NCBI GenBank assembly: GCA_017516485.1 | Contig: JAFXCH010000027.1 | Location: forward strand, 1 to 38,683 | Length of the DNA stretch: 38,683 nt | Source: Clostridia bacterium | Lineage (GTDB): Bacteria > Bacillota > Clostridia > Oscillospirales > Acutalibacteraceae | Direction of reading: 5' to 3' | In this document: positions 1-38,683 of the stretch, in pieces | Layout: every line of letters begins with the position of its first letter | Numbering within the stretch: the first letter of the stretch is position 1 | The notes under the pieces: model-generated | What the model saw: the letters and a program-made list of their open reading frames with translations, nothing else | Database searches by the model: none | What the model was told of the DNA's origin: nothing | Program-made: the position numbers and the translations under genes

Positions 1-285
1 ACAACAATCCTTGTTGCTGTTGTTAAGGGTAAGGACATCACAGTTGACGGCATCAACGCTGCTATGAAGGCTGCTGCTAACGATTCCTTCGGTTACAACG
101 AGGAGCCGATCGTTTCTTCTGACGTTATCGGTATGCGTTACGGCTCACTCTTCGATGCAACTCAGACAATGGTTGCTAAGATTGATGACGACACATATCA
201 GGTACAGGTTGTTTCTTGGTACGACAACGAGAACTCCTACACAAGCCAGATGGTTCGTACAATCAAGTACTTCGCAGAGCTTTAA
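1..285 (+). CDS. gap: Glyceraldehyde-3-phosphate dehydrogenase, C-terminal part (partial)
   Basis: The reading frame is open from the first base of the window and stops at 283-285, so the N-terminal two thirds lie outside. The visible ~94 residues carry the C-terminal GAPDH signature: VSSDVIG, then GSLFDATQT, then [17 protein letters not shown] and a final YFAEL. GAPDH converts glyceraldehyde-3-phosphate, NAD and phosphate to 1,3-bisphosphoglycerate in the cytoplasm; the NAD-binding half and catalytic Cys are not in view. A strong hairpin terminator follows 20 bases after the stop, so it ends its transcription unit here. Codon choice is strongly biased (GTT, CTT, ATC, AAC, AAG), as expected for a highly expressed gene. 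Confidence 0.97.
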
Positions 286-304
286 TCTAAATATTTCTTG
301 CAAC

Positions 305-342
305 AAATGGCACTGTTCTGCTGAACAGTGCCATTTTCTTTT
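305..342 (+). terminator. Rho-independent terminator after gap
   Basis: A 14-bp perfect stem (305-318 with 323-336, core TGGCACTGTTC) with a 4-base TGCT loop, followed by TTTTCTTTT. It lies 20 bases downstream of the gap stop codon. Confidence 0.93.
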
Positions 343-415
343 ACAAATATTATGTTGAAATGTTAAAAATAAAATGTTATTATAAGCACATAATTAAGTT
401 TTGTGAGGTACGGCA

Positions 416-1621
416 ATGAATAAAAAGGCAATTAAAAGCATAATAGCCTTTATAAAAATGCTTAAGGCACCGGCGCAGATGATACCTTATATCGTCTCGT
501 TGGTTATTACTTTTATCCGCCGACAAACTGATGGAGATAAGGCGGCGCTTATCAGTATTGAGCAGCAGGGCTTTGTGTGCCGTAAAAGTCTTGCAATAGC
601 AGGCGGATGCGGTTCACCGGCTGTTGCTGCACGTGCAGACGGCAGTGTTGATATTGTTTTTGCTTGCAGCCGTACTGTTAACGGTGCGGTTATATATTCG
701 CTCTGCCATTGTCACAGCAGTAATCCTCTTATGATTTCTTCAGAGGACCGCCGCTTCATTTATGATTCACCCATGCAGATAGGTAATGTTACCGCAACAT
801 CTACACCTTACGGTGTGCTTATAAGCTGGCGTACAAAGCTCGCTTCAAAGCTTCATGTGCCTTCACGTAACGAAAGTGCTGTTACGAATAGTCTGAAAGC
901 TAAAAATGCTGAGCTGTTTGCGACACTCTCCGACGAAGAAAAAGAAGGCGGCACATACTATGCATTTCTGCCTTCTGAAGATAACGGTTTGGTTAACTTC
1001 AAAAAAGCACCTTGTGAGCTTACTCAGGGTGCGGTTATGCTGTCAGACAATGAGTTTTTGTGGATGGGTAATCTGAACGGTACTGCTGTTGCATATAAAA
1101 GCACCGATAAGTGTAACACCTTTACAAAAATCGGCAGCGTGCCTGCCATCCCCGGTGGCAGACTTGTTTCTCAGGTCAGCTGTGCAAAGATTAAAAACGG
1201 CAGACTTATCTGTATATTCTCATCAATGGGCGAGCTGTTTATTTCATATTCCGACGATATGGGTATGCGCTGGAGCTTACCGCATATGCTCAATGTAAAA
1301 GGTGTTTCTCCGAATATCTGTATGAGAGCAGACGGTATAATGGCACTCAGCTACGTACAGCCTGATAAAAAGGTTTCAATACGCACTATGCTCAGTATTG
1401 ATGGGCAGTACAATTGGCTTGAGGAGCGCGCTCTGGTTATTTCTACGGCGGATAATTGCCGCAGACCGTATACTGTTGACCTCGGTGGCAAATTCTATAC
1501 AGTAAGCCGTCAGCGTTTTGCAGGTGAGAAGGAATCGAGCATTGTGTTTACCCAATGGAAACCTCACCCCGATGATGAAAAAGCAATAAATGAGAAAACT
1601 GAAAAGAAAAATGGAAAGTGA
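416..1621 (+). CDS. Sialidase-like / BNR-repeat protein with N-terminal hydrophobic segment
   Basis: The 401-residue product has a basic start followed by a hydrophobic stretch (about residues 8-34), which could be an uncleaved signal anchor. The rest reads like a six-bladed sialidase-fold propeller: a clear Asp-box (S-x-D-x-G-x-x-W) is seen in SYSDDMGMRWSLP at about residue 280, and a degenerate one in STDKCNTFTKI. Related predicted proteins are often called exo-alpha-sialidase or BNR-repeat proteins. I cannot identify the catalytic Arg triad or Tyr/Glu pair with confidence, so glycosidase activity is not established; a carbohydrate-binding role is equally possible. The ATG is preceded by GAGG at 404-407 with 8-base spacing. 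The gene is monocistronic, between the gap terminator and the convergent GLUG operon. Confidence 0.62.
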   Translation: MNKKAIKSIIAFIKMLKAPAQMIPYIVSLVITFIRRQTDGDKAALISIEQQGFVCRKSLAIAGGCGSPAVAARADGSVDIVFACSRTVNGAVIYSLCHCHSSNPLMISSEDRRFIYDSPMQIGNVTATSTPYGVLISWRTKLASKLHVPSRNESAVTNSLKAKNAELFATLSDEEKEGGTYYAFLPSEDNGLVNFKKAPCELTQGAVMLSDNEFLWMGNLNGTAVAYKSTDKCNTFTKIGSVPAIPGGRLVSQVSCAKIKNGRLICIFSSMGELFISYSDDMGMRWSLPHMLNVKGVSPNICMRADGIMALSYVQPDKKVSIRTMLSIDGQYNWLEERALVISTADNCRRPYTVDLGGKFYTVSRQRFAGEKESSIVFTQWKPHPDDEKAINEKTEKKNGK

Positions 1622-1661
1622 ATCCATAATGCTGACAGGTGCGGTAGTTATAGTTGAGAAT

Positions 1662-1696
1662 AGCTTAATATCACTTGGCTATAAAGTGATATAGCT
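1662..1696 (+). other. Imperfect hairpin downstream of the sialidase-like gene
   Basis: ATATCACTT (1668-1676) pairs with AAGTGATAT (1684-1692) around a 7-base loop, and flanking AGCT blocks extend the symmetry. No proper T-run follows, so it is a weak terminator or a transcript-end hairpin at best. The rest of 1622-1825 shows no gene. Confidence 0.4.
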
Positions 1697-1825
1697 TTAC
1701 AGTTTGGGTAACTATTATGATGTCAGTCTGAAAGAAGTAAGGCGGAATTTGAGTATCTGCCTATGTAACTGAGTGATATAAAGAGTTTTATAATGTTGAC
1801 TAAATAAATATACCTATAAAAATTC

Positions 1826-1863
1826 AAATCCCTATGTCAGTGAAATTTGACATAGGGATTTTT
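1826..1863. terminator. Bidirectional terminator between convergent genes
   Basis: A 14-bp perfect stem (1826-1839 with 1848-1861, core ATCCCTATGTCA) and 8-base loop. On the plus strand it is followed by TTTTT; on the minus strand, a few bases beyond the stem, by ATTTTTAT. It serves the plus-strand unit and the minus-strand GLUG operon ending at 1874. Confidence 0.88.
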
Positions 1864-1873
1864 CTATGATGAT

Positions 1874-4372
1874 TTAAAACCAGAAGAATCCGAGAAGAAT
1901 GATTCTTATTATCCATTGCCACCAGGAGTAATAAACTTCAACCTCAAGCTGTACGCTGTATTCTTCGTATGTTACGGTCACTGTTTGCAAACCTGTTATA
2001 TTGCTGTCAAAACCACTTGCCGTCATAAGCGATGTGTCATCAATAACTTTTACTGTACCATCGGGCTCGGTTATTGTAATTTCAATTCCGCTTAAATCCA
2101 CAGCGGATGATTTATAAATATATTTTGTTTTGTCAGGCAGCTTGGTTATTTCAGCAGATGCGGCAGGCAGAAGAATTTCAAACTCGCTGAATCGGCTTAC
2201 TTCAAAAATTATATAGCCGTTTTCAACTTTCAACGTTCCGTCCGCAGATGAGAGCTTTTCTCTGCCACCGTCAGTGAAATGATGATAAATAACAACGTCG
2301 GTTCTTTCTTTATAATCGTCGGGTAAAGGCATTTTTACGGTGACGGTAAAACCGTCGTTGGGTTGAACGACGTTACCGTTTTCACTTACTGTTTTGATAT
2401 TGTATATACCTATCTGCTTGTAAGTGTTACCTTCTACCATATAAATTCCGCCGGGTTCTCTGCCGCTTGTTATTTCGCTTACTTCAAGCGTTACTTCTTC
2501 GTTGAAGCAATCCTGCGAGTATATTGCGGTAACATTGTAAGTATCTGAAGCGGCGACCTTATATTCACGGGTGACTGTTTCGGTACAGCCTTCATTTTGG
2601 CAAAATGCAGTTTCACCAAGACCGTTTTCATCAGGCACAAAGTCATTGAAATTGTGCCCTTTTGCCGGATGTTCAGTATCTTCGACAGAGTTTGTTGTTC
2701 CGCAACCGTTGGCGATACAAACGGCGGTTTTCGTGCCGTTATTTTCACAATCCGCATCGTTGTTGTATATATATTCTCCCCATTCGTGCTTATGATTTCT
2801 GATATTGGTTTCACCGCAGGAGCATTCTGCGGTCTCAGTGCATTTATCCGGGTTTACAATATAATCTTCAAAGCAGTGCTCGTGCAGTTGGGTATTTGTA
2901 TATCTGCAACCACCAAAAACACATTCTGCTGTTAATTCAGTATCTGAAGTGAGCTTATATTCGCCCCATATATGTTCTGTATGGAATCTTCTCAGCTGAG
3001 CAAAACCTTTGTTTGTATTATCACCGTCGCCGATAAATTTTTCTGAGCCGTCTGAATAACGCATTTTTAAAGTAGCTTCACTGAATGCTGATATGCCGAG
3101 ATCTTTGCCTTCCCATACCGCATAATTATAACCGTCGTCATATAGCGAATCCCGATACATATCGTACATAAGGTCGATAATACCGTCCGAGTCTGCTTCA
3201 GATACGTCGTTACCTACAAAAAAGCAACCGTTCATTGCAAAGATGTTTGATGTGTTATAAGAGCCGCAGAATTTCCCGCTGTAGCTTGCGGTTACCGTAC
3301 CTGCCGTATAGCAATAGTTTATTGTGTTGTCTTCGTCAATAGGGTATATCCCGCCTGCAAAGCCGCCGGCGTAGTTGTTACCCGCAATATTACCTGTGTT
3401 GTAGCAATATGATATTCGGCATTTATCAATATATCCTATAAGACCGCCGGTTGTTTTGCCGCCGGCAATATCACCTTGGTTACAACATTCTTCAATCGTA
3501 CAGTTCGAAGCTTTTCCTATAACGCCTCCGATACAGCTGTTTGCAGAGCCTTCAACTGTTGAAAGATTTCTGCAACCGATGATTTCACAGGTTTCGGCAT
3601 AGCCTATTACTCCGCCTGTATATGTGCTGTTGGCTGTTACCGAGCATTCGATACTGCAGTTTTCAATTTTTGAATTTATTGCTTTTGCACACAAAAAGGC
3701 TGTTGCTTCACCTGCTTCGTTGTTAGCGGATACGCTTTTGCCCGAAACAGTTATATTACGGATTTCTGCACCGTCACATAGAGCAAAAATCCCTGTGAGA
3801 TTAGCTTGCTCAGTGTTAATTTCAACGTTGGTTAAGGAATGTCCCAAACCGTCGAATGTACCGCAGAAGGTTTCAATAGGCTGCATTTTGTATCCGTTAT
3901 CAGAATGGATTTCAATATCGTTTATAAGTGCGAATGAAACGTCGGCTGTATCTTGTGTGCAAATTTCTGTGAAGATTTTCCACTCATCAAAATTACTGAT
4001 AGTGTAAAGCTTGCCTTTTTCAAGGCTTACGGCTTCGGAGAGCGGAACAGCATTTAATCTTAAATGTTGTTCGTCGGGCAAAGTGTTTGTTTCGTTACAG
4101 CCTTCTTTGGTACAATGTGCTGTTTTGGTGCCGTCAACGTCGTTAGCGGCATCGTTATTATAAACGTACTCTCCCCATGTGTGATAATGTGATCTTCTTT
4201 CTATACCATCACAAGCATAATATATGCATTGGCGACTTTCAGAGCTATTATACATTTCCCATTCACCGTAATCACAGCTCGGGACGCCTATGCCATCATA
4301 GTGAAGTCCGAAAGGAACAGGGAATTCACCGCTTTTACCGGCAAAATATATTCCGAAATAACCCCATTCCAT
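1874..4372 (-). CDS. GLUG-repeat surface protein, downstream part (probably frameshifted from the upstream ORF)
   Basis: The 832-residue frame has no signal peptide and no convincing Shine-Dalgarno before its first ATG, which lies inside the end of the upstream frame (85-base overlap, this frame is -1 relative to it). Order of parts: a first His/Cys module with HTWGEYVYNND and C-x4-C at about 63-103; GLUG-type beta-helix repeats (pattern GG.IGY, GGLIGY, GGFAGG) at about 185-380; three further WGEY/C-x4-C modules at about 480-610; a beta-rich segment; a Big_3-like bacterial Ig domain at about 735-810; and a very hydrophobic aromatic tail, WWQWIIRIILLGFFWF, at the end. It is most simply the C-terminal two thirds of a secreted ~1,200-residue adhesin-like protein. 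Function is unknown. Whether it is made depends on the frameshift being real, programmed, or an assembly error. Confidence 0.75.
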   Translation of the reverse strand: MEWGYFGIYFAGKSGEFPVPFGLHYDGIGVPSCDYGEWEMYNSSESRQCIYYACDGIERRSHYHTWGEYVYNNDAANDVDGTKTAHCTKEGCNETNTLPDEQHLRLNAVPLSEAVSLEKGKLYTISNFDEWKIFTEICTQDTADVSFALINDIEIHSDNGYKMQPIETFCGTFDGLGHSLTNVEINTEQANLTGIFALCDGAEIRNITVSGKSVSANNEAGEATAFLCAKAINSKIENCSIECSVTANSTYTGGVIGYAETCEIIGCRNLSTVEGSANSCIGGVIGKASNCTIEECCNQGDIAGGKTTGGLIGYIDKCRISYCYNTGNIAGNNYAGGFAGGIYPIDEDNTINYCYTAGTVTASYSGKFCGSYNTSNIFAMNGCFFVGNDVSEADSDGIIDLMYDMYRDSLYDDGYNYAVWEGKDLGISAFSEATLKMRYSDGSEKFIGDGDNTNKGFAQLRRFHTEHIWGEYKLTSDTELTAECVFGGCRYTNTQLHEHCFEDYIVNPDKCTETAECSCGETNIRNHKHEWGEYIYNNDADCENNGTKTAVCIANGCGTTNSVEDTEHPAKGHNFNDFVPDENGLGETAFCQNEGCTETVTREYKVAASDTYNVTAIYSQDCFNEEVTLEVSEITSGREPGGIYMVEGNTYKQIGIYNIKTVSENGNVVQPNDGFTVTVKMPLPDDYKERTDVVIYHHFTDGGREKLSSADGTLKVENGYIIFEVSRFSEFEILLPAASAEITKLPDKTKYIYKSSAVDLSGIEITITEPDGTVKVIDDTSLMTASGFDSNITGLQTVTVTYEEYSVQLEVEVYYSWWQWIIRIILLGFFWF

Positions 4373-5472
4373 AGATATTCTTCAAGCTGTGCAAAAATAT
4401 CAGCGTGTAAAACATCCACAAAATTTGTCGTTTTCATCTCTTCTTCGGTGTAAGTTTTAAAGATGTTTTCTTCATCTTTTTCGCCCATATAATAGCACTG
4501 ATTAACGCCTGCGGTGTCACCTGTAAAGCTGTGGCAAAAACCGGCATTGTTATTTGTCTCGACAGCTGCGTAACTTATATTCAGTGTTCTCAGAATGTCA
4601 TAACCGTCATCAAAATAGTAAAGATCTATTGACGAAGCGAACTGACCTGCGTTTTCGTCGGCACAGTTAACTGTACCTATTGCGGCACAATGCTCAAACA
4701 AAGTGTCATCACCTGTGATTTTTCCTGCGAATCCACCTGCTGTACTGCTTGCAGTGATATGTGAGTTGCTCATAGTGCCGCTGACTTCACATACAGACAT
4801 ATATCCTGCAAATCCGCCAACTATAGAATTGCCTTTAACATATCCTTCAGCATAACAATCCCTTATCGATGTTCCCAACATTGAACCCGCATATAAGCCG
4901 ACCTTATCGTCTTCGCATATAACAATACCTTCGACTGAACAATTGCTTATATATCCTGAATTGGAAAAGGTATCTGCAAGAATACCTTTAGATGTTACAA
5001 AAGAGTTCTTTATGCTGAGATTAGTTATAGTAGGTTGAAAGTAAGTTCCGAAAAGGCTGTTGAGATAAAGGCCGCTTATTGTGTGACCGTCGCCTAAAAA
5101 TGTGCCTTTGAATCCTTTACTGCTTTTGTTGCCGATTGACTCTAAAACAATAAGGTCTGTACATTCTTCAACAGGTTTGTTGTTATAAAGTGGTTCTCCT
5201 GATTCGGAAAGTGAAAATTCACCGCTGTTCACAACAATGTCATTTGTGAGCCAAAAGCTGGCACCCTCGCATTTGTTGCCGTCTTCGTTGACGATTTTTA
5301 CAAGTGCTTTTAAATCGTCAACGGTGCTTATGTAGTATTTCTGTCCGCTTTTTATTACCGTGTCTTCGGGCAGGGTGCTTTGCACGGTATCCGTGTCATC
5401 ATTTGCAAAAGCAGTTGGGACAGAGATGAAGAGTATCACCAAGCATAATAATAAAGATAATATTTTCTTCAT
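4288..5472 (-). CDS. GLUG-repeat secreted surface protein, N-terminal part
   Basis: The 394-residue frame begins with a clear signal peptide (MKK, hydrophobic core, cleavage near AFA-ND at residue 23-25), preceded by AAAGGAGG with 7-base spacing. The mature part opens with YYISTVDDLKALVKIVN, which resembles the start of other GLUG/filamentous-adhesin-like proteins, and then shows repeats such as GFKGTFLGDGHTISGLYL, YAGSMLGT, VGGFAGYM and AGGFAGKI. It stops shortly after the expected repeat end, and the following frame continues with the same type of protein. The gene starts 29 bases after the sigma-factor gene and is therefore co-transcribed with it. It may bind a host or plant glycan or another cell, but nothing in the sequence names a ligand. 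Confidence 0.8.
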   Translation of the reverse strand: MKKILSLLLCLVILFISVPTAFANDDTDTVQSTLPEDTVIKSGQKYYISTVDDLKALVKIVNEDGNKCEGASFWLTNDIVVNSGEFSLSESGEPLYNNKPVEECTDLIVLESIGNKSSKGFKGTFLGDGHTISGLYLNSLFGTYFQPTITNLSIKNSFVTSKGILADTFSNSGYISNCSVEGIVICEDDKVGLYAGSMLGTSIRDCYAEGYVKGNSIVGGFAGYMSVCEVSGTMSNSHITASSTAGGFAGKITGDDTLFEHCAAIGTVNCADENAGQFASSIDLYYFDDGYDILRTLNISYAAVETNNNAGFCHSFTGDTAGVNQCYYMGEKDEENIFKTYTEEEMKTTNFVDVLHADIFAQLEEYLWNGVISEYILPVKAVNSLFLSDFTMMA

Positions 5473-5501
5473 ATTAAAACCTCCTTTTATAACGGTTGTG
5501 T

Positions 5502-6920
5502 TTAAAGCAATGCTTCAAATGTGTAAGTTTTACCTTCTTGGGCGGCGGTGTCAATGCCGTCACCGTAGATTCCTGCCATAGCTTCATAGCCGTTTTGACT
5601 TACAATGGTAATAAGATAGTCCCACGTGAGGGCTGTACCTGCTTCGACGTTTATAGTTAAGGTGTCAACAACGTTATCGTCAAAATCGAGAATATCAATG
5701 ATAAGTGTTGCAGGTGCCTGCGTGACTTTTTCAGTGGTTTGAGGCTCAGCTGTAGTTGTTTCTGTCGGCTTTTCGGTTGAGGGTACAGCAGTTGTCGGTG
5801 CAGTGGTCGTAACAGCAGTAGTTGAAGGTAGAGTTGTGGTTGGCAGGTGTGTTGTCTGCGGTACTGTAGACGAAGTAACAGGTCGGGTTGTACTGTCTGT
5901 CGGTTTTGTGTTGCTTTGAGTAATTGAGTCGATAATATTTAATATAGGTATTTGTGATGCTGTTTCAACAGTTGTTTCTGTGGTATATGTTTCGCTATAA
6001 AGTATATTATCTGAAAGCTGTGCAGACGTGGTTACATATTCGGTGTAAGCCTGTGTCGGCTGGTCTTGTTGAACGATGTTTTTTATTACGCTTACCGTGC
6101 CGACTGTTGAGCCTCCGACAAGTGTTGCGGCTACGGTACCTGCAACAATTTTTTGTGTAACAGACATTGTTGCAAGCTTTGCGGCAACACCCGTGCTTGC
6201 AGTGGCTGTTGAACTGCTTACGGTAGATACGGAACTGCTGAGTGCAGTCATAACAGATGAAGAAGCTGTGCTTGCTGAAAAGGCGGCACATACGGTGAGG
6301 GAAGACCTGTTTAGTGCCCAAACAATAACTCCTATAGGTGCGGCAGTGTAGATAGCAGTTTTGCCGAGCTTTTCAAAGCTTGACTTAATATCTTTTCTGG
6401 CACTGAAAAGTCTGTGTTTAACTGTACCGGTGGGAACGTTGAGAATTTCGGCAATTTCATTTATATTCATCTGTGCGTAATATTTCATAATTACGCAAGC
6501 ACGTTTTTCTGCTGTGAGTTCATCAATAGCGGTCATAACCTGTGCACACAACTCATCTTTGTCAGCTTTTTCTTCGGGGTAAAACTCCGTGCTTTCTTCG
6601 AGAATGTAATCATACTCCTCGTTGTCGATGCTTTCAAAAAACACTTTGTTATTCCTCCTGAGCAGATCTTTGCTTTTGTTAATCGCAATCTGATAAAACC
6701 AACTTGTAAAATTTCGTTCAGGATCTATTTCATCAATTTTCTCAAGCATTTTTACGTAACTTTCTTGTAATATATCCTCGGCATCTTGCTCGTTTTGTAC
6801 TATTTTAAGTATGAAAAAATATGTATGTCCGCTTGTAAGCTTGTATAGCTCATTGAAGGCTTTTTTGTCACCTTTTTTTATCTTGCATATCAGCTTTTTT
6901 ATTTTTTCATTTTGTTGCAC
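5502..6920 (-). CDS. ECF-type sigma factor fused to a membrane helix, Thr-rich stalk and extracellular domain
   Basis: This 472-residue protein combines a full ECF sigma factor with an outer part. Region 2 spans about residues 18-92 (AFNELYKLT, DAEDILQESYVKML, NFTSWFYQIAINKSKDLLRR), region 4 about 125-178 (MNINEIAEILNVPTGTVKHRLFSARK). A hydrophobic stretch at about 189-203 and a better membrane helix at about 258-281 (KIVAGTVAATLVGGSTVGTV) follow, then a Ser/Thr/Pro-rich stalk (330-402, many TTT and PTT) and a compact ~70-residue C-terminal domain starting TLIIDILDFDDNVVDTLTI. The layout implies a cytoplasmic sigma factor tethered to the membrane with an outside sensor. It heads the operon with the GLUG surface protein. 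The start is GTG at 6920 with GGTGA upstream; the next ATG is four codons further. No separate anti-sigma gene is seen nearby. Confidence 0.85.
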   Translation of the reverse strand: MQQNEKIKKLICKIKKGDKKAFNELYKLTSGHTYFFILKIVQNEQDAEDILQESYVKMLEKIDEIDPERNFTSWFYQIAINKSKDLLRRNNKVFFESIDNEEYDYILEESTEFYPEEKADKDELCAQVMTAIDELTAEKRACVIMKYYAQMNINEIAEILNVPTGTVKHRLFSARKDIKSSFEKLGKTAIYTAAPIGVIVWALNRSSLTVCAAFSASTASSSVMTALSSSVSTVSSSTATASTGVAAKLATMSVTQKIVAGTVAATLVGGSTVGTVSVIKNIVQQDQPTQAYTEYVTTSAQLSDNILYSETYTTETTVETASQIPILNIIDSITQSNTKPTDSTTRPVTSSTVPQTTHLPTTTLPSTTAVTTTAPTTAVPSTEKPTETTTAEPQTTEKVTQAPATLIIDILDFDDNVVDTLTINVEAGTALTWDYLITIVSQNGYEAMAGIYGDGIDTAAQEGKTYTFEALL

Positions 6921-7044
6921 GATAGGTCACCGCAATTCAGAAATAATTGATATCGGTATTATAATAACACTTTTTTATTGTGAATTAAATGTTTGTGTTC
7001 AATAATTATACGTTTTAAATGACCGTTTGGTTTGATTTTTAGAT

Positions 7045-7087
7045 AAAAAATAAAATATCCTGTCTTCAGTTAAGAAAACAGGATATT
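7045..7087 (-). terminator. Terminator after the GH2 gene
   Basis: Read on the minus strand, a 14-bp stem with one G-U pair (7074-7087 with 7054-7067, core ATATCCTGT), 6-base loop, then TTATTTTTT. It lies 8 bases beyond the GH2 stop. Confidence 0.88.
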
Positions 7088-7094
7088 ATCACGT

Positions 7095-8831
7095 TTATTT
7101 TTCTATTGCTGCAGGGGCTGCGAATGCGTCGCGGATTTTTTTGAAGTTCTCTTCTGTGAACTTCATTGAGCGGTCATAGTAGTAGATACCGTTCTGCTCC
7201 TGCTCGATGTTTGTGAGCTGTGTGTAGCAGTATGCACAGCACTGGTCGCAGTCAAGAATTGCCTTTGTAAGGCCGCATATACGCTCGACTGCTTCGTCCT
7301 CTGTCTTGGGAGTCTGGCCGTAGCCCCAGCCTGCTTCACCGGGTGCCCACCATGTGCCGCCGTACTCGCTGACGAAGTAAGGTTGACCGCCGTAACTCTG
7401 ACGATGCGGATGCGGCTCGTGTACCTTACCTGCGGCAAGGTCGTTTACAGCCATCATAGCTGTGAACTTTTCAACGTCCTGCTCGTATTCGTGTATATCG
7501 TATATATCTGTTAAAACGTGGAAGTTACCGCTTGTATCGATACAGGGACGTGTATTGTCAGCTGCCTTTGTAATAAGGTAGATGTTTTTGAGTACATCGT
7601 CATACTGCTGTCTGCCATTCATATCCCATGTTTCGTTGAAGGGACACCAACCTACTATTGCAGGGTGGCTGTAGTCGCGGTCAATTTCTTCGAGCCACTG
7701 CGGAGCAAACTGTGCAAGCGAATAGGGCTCAGTGTGGTTTGTGCCCCAGTTAGCATATTCGCCCCATACGATGTAGCCGAGACGGTCACAGTGATAGAGA
7801 AATCTCTGCTCAAATACCTTCTGGTGAAGTCTTGCACCGTTGAAGCCTGCGGCAAGTGAAAGCTCAATATCCTTAACAAGTGCTTCGTCTGTAGGTGCGG
7901 TGTAGATACCGTCGGGGTAGAAGCCCTGGTCAAGTACAAGTCGCTGGAATACAACCTTACCGTTGATGCAGATTGCGTTTTTGTTGAGTGATACTGTACG
8001 CAGACCGAAGTAGCCGTTTGCTGTATCGATTATTCTGCCGCCCTTTACAAGCTCGTACTTGAGGTCATAAAGTCTGCCGTTGCCAACTTCCCAAAGATGC
8101 GCTTCATTGAGTGCCATTGATACGTTTACGGTGTTGCACATAACGTCTGCAACTGCTGTGCCAACCTCTTCACCGTCGTAGTATGCTGTAAGCTGAAGCT
8201 CCATATCAGTTATATCACCGACAACAGAGATGTCGCAGTTGATGATACCCGAAAGGTCAGCAGTTCTGATTTTTGAGTTTGAGATATACGTGTCGGCAAC
8301 CTGCTCAATCCATACGGTCTGCCAGATGCCTGTTGTTCTTGTGTAGTCACAGCCATGCGAGTAAAACTCTTCGCTCTGCTTGCCGCGTGGCTGTGTGCTT
8401 GGAAGAAGGCGGTCAACAGCGTTTACAACGACTGTATTTTCGCCGTCAACCACAGCCTTTGTGATATCGTAAACAAAACCTGTATAGCCACCTATATGTG
8501 TGGGGAATTCCACACCGTTTACCCATACTGTTGTTTCGTAGTCGCAGGCTTCAAAGTGAAGAAGAGTTCTGCCTTCGCCTTTTATGAGATTGAACTTGCG
8601 TCTGTACCAAACGCTGTTCATAAAGTCTTTGTAACATATGCCTGAAAGCTCACTTTCGGGGCAGAAGGGGACAATTATTTTCTTGGTGAATTCTGCATCG
8701 GCCTCGTACATTTTGCGTGCCTTGCCGCTTACACCGAAGTCAAATTCAAATTCCCATTCGCCATTGAGATTTATGTAACTCTCACGGACAAATTGAGGAC
8801 GGGGATATTCTGAACGGGGTATGTTATTCAT
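7095..8831 (-). CDS. Glycoside hydrolase family 2 protein (beta-galactosidase/beta-glucuronidase type)
   Basis: The 578-residue protein has the GH2 order: N-terminal jelly-roll sugar-binding domain (about 1-180, with NLNGEWEFEFDFG and VWYRRKF), an immunoglobulin-like domain (about 180-280), and a TIM barrel from about 285. The acid/base Glu is E400 in WCPFNET and the nucleophile is probably E489 in YFVSEYGGTWW. No signal peptide is present, so it acts in the cytoplasm on imported glycosides. The substrate cannot be fixed from sequence: beta-galactoside, beta-glucuronide, beta-mannoside and arabinopyranoside enzymes share this fold. It starts 17 bases after the pncB stop with GGAGAG before the ATG, so it is likely the second gene of that transcript. 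It is shorter than LacZ (~1,000) and close to GusA-like lengths. Confidence 0.9.
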   Translation of the reverse strand: MNNIPRSEYPRPQFVRESYINLNGEWEFEFDFGVSGKARKMYEADAEFTKKIIVPFCPESELSGICYKDFMNSVWYRRKFNLIKGEGRTLLHFEACDYETTVWVNGVEFPTHIGGYTGFVYDITKAVVDGENTVVVNAVDRLLPSTQPRGKQSEEFYSHGCDYTRTTGIWQTVWIEQVADTYISNSKIRTADLSGIINCDISVVGDITDMELQLTAYYDGEEVGTAVADVMCNTVNVSMALNEAHLWEVGNGRLYDLKYELVKGGRIIDTANGYFGLRTVSLNKNAICINGKVVFQRLVLDQGFYPDGIYTAPTDEALVKDIELSLAAGFNGARLHQKVFEQRFLYHCDRLGYIVWGEYANWGTNHTEPYSLAQFAPQWLEEIDRDYSHPAIVGWCPFNETWDMNGRQQYDDVLKNIYLITKAADNTRPCIDTSGNFHVLTDIYDIHEYEQDVEKFTAMMAVNDLAAGKVHEPHPHRQSYGGQPYFVSEYGGTWWAPGEAGWGYGQTPKTEDEAVERICGLTKAILDCDQCCAYCYTQLTNIEQEQNGIYYYDRSMKFTEENFKKIRDAFAAPAAIEK

Positions 8832-8848
8832 ATTTATACTCTCCTGAT

Positions 8849-10309
8849 TTATTTTTTTGTTTTAGCAGCAAGCAGGCTGTTTTTCTCATCCCAGAGAGAC
8901 TGTGATAGGTCAACATAATACTTGTGCGGATTTTCAAATCGTTTTACTTCGTCCCAGAGTGTATCAACCTGTTGCTTACAGAAGTCACGTGTTGTTTTGA
9001 GGTCGGGGCAATCGTATACGCGTTTGCCGTTTTCGAAAATCTTTGTACGAAGCTTTTTTGCCGTATAGTTTGTAACGGTCTTGCGTTTCCATGTGTATAC
9101 GGGATCAAACAACTCATAAGGCTTTGAGTCATCAATAACCTCATTGTTGAGTGTGATTACATCGGCAAGAGCCTTGCCTGTTTCGTTGTCGTAAAGTCGC
9201 CACAAATCTTTAAAGCAAGGTGTGGTGATTTTTTCAACATTCTCGCTGATTTTGATTTTCGGTATGAATTTTCCGTCGCGCTCGATTGCAACAAGCTTAT
9301 AAACACCGCCGAAAACGGGTGCGGAAGAAGCTGTGATGAGTCGCTCACCTACGCCGAATGAATCGACTTTGGCACCCTGAATGAGCATATCGCGTATGAT
9401 GTTTTCATCAAGAGAGTTTGATGCAACTATTGCACAGTCTTCAAAACCTGCCTCGTCAAGCATCTTGCGCATTTTTTTGGAAAGGTAGGTAATATCGCCG
9501 CTGTCGATTCTTACACCCTTGGGACGGAAGCCTCTCGGAAGCACTTCGCGCTTAAATGCTTCAATTGCGTTGGGAATTCCGCTTTCGAGTACGTTGTATG
9601 TGTCAATAAGCAGTGTACAGTTGTCGGGGTATTCGCGTGCATAAGTGCAGAATGCTTCAAGCTCGGTGTCAAACATCTGTACCCAGCTGTGAGCCATTGT
9701 GCCGAGTGCGGGTATATCAAAATCACGTTCACTCATCGCACAGGCTGTGCCTACACAGCCGCCGATATATGCTGCTCTTGCACCGTAAATAGCACCGTCG
9801 AAGCCTTGCGCACGGCGTGAGCCGAATTCCATAACAGCTCGTCCGTCAGCTGCGCGTACAATACGGTTTGCTTTAGTTGCAATAAGGCTCTGGTGGTTGA
9901 TACAGAGCAATACCATTGTTTCGATAAGCTGTGCCTCAATAACAGGACCTTTTACCGTAATGATAGGCTCGCCGGGGAATATAGGTGTGCCTTCCGGTAC
10001 AGCCCATACATCGCAGGAAAATTTAAAATTCTTGAGGTATTCGAGGAATTCTTCGTTGAATCCTTTTCTTCGAAGCATTTCAATATCGTTATCGTTAAAT
10101 ACCAGTGATTCAAGATATTCGATAAGCTGTTGTACACCTGCCATTATGGCAAAGCCGCCACCGTCAGGCACACGGCGGAAAAACATATCGAATACAGCTT
10201 CAGTGTTACCCATATCGTTGTTGAAGTAACCCTTAGCCATTGTCAGCTCATAGAAGTCCATAAGCGCAGTTAGGTTTCTGCCTCGCTCACCGTCACGTTT
10301 GAATGTCAT
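8849..10309 (-). CDS. pncB: Nicotinate phosphoribosyltransferase
   Basis: It joins nicotinate to phosphoribosyl pyrophosphate, with ATP, giving nicotinate mononucleotide for NAD salvage in the cytoplasm. The family features are clear: LMDFYELTMAKGYF near the start, EFGSRRAQGFDGAIYGARAAYIGG, GTMAHSWVQMF, and VRIDSGDITYLSKKMR. The frame is open further upstream to 10465, but I place the start at the ATG at 10309 (MTFKRDGERGRN), because GGGGTG precedes it at the right distance and the homologous domain begins there; the product is then 486 residues, the usual length. A promoter with an extended -10 lies about 40 bases upstream. The GH2 gene follows in the same direction. Confidence 0.93.
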   Translation of the reverse strand: MTFKRDGERGRNLTALMDFYELTMAKGYFNNDMGNTEAVFDMFFRRVPDGGGFAIMAGVQQLIEYLESLVFNDNDIEMLRRKGFNEEFLEYLKNFKFSCDVWAVPEGTPIFPGEPIITVKGPVIEAQLIETMVLLCINHQSLIATKANRIVRAADGRAVMEFGSRRAQGFDGAIYGARAAYIGGCVGTACAMSERDFDIPALGTMAHSWVQMFDTELEAFCTYAREYPDNCTLLIDTYNVLESGIPNAIEAFKREVLPRGFRPKGVRIDSGDITYLSKKMRKMLDEAGFEDCAIVASNSLDENIIRDMLIQGAKVDSFGVGERLITASSAPVFGGVYKLVAIERDGKFIPKIKISENVEKITTPCFKDLWRLYDNETGKALADVITLNNEVIDDSKPYELFDPVYTWKRKTVTNYTAKKLRTKIFENGKRVYDCPDLKTTRDFCKQQVDTLWDEVKRFENPHKYYVDLSQSLWDEKNSLLAAKTKK

Positions 10310-10346
10310 TTTATAACACCCCATTTTAAAAACAATAATTTTTTTA

Positions 10347-10374
10347 ATTATAGCACAAATATATAAATTTACAA
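10347..10374 (-). promoter_or_regulatory. Probable sigmaA promoter of pncB
   Basis: On the minus strand TTGTAA (10374-10369), 16-base spacer, then TGCTATAAT giving an extended -10 (TATAAT at 10352-10347). Sits 38 bases upstream of the chosen pncB start. Confidence 0.65.
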
Positions 10375-10465
10375 CTGTTTTATAAATAATACATTGTGTA
10401 TACTCGAATACTGTTTGCGGAGAATAAGTTATATTTCCTGTATAAAAATTTAACATTAAAATCAA

Positions 10466-10493
10466 TTGACTTTTGTTCGAATAGTGATATAAT
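10466..10493 (+). promoter_or_regulatory. Probable sigmaA promoter of the XRE regulator
   Basis: TTGACT (10466-10471), 16-base spacer, TATAAT (10488-10493). Start of transcription would be near 10500, leaving an ~80-base leader that contains an inverted repeat. Confidence 0.7.
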
Positions 10494-10535
10494 TATGCTG
10501 AAATCAAAAATATATAACATTTTGAAAAGTATTAA

Positions 10536-10553
10536 TTCGTATTTATATACGAA
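10536..10553. promoter_or_regulatory. Inverted repeat, candidate operator or leader hairpin of the XRE gene
   Basis: TTCGTAT-TTAT-ATACGAA, 7-bp perfect arms with a 4-base spacer, 27 bases before the XRE start codon and downstream of its promoter. Placement fits autorepression by the encoded HTH protein, but this is inference. Confidence 0.45.
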
Positions 10554-10580
10554 ATGTATATATCGGAAGGGGTTTTATAA

Positions 10581-10835
10581 ATGAGAATCAGAAAGCAGTC
10601 TCTTGGCGACAGAAATATTGTCGGTGCAAGAATTGAACAGCATCGTAAGGCTATCGGCCTCAAGCAGAAGGATCTGCTTACGCAGCTTCAGATTAACGGT
10701 GTCGACCTTAATGCTTCGGGTCTTTCCAAACTTGAGGGTCAGCTTCGTTATGTAACCGATTTTGAGCTTGTTGCTATTGCCAAAGTTCTTGGCGTCAGCA
10801 TCAATTGGCTTTGCGGTCTTGAGGACGAAGAATAA
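10581..10835 (+). CDS. XRE-family helix-turn-helix regulator
   Basis: An 84-residue single-domain Cro/cI-type DNA-binding protein. The HTH_3 domain covers nearly the whole chain: IVGARIEQHRKAIGLKQKDLLTQL is helix 1-2, the recognition helix region is LNASGLSKLEGQLR, and the closing helices are DFELVAIAKVLGVSINWL. No sensor or oligomerisation domain is attached. GGAAGGGG precedes the ATG. The gene stands alone between divergent pncB and a bidirectional terminator, so it may control itself and possibly pncB; its targets cannot be read directly. Similar small XRE proteins are common and of unknown role in Ruminococcaceae. Confidence 0.88.
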   Translation: MRIRKQSLGDRNIVGARIEQHRKAIGLKQKDLLTQLQINGVDLNASGLSKLEGQLRYVTDFELVAIAKVLGVSINWLCGLEDEE

Positions 10836-10859
10836 TTACATACCCAATTTAAAAAATCA

Positions 10860-10897
10860 AGAGGTAATGCGGAGCTTTCCGTATTACCTCTCTTTTT
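10860..10897. terminator. Bidirectional terminator between XRE gene and dpaB
   Basis: 14-bp stem with one G-U pair (10860-10873 with 10878-10891, core GAGGTAAT), GCTT loop, TCTTTTT after it on the plus strand and TTGATTTTTT after it on the minus strand. The right part overlaps the last bases of dpaB. Confidence 0.9.
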
Positions 10898-11471
10898 ATG
10901 CTGTTATTATAGGCTGAATCTGCTCACCTCTGAGAGCTGATTCAATTGCTTTTAGAGTAAGCGAAAAATCTGCTACAACAGAACGCGGTTTTGCGGTTGA
11001 GTTATCTTGTCGCATAGGTAGAAAATAAAAGTTTTTAAAATTGAGCAGATATCCGATATTTTTGGCAGAATTTCCGAGTGCATCGTTTGTTGATACGGCA
11101 AGCAGAACGGGTCTGGCGTTGCGTATGTGTGACTTGCAGGCCATTGTTACGGCGGTGTCGGTTATGCCGCAGGCAAGTTTGGCAAGCGTGTTGCCTGTAC
11201 AAGGCTCAACAATCAGAATATCAAACATTCTTTTCGGCCCTATGGGTTCGGCATCTGTTATGGTATGAATGATGTTGTTTTGACAGATATCTGCAATGCG
11301 TTTGTTTATTTCGTCTGCTTTTCCGAAGCGTGTGTCAGTTGAGTAAGCTGTTTGCGACATAATCGGCGTTACTTCAGCACCTTGTGCTCTAAGTAGCGTT
11401 ATTTGCTCAATTGCTTTGTCGAAGGTGCAGAATGAGCCGCACATCGCAAAGCCGATTTTAATGTTGTTCAT
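10896..11471 (-). CDS. dpaB: Dipicolinate synthase subunit B
   Basis: The 191-residue protein is the flavoprotein-like subunit B of dipicolinate synthase (SpoVFB), which with subunit A turns the dihydrodipicolinate product of the lysine pathway into dipicolinic acid in the mother cell, for loading into the spore core. Diagnostic stretches are KIGFAMCGSFCTFDKAI at the start, EPCTGNTLAKLACGITDTAVTMACKSH in the middle and RPVLLAVSTNDALG. Length matches the family (~195). The start codon overlaps the dpaA stop by 4 bases (ATGA), so the two subunits are translationally coupled. Confidence 0.96.
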   Translation of the reverse strand: MNNIKIGFAMCGSFCTFDKAIEQITLLRAQGAEVTPIMSQTAYSTDTRFGKADEINKRIADICQNNIIHTITDAEPIGPKRMFDILIVEPCTGNTLAKLACGITDTAVTMACKSHIRNARPVLLAVSTNDALGNSAKNIGYLLNFKNFYFLPMRQDNSTAKPRSVVADFSLTLKAIESALRGEQIQPIITA

Positions 11472-12307
11472 TTAAGGCTCACCTCTCCCTTTTCTATGCC
11501 AAGTATGGTTTTGGCTATTGCTTCACCTGCACTGCGAGGTGAGATTCTGCCGGGCAGTGACGGTGCTTTTTTTGCAGTTATTCCGTACTTTTCCGCGGCT
11601 TCAAAATCTGTTCCGTAGGGTGCAGATGCAATATCGAGAATAAAGCAATCTTTTTTCAGCCTGCATATAACTTTTTCATCTATCACAAGGGCAGGTACAG
11701 TGTTGATTACGAAGTCCAAACCATCTGGAATTTTATCAGCGTCGTAAAGTGGTATAACTTTACAATTGTGAGCTGCAGCTACTATTCGATCTCTTTCTGA
11801 GCGTGCTGCAACTACTACTTCACTGCCGAATGAATGCAGTAGTTTACAAATGGCTGAAGATGCCTTTCCATAGCCTGTTACAAGGGATTTTGAGCCTTGC
11901 AGATTGATTTTACTGTTGCCGATAAGTTCATAGATTACGCCCTCTGCAGTTGATACCGAGTTGAGTATTGTGAGTACTTCGGATTTGTAATAATCGTAAA
12001 GCGTTACACCTTTACAAGTAATTCTTTGAGCTATTTCGTTATTTACCATTCCTGCCATTACGGTCATACCTTTTTTGAGCAGAAAAATCAGTTCTTCAAT
12101 GCTTATAAGTCCGTTTTTAGGGTTGGAATTTATGTGCTTTCCGTCACGGGTCATAGGCAAGGGAAGAACAATAATATCTGCTTTTGATATTTCTTTTTTC
12201 AGATTTTCATAAGTGTAAGCGTAACTTACCGTGTTGACTTGATTTTTTATATATTCGGCGGCAAATATCTGACGTTCGTCACCGCCGACAAAAAGGTAGT
12301 TTTTCAT
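11468..12307 (-). CDS. dpaA: Dipicolinate synthase subunit A
   Basis: The 279-residue NAD(P)-binding subunit (SpoVFA) of dipicolinate synthase. It shows the N-terminal domain with IVLPLPMTRDGKHIN and a Rossmann domain around residue 140 (SLVTGYGKASSAICKLLHSFGSEVVVAARS). The third glycine of the usual GxGxxG is replaced by Ser here. Late conserved stretches are FVINTVPALVI, FILDIASAPYGTDF and PSLPGRISPRSAGEAI. GGAGGCGG lies 7 bases before the ATG. Expected expression is late in the mother cell under sigmaK; a matching -10-like element is found upstream. Presence of both subunits indicates that the organism makes endospores, or recently did. Confidence 0.95.
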   Translation of the reverse strand: MKNYLFVGGDERQIFAAEYIKNQVNTVSYAYTYENLKKEISKADIIVLPLPMTRDGKHINSNPKNGLISIEELIFLLKKGMTVMAGMVNNEIAQRITCKGVTLYDYYKSEVLTILNSVSTAEGVIYELIGNSKINLQGSKSLVTGYGKASSAICKLLHSFGSEVVVAARSERDRIVAAAHNCKVIPLYDADKIPDGLDFVINTVPALVIDEKVICRLKKDCFILDIASAPYGTDFEAAEKYGITAKKAPSLPGRISPRSAGEAIAKTILGIEKGEVSLK

Positions 12308-12350
12308 TTTACCGCCTCCGTTTTTGTCGAAAAATATTATATAAAATAAA

Positions 12351-12379
12351 TTGCCCTAAACCATAATATGTGCTATAAT
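12351..12379 (+). promoter_or_regulatory. sigmaA promoter of murC
   Basis: TTGCCC (12351-12356), 17-base spacer, TATAAT (12374-12379) preceded by TGC (extended -10). About 40 bases before the murC start. Confidence 0.78.
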
Positions 12380-12389
12380 AATTAGTTGT
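12362..12389 (-). promoter_or_regulatory. Candidate sigmaK-type promoter of dpaAB
   Basis: On the minus strand CATATTATG (12370-12362) fits the known sigmaK -10 pattern CATAnnnTA at all but the last base, with an AC at 12389-12388, 17 bases upstream, as the minimal -35. It overlaps the murC promoter on the other strand. Based on the known sigmaK control of spoVF in Bacillus; the match is short. Confidence 0.4.
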
Positions 12390-12419
12390 GAAACTGATAT
12401 TACCGTGAGGTGACTACTT

Positions 12420-13799
12420 TTGAAAACTATTGATCAGCTTTTGAAAGAAATAAAGCGAGTTCATTTTATAGGTATCGGCGGCAGCGGTATGTGTCCGCTT
12501 GCTGAAATCCTCCACGCTCAGGGCTATGAGATATCGGGCTCTGATGTTAACGATAGCGAAACTTTAGCCAGAGTACGTGCGCTCGGAATTCCTGTATCAA
12601 TGCCGCAGAAAGCAGAGAATATCGAGGGTGCCGAGATGATTGTCTACACAGCAGCACTTCTGCCCGATAATCCCGAGCTGTGTGCGGCAAAGGCTTCGGG
12701 TATACCGACGTTTGAGCGCTCCAAGCTCTTCGGTGCAATCACAAGGCTTTACAATAACGCTGTGTGCGTGTGCGGTACTCACGGCAAAACTACCGTAACC
12801 TCAATGCTTACCCATATTATGATTAAAACAGGGCTTGACCCGAGTGCTGTTATAGGTGGCAGACTTCCTCTTACCGGCTCAAACGGCAGGGTAGGTGAGA
12901 CTGAAAACATAGTATGCGAAGCTTGCGAGTTTGTTGACACATTCCTCGACCTTTCACCCGATGTTGCAGTAATTCTCAATATCGACGAGGACCATATGGA
13001 TTATTTTAAGACTATGGATAATCTCATTGCTTCGTTCACAAAATTCTGTAATCTTACAACGCGTACGCTCGTAATCAACAAGTCTGACCCTGAGGTTATG
13101 AAAGCTGTCGAAAATGCCGATAAAAAGAATATTGTTACATACGGCAATACTCCCGATTGTGATTTTTATCCCGAAAATATCAGTTACACACGCGGTGCAT
13201 ATGCTAAGTTTGATATATGCCATAAGGGCGAAAATATCTGTACGGTACAGCTTGCAGTGCCGGGTGAGCACAATGTGCTCAATACGCTTTCTGCTGTTGC
13301 TGCAGCATGGGTCAGCGGTGTCGATATAAAAGACTGTGCTGCTGCAGTCGAAAGCTTCGGCGGCGCAGGCAGACGCTTTGAGAAGATCGGCGAGTGGAAC
13401 GGTATCACTCTTGTTGATGACTACGCTCATCATCCCAAGGAGCTTGAGGTTACTCTCAAAGCCGCCAAAGAGATGCAGTACAGAAAGGTATGGGCGGTAC
13501 ATCAGCCGTTTACTTACACCCGTACATCACTTCTTATGGATGATTTTGCCCGTGTGCTCAGCCTTGCAGATGAGGTTGTTATGACCGAAATTATGGGCTC
13601 ACGCGAAGTGAATACACTTGGTGTCTATACTTCACAGCTTGCCGAGAAAATCCCCGGCAGCGTGTGGTTTAATACCTTTGATGAAGTTGCCCGCTATGTA
13701 GTAGATAACGCCGAGAGCGGTGATCTTGTAATTACCCTCGGCTGTGGCGATATATACAAAGCAGGTAAAATAATGATTAAGCTCTGGGAAGCAAAATAA
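12420..13799 (+). CDS. murC: UDP-N-acetylmuramate--L-alanine ligase
   Basis: This cytoplasmic Mur ligase adds L-alanine to UDP-MurNAc with ATP, the first step of peptidoglycan stem peptide assembly. The 459-residue protein shows HFIGIGGSGMCPLAEIL (N-terminal Rossmann domain that binds the UDP sugar), the ATP loop GTHGKTT at residues 119-125, NIDEDHMDYF, PGEHNVLN, and the C-terminal domain with DDYAHHPKE. Start is TTG at 12420; GAGGTGA at 12407-12413 supports it, and no ATG lies nearby in frame. A good sigmaA promoter precedes it. The ABC-F gene begins 18 bases after the stop, so the two are probably co-transcribed. Confidence 0.97.
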   Translation: MKTIDQLLKEIKRVHFIGIGGSGMCPLAEILHAQGYEISGSDVNDSETLARVRALGIPVSMPQKAENIEGAEMIVYTAALLPDNPELCAAKASGIPTFERSKLFGAITRLYNNAVCVCGTHGKTTVTSMLTHIMIKTGLDPSAVIGGRLPLTGSNGRVGETENIVCEACEFVDTFLDLSPDVAVILNIDEDHMDYFKTMDNLIASFTKFCNLTTRTLVINKSDPEVMKAVENADKKNIVTYGNTPDCDFYPENISYTRGAYAKFDICHKGENICTVQLAVPGEHNVLNTLSAVAAAWVSGVDIKDCAAAVESFGGAGRRFEKIGEWNGITLVDDYAHHPKELEVTLKAAKEMQYRKVWAVHQPFTYTRTSLLMDDFARVLSLADEVVMTEIMGSREVNTLGVYTSQLAEKIPGSVWFNTFDEVARYVVDNAESGDLVITLGCGDIYKAGKIMIKLWEAK

Positions 13800-13817
13800 G
13801 AAAGGAATTTAAAAGAA

Positions 13818-15419
13818 TTGATTCAGGCAATTAATGTTACACTTCAATACGGTGGCAGAACCCTTTTTCAGGGTGCTGACCTTACTTTTACACGCGGCAA
13901 CTGCTACGGCATCATCGGTGCAAACGGTGCAGGCAAGTCCACGTTTCTCAAAATTCTCTCCGGTGAAATCGAGCCCAACAAGGGTGAGGTTGTAATCACT
14001 CCCGGTGAGCGTCTTTCAATACTCAGGCAGGATCACTTTGCGTTTGATGATTGCGATGTTATCCGTACGGTTCTGCTCGGTAACCCGAAGCTTGTCGAAA
14101 TTATTGACGAAAAAGAGGCTCTCTACTGTAAAGAAGAGTTTACCGAAGAAGACGGTATGAGAATCAGCGAGCTTGAGGAAACCTTTGCCGAAATGGACGG
14201 CTGGAGTGCCGAGAGCGATGCGGAAATTCTTCTCAACGGTCTTGGTGTTACAAATGAGTACCACTACGAGCAGATGAAGAATCTGCCCGGTGATATAAAG
14301 GTCAAAGTTCTTCTTGCACAGGCTCTTTTCGGTCAGCCCGATATCCTGCTTATGGATGAGCCTACCAACCATCTTGATGTTGATGCTATCCATTGGCTTG
14401 AGGAATTCCTTATCGACCTGCACAGTACCGTAATAGTCGTATCGCATGACAGACACTTCCTCAATAAGGTTTGTACACATACTGTTGATATCGACTTCGG
14501 CAGAATTACAATGAGCGTAGGTAACTACGATTTCTGGTATGAATACACACAGATGGCTCAGCGTCAGCTTCGTGAGCAGAACAAGAAAGCTGAAGCAAAG
14601 ATTAAAGAGTTGCAGGATTTTATTGCGCGATTCAGTGCGAATGCTTCCAAATCAAAGCAGGCTACAAGCCGTAAAAAGCTGCTTGATAATATCAACATTG
14701 CGGAAATTCCCGTATCTTCACGCCGTTTCCCGTTTGTTTCTTTCAAGCCTGACAGAGAGGTCGGTAACGAGCTGCTTACCGTCAGCAACATCAGTAAGAC
14801 TATTGACGGTAAAAAGGTTCTCGACAATGTTTCATTTACAATTCTTCCGCGTGAAAAGGTTGCCCTTATAGGTAGCGATACGCTTGCAAAAACAACTCTG
14901 CTTCAGATTCTTGCAGAGGAAATTGAGCCTGATGAGGGCACAATCAAGTGGGGTGTCACAACTTCTCGCTCATATTTCCCGAGCGATAACAGCGAGTATT
15001 TTGACGGTGTAGAGGATAGTCTTACAGATTGGATTCGCCGCTATTCTGACCTTGTGTTTGAAACTGATGTCAGAGGCTGGCTTGGCAGAATGATGTTCTC
15101 CGGCGAAGAGGCAACCAAGAAGGCAAAGGTGCTTTCCGGTGGTGAAAGAGTACGCTGTATGCTCTGTAAGATGATGCTCAGCGGTGCTAACGTGCTCCTT
15201 CTCGATGAACCTACAAACCACCTTGACCTTGAGTCAATCGCTTCACTCAACGAGGGTCTTATAAAATTCCCCGAGAGTGTTATTTTCACTTCACACGACC
15301 ATCAGTTTATCCAGACTATTGCAGACAGACTGATTGATGTTACACCCGGCAGCTTCTTCGATAAGAAAATCACTTATGATGAATACCTCGAAGAGCTTGC
15401 AGAGCAGAAGCAGAACTGA
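13818..15419 (+). CDS. ABC-F family ATPase (YkpA/YbiT-like)
   Basis: A 533-residue protein with two nucleotide-binding domains, no membrane segments, and the basic linker between them (about 240-300), i.e. a soluble ABC-F ribosome-associated factor. First domain: Walker A GANGAGKS at 34-41, signature loop LPGDI at 156-160 (degenerate compared with LSGGQ), Walker B ending D180-E181, His210. Second domain: Walker A reads GSDTLAKTT at 352-360, with Ala in place of the glycine before Lys358; signature LSGGE at 439-443; D463-E464; His493. Length and the signature deviations fit the YkpA/YbiT branch, which is of uncertain role (translation or stress), rather than an antibiotic-resistance ABC-F. Start is TTG at 13818 with AAAGGA about 11 bases upstream. 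Confidence 0.9.
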   Translation: MIQAINVTLQYGGRTLFQGADLTFTRGNCYGIIGANGAGKSTFLKILSGEIEPNKGEVVITPGERLSILRQDHFAFDDCDVIRTVLLGNPKLVEIIDEKEALYCKEEFTEEDGMRISELEETFAEMDGWSAESDAEILLNGLGVTNEYHYEQMKNLPGDIKVKVLLAQALFGQPDILLMDEPTNHLDVDAIHWLEEFLIDLHSTVIVVSHDRHFLNKVCTHTVDIDFGRITMSVGNYDFWYEYTQMAQRQLREQNKKAEAKIKELQDFIARFSANASKSKQATSRKKLLDNINIAEIPVSSRRFPFVSFKPDREVGNELLTVSNISKTIDGKKVLDNVSFTILPREKVALIGSDTLAKTTLLQILAEEIEPDEGTIKWGVTTSRSYFPSDNSEYFDGVEDSLTDWIRRYSDLVFETDVRGWLGRMMFSGEEATKKAKVLSGGERVRCMLCKMMLSGANVLLLDEPTNHLDLESIASLNEGLIKFPESVIFTSHDHQFIQTIADRLIDVTPGSFFDKKITYDEYLEELAEQKQN

Positions 15420-15420
15420 T

Positions 15421-15451
15421 AAAAAGCCCGTGATTTATTCACGGGCTTTTT
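15421..15451 (+). terminator. Terminator after the ABC-F gene
   Basis: 13-bp perfect stem (15421-15433 with 15439-15451, core GCCCGTGA), 5-base loop, 3' arm ending in TTTTT. Confidence 0.93.
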
Positions 15452-15499
15452 ATATGAATGCAGGGCAAAGGCTTGACTCTGCTGCAACTCAATATAGAA

Positions 15500-15537
15500 A
15501 AATCCGATGATTATTCGTACGAATAATCATCGGATTT
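15500..15537. terminator. 38-bp perfect palindrome, probable terminator for the aminotransferase operon
   Basis: Left half 15500-15518 and right half 15519-15537 are exact reverse complements with no spacer, centred on CGTACG. On the minus strand it comes 20 bases after the aminotransferase stop and runs into ATTTTTC, which fits termination. The complete lack of a loop is unusual; a protein-binding role cannot be excluded. Confidence 0.65.
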
Positions 15538-15557
15538 ATTATTTAAGCTTATTTAAC

Positions 15558-17054
15558 TTATTTGTCGAGGCTTCTTGTGCATACTGTTACGTTCTTGAAT
15601 ACGTCCTCAAATCTGTTGAGTGCTTCATCAATAATATCGTCTGTATCAGCAAGAGATGTGTAGAGACGGCTGCCTGCAAGAGTGACGATACCGTGTGCCA
15701 TGTAAGCAGCGCCCATTTCTTCCATAGCAACCTTGCGGCGAAGCATTTCGGGCTTTGCCTTGAGGAGGGGAAGAACAGAGCCGAGAAGGTTCATTGAGCT
15801 GAAGTCGTAGCTCATTGCACCTGTGCACTCGAGGTGAACGATTGAGCCCTGGTTGTATACAACGTAGGGAAGAGAATACTTGTCAACAAGCTGCTGGAGA
15901 CCTGTTGTAAGTCTGTCGCCTGCCTGGCCTGCCTTTACGCAAGCGTCAGTCTTCTCGATTTCCTGAATTGCGCAGTAGCCTGCATAGGATGAAAGCGGGT
16001 TAGCTGCGAGTGTACCGCCGACGTATGCACGCTTCATCATTGTGCCGACGCCTGCTGCCATACCGCTGACGAATTCCTTCTTACCGCCGACACCGCCTGC
16101 TGACGGATAACCGCCTGCAACAACCTTACCGAAGATTGTAAGGTCCGGAACAACGTCGAAGTAGCCCTGAGCACCGCCGAGACCTACGCGGAAGCCTGTA
16201 ACAACTTCGTCGAAGATGAAGAGACAGCCATACTTATTGCAAAGCTCACGAACACCCTTGTTGTAGTCCTTATCAATCGGACGAGTACCGCTTTCGGGAC
16301 CTACGGGCTCTACGATGACAGCTGCTGTGCCGCCGCGCATCTTGTTGAGCTTGAGCATTTTTTCGAGCATATCGAGGTCATTGGGTCTGACTTCGTCTGT
16401 TGTGCTGTATGAACCGCTGGGGATACCGTGAGACTCAAGGAACTGACGGCTGCCCGGAATTTTAAGACCGTAAACCATCTGATCGGACCAACCGTGGTAT
16501 GCACCGCCGACCTTGATAATTCTCTTTGCCTTTGTTGCGTTACGTGCTACACGGATTGCAGCCATAACGGATTCTGTACCTGAGCCGAGCATACGGAACA
16601 TCTCGACGTTGGGCATATGCTTGTTGATTTCCTTAGCGAGAAGAAGCTCACCCTCGTGGAAAAGACCTGTTACGGGGCCGCATGTGTTGAGAAGTTCCAT
16701 AACCTTCTCGCGAACAGGTTCATAGTTGGAACCGAGGATTGTCGGACCGCCTGCCTGGAGGAAGTCAATGTACTGGTTACCGTCAAGGTCGTAGAGGTAT
16801 GCACCCTCTGCCTTTGTAACGCAGATGGGGAAGGGATAGTTGAAGGCGAGGTTATGCTGAACGCCGCCGGGGATATACTTCTTTGCCTCTGTTGTGATTT
16901 CCTTGGACTTTGCACACTTTGTCTCAAAGTGCTCAAGTACTCTCTTCAGCTCTTCGTCTGAAACGCTGTAGATGGGCTGAGATGTGAGTTTGGCAAGCTT
17001 GTCGTAAATAGTTTTTGCGTCCTGCCAGTTGCTGATTGCGTAACCGTTGCTCAT
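15558..17054 (-). CDS. Class III PLP-dependent aminotransferase, GSAM (HemL)-like
   Basis: The 498-residue protein has the glutamate-1-semialdehyde aminomutase fold: IPGGVQHN at about 61, GSGTES at 157-162, GGAYHGWSDQ, VIVEPVGPESG, the PLP Asp282 in FDEVVTGFR, and the Schiff-base Lys310 in TIFGKVVAGGYPSAG. Compared with true HemL (~430 residues) it has about 60 extra residues at the N-terminus. No other tetrapyrrole genes lie near it, and it is coupled by a 4-base overlap (ATGA) to a TetR regulator. I read it as an aminotransferase or aminomutase of unknown substrate rather than the heme enzyme. Codon usage is strongly biased (GTT, ACC, AAG), suggesting high expression when induced. Confidence 0.85.
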   Translation of the reverse strand: MSNGYAISNWQDAKTIYDKLAKLTSQPIYSVSDEELKRVLEHFETKCAKSKEITTEAKKYIPGGVQHNLAFNYPFPICVTKAEGAYLYDLDGNQYIDFLQAGGPTILGSNYEPVREKVMELLNTCGPVTGLFHEGELLLAKEINKHMPNVEMFRMLGSGTESVMAAIRVARNATKAKRIIKVGGAYHGWSDQMVYGLKIPGSRQFLESHGIPSGSYSTTDEVRPNDLDMLEKMLKLNKMRGGTAAVIVEPVGPESGTRPIDKDYNKGVRELCNKYGCLFIFDEVVTGFRVGLGGAQGYFDVVPDLTIFGKVVAGGYPSAGGVGGKKEFVSGMAAGVGTMMKRAYVGGTLAANPLSSYAGYCAIQEIEKTDACVKAGQAGDRLTTGLQQLVDKYSLPYVVYNQGSIVHLECTGAMSYDFSSMNLLGSVLPLLKAKPEMLRRKVAMEEMGAAYMAHGIVTLAGSRLYTSLADTDDIIDEALNRFEDVFKNVTVCTRSLDK

Positions 17055-17632
17055 TGTTGTTCCTCCTGATTCTTAAATAATTTAATTAATTTTTGTATTT
17101 TATCGTTAGTTTCGGTCGGATCTTCAAAAGGTTCATTGTTCATGAACTTCTGGAAGATAAGACCGAAATAAGCACCGAAAATAAAAGCAGAAATGTCTTT
17201 TGAGCTGAAAGTCTTGAGCATACCTTCGTATTTTTTGCCGCGCTCAATTTCCGTACGGAGCAGATGATCAACTCTTGCTACAGCACTTTCGCCCGGAGAA
17301 AGAATACTCCTCATAAAAAGCTCGCCCATAAGGTAGGGGTAAGCGTATGTGTCAGAGCTGAGCTGACGGAATACCGCCGCAACACTCGGCTCAGCCTCGT
17401 CCGCTTCGATTGCAGAAAAAATATCGTTGATTTCCTCTGCGGCAATTTCAGTCAGCAGGCTGTCAAGCGAATCGAAATGAGAGAAGAAGGTAGAGCGCGA
17501 AACATCGGCATTTTCGGCAATCTGCTCGATTGTTACATTGTTTATGCCGTGTTGCTCAAACAGCACCTTTGCGCTGTGCATTATTGTACGGTGGGTCTGT
17601 TCTTTTTTGCGTGAACGTCTTGCCTGTTCCAT
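17051..17632 (-). CDS. TetR/AcrR-family regulator
   Basis: 193 residues. The N-terminal TetR_N domain is clear (about 12-60): RTIMHSAKVLFEQHGINNVTIEQIAENADVSRSTFFSHFDSLDSLL, with the helix-turn-helix at about 34-53. The C-terminal part is helical and unassigned, as usual for ligand-binding halves. It is the first gene of a two-gene operon with the aminotransferase; a good promoter and a 22-bp inverted repeat lie just upstream, so it most likely represses its own operon, and its ligand may be the substrate or product of the aminotransferase. The start ATG at 17632 has GGAGGGTG about 5 bases upstream. Confidence 0.92.
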   Translation of the reverse strand: MEQARRSRKKEQTHRTIMHSAKVLFEQHGINNVTIEQIAENADVSRSTFFSHFDSLDSLLTEIAAEEINDIFSAIEADEAEPSVAAVFRQLSSDTYAYPYLMGELFMRSILSPGESAVARVDHLLRTEIERGKKYEGMLKTFSSKDISAFIFGAYFGLIFQKFMNNEPFEDPTETNDKIQKLIKLFKNQEEQQ

Positions 17633-17672
17633 TACACACCCTCCGTTTACTGGTATAACTGAGTTTAAATTA

Positions 17673-17701
17673 ATTATATAGCATTATATAACTTTTGTAA
17701 A
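17673..17701 (-). promoter_or_regulatory. sigmaA promoter of the TetR-aminotransferase operon
   Basis: On the minus strand TTTACA (17701-17696), 17-base spacer, TATAAT (17678-17673), about 40 bases before the TetR start codon. Confidence 0.85.
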
Positions 17702-17705
17702 GTGT

Positions 17706-17727
17706 TTTTTGTACTGGAGTACAAAAA
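17706..17727. promoter_or_regulatory. Candidate TetR operator
   Basis: Inverted repeat TTTTTGTACT-GG-AGTACAAAAA, 10-bp perfect arms with a 2-base spacer. It ends 4 bases upstream of the -35 box of the TetR operon. Size and position are typical for TetR-family autoregulation. Confidence 0.7.
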
Positions 17728-17771
17728 TAGATTAAAGTTTATAATTTGTTTATTTCTATGCTTTATTTTTA

Positions 17772-18587
17772 TCAAAAATATGTTCTTCTCCAGTGGAAAA
17801 GATATTGCTGAGCTATACCTTTAACTCCGTTTGCACATTCCGGAAATCCGTTCGGATACATTTCGGCCATAATACGCTTTACCCATACGTCAATCGGAAA
17901 TGCGTCGACTTTATAAAAACCGTAGAGCAGAGTGCATTCTGCAACCTTTGCACCTACACCGCATATTTTTTGCAATTCTTCTCTGCCGAATTCAATTGGC
18001 GAATTCTTTATTTTATCAAAATCTACTTCGCCGTTTGAAACCTTACGTGCCGCGTCAATAATATATTTGGCTCTGAAGCCTGCTCTTAACGGTGCGAGGT
18101 CTTCGGGTTCGAGTTTTGCCAGTGTTGCTGCGTCAGGGAATGTAAAGCCGCCTTCAATCTCGTTTCCGAAGTTTTCACAGAGTCGCTCAATAATACCTTT
18201 AATACGGGGTATATTGTTGTTCTGCGATATTATGAATGAGCAGAGGGCTTCCCACGGCTCCTGCTTTAATATGTGAATACCGGGACAGCGGGTGACAGCC
18301 TTGCCGAGGTTTTCGTCAGCGGAAAGATTCTGACAGATAGCTGTATAGTCGGTTTCGATATCAAAATAGTCTTTCCATAATGTATCGAAATCTTCGGAAG
18401 ATGTAAACAATAATATTTCGTCATTTGTTTGCTTTGCCTTGAGGTATTTGCCGCCGACTATGCCGTGCCATACTTCGTTTTCGTCTTTTTTCCAGCGGAA
18501 AGCCTGACCGCAATCTGCACTGAGTCCGAGGTCAAATGAGCCGAAATCCTTTAGTGTTATAAAACCGTCGTTTTTGATAATCTCCAT
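17772..18587 (-). CDS. ogg: 8-oxoguanine DNA glycosylase, OGG1 type
   Basis: The 271-residue enzyme removes 8-oxoguanine from DNA and cuts the abasic site through a Schiff base. The OGG1 pattern is present: an N-terminal domain with DLGLSADCGQAFRW, the helical core with FIISQNNNIPRI at about 118-128, and the helix-hairpin-helix LQKICGVGAKVAECTLLYGF, followed by FPIDVWVKR. Lys214 (in GAKVAEC) and Asp233 (in PIDVW) correspond to the catalytic Lys and Asp of OGG1. It ends GIAQQYLFHWRRTYF, as clostridial members do. Start ATG at 18587, with GGAGAAT-like sequence just upstream. It stands alone and reads towards the TetR promoter. Confidence 0.93.
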   Translation of the reverse strand: MEIIKNDGFITLKDFGSFDLGLSADCGQAFRWKKDENEVWHGIVGGKYLKAKQTNDEILLFTSSEDFDTLWKDYFDIETDYTAICQNLSADENLGKAVTRCPGIHILKQEPWEALCSFIISQNNNIPRIKGIIERLCENFGNEIEGGFTFPDAATLAKLEPEDLAPLRAGFRAKYIIDAARKVSNGEVDFDKIKNSPIEFGREELQKICGVGAKVAECTLLYGFYKVDAFPIDVWVKRIMAEMYPNGFPECANGVKGIAQQYLFHWRRTYF

Positions 18588-18758
18588 TTTTAATTCTCCA
18601 AAACAAGATAAATACCATTTTAATTATAGAGTCTTAATGTGTATATATTATGGCGAAAAAGAAAAAAATAAAGTAAAGTTATTGGGATGTTGTAAAGAAC
18701 TGATAACTTACTGTAATTTAACAAAATGTAAAGAAAAAGCCTTTTAACGACAAATCTT

Positions 18759-18834
18759 GGTGGAAAACTCACGCAGATAAGCGATTTTTCACATTTTCCA
18801 CACGGTTTTCCACATCGAACAAATGATTTCCACT
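18759..18834. other. Cluster of DnaA-box-like 9-mers in a 367-base AT-rich intergenic region
   Basis: The region 18588-18954 between ogg and the small-protein genes has no gene larger than a leader peptide. Within it are TTTTCCACA at 18794-18802 and again at 18806-18814 (one mismatch to the DnaA box TTATCCACA), TTTTCCACC on the minus strand at 18759-18767, and ATTTCCACT at 18826-18834. To the right TGTAAA (18843-18848) and TTTACA (18860-18865) form a spaced inverted repeat. The surrounding sequence is A/T rich. Whether DnaA or another protein binds is unknown. Confidence 0.4.
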
Positions 18835-18887
18835 ATACAGCTTGTAAATGTTGAAAAGTTTTACAGTTTATATTCGGAGGTATATCG

Positions 18888-18971
18888 GTGATAAAAAAGC
18901 CCAAAATATCTCTGCGACAGACCGAAAAATACGGCACAAAGAAAGGGAACAAAAATGCTCAGAGGTGTTAA
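18888..18971 (+). CDS. Possible 27-residue basic leader peptide
   Basis: A GTG at 18888 is preceded by CGGAGG at the correct distance (spacing 7) and opens a 27-residue frame beginning MIKKPKISLRQTEKYG and ending GNKNAQRC. It is rich in Lys/Arg with no membrane segment. Its stop codon lies 17 bases inside the next gene, in another frame, so the two could be translationally coupled. The Shine-Dalgarno is stronger than that of the following gene. Recognisable homology is absent; it may be a leader, a small protein or chance. Confidence 0.4.
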   Translation: MIKKPKISLRQTEKYGTKKGNKNAQRC

Positions 18972-19221
18972 CAGACAGGTAATTGAGATAAGTGAGACCG
19001 ATTGCGAATATTTCGAGCGCGTGCTGTTTTTTGTCAAGCCGGAGTGCGTGAATGTCAGCGAAGGCAGGCTGAAAGAGCGTGCTAATGCCATCGCAGGCAA
19101 AGCAGACCGACCGCCTATGACAAAAATCGTACGCAATAAATTACGCGCGGCTGCTTATCTGGCAGGTGCGGCAGTTACAGGAGCGGGGATTACCGCCGCT
19201 GTGACAGCTTTTTTCCGTTGA
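18955..19221 (+). CDS. Conserved-type small protein with C-terminal membrane helix
   Basis: The 88-residue product starts MLRGVNRQVIEISETDCEYFERVLFFVKPE, then a basic middle, and ends in a hydrophobic Ala/Gly-rich helix AAAYLAGAAVTGAGITAAVTAFFR that could be a tail anchor. I know similar short proteins with the opening GVNRQVIEI and YFE..FFVKPE from other Clostridia, with no assigned function. GAAAGGG lies about 7 bases before the ATG. It heads a tight run with the next two small genes (gaps 15 and 17 bases), which suggests one transcript and a shared envelope-related role. Confidence 0.72.
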   Translation: MLRGVNRQVIEISETDCEYFERVLFFVKPECVNVSEGRLKERANAIAGKADRPPMTKIVRNKLRAAAYLAGAAVTGAGITAAVTAFFR

Positions 19222-19236
19222 GAGGAGATTTTAACA

Positions 19237-19419
19237 GTGCTCTATGATAAAGACGACAGAAGGATAAAATTCAACAAGAATAAGCATATTGTTGAAAGTA
19301 TGGTGTCTCTTTGGGAAACGGCAGGCGAGAGCAACCCTATAGATGTATTGGGAAGCTACAGAGGTACTCCGTACGATGCCGATGACCTTGTTCCCGAGCA
19401 GGATGCCGACGATTTATAA
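19237..19419 (+). CDS. Small acidic protein, unknown function
   Basis: 60 residues, starting at a GTG with AGAGGAG 9 bases upstream. The second half, NPIDVLGSYRGTPYDADDLVPEQDADDL, is acidic and low in complexity; the closing pattern LGSY.G.P followed by PEQDADDL or PVQDADDL is, to my knowledge, recurrent in clostridial hypothetical proteins. No membrane segment, Cys pair or HTH is visible. Co-transcribed with its neighbours on both sides. Confidence 0.7.
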   Translation: MLYDKDDRRIKFNKNKHIVESMVSLWETAGESNPIDVLGSYRGTPYDADDLVPEQDADDL

Positions 19420-19436
19420 GAGAGAGGTTATATACC

Positions 19437-19703
19437 GTGAAATTAAAAGCAGCAATAATTGGTAGTATGCTTGTTGTAATGAGTATTGTTTTTGCCGCTT
19501 GCGGTGATGCGGATGACGGCAAGATTACAACAACAAAAGCCCCTGCATCTTCCGTAGTAACTACAACACGAAGACCTACAACAACAAGCACAACTAACAG
19601 ACCGATAATGGATGAAATGAGCAGTGCGGCAGGAGATGTCAGCGAAGGACTTTCTGATGCCGCAAGTGAGCTCAGAAGCGAAGCAAAGCGTTTATTTGAT
19701 TAA
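19437..19703 (+). CDS. Small Thr-rich lipoprotein
   Basis: 88 residues from a GTG start with GAGAGG upstream. A signal peptide ends in a lipobox IVFAAC with Cys22 as the lipid-modified residue. The mature part has a Thr-rich linker (ITTTKAPASS, TTTRRPTTTSTTNRP) and then a short amphipathic helix (MDEMSSAAGDVSEGLSDAASELRSEAKRLF). No catalytic domain. It is the last gene of the small-protein run and ends at a long hairpin terminator. Function unknown; a membrane-held helical tail suggests a binding role. Confidence 0.78.
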   Translation: MKLKAAIIGSMLVVMSIVFAACGDADDGKITTTKAPASSVVTTTRRPTTTSTTNRPIMDEMSSAAGDVSEGLSDAASELRSEAKRLFD

Positions 19704-19730
19704 AGCTGCGAGACTTTATCGACAGTCTGA

Positions 19731-19766
19731 AAAGAGCTGACTCACTGTGAAGTGAATCAGCTCTTT
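19731..19766. terminator. Bidirectional terminator between convergent genes
   Basis: Stem AAAGAGCTGA...TCAGCTCTTT (19731-19740 with 19757-19766) extended inward by TCACT/AGTGA after one mismatch, GTGA loop. GTTGTTTTATT follows on the plus strand. The minus gene ends 10 bases away. Confidence 0.85.
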
Positions 19767-19775
19767 GTTGTTTTA

Positions 19776-21062
19776 TTAATCGAAAGAGGGAGCCTGAGTT
19801 ACGGGAGGCTTTGTAGTAGCAGGAGTTGTGGGCTTAGCTGTTGAGGGCTCCTTAGTTGCTGTCTCACCGCTTGAGGGCTTTGTTGTTGTTGCTACAGGCT
19901 TGAGAGGTGTCTTACGGTCCTCATCAAGGTAACGCCATACAAGGTCGACAGTTCTGCCGTTGTATGTGTAATGCTCAGGTCTTGTGAGAGAAATGCTGCT
20001 GGAATATCTGAACTGGTTGCCGTCGATATCCTTGATTTTCTCAAGAGCGTTACAGAACTTTTCGCGTTCTTCCTCGGTCTTGAACTCAAGCTTTGCTACC
20101 ATTGTAAGCTCTGTACGGTCGGAGAACTTCTTGAGCTTACCGGGAACGAATGCTGTTGTCCACCAGTGAGGAGCATAGGGACGAGTGAAGAGCTCGCCGT
20201 AACCCTCGCGGTAAACAGTCATCTGCATATTGATTTCCATATCTTCCTCAGCACAGTTGTAGTGAGGAGTTGTCTTGTTGGGATCTTTGTAGTAAAGGCC
20301 GATCTCACCGCCAAGGAAGAGAAGGCCGTACTGACCTTTCCAGAACTGAACCATCCAGTCGTAACCGTTGTGGTTGTAGTAAACGTGGAATGTGTCAAGG
20401 TACATAACGGTGAATACTGCACCGATATCGTAGAGACGGTTGAAGCCGAAGTTTCTCTGCCACGGATCATCGTCTGTATAGAAGTAGTTACCTGCCTCGC
20501 TGTATGAGTAGCTGAGTGCGATTGTACCGTCCGGCTTGATGATGTTCTGTGAGCCGTCGGGATTCTTCTGAACAACGTTACCGCCGCTGAGACCTTCGTT
20601 ACCGGGCTTGCTTGTTGTGCCGCCGGGAGCAGGTGTAGTACCGGGCTTTGTTGTTGTACCGGGCTTAACTGTAGTGCCGGGCTTGCTTGTTGTACCGGGC
20701 TTTGCGGGTGTGGTGGGTTTATTTGCAGTTACGTTTTCACCTGCAGCGTTTGTTACGGGTGCACCGTTAGTCATTGTTTCGATGACTGCAACGAAAGTGT
20801 TACCCTCTGCATCTGTAACGTACTCAATAAGTTCGCCAAATTCGTTTGTGCTGGGCTCTTCCTGGATAATCGGTACGCCACCCGGACCGAAGTCGGTTAC
20901 ACCTTCAATATCAAGAAGAGATGAACTTGTGGTTTCTTCTTCTTTTGCGTCGTTCTTCTTATCGCTTCCGCCTAAACCGTCGAAAGCAACAAAGCCGACT
21001 GCTACAAGACCTGCAAGAACAACGACACCTGCGATAATGTAAATGATTATGTTCTTTTTCAT
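19776..21062 (-). CDS. Membrane-anchored DUF4474-type protein with Pro/Gly/Thr repeats
   Basis: The 428-residue protein begins with a lysine cluster and one membrane helix (residues 5-27), so the rest is outside. Then comes an acidic stalk with EYVTDAEGNTF and NGAPVTNAAGENVT, five KPGTT-like repeats (121-154), and a folded domain from about 205 with GFNRLYDIGAVFTVMYLDTFHVYYN and DWMVQFWKGQYGLLFLGGEIGLYYKDPNK, which I recognise as DUF4474-like. A second Thr/Pro tail (TTTKPSSG, TTPATTKPPVTQAPSFD) ends it. Function of the domain is unknown. A good sigmaA promoter lies upstream; the gene is monocistronic. Confidence 0.8.
   Translation of the reverse strand: MKKNIIIYIIAGVVVLAGLVAVGFVAFDGLGGSDKKNDAKEEETTSSSLLDIEGVTDFGPGGVPIIQEEPSTNEFGELIEYVTDAEGNTFVAVIETMTNGAPVTNAAGENVTANKPTTPAKPGTTSKPGTTVKPGTTTKPGTTPAPGGTTSKPGNEGLSGGNVVQKNPDGSQNIIKPDGTIALSYSYSEAGNYFYTDDDPWQRNFGFNRLYDIGAVFTVMYLDTFHVYYNHNGYDWMVQFWKGQYGLLFLGGEIGLYYKDPNKTTPHYNCAEEDMEINMQMTVYREGYGELFTRPYAPHWWTTAFVPGKLKKFSDRTELTMVAKLEFKTEEEREKFCNALEKIKDIDGNQFRYSSSISLTRPEHYTYNGRTVDLVWRYLDEDRKTPLKPVATTTKPSSGETATKEPSTAKPTTPATTKPPVTQAPSFD
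20601..20702 (-). repeat. KPGTT tandem repeat region in the DUF4474 protein
   Basis: Encodes about five copies of (S/V/T)KPGTT at residues 121-154. The DNA is a degenerate ~15-bp repeat (CCGGGCTTNNTTGT on the plus strand), prone to copy-number change. Confidence 0.8.
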
Positions 21063-21102
21063 TATTATCTCCTTTCAAAAGATATAGCTAACACCGTACT
21101 TT

Positions 21103-21131
21103 AGTATATCAAATGTTCACAGTTTAGTCAA
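21103..21131 (-). promoter_or_regulatory. sigmaA promoter of the DUF4474 gene
   Basis: On the minus strand TTGACT (21131-21126), 17-base spacer, TATACT (21108-21103), about 40 bases before the start codon, which has GAAAGGAG ahead of it. Confidence 0.8.
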
Positions 21132-21252
21132 ATATTTTTTTATGATTCTTAAAACATTTACTTTTTAGACAAATTGGATGTCGGTTATTGTATGTGTTGC
21201 ACAACAGTTCGCCGAATTTGCTGTAAAAAGTTACCATTAATTTAAGGCTGGC

Positions 21253-21747
21253 TTAAGGTATAAGAATGTCGAGATCAGTTTTTTCTACTCCTTCGGTACT
21301 GATTTCGCGAAGATTGGGCAGAAAATAAAGCCCCGGAGCTCTTCCTGAAGGGTATAAATCAAGCAAAGGTACCATAACAAAAGCACGCTCTTTTATTCTG
21401 GGATGGGGGAGAGTAAGCTCAACGCTGTCGGAGAAATAACTCTCATATATCAGCACATCAATGTCGATTATTCTCGGACCGTTTTTGTGAAGCCTTACTC
21501 TGCCCATTGAAGCCTCTATTCCGAGGCAGGCACCAAGTATTGCGTGAGGCGAAAGCTCGGTTTCTATGCTGATTACGGCATTAAGAAAATCGTCCTGTTC
21601 ATCAAAGCCAACGGGCTTTGTTTTGTATATGGAAGATACATTTTTGACCTGAGTATTCGGCAGAAGCGAAATTGCGTGCACTGCCGTGTTAAGGTTTCTT
21701 CTTTTGTCGCCCAGGTTTGAGCCCAGACCTAAAATAACTGTACTCAA
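21253..21747 (-). CDS. folK: 2-amino-4-hydroxy-6-hydroxymethyldihydropteridine diphosphokinase
   Basis: HPPK transfers pyrophosphate from ATP to 6-hydroxymethyl-dihydropterin in folate synthesis. The 164-residue protein shows LGLGSNLGDKRRNL at the start, YKTKPVG, QDDFLNAVI, and the Mg-ATP site R.....GPRIIDIDVL with Asp95 and Asp97, then LTLPHPRIKERAFVMVPL. Length is normal. It is the last gene of the fol operon, overlapping folB by 4 bases. No clear terminator follows. Confidence 0.97.
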   Translation of the reverse strand: MSTVILGLGSNLGDKRRNLNTAVHAISLLPNTQVKNVSSIYKTKPVGFDEQDDFLNAVISIETELSPHAILGACLGIEASMGRVRLHKNGPRIIDIDVLIYESYFSDSVELTLPHPRIKERAFVMVPLLDLYPSGRAPGLYFLPNLREISTEGVEKTDLDILIP

Positions 21748-22106
21748 TTTCTTTCCCTCTCAATTTCTACGGCTACAAAGCCGAAATCAGCTTTTATCGG
21801 TGCATCCGGCTTGCGGAGTCGCAGCCTGATACGCTTAATTTTGTCGTGTTCGTTGAATATTGCATCTGCAGTACGCTGTGCCGCATGCTCAAGCAGTTTG
21901 CAATTTTTTTCTGTCATAGCCTTCTTTACGGTTTTGATTATTGCCGCATAGCTTACAGTGTCGTCAAGCTCATCCGTTGTGCAGGCATTTGTGAGGTCAG
22001 CCCATGCTTCAATATCGAGCACAAACCACTGTCCCATCAGAGTTTCTTCAGGGTTTACGCCGTGGTAAGCAAAAATCTTTAATGAATCGATTATTATTTT
22101 ATCCAT
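21744..22106 (-). CDS. folB: Dihydroneopterin aldolase
   Basis: Converts dihydroneopterin to 6-hydroxymethyl-dihydropterin and glycolaldehyde. The 120-residue protein has SLKIFAYHGVNPEE, LEHAAQRTADAIF and the catalytic Lys99 in RKPDAPI. It overlaps folP by 8 bases and folK by 4, so the three are translationally coupled. Confidence 0.96.
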   Translation of the reverse strand: MDKIIIDSLKIFAYHGVNPEETLMGQWFVLDIEAWADLTNACTTDELDDTVSYAAIIKTVKKAMTEKNCKLLEHAAQRTADAIFNEHDKIKRIRLRLRKPDAPIKADFGFVAVEIERERN

Positions 22107-22917
22107 TTCTTACCTCCGTCAGGAGCTTTGCCATTTTTGCAGCGGCAATTCCCTGCTCAATATCGTGTACCCTTATGATGTTTGCACCGCCTGCGATACA
22201 AGCGGCATTTGAAATGACTGTACCTGTAAGTGCATCTCCGCAGAGCTTTGTCACTCTTTTGCGTGAAAGTGCGGCAAGCATCGTACAGCCGTTAGAGTTG
22301 AGCTGTGAAAAGTTTGCTATTATATCAAGATCATCAGCACGCGATTTGCCGAAACCTATTCCCGGGTCAAAACAGAGGTGACTGCGGTTGATTCCGTGCT
22401 TGTCCGCAACTTTAACAGCGTGGTCAAAGAATGCGTTTATTTCATCCGTTATATCGGCATCCTGCTCTCTTTCTTCCGCAGAGGATAATCCGCCTGTGTG
22501 CATTATTATCCAGCCTGCACCGTGTTCCGCAACCAGTGCCGCCATTTCAGGTGAAGCTTTACCGCTGACATCGTTTATTATGTCAGCTCCGTTTTCGAGG
22601 GCAGCTTTGGCAACCTCAACCGAAAAGGTATCTACGCTTATGAGTGCGGAACATTCTTTGCGGATTTTTCTGAGCGGCTCAATAAGTCTGCCGGTTTCTT
22701 CTTTGTCTGATATTGCGGTGCTGTCGGGTGCTGTTGACTGTGCGCCGAGGTCGAGTATTGCTGCACCTTTTTCACAAGCCTGCTTTGCGTATTCAACCGC
22801 ACTTTGCAGGTCAAAGAGGCTGCCTTCGTAAAATGAATCCGGCGTCAGATTTATAACTGCCATCACCTTGGCACCGCTTGTAAAATCAAGCGAAAATCTT
22901 TTGGTAGTAAAAGGCAT
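22099..22917 (-). CDS. folP: Dihydropteroate synthase
   Basis: Condenses the pterin pyrophosphate with p-aminobenzoate; it is the sulfonamide target. The frame is open to 22980, but the better start is the ATG at 22917 (MPFTTKRFSLDF), which has TGAGGA 6 bases upstream and lies 10 bases after the folE stop; this gives 272 residues, the family length. Motifs: VINLTPDSF at 21-29, DLGAQSTAP at 56-64, VDTFSVEVAKAALENGADIINDVSG, DPGIGFGK, and RVHDIEQGI at the C-terminus. The usual DxGgeST reads DLGAQST, as in many Firmicutes. Confidence 0.95.
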   Translation of the reverse strand: MPFTTKRFSLDFTSGAKVMAVINLTPDSFYEGSLFDLQSAVEYAKQACEKGAAILDLGAQSTAPDSTAISDKEETGRLIEPLRKIRKECSALISVDTFSVEVAKAALENGADIINDVSGKASPEMAALVAEHGAGWIIMHTGGLSSAEEREQDADITDEINAFFDHAVKVADKHGINRSHLCFDPGIGFGKSRADDLDIIANFSQLNSNGCTMLAALSRKRVTKLCGDALTGTVISNAACIAGGANIIRVHDIEQGIAAAKMAKLLTEVRNG

Positions 22918-22927
22918 AGCGGTATCC

Positions 22928-23491
22928 TCAGCGTGTGCCCGAAAGGAGTGAAAGTGCTTCAGCTCTCGTTCTTGCATCACTTCTCATAATACCTCGCATT
23001 GCGGATGTGCGGGTCTGGCTGCCTGAAGCACGTGCACCTCGCATTGTCATACAAAGGTGCTCAGCTTCTACAACAACGGCAACACCCTGCGGCTCAAGAT
23101 TTTCGTAAAGGAAATCCGCAACCTGAGAAGTGAGTCTTTCCTGAAGCTGAGGGCGTTTTGCAAAGCAGTTAACTATGCGAGCAAGCTTAGAAAGACCTAT
23201 AACCTTACCGTTGCCGGGAATATAGGCAATATGAGCCTTGCCGATAAACGGTATGAGATGATGCTCGCATATTGAATAAAGCGGTATATCGCGTACAATT
23301 ACCATCTCATCGTTATTGTCTTCGTTAAAAATCTTAAGATGCTTTTTGGGGTCTTCTTCAAGACCTGCGTATATCTCCTCGTACATTCTGGCAACTCTGT
23401 TGGGAGTTTCCACAAGACCTTCTCTGTCGGGGTCTTCACCTATGGCGATGAGTAATTCTCTTACGGCAGCTTCAATTCTTGCCTTATCCAT
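22928..23491 (-). CDS. folE: GTP cyclohydrolase I
   Basis: Opens the GTP ring to dihydroneopterin triphosphate, the first committed step of the pathway encoded here. The 187 residues include [39 protein letters not shown] with zinc ligands Cys75 and His78, [26 protein letters not shown], and [10 protein letters not shown] with Cys147 as third ligand. Only 4 bases separate it from the upstream transglutaminase-like gene, so the fol genes appear to be read from the promoter of the envelope genes before them. Confidence 0.97.
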
Positions 23492-23495
23492 AATA

Positions 23496-24623
23496 TCATC
23501 CCTTTTTTTCGAATATTATTGTTATCAGCCTTTCCTCTATGTTTGCCGAATAGTTGAGCGAATCGGTAACTATTGACATCCCTGTTTTGAGTGCGGCTGT
23601 TTCGAGTGCGCGGTAAATTCTTTCTTCTTCAAAAAGTTGTATAAGTGCCTGAGACATAACCGAATCGGACGAAAGCATAAACTCTGCCTCGTTTCGTCCT
23701 GACCTTGCCGCCTCGGCAATTAAATCGGAAACAGAGGAGACAAGACTCTCACCGCACTTATCGAAATATGCATCATATATAATGTAATAATATAAAGAGG
23801 GGTCATTACATTCTTCGGTGAATTCAAATTTGTTGTGTGTGCGGCTGAGCATTTTCTCAGTCATATTAAAATAGATGTGACGACAGACAGCTTCACCGTC
23901 TTCAGTCAATGGATCATCCCATGTAGGGTCTGTATAACACCAACTGTTGCCGATTTTCACGGCGTTCCACATATGGTTTTGTGTCTTACCGCTGAAATCG
24001 GTGGCAGCACCCGTTATAAGTACGGATTCAATGTCGGCTCGGTCAAGAAGTAACTTGAACGCTTTTGCATAGCCTGAGCATTTTGCCTTGCCGTTGATAA
24101 GTACGCCTACGACTGTGCTTTCAAGTATATGGTCAGTGTCGCTGTAGTCACAGTTTTCTATTATGTAGTCGTGGCAGAAAAGCTCTGCCTCAAAATCGTT
24201 TGTCGGAATTTCCTTGGCGATTTTATCGAGTTTTTTATTTATTTTCTCTTCATAATGGCTGTACTCTTCGCTGTTCATACAGTATGAGGGCACAAAAAAT
24301 GCCTGCCGTCCTTGCATTACAAGCTTGCAGTTGCTCATCATAAACATCATCGGGTCGTCATAGATAAGTGCGTTAAGTACATCTTCAAGCTGTGAAGTTG
24401 TAAGAACGGGCGATTCTATTTCTTTGGGAAATTCGTATATCTTTTCTTTGACTGCCGTATATGCTTGTTTCTCTGTTTTGTCGAGCTGTTGGTAGTAGTA
24501 GCTGCTGTAATTACCCTCAGTGAATTCCTTTTCAATAAAAAAGGAATTGAAAAAGTTGTATGCGACAAGCAATATAACAGCCAGAGCGGTCAAGCACGCG
24601 GTAGTACGTATTAGTTTTTTCAT
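23496..24623 (-). CDS. Membrane-anchored transglutaminase-like protein
   Basis: The 375-residue protein has one N-terminal membrane helix (about 8-24) and an outer domain with the transglutaminase/protease-like triad: Cys182 in [13 protein letters not shown], His217 in TQNHMWNAV, and Asp232 in [10 protein letters not shown]. Such secreted domains are mostly uncharacterised proteases or cross-linkers of the Gram-positive envelope. It sits between an LCP-like gene (3-base gap) and folE (4-base gap). Confidence 0.87.
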
Positions 24624-24626
24624 CGT

Positions 24627-25469
24627 TTAATTTACCGTAACGGTTATACCGCTTTTATCGTACAGAAGTGCCTTTAAGCCTTGTTGCATATCGGCAAAGT
24701 TTACTACCGAAATATCACTCTCGATGAGATTGATTATTTTTGTGTAGTGTGCATCTGCGTTTGCGAGTGCAGCGGAAGTGAGCTTCTGCTCAATCATATC
24801 TGCAATAATTTCAGCCTGCTTATTCGGCTGACTTTCAAAGCTGCGAATATATTTGAGCATTGTATCGCCTGCCATTGTCTGGTTGCCTTTGGCTATAACT
24901 GCAGTGAGCTCCGGAGTGCGGATATCTATCTGCTTTTCAACGTTTACTTCAATTCCGCCGAGATAGTTGATAATCGATTTGAAGTTGCTGTCTGTACTGC
25001 GTATATATTTGTCGATTTTAACACCGCTGTAGTTTTCAACGGCAAGTACAAGCTGCGGTGTGCCGTAATCAAGCTGAGTGCTGAATGTGCCTGTGCAACC
25101 CGGTACGGAAACACTTGCTTTCGGGTCTATAGCCTTGATGCTGAGCGTTTTGTCGTTCAGATCGGCAGTGACGATTGAAATGAAACGTATAGAGTTGTTG
25201 CCGTCTGCTGTGCAGAGCAGGAGATAGTTGCGAACACCCTCAACCTCGGGTGCAGGTGTTTCAGTTGAGCTTTCTTCGGTTGTTTGCTCGTCTGACGGCT
25301 TTGCGATTTGCGAAAGGTCGAAATTATAGTGACGCAGCAAAAGAAGAACAGAAACTGAAGCAAGCAATATAAAAAAACACGAAAACGCCGCCGCAAAACG
25401 CCTGGAGCGAGATGAGCGTGCGTTCTTTTCTGTATCAAAGCGAAGTTTGCTTTTGTTGCTCTTTTTCAA
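24627..25469 (-). CDS. LytR-CpsA-Psr (LCP)-like membrane protein, divergent
   Basis: 280 residues: a basic cytoplasmic N-terminus, one membrane helix (about 25-46), a short Thr/Glu-rich linker, and an LCP-like domain with FISIVTADLNDKTLSIKAIDP, LAVENYSGVKIDKYI, IINYLGGIEVNVE and MAGDTMLKYIRS. LCP enzymes move teichoic acids or other glycopolymers from lipid carrier to peptidoglycan. Here the usual PRDT motif reads PKAS, and the late R-x-x-RQ motif reads QPNKQ, so several conserved charged residues for pyrophosphate binding are missing. It may be an inactive or specialised relative. It starts the tight run into the transglutaminase-like and fol genes. Confidence 0.75.
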   Translation of the reverse strand: MKKSNKSKLRFDTEKNARSSRSRRFAAAFSCFFILLASVSVLLLLRHYNFDLSQIAKPSDEQTTEESSTETPAPEVEGVRNYLLLCTADGNNSIRFISIVTADLNDKTLSIKAIDPKASVSVPGCTGTFSTQLDYGTPQLVLAVENYSGVKIDKYIRSTDSNFKSIINYLGGIEVNVEKQIDIRTPELTAVIAKGNQTMAGDTMLKYIRSFESQPNKQAEIIADMIEQKLTSAALANADAHYTKIINLIESDISVVNFADMQQGLKALLYDKSGITVTVN

Positions 25470-25523
25470 GCTGATTTCCCCTTGTCAGTTTTTATTGTTA
25501 TGCTGTCAGGAAATCTGAAGACA

Positions 25524-25622
25524 TTAAACACCGGCTAACGATGATATTGCACCTATAAATACACCGCCGACGAGGAGTATTGCAAGTATGAGCGCGATTA
25601 TTCTTACCATTTTCTGATTCAT
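25524..25622 (-). CDS. 32-residue single-helix membrane microprotein
   Basis: An ATG at 25622 with GAGGAA 6 bases upstream opens a 32-residue frame: MNQKMVRIIALILAILLVGG then VFIGAISSLAGV. It has a short basic start and one membrane helix, like the stressosome-linked Prli42 microproteins of Firmicutes and similar short clostridial proteins; the assignment to that group is only by layout. It lies 54 bases before the LCP-like gene, probably on the same transcript. Confidence 0.62.
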   Translation of the reverse strand: MNQKMVRIIALILAILLVGGVFIGAISSLAGV

Positions 25623-25657
25623 TTTTTATTCCTCAATTCCTTTTAACAATATATACA

Positions 25658-25685
25658 GCAGAGCCGCCTTTTTGAGCGGCTCTGC
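25658..25685 (-). terminator. Hairpin after the phosphohexomutase gene
   Basis: Perfect 10-bp GC-rich stem GCAGAGCCGC/GCGGCTCTGC with an 8-base loop, 22 bases after the pgm stop. The tract after it (TGTATATATTGTT) is only moderately T-rich, so termination may be partial and allow read-through into the microprotein gene. Confidence 0.7.
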
Positions 25686-25707
25686 CTGTTCTGATTCTTG
25701 ATATGAT

Positions 25708-27426
25708 TTAAACTCCGAGAGCTTTCTTCATATCGGCAATAATGCTGTCGGCAAGAGCTGTTGCCTTTTCACGGTCTGCAGCACATGCTGTGATGTAAAC
25801 CTTGATTTTGGGCTCTGTGCCGGAGGGACGTACGATAGCACAGCTGTTGTTGGGCAGCTTATACTGAAGCACATTTGATTTTGGAAGGTCGATTTCTGAT
25901 TTTTCACCCGTTACTGTGTTGAGTGCAACGCTAGTAAGGTAGTCGGATACGCCGATAACCTCAAGGCCTGCAAACTCCTTGGGCGGATTTGTACGCATAT
26001 TGTCCATCATCTGCTTCATTTTCTCCATACCGCTTGCGCCTTCGAAGGAGAAGTTGGAGAGAGTGTTGATATACATACCGTGCTCTGCGTAGATATCTTC
26101 CATAACCTCAACAAGGTCCTTGCCGAGTGATTTATAGTAAGCTGCCATCTCAACAATCATTGTTGATGATACAACGGCATCCTTATCTCTTGCGTGTGAG
26201 CCAAAGAGGTAGCCGTAGCTTTCTTCCATACCGAGTACGTATCTGTCAGCTTCACCTGCTTCATCAAGCTGGCTGATGATTTCGCCGATATACTTAAATC
26301 CTGTAAGAGTGTTGCGCATTTCGGCACCGTATTTGTCAGCAACAACCTGAGCGAGGTCGGTTGTAACGAAAGACTTGATAACTATCGGCTTTTCAGGCAG
26401 AGTGCCGAGCGCCTTGCGACGTGAGAGTACGTATTCGCAGAGCATAACACCGACTTCGTTACCTGTCATAAGCTTATATTCACCGTTGTGTCTTACTGCG
26501 ATACCTACACGGTCACAGTCGGGGTCTGTTGCGAGAAGAAGGTCAGCAGGGAAATCTTTTGTCATTTCAATTGCAAGCTCGAATACCTGATCGATTTCGG
26601 GATTCGGGAAAGGACAGGTCGGGAATTTGCCGTCGGGATTTTCCTGCTCAGGTACGATTCTGATTTCGTCAAGTCCGAGTCTGCCGAGCATTGTGCGTAC
26701 AGGGCGGTTGCCTGTACCGTTAAGAGGTGTATAGATAACCTTGAGACCGCTCTTTTTGCAGATGTCCTTATCAAGACGCTGTGAGTCGCAGTGGTCGTAG
26801 AATTCGTTGAGAAGCCAGCCTTCGATATAATCTACCATATCTTCTGCAAGAGCGTCCTCAAAATCCATACGCTTTACGTCGTTGAAGATATCGATATTGT
26901 TGATGTACTCAAGTGTTCTTGCGGCGGCTTCGTCAGTCATCTGATAGCCGTCGGGAGCGTAGCACTTGTAACCGTTATACTTTGAGGGGTTGTGGCTTGC
27001 GGTGATAACAATACCTGAGCTGCAACCGAGTCTGCGTACGGCGAAGGAAAGCATAGGTGTGGGTACAAGATGGGGGAAGAAGTAGACCTTGATGCCGTTA
27101 GCGGCAAGTACACCTGCTGCTTCTTTGGCAAATACATCAGATTTGATTCTTGAATCGTAGCCGATTGCAACGCTCGGCTCATCAAATGCTTCGTTAAGAT
27201 AGTTTGCGAGGCCCTGAGTTGCCTGAGCAACGGTATATACATTCATTCGGTTTGTGCCTGCACCTATAACACCGCGCAGACCGCCTGTGCCGAATTCAAG
27301 TGTTTTGTAAAACCTGTCGAGGATAGCTTCCTCGTCGCCGCTTATTGCATTAAGCTCGTCAGTAAGGTCGCTGTCGAGTATGGCGTTTTTCTGCCAAAGT
27401 TCATAAAGCTGGTGGATGTTGTTCAT
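25708..27426 (-). CDS. Alpha-phosphohexomutase (phosphoglucomutase/phosphomannomutase)
   Basis: The 572-residue enzyme interconverts sugar 1- and 6-phosphates, linking glycolysis to glycogen and envelope sugar synthesis. Motifs: FGTGGLRG at 45-52, the phosphoserine loop GIVITASHNPSKYNGYK with Ser144, the Mg site ATDPDCDRVGIAV (Asp301, 303, 305), sugar loop GMEESYGYLFG, and the phosphate loop VRPSGTEPKIKVY near the C-terminus. Length and order match the PgcA-type enzymes of Firmicutes rather than GlmM (~450). ATG at 27426 has GGAGG 9 bases upstream. Confidence 0.95.
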   Translation of the reverse strand: MNNIHQLYELWQKNAILDSDLTDELNAISGDEEAILDRFYKTLEFGTGGLRGVIGAGTNRMNVYTVAQATQGLANYLNEAFDEPSVAIGYDSRIKSDVFAKEAAGVLAANGIKVYFFPHLVPTPMLSFAVRRLGCSSGIVITASHNPSKYNGYKCYAPDGYQMTDEAAARTLEYINNIDIFNDVKRMDFEDALAEDMVDYIEGWLLNEFYDHCDSQRLDKDICKKSGLKVIYTPLNGTGNRPVRTMLGRLGLDEIRIVPEQENPDGKFPTCPFPNPEIDQVFELAIEMTKDFPADLLLATDPDCDRVGIAVRHNGEYKLMTGNEVGVMLCEYVLSRRKALGTLPEKPIVIKSFVTTDLAQVVADKYGAEMRNTLTGFKYIGEIISQLDEAGEADRYVLGMEESYGYLFGSHARDKDAVVSSTMIVEMAAYYKSLGKDLVEVMEDIYAEHGMYINTLSNFSFEGASGMEKMKQMMDNMRTNPPKEFAGLEVIGVSDYLTSVALNTVTGEKSEIDLPKSNVLQYKLPNNSCAIVRPSGTEPKIKVYITACAADREKATALADSIIADMKKALGV

Positions 27427-27541
27427 TTTAATCAGACCTCCGCAAATTTATTTAAATTTTCAAAAACCAAAAACATTTTATCAACTATATAAGTTTATTC
27501 CGGTTGGATTTTGTTATACCATTCATCTTCGGATTGGTGGA

Positions 27542-29422
27542 TTAATAAATGTAGCACTTGCTGAAAAATGCCGAACAGCCCGAAATCTTGAAATCTTTGA
27601 AATCGTTTGTGCTTGAGTAAGTTTCACCGACTGCTATATATGTCTTGTTATCAAGCTTGCAGATATCGTTTATAGTGTCGTTACCTGCACCTGCAAAAGA
27701 TTTGACGTGCTCAAGCGTACCTGCGGAATTAACGGACATAATGAAGCCGTCGTATTCGCCTTTGTTGCCGATTGTCTGGAGGTCGCGGTTGTCGGAATTG
27801 GTAAGACCGACTGCAGCATAACCAAAACCTGTGGAAACAACTGCGTTGAAAGTATCACTCTTGAGGCCGCCGAAAGTTCTTATCCATTTAACATTACCCT
27901 GCTTGTCGCAGAATCCGATGAATGCATCTTTTCCGCCTCTGTTGAGTGTGAAGTCACCGTCACTTGATGTGTAGCTGCCTGCAAATACACAGCCTTCGGC
28001 GCCTGCATAAATGTCGTTAACAATATCGCTCTTGCTGCCGCCGATCATCTTGGTCCAGAGTTTTGTACCTGTGGATGATAATTTTATAATACCGATATCT
28101 GCACTGCCGTGGTTGCCTTTGGCGTCAAGGTCAGTTGAAATAATCTGGCAAGCGCCGTAGATGTTGCCTTCAGGGTCGACTGCAACGGAGTTTACTGCAT
28201 CAGCACCGCTGCCGTTGAATGAGTTGTACCATTTGATAGCACCGTTAGTGTCACATTTGACAAACACAGGGGTAAGACCTTTGAGTGAAAGTGAAGCAAA
28301 GTCACCGTTTGTTGATGAGAATCTGCCTGCTGCAACGAAACCGCCGTCGGGCGTTGCCGTTACACAGCTGAAGTACTCTGTGCTAGTGCCGCCGTAGTTC
28401 TTAATCCAGCTGAGCTTGCCGTTTGAGGATACCTTGGCAATGATTGCATCATAGGCTGAATCAAGTGTAAAGCCAAGGTCTTTTGCGTTTGATTCACCAA
28501 CAGCGACGATGCTGCCGTCTTTGAGTAATGCAATATCGTGGATTTTGGTGTGACCCGATGAACCGATGGGGCACATCCAGATAAGCTTACCGTCGAGATT
28601 GTACTTTGCAAGGAATGAGTAGAATCCGGTTTGTGTGTAGTTGCTGAACGCACCATCGGTAGATTCGGTCTGACCGAGAGCGATGTATGAGTTGGCATCA
28701 ACTTTAATAACCTTTACGAAATTATCATTTCTGGAAGCATCGAGAGTTTTGAGCCAACCGACGGAAGCAACATGTTTTTCGGGCTTGGGCTCAGACGGAG
28801 TGGTGGGCTTTTTTGTCTCGCGGTCTGTGTAAAGGGGATTGTCGTAGATTGAAGTAGTGTTTGGCTTTTTGGTTGTGACAACATTATTGTACATAGTCTG
28901 CTGACCGTCGGGTGTAAGCTCGATATAGTTTGTCACCTTTTCGGTGTATTTTTCGGTTACAGGTTCGGTTACAGGCTTGCCGTTCTCCTGTGTTACGGGA
29001 ACACCGTTGCTGTCAACTTTGGTCTGAGTTACCTTGTTACCGTTTGCATCAGTGACATCTTTGTATATGGTAGTGGTTTTGGGTACCTTTGTAGGCTGAC
29101 CGTTTTCGTCCGTAACATACTCGTATATTTCTATAATCTGGGTGTATGCGGGACGTGTCTGCTTAACGGTAACCTTTTCGCCGTTTGCGTTGGTGTAGGT
29201 TTCGCCGTTTTCGTTTGTTGCATAGACTACACTTGTAATCCATTCTTCGGTAAGCGGCTCACCGTTTTCGTCAAGTACGGTTTGACCGTTTTCATCCGTT
29301 ACGAATACGTGAAGACCCGAACCCTTGGTTTCTGTTTCGGGGTTTTGCTTGTTGCAGGCTGCAAAAAGCAAAGTTGCTGCTGTGATAAGCACAGCGAGAA
29401 TGATTAGTGATTTTCCTTTCAT
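27542..29422 (-). CDS. Lipoprotein with DxNG-repeat stalk and beta-propeller-like domain
   Basis: 626 residues. The signal peptide ends in lipobox LLFAAC with Cys23. Residues ~36-175 are built of short repeats around a D/E-NG core (FVTDENGQTVLDENGEPL, ATNENGETYTNANGEKV, DVTDANGNKV, DSNGVPVTQENGKPV), then a Thr/Pro linker. From ~215 to the end there are about seven ~50-residue repeats with GGxxxD, GGFVAAGRF, GSYTSSDGDF and W(I/T)K, which look like blades of an SBBP/PQQ-type propeller. No catalytic site is seen; binding of a surface ligand or protein is a fair guess. A sigmaA promoter precedes it. Confidence 0.8.
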   Translation of the reverse strand: MKGKSLIILAVLITAATLLFAACNKQNPETETKGSGLHVFVTDENGQTVLDENGEPLTEEWITSVVYATNENGETYTNANGEKVTVKQTRPAYTQIIEIYEYVTDENGQPTKVPKTTTIYKDVTDANGNKVTQTKVDSNGVPVTQENGKPVTEPVTEKYTEKVTNYIELTPDGQQTMYNNVVTTKKPNTTSIYDNPLYTDRETKKPTTPSEPKPEKHVASVGWLKTLDASRNDNFVKVIKVDANSYIALGQTESTDGAFSNYTQTGFYSFLAKYNLDGKLIWMCPIGSSGHTKIHDIALLKDGSIVAVGESNAKDLGFTLDSAYDAIIAKVSSNGKLSWIKNYGGTSTEYFSCVTATPDGGFVAAGRFSSTNGDFASLSLKGLTPVFVKCDTNGAIKWYNSFNGSGADAVNSVAVDPEGNIYGACQIISTDLDAKGNHGSADIGIIKLSSTGTKLWTKMIGGSKSDIVNDIYAGAEGCVFAGSYTSSDGDFTLNRGGKDAFIGFCDKQGNVKWIRTFGGLKSDTFNAVVSTGFGYAAVGLTNSDNRDLQTIGNKGEYDGFIMSVNSAGTLEHVKSFAGAGNDTINDICKLDNKTYIAVGETYSSTNDFKDFKISGCSAFFSKCYIY

Positions 29423-29488
29423 ACTGTCTTACTCCTTAACTTTGTTATGTAGCATCCGGTTTGCAAATGCCCAAACTTATACACAAGC

Positions 29489-29517
29489 ATTATATCACAG
29501 CGCATGGTCTAATGCAA
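29489..29517 (-). promoter_or_regulatory. sigmaA promoter of the propeller lipoprotein gene
   Basis: On the minus strand TTGCAT (29517-29512), 17-base spacer, TATAAT (29494-29489), about 65 bases before the start codon. Confidence 0.72.
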
Positions 29518-29637
29518 GAAAATAATATAAATATATATTAATAATTATCATAAATTTTATAAGTAAAATTTTACAAGTAAATTTTTAGAATATTTTTTGT
29601 AAACTAATGTATTTTATGTAAATTTATGAGAAAACTG

Positions 29638-29666
29638 TTTACAATCCTTGGAGAATGATATATAAT
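29638..29666 (+). promoter_or_regulatory. sigmaA promoter of the riboswitch-ATPase transcript
   Basis: TTTACA (29638-29643), 17-base spacer, TATAAT (29661-29666). The expected start near 29673 is just before the aptamer. The 448-base gap between genes (29423-29870) therefore holds two divergent promoters, AT-rich filler and the riboswitch. Confidence 0.88.
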
Positions 29667-29673
29667 AAATCCT

Positions 29674-29813
29674 GAAGTAAAAGGGAGTAACTCGCACCGC
29701 TTACGGGTGTTATATCGGTTGTCAATCACAGCCTTCCGGCTCGCCGATGTATTAAAGAGTGAGACTTTTACCGCACGGGTGTAATATGCCATTATGCGGT
29801 AAAAGTCTTTTTT
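29674..29813 (+). promoter_or_regulatory. yybP-ykoY (Mn2+) riboswitch
   Basis: The 5' arm GTAAAAG (29677-29683) continues into GGGAGTAA, the family's conserved 5' element, and pairs with CTTTTAC at 29765-29771 to form P1. Inside are a CACC/GGTG hairpin, the outer helix ATCGG/CCGAT (29714-29747) with GTCAATCACAGCC and GGCT, and the closing GTGAGAC before P1's 3' arm. The conserved bases and order match yybP-ykoY RNAs, which bind Mn2+ and turn on export genes. The P1 3' arm is shared with the downstream terminator, so ligand binding should prevent termination. Confidence 0.9.
29763..29813 (+). terminator. Riboswitch expression-platform terminator
   Basis: 13-bp perfect stem GACTTTTACCGCA (29763-29775) with TGCGGTAAAAGTC (29795-29807), 19-base loop, then TTTTTT. 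Its 5' arm includes the 3' strand of aptamer helix P1, so the two structures exclude each other. Confidence 0.92.
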
Positions 29814-29870
29814 CTGTTTTTCGTAAAAGTGTTGTTTTATTCCCTGTAATCAAATTAAGGAGTTGGAAAT

Positions 29871-32552
29871 ATGCAATTCTATCTGAAAGAAACCGATGCT
29901 GTTTTTGAAGAAGTAAAAAGCTCCGAAGCGGGTCTTACTTCCGAAGAAGCTGCAAAGCGACTTGAGCAAAACGGCAAAAACAAGCTCGCTGAAGCCAAGA
30001 AGGATTCGATGCTGAAAAGATTTGTCGATCAGCTTAAAGATCCGATGATTATCATTCTGCTCGTAGCTGCTGTTATTGCAGCCGCAACAGAGATTTTCGA
30101 GGCAGGCAAATTTGTTGTGCCTACAGACTCAATCATTATTCTTGTAGTTGTTCTTATCAACGCTGTTCTCGGTGTTATCCAGGAAAGCAAGGCTGAAAAG
30201 GCAGTTGAAGCACTTCAGAAGATGTCTGCCGCAACAACCAAGACTCTGCGTGACGGCAAAATCGTAACAGTCAAGAGTGAAGACCTCGTTGTAGGTGACG
30301 TTGTTCTTCTCGATGCAGGTGACGCTATTCCTGCTGACTGCCGTATTTTTGAATGTGCAAGCATGAAGATTGAAGAGGCGGCACTTACGGGTGAATCCGT
30401 TCCTGTCAATAAGCTTGTCAACGCTCTCATGGGTAAGAAAGAGGATGAAGAAATTCCTCTGGGTGACCGTAAGAATATGGCTTATATGGGTTCAACTCTT
30501 GTATATGGCCGTGGTAAGGCAGTTGTTACCGCAACAGGTATGGATACCGAAATGGGTAAGATTGCCAACGCTATCTCTCTTGCAGAAGAGGGCAAAACTC
30601 CGCTTGAAATCAAGCTTGAGCAGCTTTCAAAGATTCTTACAAAGCTCGTTATCGGCGTTTGCGTATTTATCTTTGCATACGATATTATTACAAAGTATGT
30701 TCTGGTTGCCGATAAGCCCGAATTCTTCGACATCGCACTCAAGTCATTCATTACAGCAATCGCTCTTGCTGTTGCAGCTATCCCCGAGGGTCTCGTTGCT
30801 GTTATGACAATCGTTCTTTCGATGGGCGTAACAAATATGTCCAAGAAAAATGCGATTATCCGTAAAATGACTGCGGTTGAAACACTCGGCTGTACGCAGA
30901 TTATCTGTTCGGATAAAACAGGTACTCTTACTCAGAATGTTATGACTGTTGTTGACCACTATGCTGAGGATGAGCAGAAGCTTGCTACAGCTATGGCACT
31001 CTGTACAAACGCAGAGGTTGACGAAAACGGCAAGGGTACAGGCGAGCCTGACGAAGTTGCTCTTATCAATTACGCAAAAACACTCGGCCTCAATAAAAAA
31101 GAGCTTGTTACAGCTTCTCCCAGAGTAGGCGAAGTTCCGTTTGATTCAGGCAGAAAGATGATGTCTACCGTGCATAAGGCAGGCGAGCAGTTTGCTCAGT
31201 TTACCAAAGGTGCACCCGACGAAATCCTCAAGAAGTGTACACGTGCTTTTATAGACGGTCAGGTCGTTGAAATGACCGACGAAATCAGAGCCAAGGTTGC
31301 TGAAGAAAATACCCGTATGGGCAACAAGGCGCTTCGTGTATTTGCTGCAGCATATAAAATGTATGACAAGGCTCCCGAGGTTTATGATTCTGCTTCTCTC
31401 GAGTACGATATGATATTTATCGGTCTTACAGGTATGATTGACCCTGTACGTCCCGAGGTAAAGGATGCTATTGTTGAGTGCAGCGGTGCAGGTATCACAC
31501 CGATTATGATTACGGGTGACCATATCAACACTGCAAAGGCTATTGCACGCGAGCTTGGTATTCTTTCCGATGATTCACAGGCTATGATGGGTGTCGATAT
31601 CGACAAGTACTCCGACGAAGAATTTGAGAAGATAGTTGAAAATATACGCGTTTACGCACGTGTTCAGCCTGAACACAAGACAAGAATCGTCAACGCATGG
31701 CGTAGCAAGGGTTACGTTACCGCTATGACAGGTGACGGCGTTAACGATGCTCCGTCAATCAAGAATGCCGATATCGGTGTCGGTATGGGTATCACAGGTA
31801 CAGACGTTACAAAGAACGTTGCTGATATGGTTCTTGCAGACGATAACTTTGCAACAATCGTTTCTGCAGTAGGTGAGGGCAGAAGAATTTACGACAATAT
31901 CCGTAAGGCTATACAGTTTCTTCTCGGCTCCAACCTTTCCGAGGTTATTTCAATCTTCTTCGCTTCAATTATGAACTTTACGATTCTTGAAGCACCGCAC
32001 CTTCTCTTTATCAACCTTATCACAGACTCGCTTCCCGCTCTTGCTCTCGGTACAGAGCGTCCCGAAGCTGACATTATGAGAAGAAAGCCCCGTAACAAGA
32101 ACGACGGCATATTCTCAGGCGGTCTGGGCTTTGATTGCTTCTATCAGGGCCTTATCGTTTCAATTCTCACGGTTGCCGCTTTCTATATCGGCGAATTCCT
32201 TGAAACAGGTCACCTTGTATTCCGTAACGTTGCTGACAGTGCAGATGGTATGACAATGGCTTTCTTCACAATGGCTATGTGTGAAATCTTCCATTCGTTC
32301 AATATGCGTTCACAGCGCGGCTCTGCTGTTTCAATGGTATTCAAGGGCAGCCACAACTGGCTTCTCTACGGCGCAATGCTTCTTTCATTTGTTCTTACAA
32401 CAGCGGTTGTTGAGATTGATGCTCTTTCAAATCTCTTCGGCTTTGCACACCTCGATGCACTTGAATACGGTATCTCTCTTGGTCTCTCATTTATGATTAT
32501 TCCGATTGTAGAATTTATCAAGGCAATCCAGAGAAAGACAGCAAAGAAATAA
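29871..32552 (+). CDS. P2A-type cation-transporting ATPase (Mn2+/Ca2+ export)
   Basis: The 893-residue pump has the SERCA-like plan: N-terminal cation ATPase domain, helices M1-M2 (about 58-105), actuator with LTGESVPV, M3-M4 with AIPEGLVAVMT (Glu306 as ion ligand), phosphorylation site Asp348 in CSDKTGTLT, nucleotide domain with KGAPDE, hinge TGDGVNDAPSIKNADIGVGMG, then M5-M10 with NLSEVISIF and INLITDSLPALALG. By sequence alone it would be called a calcium ATPase; the Mn2+ riboswitch in front argues that its job is Mn2+ export. Start ATG has AAGGAG upstream. It is a single-gene transcript ending in a hairpin. Confidence 0.94.
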   Translation: MQFYLKETDAVFEEVKSSEAGLTSEEAAKRLEQNGKNKLAEAKKDSMLKRFVDQLKDPMIIILLVAAVIAAATEIFEAGKFVVPTDSIIILVVVLINAVLGVIQESKAEKAVEALQKMSAATTKTLRDGKIVTVKSEDLVVGDVVLLDAGDAIPADCRIFECASMKIEEAALTGESVPVNKLVNALMGKKEDEEIPLGDRKNMAYMGSTLVYGRGKAVVTATGMDTEMGKIANAISLAEEGKTPLEIKLEQLSKILTKLVIGVCVFIFAYDIITKYVLVADKPEFFDIALKSFITAIALAVAAIPEGLVAVMTIVLSMGVTNMSKKNAIIRKMTAVETLGCTQIICSDKTGTLTQNVMTVVDHYAEDEQKLATAMALCTNAEVDENGKGTGEPDEVALINYAKTLGLNKKELVTASPRVGEVPFDSGRKMMSTVHKAGEQFAQFTKGAPDEILKKCTRAFIDGQVVEMTDEIRAKVAEENTRMGNKALRVFAAAYKMYDKAPEVYDSASLEYDMIFIGLTGMIDPVRPEVKDAIVECSGAGITPIMITGDHINTAKAIARELGILSDDSQAMMGVDIDKYSDEEFEKIVENIRVYARVQPEHKTRIVNAWRSKGYVTAMTGDGVNDAPSIKNADIGVGMGITGTDVTKNVADMVLADDNFATIVSAVGEGRRIYDNIRKAIQFLLGSNLSEVISIFFASIMNFTILEAPHLLFINLITDSLPALALGTERPEADIMRRKPRNKNDGIFSGGLGFDCFYQGLIVSILTVAAFYIGEFLETGHLVFRNVADSADGMTMAFFTMAMCEIFHSFNMRSQRGSAVSMVFKGSHNWLLYGAMLLSFVLTTAVVEIDALSNLFGFAHLDALEYGISLGLSFMIIPIVEFIKAIQRKTAKK

Positions 32553-32567
32553 TCTGTATAATTAATG

Positions 32568-32606
32568 AACGGCTTGTATGGTGAAATATCCATACAAGCC
32601 GTTTTT
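32568..32606. terminator. Terminator between the ATPase gene and trxB
   Basis: 14-bp perfect stem (32568-32581 with 32590-32603, core CGGCTTGTATGG), 8-base loop, TTTTTG after it. trxB ends immediately next to it on the other strand. Confidence 0.9.
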
Positions 32607-32607
32607 G

Positions 32608-33525
32608 TTAGTTTTGCGATATATATTCTTCTGTAAAATGTGCCGCTACAGCACCGTCGGCGGCTGCCGTGATAACCTGCCGTAATGCTTTTGTGCGGAT
32701 ATCACCTGCGGCAAAAACTCCGTCGATATTTGTCTTAGTCGTTTCGTCTGCGATGATATATCCGTTGCTGTCAAGTGCAATTTCATTACCGAGAAAAGCA
32801 GTTGACGGCTGTCTGCCAATGCTTACGAATATACCGTCACATTCTATTTCTTTTGTTGTGCCGTCTTTGTTTAATATCTCAACGCCATTAACACCGTTGT
32901 TGTTGATGATTCTGTTGACAGTGCTGTTAAATACAAATTCTGTATTTTCGGCTTCGCTAAGGGGTTTTTGATAAATTTTTTCGGCACGCAGTGTGTCTCT
33001 GCGGTGTATAAGGTAAACTTTTTTTGCAAGCCTTGCAAGATACAGTGCATCCGCAACTGCGGAGTTGCCTCCGCCTATAACGGCTACGGTTTTGTCTTTG
33101 TAAAATCTGCCGTCACAGTGTGCGCAGTAATGCACACCCATACCCGTAAGCTCTTCTTCATCGGGAATACCGAGCTTTTTAGGGTGAGCACCTGCGGCTA
33201 TAATAACAGCCTTTGCGTGCAGCGTGCTGTCGTATGTTGTGATGTGCTTGATTTTTTCTGAAAAATCGACTTTGCTTATTTCGGTGTATTCGGTTTTTGC
33301 ACCGAATTTTTCAGCACCCTGCTGCATTTTCATACCTAAAGTGAAACCGTCAATACCTTCGTCAAATCCGGGATAGTTATCAATATCACCCGTCAATGTC
33401 ATCTGACCGCCGGGTGCCATTTTTTCTGTTATCAATGTGTCGAGACCTGCTCTTGCACAGTAGAGTGCTGCTGTATATCCTGCAGGACCACCGCCTATGA
33501 TAATTACATCATAAATATGCTCCAT
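32608..33525 (-). CDS. trxB: Thioredoxin reductase
   Basis: The 305-residue flavoenzyme passes electrons to thioredoxin. FAD site IIGGGPAGYTAALYCARAG, redox pair Cys134-Ala-His-Cys137 in HYCAHCDG (most TrxB have CATC), NADPH-side motif VIGGGNSAVADALYLA with HRRDTLRA, and the C-terminal GVFAAGDI. GAGAGGAG lies before the ATG. Its only promoter-like element is a TATAAT with a poor -35, preceded by the palindrome GTGAC-TCT-GTCAC centred 29 bases upstream of the -10, so transcription probably needs the adjacent Crp/Fnr-type activator. Confidence 0.95.
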   Translation of the reverse strand: MEHIYDVIIIGGGPAGYTAALYCARAGLDTLITEKMAPGGQMTLTGDIDNYPGFDEGIDGFTLGMKMQQGAEKFGAKTEYTEISKVDFSEKIKHITTYDSTLHAKAVIIAAGAHPKKLGIPDEEELTGMGVHYCAHCDGRFYKDKTVAVIGGGNSAVADALYLARLAKKVYLIHRRDTLRAEKIYQKPLSEAENTEFVFNSTVNRIINNNGVNGVEILNKDGTTKEIECDGIFVSIGRQPSTAFLGNEIALDSNGYIIADETTKTNIDGVFAAGDIRTKALRQVITAAADGAVAAHFTEEYISQN

Positions 33526-33554
33526 AACGTTTCTCCTCTCTGTTTGTTATTGTT

Positions 33555-33595
33555 ATTATATCACTTTTGTCAACTTTTTTCTGTGACAGAGTCAC
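33555..33595 (-). promoter_or_regulatory. Activator-dependent trxB promoter with Crp/Fnr-type operator
   Basis: On the minus strand the palindrome GTGAC-TCT-GTCAC (33595-33583, centre 33589), then TATAAT at 33560-33555. The centre would be near -41 from the start of transcription, the class II activator position. The -35 region (CAGAAA) is far from consensus. Confidence 0.75.
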
Positions 33596-33599
33596 TTTG

Positions 33600-33628
33600 T
33601 TGACGGAATAAAAAAACGGTTGTATAAT
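33600..33628 (+). promoter_or_regulatory. sigmaA promoter of the Crp/Fnr-type gene
   Basis: TTGACG (33600-33605), 17-base spacer, TATAAT (33623-33628). The shared palindrome lies immediately upstream (33583-33595), 34 bases from centre to -10, so on a different face of the helix than at trxB. Confidence 0.82.
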
Positions 33629-33654
33629 TATGAAAAATAAAGGAGGCGGAATTT

Positions 33655-34329
33655 GTGGATAATAAAGGCTTTGAGTATGCTTATAAAACCTTGTTTCCTT
33701 TTTGGGATAAGATATCTGATGAAGATAAAGCGGCTGTATGTGAAAATACTGTTTCTGTAAGCTATGAAAAAGGTACGACTATTCACGACGGTAATGAGTG
33801 TATCGGTATGATTTTTGTACGCAGCGGCTGTCTGCGAGTATATATTATGTCAGACGATGGTAAAGATATAACCCTTTACAGACTTCATCCCGGTGAGATG
33901 TGTATGCTCGCCGCATCATGCGTACTTCAGAGTATTACTTTTGATGTTTTTATCGATGCTGAAGAAGACAGCGAGTGCTATGTTATCAACGGTTGTGCAC
34001 TTGCTCAGGTTAATGACAATAACCCTGATGTGAAGATTTTTATGCTGGAAATGGCAGTAAGCAGATTTTCAGACGTCATGTGGGTTATGCAGCAGATTCT
34101 GTTTATGAGTATGGATAAAAGACTTGCAATTTTCCTGTATGAAGAGTCTGCAAGAATTAATTCTGATACTATAAATTTAACTCACGAGCAGATTGCCAGG
34201 TATATCGGTTCTGCCCGTGAGGTTGTGTCGCGTATGCTTAAATATTTTTCAAACGAAGGTATTGTTGAGGTTTCACGCAAGGGTGTTAAAATTATTGATA
34301 AAAACCGCCTTAAAAAGTTAGCCTTCTAA
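33655..34329 (+). CDS. Crp/Fnr-family regulator, Cys-rich sensor domain
   Basis: 224 residues from a GTG start with AAAGGAGG 9 bases upstream. N-terminal cyclic-nucleotide-binding-type domain (about 10-125) with VRSGCLRVYIMSDDGKDITLYRLHPGEMC; C-terminal winged helix (about 165-220) with LTHEQIARYIGSAREVVSRMLKYFSNEGIVE. The cAMP-phosphate-binding loop is not conserved. Cysteines occur at 29, 49, 59, 83, 89, 108 and 114, all in the sensor half and none in the DNA-binding half. Placed between trxB and trxA, with matching operators at both, it is probably a redox-responsive activator of the thioredoxin system. Its last 12 bases overlap the end of trxA on the other strand. Confidence 0.9.
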   Translation: MDNKGFEYAYKTLFPFWDKISDEDKAAVCENTVSVSYEKGTTIHDGNECIGMIFVRSGCLRVYIMSDDGKDITLYRLHPGEMCMLAASCVLQSITFDVFIDAEEDSECYVINGCALAQVNDNNPDVKIFMLEMAVSRFSDVMWVMQQILFMSMDKRLAIFLYEESARINSDTINLTHEQIARYIGSAREVVSRMLKYFSNEGIVEVSRKGVKIIDKNRLKKLAF

Positions 34330-34626
34330 CAAGGCAAGTATCTGATGCTTGGGTTTGGCACCTGCGGATTTGTTGACAATTTTGCCGTTTTTTACAACTG
34401 CAAGCAGTGGTATGCTTGATACTCCGAACTGTGCGGCGAGCTCAGGTTCTTCGTCTACATTTACCTTGGCTACAAGGTATTGCGGGTTTTCTGCGGCGAT
34501 CTGTTCAACTATCGGGGATACCATACGGCAGGGGCCGCACCACTCTGCGTAGAAATCAAGGAGAACGGGTTTATCACTGTTGATGACGAGGTCAAAATTG
34601 TTTTTGTTTATTTTAAGTGCTGACAT
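34318..34626 (-). CDS. trxA: Thioredoxin
   Basis: The 102-residue protein reduces disulfides in the cytoplasm. Active site WCGPC with Cys30 and Cys33 in LLDFYAEWCGPCRMVSPIV, then KVNVDEEPELAAQFGVSSIPLLAVVKNGKIV with the cis-Pro. Usual length. Its promoter repeats the trxB arrangement exactly: palindrome GTGAC-TCA-GTCAC centred 29 bases upstream of TATAAT. Confidence 0.97.
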   Translation of the reverse strand: MSALKINKNNFDLVINSDKPVLLDFYAEWCGPCRMVSPIVEQIAAENPQYLVAKVNVDEEPELAAQFGVSSIPLLAVVKNGKIVNKSAGAKPKHQILALLEG

Positions 34627-34659
34627 TTTCTGTACATCCTTTCTTTATTTTGTAGCTTT

Positions 34660-34700
34660 ATTATATCCGTTTTTGCAGATTATTTCAGTGACTGAGTCAC
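34660..34700 (-). promoter_or_regulatory. Activator-dependent trxA promoter with Crp/Fnr-type operator
   Basis: On the minus strand GTGAC-TCA-GTCAC (34700-34688, centre 34694) and TATAAT at 34665-34660. Operator-to--10 distance is identical to that at trxB, and the operators differ at one central base. Weak -35 (CTGAAA). The operator is also upstream of the divergent metallophosphoesterase gene, where TATGAT at 34721-34726 could be a -10. Confidence 0.75.
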
Positions 34701-34767
34701 ATTATTACGGAGATTATTTTTATGATTAATATTATAAATTATATTCATATGAATCGGAGGAATTACT

Positions 34768-36105
34768 ATGAATAAAACAATCAAAACAATATCATTTGCT
34801 CTTGTTCTTACTCTTATCATGAGCATTACGGTCTTTGCCGAGCCCGGCTTTGCGTACAATGACGAAGTGCTTACAGAATTTTTACCGAGATGGTCACAAA
34901 TACAGGCTGATGACACCGTGATTTCCGTTACACCCGGTGCCGCAGTCGGTGAACTTCGCTTTGCTTGGCTGTCGAGTGCAACAGACAATAATCCCGCTTT
35001 CAAGATTTCACGAAACAGCGATATGTCCGGTGCTGAAGATTTTGAGGTTGTTACTGCCGACGCTGTCGAAAACCTCAGGTCAAACAAGGTTACTGTAACA
35101 GAGCTTGAGCAAGGTAAAACCTATTACTATTCATACACTGAAAACGGTGTCTGGAGCGAAGCACAGCCGTTTACGATTCAACCGGAGGATGATTTTACCG
35201 TTCTTTACGTTTCTGATGCACAAATAGGACGTTCCGGTGACGAAACACTTGATGAAATACTTATCCGTGATACCTGCGGCTGGAATTATACTGTCGATAA
35301 AATGCTTACAGCTTACCCGAATGCTGCTTTTGCAATTTCAGGCGGCGACCAGTTTCAGTCACCCGACAGCCTTGTTCAGATGAAGGCTTACCTTTCTCCC
35401 GAAGCCTTGCGTTCTCTGCCGGTTGCAAATACCATAGGCAACCACGACGATGATTCTTCACTTTACGGTGATATTTTTAACAACCCGAACGAGGTTGACG
35501 AGCTTATGCAAAGTGAAGCCGGAACGGGATATTACTACACTTACGGTGATGTACTTTTTATTACAATCAACTCAAATAACAACTTTATGTTTGACACCGC
35601 CAAGGTTTTGCGTGAAGCAACTCGTGCTTATCCCGACACAAAGTGGCGTGTTGTCACAATGCACCACAATCCTTATTCAGCCTCATTAAGTGACGATGAC
35701 TTTTCGGAAGAACGCCTTTTCTTTTCATCACTATATGATTTGTATGATATAGACCTGTGCCTGAGCGGACATGACCACTTTTATTCGCGCACAAACACTA
35801 TGTTTGCAGGCGAAGCCACAAACGGCGAAGGTACAGTATACGTTCAGTCTTCCTCAGCTTCCGGCAGTAACTATGACCCGCTTCCCGAATCAACTGCTTC
35901 ATTTACTGTTTCAGCTTTTGATGTGCGTGTGCCCACCTACACAGCGTTTACTTTTACCGATGATGTGATTGTCGGCACAACATATCGCACCGACACAGAC
36001 GAAATCATTGATTCGTTTGAAGTAACCGACAACACAAATGACTCGGATGCCAATTTTTTTACTGTTGTGATTTCCTTCTTCAGAACTCTTTTTTCCATGA
36101 TATAA
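34768..36105 (+). CDS. Secreted metallophosphoesterase with fibronectin-like N-terminal domain
   Basis: 445 residues with a signal peptide (cleavage after TVFA, residue 24). A purple-acid-phosphatase-type N-terminal beta domain follows (about 50-138, with LRFAWLSS, FKISRNSDMSGA and GKTYYYSYTENG), then the calcineurin-like core: D150-x-Q152 in YVSDAQIG, GGDQ at 192-195, GNHD at 224-227, HH at 299-300 and GHDH at 334-337. These are the two-metal ligands. It ends in a hydrophobic stretch FFTVVISFFRTLFSMI that may hold it to the membrane. Substrate unknown. GGAGGAA precedes the ATG. It diverges from trxA, sharing its operator region. Confidence 0.9.
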   Translation: MNKTIKTISFALVLTLIMSITVFAEPGFAYNDEVLTEFLPRWSQIQADDTVISVTPGAAVGELRFAWLSSATDNNPAFKISRNSDMSGAEDFEVVTADAVENLRSNKVTVTELEQGKTYYYSYTENGVWSEAQPFTIQPEDDFTVLYVSDAQIGRSGDETLDEILIRDTCGWNYTVDKMLTAYPNAAFAISGGDQFQSPDSLVQMKAYLSPEALRSLPVANTIGNHDDDSSLYGDIFNNPNEVDELMQSEAGTGYYYTYGDVLFITINSNNNFMFDTAKVLREATRAYPDTKWRVVTMHHNPYSASLSDDDFSEERLFFSSLYDLYDIDLCLSGHDHFYSRTNTMFAGEATNGEGTVYVQSSSASGSNYDPLPESTASFTVSAFDVRVPTYTAFTFTDDVIVGTTYRTDTDEIIDSFEVTDNTNDSDANFFTVVISFFRTLFSMI

Positions 36106-36120
36106 AAAACAGGTCAATCC

Positions 36121-36150
36121 CATATGTAAAGTTGACTAACTTTACATATG
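36121..36150. other. 13-bp perfect inverted repeat before the tyrosine phosphatase gene
   Basis: CATATGTAAAGTT-GACT-AACTTTACATATG. It lies 15 bases after the phosphoesterase stop and 22 before the phosphatase start. No T-run follows, so it is more likely an operator or an mRNA processing/stability hairpin than a terminator. Confidence 0.6.
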
Positions 36151-36172
36151 GTAAAGTGAAGAGGTATATAGG

Positions 36173-36634
36173 ATGATAAAAGTAATGTTTGTCTGCCACG
36201 GCAATATATGCCGCAGTCCGATGGCGGAGTTTGTTTTTAAAGATATGGTGCACAAAGCAGGCAGAGCAGATGAGTTTCTCATATCTTCGTCTGCAACGAG
36301 CATGGAGGAAATATGGAACGGCGTGGGTAACCCCGTTTATCCGCCTGCAAGAGATGAACTTAAAAAACACGGCATATCGTGCGAAGGTAAGCGAGCAGTG
36401 CAGATAAAAAAGAGTGATTATGACAAATACGATTATCTTATCTGTATGGATGAGAACAATATGCGTAATATTAAACGTATTATTCCTTCCGACCCTGAAG
36501 GTAAAATTGTAAAGCTGCTTAACTTTACGGGAGGAAACGGAAATGTTGCCGACCCGTGGTACAGCGGCGATTTTGGAACCTGCTACCGTGATGTATATAA
36601 CGGCTGCAAAGCGTTGTTTGAAAAGCTTATATAA
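36173..36634 (+). CDS. Low-molecular-weight protein-tyrosine phosphatase
   Basis: 153 residues with the P-loop VCHGNICRSP at the very start (Cys8 nucleophile, Arg14) and the general acid Asp127 in ADPWYSGDF. The DENNM near 93 and length are normal for the LMW-PTP family (YfkJ/Wzb type). Family members act on phosphotyrosine proteins, including capsule kinases and stress regulators; no tyrosine kinase or capsule gene is in the window, so the partner is unknown. It lies in the same direction as the phosphoesterase, 67 bases after it, with a perfect inverted repeat in between, so they may or may not share a transcript. Confidence 0.95.
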   Translation: MIKVMFVCHGNICRSPMAEFVFKDMVHKAGRADEFLISSSATSMEEIWNGVGNPVYPPARDELKKHGISCEGKRAVQIKKSDYDKYDYLICMDENNMRNIKRIIPSDPEGKIVKLLNFTGGNGNVADPWYSGDFGTCYRDVYNGCKALFEKLI

Positions 36635-36639
36635 ACCCA

Positions 36640-36675
36640 AAAGACCTCCTGTGGTGAAAACCGCAGGAGGTCTTT
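36640..36675. terminator. Terminator after the tyrosine phosphatase gene
   Basis: 16-bp stem with one G-U pair (36640-36655 with 36660-36675, core AAGACCTCCTG) closed by a GAAA tetraloop. The T-run is short (TTTGAT on plus, TTTTGGGTTT on minus); it sits between convergent genes and can serve both. Confidence 0.8.
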
Positions 36676-36681
36676 GATAAT

Positions 36682-37062
36682 CTACATCGTTTTTTGTTCT
36701 GTCAGCTCGTCGGTGAGCCTGATAATTTCCGGTGCTATTTTTTTACGCTCTTTTTTTACAATGCGGTTGTAGACAGGGTAGGCAATGCACAGAGCAAATA
36801 TGCCGACTACACCTGTAATAATTCCTGTCAGCATTGCTGTGCTTTTGTTTAATCCGAAAAAATCACCGATATCTGTCATCACAAGGCTCATACCTCCGCC
36901 CATAACGATTGCACCGATGCAACCGAAGATATATGCAAATACGTTTGCAGGACGCTTGACCTTCGTATCCAGCTTTTTGAGCTCATCAAGTGTGGTGTGC
37001 TCTTTTTCTGTATACTGTGTGCGGATTTTCTGAATGATAAACTCCTGATCGTTTTTGTTCAT
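36682..37062 (-). CDS. Small two-helix membrane protein, unknown function
   Basis: 126 residues: a polar helix (QYTEKEHTTLDELKKLDTKVKRPANVF), two membrane helices (about 42-62 and 76-98), and a charged tail (VKKERKKIAPEIIRLTDELTEQ). Proteins with the same QYTEKE...LKxLDxKVKxPANVFAY signature are widespread in Clostridia; I recall some being labelled dihydropteridine reductase, which the sequence does not support (no Rossmann motif, two membrane helices). AGAGGT lies before the ATG. It appears monocistronic. Confidence 0.78.
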   Translation of the reverse strand: MNKNDQEFIIQKIRTQYTEKEHTTLDELKKLDTKVKRPANVFAYIFGCIGAIVMGGGMSLVMTDIGDFFGLNKSTAMLTGIITGVVGIFALCIAYPVYNRIVKKERKKIAPEIIRLTDELTEQKTM

Positions 37063-37172
37063 TGTTTTTTACCTCTTTCTTTATTCTTAGTTTTACGGTG
37101 TGTCCGTAAACTTACAATCAGAATATAACCTGCAAATATTTTTGTTATGTTTTTGTAATGTTTGAGTTTTAT

Positions 37173-37206
37173 TAAAAAATCCCACCGATTTTAAATCGAT
37201 GGGATT
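37173..37206 (-). terminator. Terminator after degV
   Basis: On the minus strand AATCCCATCGATT (37206-37194), 3-base loop, AATCGGTGGGATT (37190-37178) with one G-U pair, then TTTTTAAT. 25 bases after the DegV stop. Confidence 0.87.
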
Positions 37207-37230
37207 AGTCAATATAAATAGTATTTTGTT

Positions 37231-38076
37231 TTATTTCTTTACTGCTATTAATCCTACGCAGTTGGGTCCGCAGTGAGCTGTAATTGTACAGCCTGCATCC
37301 GCTTCAATAACCTCTTTGAATTTACCTGTAGCCTTAACTGCCTCAACAAGAGCCTTTGCCTGCTCCGGGTCAATTGGTGAGTGAGTCAGGAATGCAAATT
37401 CATCGTCAACTTCGCCAAGTGCTTCAATTCTTTCTGCAACATACTGAAGCTGCACCTTTTCAATTTTACCTCTGTATTTTTTGCACATACCGAGCTTGCT
37501 GTCACGCATTTCAAGGCTGGGACGGATGCCGAGAATATTTGCACCGAGTGCGGCAACAGCGGAGCAGCGGCCACCCTTGGCAAGAAACTCAAGGTTGTCG
37601 AGCACAAAGCTTACGTCAACCTTATCGCGCAGTGCTTCGATTTCTTTTGCAATTTCGGGTGCACTCATACCGCTTTCAACCATATGAGCAGCCTTTACAA
37701 CAAGAGCTGCAATACCTGTTGTAAGGAGTGTACTGTCAACAACGTAAACATCCTCGAAATCCTCGGCGGCTATTACGGCATTTCTATAGCTGGATGATAC
37801 GCCCGAGCTGAGTGAAATGTGAACAACACTTGAGCCGTCTGCAGTAAGCTCTGCAAATTTATCGGTGTATTCACCGACGGGTATAGCAGATGTAGAGGGC
37901 AGAGCTTTTGTCTGCTTGTAGTTGTTTATGAGGTCGTCCGGTGTTACGTTAACGCCGTCAAGCTTGTCTTCACCGCCCAGAATTACATGAAGAGGGCAAA
38001 CGGCAACGGAATATTTTTCGACCAGTGCGGCAGGAAGGTCTGCCGGGCTGTCGGTTGAGATTATTACCTTTTTCAT
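37231..38076 (-). CDS. DegV family fatty-acid-binding protein
   Basis: 281 residues. Conserved stretches: IISTDSPADLP at the start, LPSTSAIPVGEY, HISLSSGVSSSYRNA, VDSTLLTTGIA and SFVLDNLEFLAKGGR. DegV proteins bind a single fatty acid; paralogues in Firmicutes serve as FakB subunits that hand fatty acids to the kinase FakA. No fakA gene is in view, so the role here is inferred from the family. AAAGGAAA precedes the ATG. It follows fba in the same direction but a hairpin separates the two. Confidence 0.93.
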   Translation of the reverse strand: MKKVIISTDSPADLPAALVEKYSVAVCPLHVILGGEDKLDGVNVTPDDLINNYKQTKALPSTSAIPVGEYTDKFAELTADGSSVVHISLSSGVSSSYRNAVIAAEDFEDVYVVDSTLLTTGIAALVVKAAHMVESGMSAPEIAKEIEALRDKVDVSFVLDNLEFLAKGGRCSAVAALGANILGIRPSLEMRDSKLGMCKKYRGKIEKVQLQYVAERIEALGEVDDEFAFLTHSPIDPEQAKALVEAVKATGKFKEVIEADAGCTITAHCGPNCVGLIAVKK

Positions 38077-38119
38077 TTCCTTTTTCCTTTTTTAAAATAT
38101 AATGTGCTTTATATAAAAT

Positions 38120-38144
38120 GCGAGCGACATTAAGTGCCGCTCGC
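38120..38144 (-). terminator. Terminator after fba
   Basis: On the minus strand GCGAGCG (38144-38138) pairs with CGCTCGC (38126-38120), extended inward by a few weaker pairs, then ATTTTATATAAA. It separates fba from degV. Confidence 0.75.
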
Positions 38145-38162
38145 GATTTTGTGTTTTTTTGA

Positions 38163-38683
38163 TTATGCCTTGCCTGCACAGCCGAGAACAGTCTGAATCT
38201 TGTGCTCAACCATACCCTGGATAGCAGCACGAGCGGGAGCAAGATACTGTCTGGGGTCGAAGTGAGTGGGATTCTCAGCCATGTACTGACGGATAGCAGC
38301 AGTCATAGCAAGACGGAGGTCGGAGTCAATGTTGATTTTACAAACAGCCATTGTAGCAGACTGACGAAGCATCTCCTCGGGGATACCGATAGCGTCGTCA
38401 AGTGCACCGCCGAACTTGTTGATTATCTCAACAAACTCGGGAACAACGGAGCTTGCACCGTGAAGAACGATGGGGAAATTGGGAAGGCGCTTGCCGACTT
38501 CCTCAAGAATATCAAAGCGGAGCTGGGGCTTCTGGCCGGGCTTGAACTTGTATGCGCCGTGGCTTGTACCGATAGCGATAGCAAGTGAGTCAACGCCTGT
38601 TCTCTCAACGAAATCCTGAACCTGCTCGGGCTTTGTAAAGGAAGCATCCTCAGCGCTTACGTTAACATCGTCCTCGATGCCTG
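38163..38683 (-). CDS. fba: Fructose-1,6-bisphosphate aldolase class II, C-terminal part (partial)
   Basis: The minus-strand frame is open from the right edge of the window to the stop at 38163-38165, giving about 173 residues. It reads GIEDDVNVSAEDASFTKPEQ, then TGVDSLAIAIGTSHGAYKF, LHGASSVVPE, CKINIDSDLRLAMTAAIR and ENPTHFDPRQYLAPAR, which is the C-terminal half of class II FBA. GTSHG carries one zinc-ligand His, LHGASS the next, and NIDSD the substrate-binding Asp. The enzyme splits fructose-1,6-bisphosphate in glycolysis. Strong codon bias indicates high expression, as for gap. Confidence 0.96.
   Translation of the reverse strand, partial: GIEDDVNVSAEDASFTKPEQVQDFVERTGVDSLAIAIGTSHGAYKFKPGQKPQLRFDILEEVGKRLPNFPIVLHGASSVVPEFVEIINKFGGALDDAIGIPEEMLRQSATMAVCKINIDSDLRLAMTAAIRQYMAENPTHFDPRQYLAPARAAIQGMVEHKIQTVLGCAGKA

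Follow-up and report, generated by a model that had tools for sequence, protein, structure and literature searches.

The window, by which we mean the whole 38,683-nucleotide stretch analyzed (contig JAFXCH010000027.1 of Clostridia bacterium assembly GCA_017516485.1), contains two thioredoxin genes on the minus strand with a regulatory gene on the plus strand between them. The first, trxB (32608..33525), is an open reading frame for a thioredoxin-disulfide reductase of 305 aa (NCBIfam TIGR01292, 378 bits against a cut-off of 343); the second, trxA (34318..34626), encodes a thioredoxin of 102 aa with the WCGPC motif (TIGR01068, 110 bits, cut-off 97). The intervening gene (33655..34329) begins with GTG and encodes a 224-aa protein of the Crp/Fnr superfamily, as judged from its reading frame, Pfam matches and fold match. 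The regulator gene and trxA converge, and their 3' ends, stop codons included, share 12 bases (34318-34329); closely similar end positions for the two genes are found in many of the 80 relatives described below.

Each trx gene is preceded by a 13-bp palindrome of the form GTGAC-N3-GTCAC, which on the minus strand reads GTGACTCTGTCAC at 33583..33595 (trxB) and GTGACTCAGTCAC at 34688..34700 (trxA). The arms are the same at the two sites, as the preliminary description had held, and the central three bases differ. Each palindrome is followed by a TATAAT -10 box, also on the minus strand (33555..33560 for trxB, 34660..34665 for trxA): the arrangement GTGACNNNGTCAC-N22-TATAAT spans 33555-33595 and 34660-34700, with a gap of exactly 22 bases in both promoters. 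A pattern match confirmed that in both promoters 29 bases separate the center base of the operator and the first T of TATAAT. If the -10 box is numbered -12 to -7 in the usual way, and the start site is predicted from it, both operators would be centered at approximately -41.

Both promoters had been described as lacking a good -35 box. This is true of trxB, where the hexamer at a 17-base spacer is CAGAAA (3/6 matches, by eye), but slightly overstated for trxA, where the equivalent position reads CTGAAA (4/6) and the promoter as a whole scores 10/12; given this 4/6 hexamer, some basal transcription of trxA is possible. One base of the palindrome falls within the -35 position. In a simple scan one of the two palindromes scores as a weak terminator-like hairpin. 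The trxB promoter (33555-33582) also contains a TTGACA, but with only 7 bases between it and TATAAT this hexamer cannot serve as a -35 box; it may deceive promoter finders.

The regulator has a promoter of its own on the plus strand (33600..33628; TTGACG-17-TATAAT, 11/12 matches by promoter score), and in the nearest relative (locus L016) its -35 box and most of its -10 box are kept. Being near consensus, this promoter is probably independent of an activator, such that the protein would be made constantly and switched by a signal. The trxB operator ends 4 bases upstream of the regulator's -35 box, so autoregulation is possible. Further along the window, at 36120-36151, two 14-base arms form a perfect inverted repeat around a 4-base loop, immediately before an ORF (36173-36634) that by eye encodes a low-molecular-weight phosphatase-like protein; this repeat is possibly the operator of another regulator.

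The preliminary description assigned the intervening gene to the Crp/Fnr type, and the profiles agree: the protein matches Pfam cNMP_binding (PF00027, 38.2 bits, cut-off 27.5) and HTH_Crp_2 (PF13545, 58.3 bits, cut-off 27), and is a Crp/Fnr superfamily member with a beta-roll and a Crp-type winged helix-turn-helix. The nearest solved relative is PDB 3dv8 (EUBREC_1222 of Eubacterium rectale), with a fold match at E 2.5e-25 and 42% identity; by sequence the match is E 1.6e-58, and three cysteines align with those of the regulator. An AlphaFold2 model of the protein has a mean pLDDT of 85. It is not CRP proper, scoring 49.7 bits on the NCBIfam CRP equivalog (cut-off 266), nor is it an FNR of the E. 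coli type (43.6 bits, cut-off 228). E. coli FNR carries an N-terminal cysteine cluster for [4Fe-4S]; the first 28 residues here contain no cysteine.

Six residues of the regulator stand out for their conservation. In an alignment of 118 rows (86 of them at least 60% identical and 32 less so, duplicates kept) Cys49 and Cys89 are present in all 118 and Cys83 in 117, while R188, E189 and R193, which we equated by eye with R180, E181 and R185 of Crp, are present in every row. All six residues are retained in 64/64 distinct regulators, down to 23% identity. The expectation that the recognition residues would be kept was thus borne out: R188, E189 and R193 are invariant in the regulators compared. 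Apart from the regulator, nothing in its genome matches PF00027 at E<=0.001. PF13545 has four matches there, two of them over the cut-off; that of the regulator is full length and by far the best, whereas the other (on contig C63) covers 31/70 positions in a 608-residue frame.

The occurrence of the palindrome was analyzed across this genome (2.17 Mb in 65 contigs, 90.7% complete). GTGACNNNGTCAC occurs at three places: the trxB site, the trxA site and one copy on contig C28, which lies inside a coding sequence (by eye, a V-type ATPase B subunit). A scan for the motif upstream of -10 boxes, proposed in the preliminary description, used the palindrome, a 22-base gap and TATAMT with up to three mismatches. 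It returned 27 places, and the only perfect promoter-coupled copies are those at trxA and trxB; the other 25 places have two or three mismatches. As a reversed-pattern control gave 29 places, these 25 weaker places are at control level, and the set in this genome looks like two promoters, so far as the assembly permits. With respect to promoters, therefore, the motif is not randomly placed in this genome.

For a comparison among relatives we took the best 80 of 370 loci encoding relatives of the regulator, counting TrxA hits of at least 50% identity and TrxB hits of at least 55% whose alignments start by residue 12. This gave 75 trxA genes in 74 of the 80 loci, each with at least 100 bases upstream. 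The palindrome is present with no more than one mismatch in 72 of these 75 trxA promoters from the best 80 of 370 loci, and is perfect in 46; the three trxA genes without it are the two of locus L063 and that of L027. Other arm spacers (0-2 and 4-8 bases) were found at between zero and two of the 75 promoters, and the 4-base spacer of the Crp type (GTGAC-N4-GTCAC, up to one mismatch) at none. The 3-base spacer, one base less than that of E. coli Crp as first described, is therefore the conserved form. The distance to the -10 box is similarly constrained: in 67 of the 72 sites the best TANNNT begins exactly 22 bases past the palindrome.

Aligned, the trxA promoters of the relatives give the consensus T-GTGAC-TTT-GTCAC-AGAAA, approximately 14 mostly A/T-rich bases and GGK-TATAMT; at -35 the sequence is CAGAAA, away from TTGACA. 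The likeness to TGTGA-N5-TCAC noted in the preliminary description is loose at the trxB site of the window, where an A precedes GTGAC, but 92% of the aligned relatives have a T there. The central three bases differ between species, as they do between the two sites of the window; a variable center between conserved arms fits an operator and would not be expected of copied DNA. L016, with a regulator 91-92% identical, retains the two operators and the two -10 boxes where parts of the flanks have diverged, and at its trxB operator the arms are kept and the center differs. The situation at trxB is otherwise: among the 80 loci the site precedes only 5 of 26 trxB genes, four times with a gap of 22 and once with a gap of 21, which means that the trxA/trxB pairing holds for the window genome and a few relatives and not for the whole group.

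We also asked how the promoter-coupled motif is distributed relative to the regulator in 391 genomes of the class, the window genome included. Of the 391 genomes, 29 contain the strict form, GTGACNNNGTCAC-N21-23-TATAMT, at 33 places in all, against three places for the reversed-pattern control (tallied by eye). A profile built from 26 regulators, with presence defined as E<=1e-20, places the regulator in 105 of the 391. The predicted link between motif and regulator held: 27 of the 29 motif genomes carry the regulator compared with 78 of the 362 others (Fisher p 6e-15, a value that ignores shared ancestry), and 18 of these 27 have both regulator and site on one contig, no more than 5 kb apart (places compared by eye). 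The two motif genomes without the regulator (G377 and G386) have no ORF downstream of the motif in the scan, and their matches look like chance.

A looser, promoter-coupled pattern (GTGAY-N3-RTCAC) was applied to 80 of the 105 regulator-bearing genomes; those left out were the window genome and 24 with mostly weaker regulator matches, three of which (G248, G269, G307) do carry strict sites. It was found at 79 places in 49 of the 80 genomes, against a single control place, and was absent from the other 31. A 4-base spacer, with one more gap width allowed (20-23), gave 8 places in 7 of the same 80 genomes. The canonical Crp/HcpR2 spacing was thus rejected both at trxA (0/75) and in these 80 genomes. 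An earlier family scan that did not require a -10 box matched 35 of 60 genomes, with counts near control in many.

The site does not follow the regulator everywhere. In a family sample of 19 regulator loci (L113-L131, with flanks of approximately 1.5 kb), 8 have a promoter-coupled site with up to one mismatch and 11 have none; among the 11 is L123, from a genome of the same genus (G018) in which the best homologue is only 42% identical. Similarly, 14 genomes of one family (f11) have a homologue at a profile E of about 1e-45 to 1e-50, and only three of these (G104, G132, G415) have strict sites, located upstream of ccdA-like genes. It is possible that f11 is a divergent sub-branch using another operator; more generally, the operators of more distant homologues may differ, or their sites may escape the -10 pattern, as in genome G388.

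In G388 there are two 4-base-spacer palindromes, GTGACTTAAGTCAC and GTGACTTAGGTCAC (at position 284 of locus L268 and in L264), 20-23 bases before TATAAT, with no evident redox gene downstream of either. The same genome has a 3-base-spacer site near the regulator, upstream of a gene for an Fe-S membrane protein but lacking a TATAMT at the gap expected. We considered, and rejected, the idea that the lineage has changed its spacer, since no evident redox genes lie behind the 4-base-spacer sites and a 3-base-spacer site is also present; the former perhaps belong to another Crp-type regulator.

What genes does the operator precede? We read 85 distinct promoter-coupled sites, including the two in the window, and labeled the downstream genes by short sequence motifs of our own choosing and not by profiles; representatives, some of them from the 80 best loci, were then checked with Pfam and NCBIfam. 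At 57 of the 85 sites the gene is labeled thiol/redox, Fe-S or the regulator itself, at 22 it is unlabeled and at 6 there is no ORF. The commonest labeled target is trxA (21), followed by CoA-disulfide-reductase-like genes (5), ccdA, AhpC-type peroxiredoxin and ferredoxin (4 each), and YeeE/YedE-like, trxB or trxB-like and rhodanese genes (3 each). The catalytic chain of ferredoxin-thioredoxin reductase, flavodiiron proteins and the regulator itself (L139, L140) account for two sites each, and rubrerythrin, Bcp (a bcp-type gene in L157), rubredoxin and desulfoferrodoxin for one each. We take these targets to serve in handling disulfides, peroxide, superoxide, oxygen and sulfane sulfur.

Profile checks identified rubrerythrin, DsbD_TM, OsmC, Pyr_redox_2, Sulf_transp, AhpC-TSA, C_GCAxxG_C_C, flavodiiron (ODP plus flavin reductase), desulfoferrodoxin, ferritin, rhodanese, Fer4, glutaredoxin, class V aminotransferase, rubredoxin, FeThRed_B and HMA proteins, as well as a CoADR-rhodanese-TusA-DsrE fusion; the CoA-disulfide-reductase match in L149 is a fragment and falls below the cut-off. 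About a third of the 22 unlabeled genes encode redox proteins, by Pfam or by eye: OsmC (L147), C_GCAxxG_C_C (L155, L241), glutaredoxin (L228), Fer4 (L240, L212/L220) and, by eye, a thioredoxin-domain fusion (L193). The others do not evidently do so, and targets with no obvious redox role, such as the DUF4332 proteins of L222 and L239, count against a purely redox reading of the regulon. The claim of a two-gene trx mini-regulon thus stands for the window genome, but elsewhere gives way to a wider thiol and oxidative-stress set.

A conserved small membrane protein containing 'YDYLW' (YDYLWIFSLTYLILGF...; 5005-5601 of L065, and in many relatives) often lies behind a 4Fe-4S ferredoxin gene under the operator. 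It has no Pfam match above cut-off, Fer4_5 appearing only below it, and is likely an uncharacterized operator target.

In five loci (L223, L224, L238, L262, L254) a single palindrome lies between two divergent promoters, with a -10 box at 21-23 bases on each side. In the first three the genes sharing it are trxA and an AhpC-type peroxiredoxin gene; in L254 an ORF follows on one side only. Both promoters could be served by one dimer, and a palindrome shared by divergent promoters fits an activator.

Class II activators of the Crp/Fnr type are centered near -41.5, at a fixed distance from the -10 box and overlapping a poor -35. The promoters described here have this geometry: a gap of 22 in 67 of 72 trxA sites and CAGAAA at the -35 position. 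The explanation that best accommodates the comparative evidence, and that we regard as very probable, is that the regulator is a class II activator of trxA and trxB acting through the 13-bp palindrome, and probably a cysteine-based sensor. As a dimer it would bind the palindrome at about -41, over the degenerate -35, and recruit RNA polymerase to both genes. The half-sites would be Crp-like, (T)GTGA(C), and read by R188, E189 and R193, the two lying one base closer together than in the classical Crp arrangement. The signal would most likely be read by Cys49, Cys83 and Cys89 in the effector domain, by way of a thiol/disulfide or sulfane-sulfur (persulfide) switch or of redox-active metal or Fe-S ligands, such that oxidative or disulfide stress would lead to higher thioredoxin capacity. 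Binding, dimerization, activation as opposed to repression and the kind of signal are all inferred from these patterns. The original proposal that the regulator switches on both trx genes from the class II position is nonetheless supported by the relatives, for trxB the more weakly (5/26).

The same palindrome could, in principle, be read as the site of a repressor that, bound at -41, blocks the -35 region until oxidation releases it and trxA and trxB come on. Derepression by oxidation is common among redox sensors; here the palindrome does overlap the -35 position by one base, and the trxA hexamer matches at four of six positions. A repressor, however, would not require such precise placement, and here 67 of 72 trxA sites and four of five trxB sites share a gap of 22: this near-fixed spacing is the main argument against repression. 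The drift of the aligned -35 position to CAGAAA, away from TTGACA, and the coincidence of the operator with the class II activation position point the same way, and we consider repression unlikely. Still more doubtful, to our minds very improbable, is that another transcription factor binds the palindrome and that the linked crp-like gene has different targets. The regulator's own promoter looks constitutive, and its binding to the palindrome is itself predicted from sequence; against this, motif and regulator co-occur in 27 of 29 genomes (18 of these 27 having the two on one contig, at most 5 kb apart), R188, E189 and R193 fit what Crp needs for recognition of GTGA, and there is but one PF00027 match in the genome. 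That the palindromes match by chance, or belong to hairpins or terminators, has next to no likelihood: one of them does score as a weak terminator-like hairpin, but 72 of 75 trxA sites are kept while centers and flanks vary, and the excess over control (33 against 3 places, 79 against 1) refutes the idea.

An alternative that touches only the sensory part of the scheme carries more weight. The conserved cysteines could hold an Fe-S cluster or heme, the signal being O2, NO or CO and the response one to O2 or NO; we treat this as a tentative but real possibility. Three conserved cysteines could ligate a cluster, and rubrerythrin, desulfoferrodoxin, flavodiiron and ferredoxin genes are among the targets. 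Other targets (CoA-disulfide-reductase-like, TusA/rhodanese, OsmC, glutaredoxin and peroxiredoxin genes) instead indicate thiol and sulfur chemistry. As for heme, PgRsp of Porphyromonas gingivalis, which its authors modelled on 3dv8, binds it, but changes at Cys76, Met78 and His85 are reported not to have revealed the heme ligand (PMC6955866). On balance we favor a cysteine-based sensor, be it a thiol or persulfide switch or a metal or Fe-S site, because thiol, oxygen and sulfur targets occur together with three conserved cysteines.

It appears, then, that a small DNA-binding protein of gut Clostridia switches on thiol-repair genes via a fixed 13-base operator. To our knowledge, oxygen and disulfide sensing in strictly anaerobic gut Clostridia is poorly understood outside C. 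difficile. The same operator stands before oxygen- and sulfur-stress genes of distant relatives, and the observation thus extends far past the window: with one conserved operator and regulator and a readable code, the stress regulon would become predictable in many uncultured species. The odd spacing, moreover, offers a clean way to ask how a dimer of the Crp fold accommodates half-sites rotated by approximately a tenth of a helical turn. We lean, if slightly, towards a broader proposal: that an undescribed branch of the Crp/Fnr family, with a Cys49/Cys83/Cys89 sensor and an operator one base short, is a main regulator, acting directly, of defenses concerned with thiols, sulfane sulfur and oxygen across Clostridia of the gut and beyond, acting through one fixed class II geometry, and that in the organism of the window its reach has shrunk to trxA and trxB.

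Among the matches listed from full-text searches of the open-access literature, none describes this operator or regulon, and their novelty is provisional. For Crp/Fnr regulators of sulfane sulfur, the open-access matches listed concern other regulator families or topics. One of the closest known systems is E. coli CRP, which shares the Crp fold, the R-E-x-x-x-R recognition residues and the GTGA half-site; class II CRP-dependent promoters likewise share an operator near -41 and a poor -35. The CRP operator is TGTGA-N6-TCACA, whereas the operator here is one base shorter, with N5 and not N6 between GTGA and TCAC, and by our alignment by eye the stretch corresponding to the cAMP-binding cassette holds CxxxxxC in the regulator. 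R180 and E181 correlate with bases of the recognition motif, as stated in PMC1274295. The same source describes HcpR2 of Clostridium, Bacteroides and Thermotogales, a Crp/Fnr protein that likewise regulates redox genes of anaerobes and has a palindromic site, but one with the consensus GTAACnnnnGTTAC, a 4-base spacer and proline at the Glu-181 position. The N3 spacer and the glutamate at 189 rule out HcpR2 as the identity of our regulator; the targets also differ, being trx genes here and, in what that source gives as the main ones, hcp and frdX there (PMC1274295).

Among Clostridia, trx genes are also under stress control in C. difficile, where sigma-B, sigma-A and sigma-G promoters and induction of some trx genes by O2 are reported; the word Crp is absent from the main text of that paper (PMC10880999). 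EUBREC_1222 (3dv8), 42% identical and with the three cysteines aligned, is known here only as a structure, and the only paper found for its codes in the open-access literature is that on PgRsp. PgRsp is reported to be a redox-linked Crp/Fnr protein, modelled on 3dv8, that binds heme and the bcp promoter; the words 'palindrom' and 'consensus' are absent from its main text (PMC6955866). P. gingivalis belongs to a different phylum, and the likeness is one of description and of the 3dv8 link. There the bcp promoter is bound and here a bcp-type gene stands behind the site (L157); PgRsp is the nearest functional parallel found.
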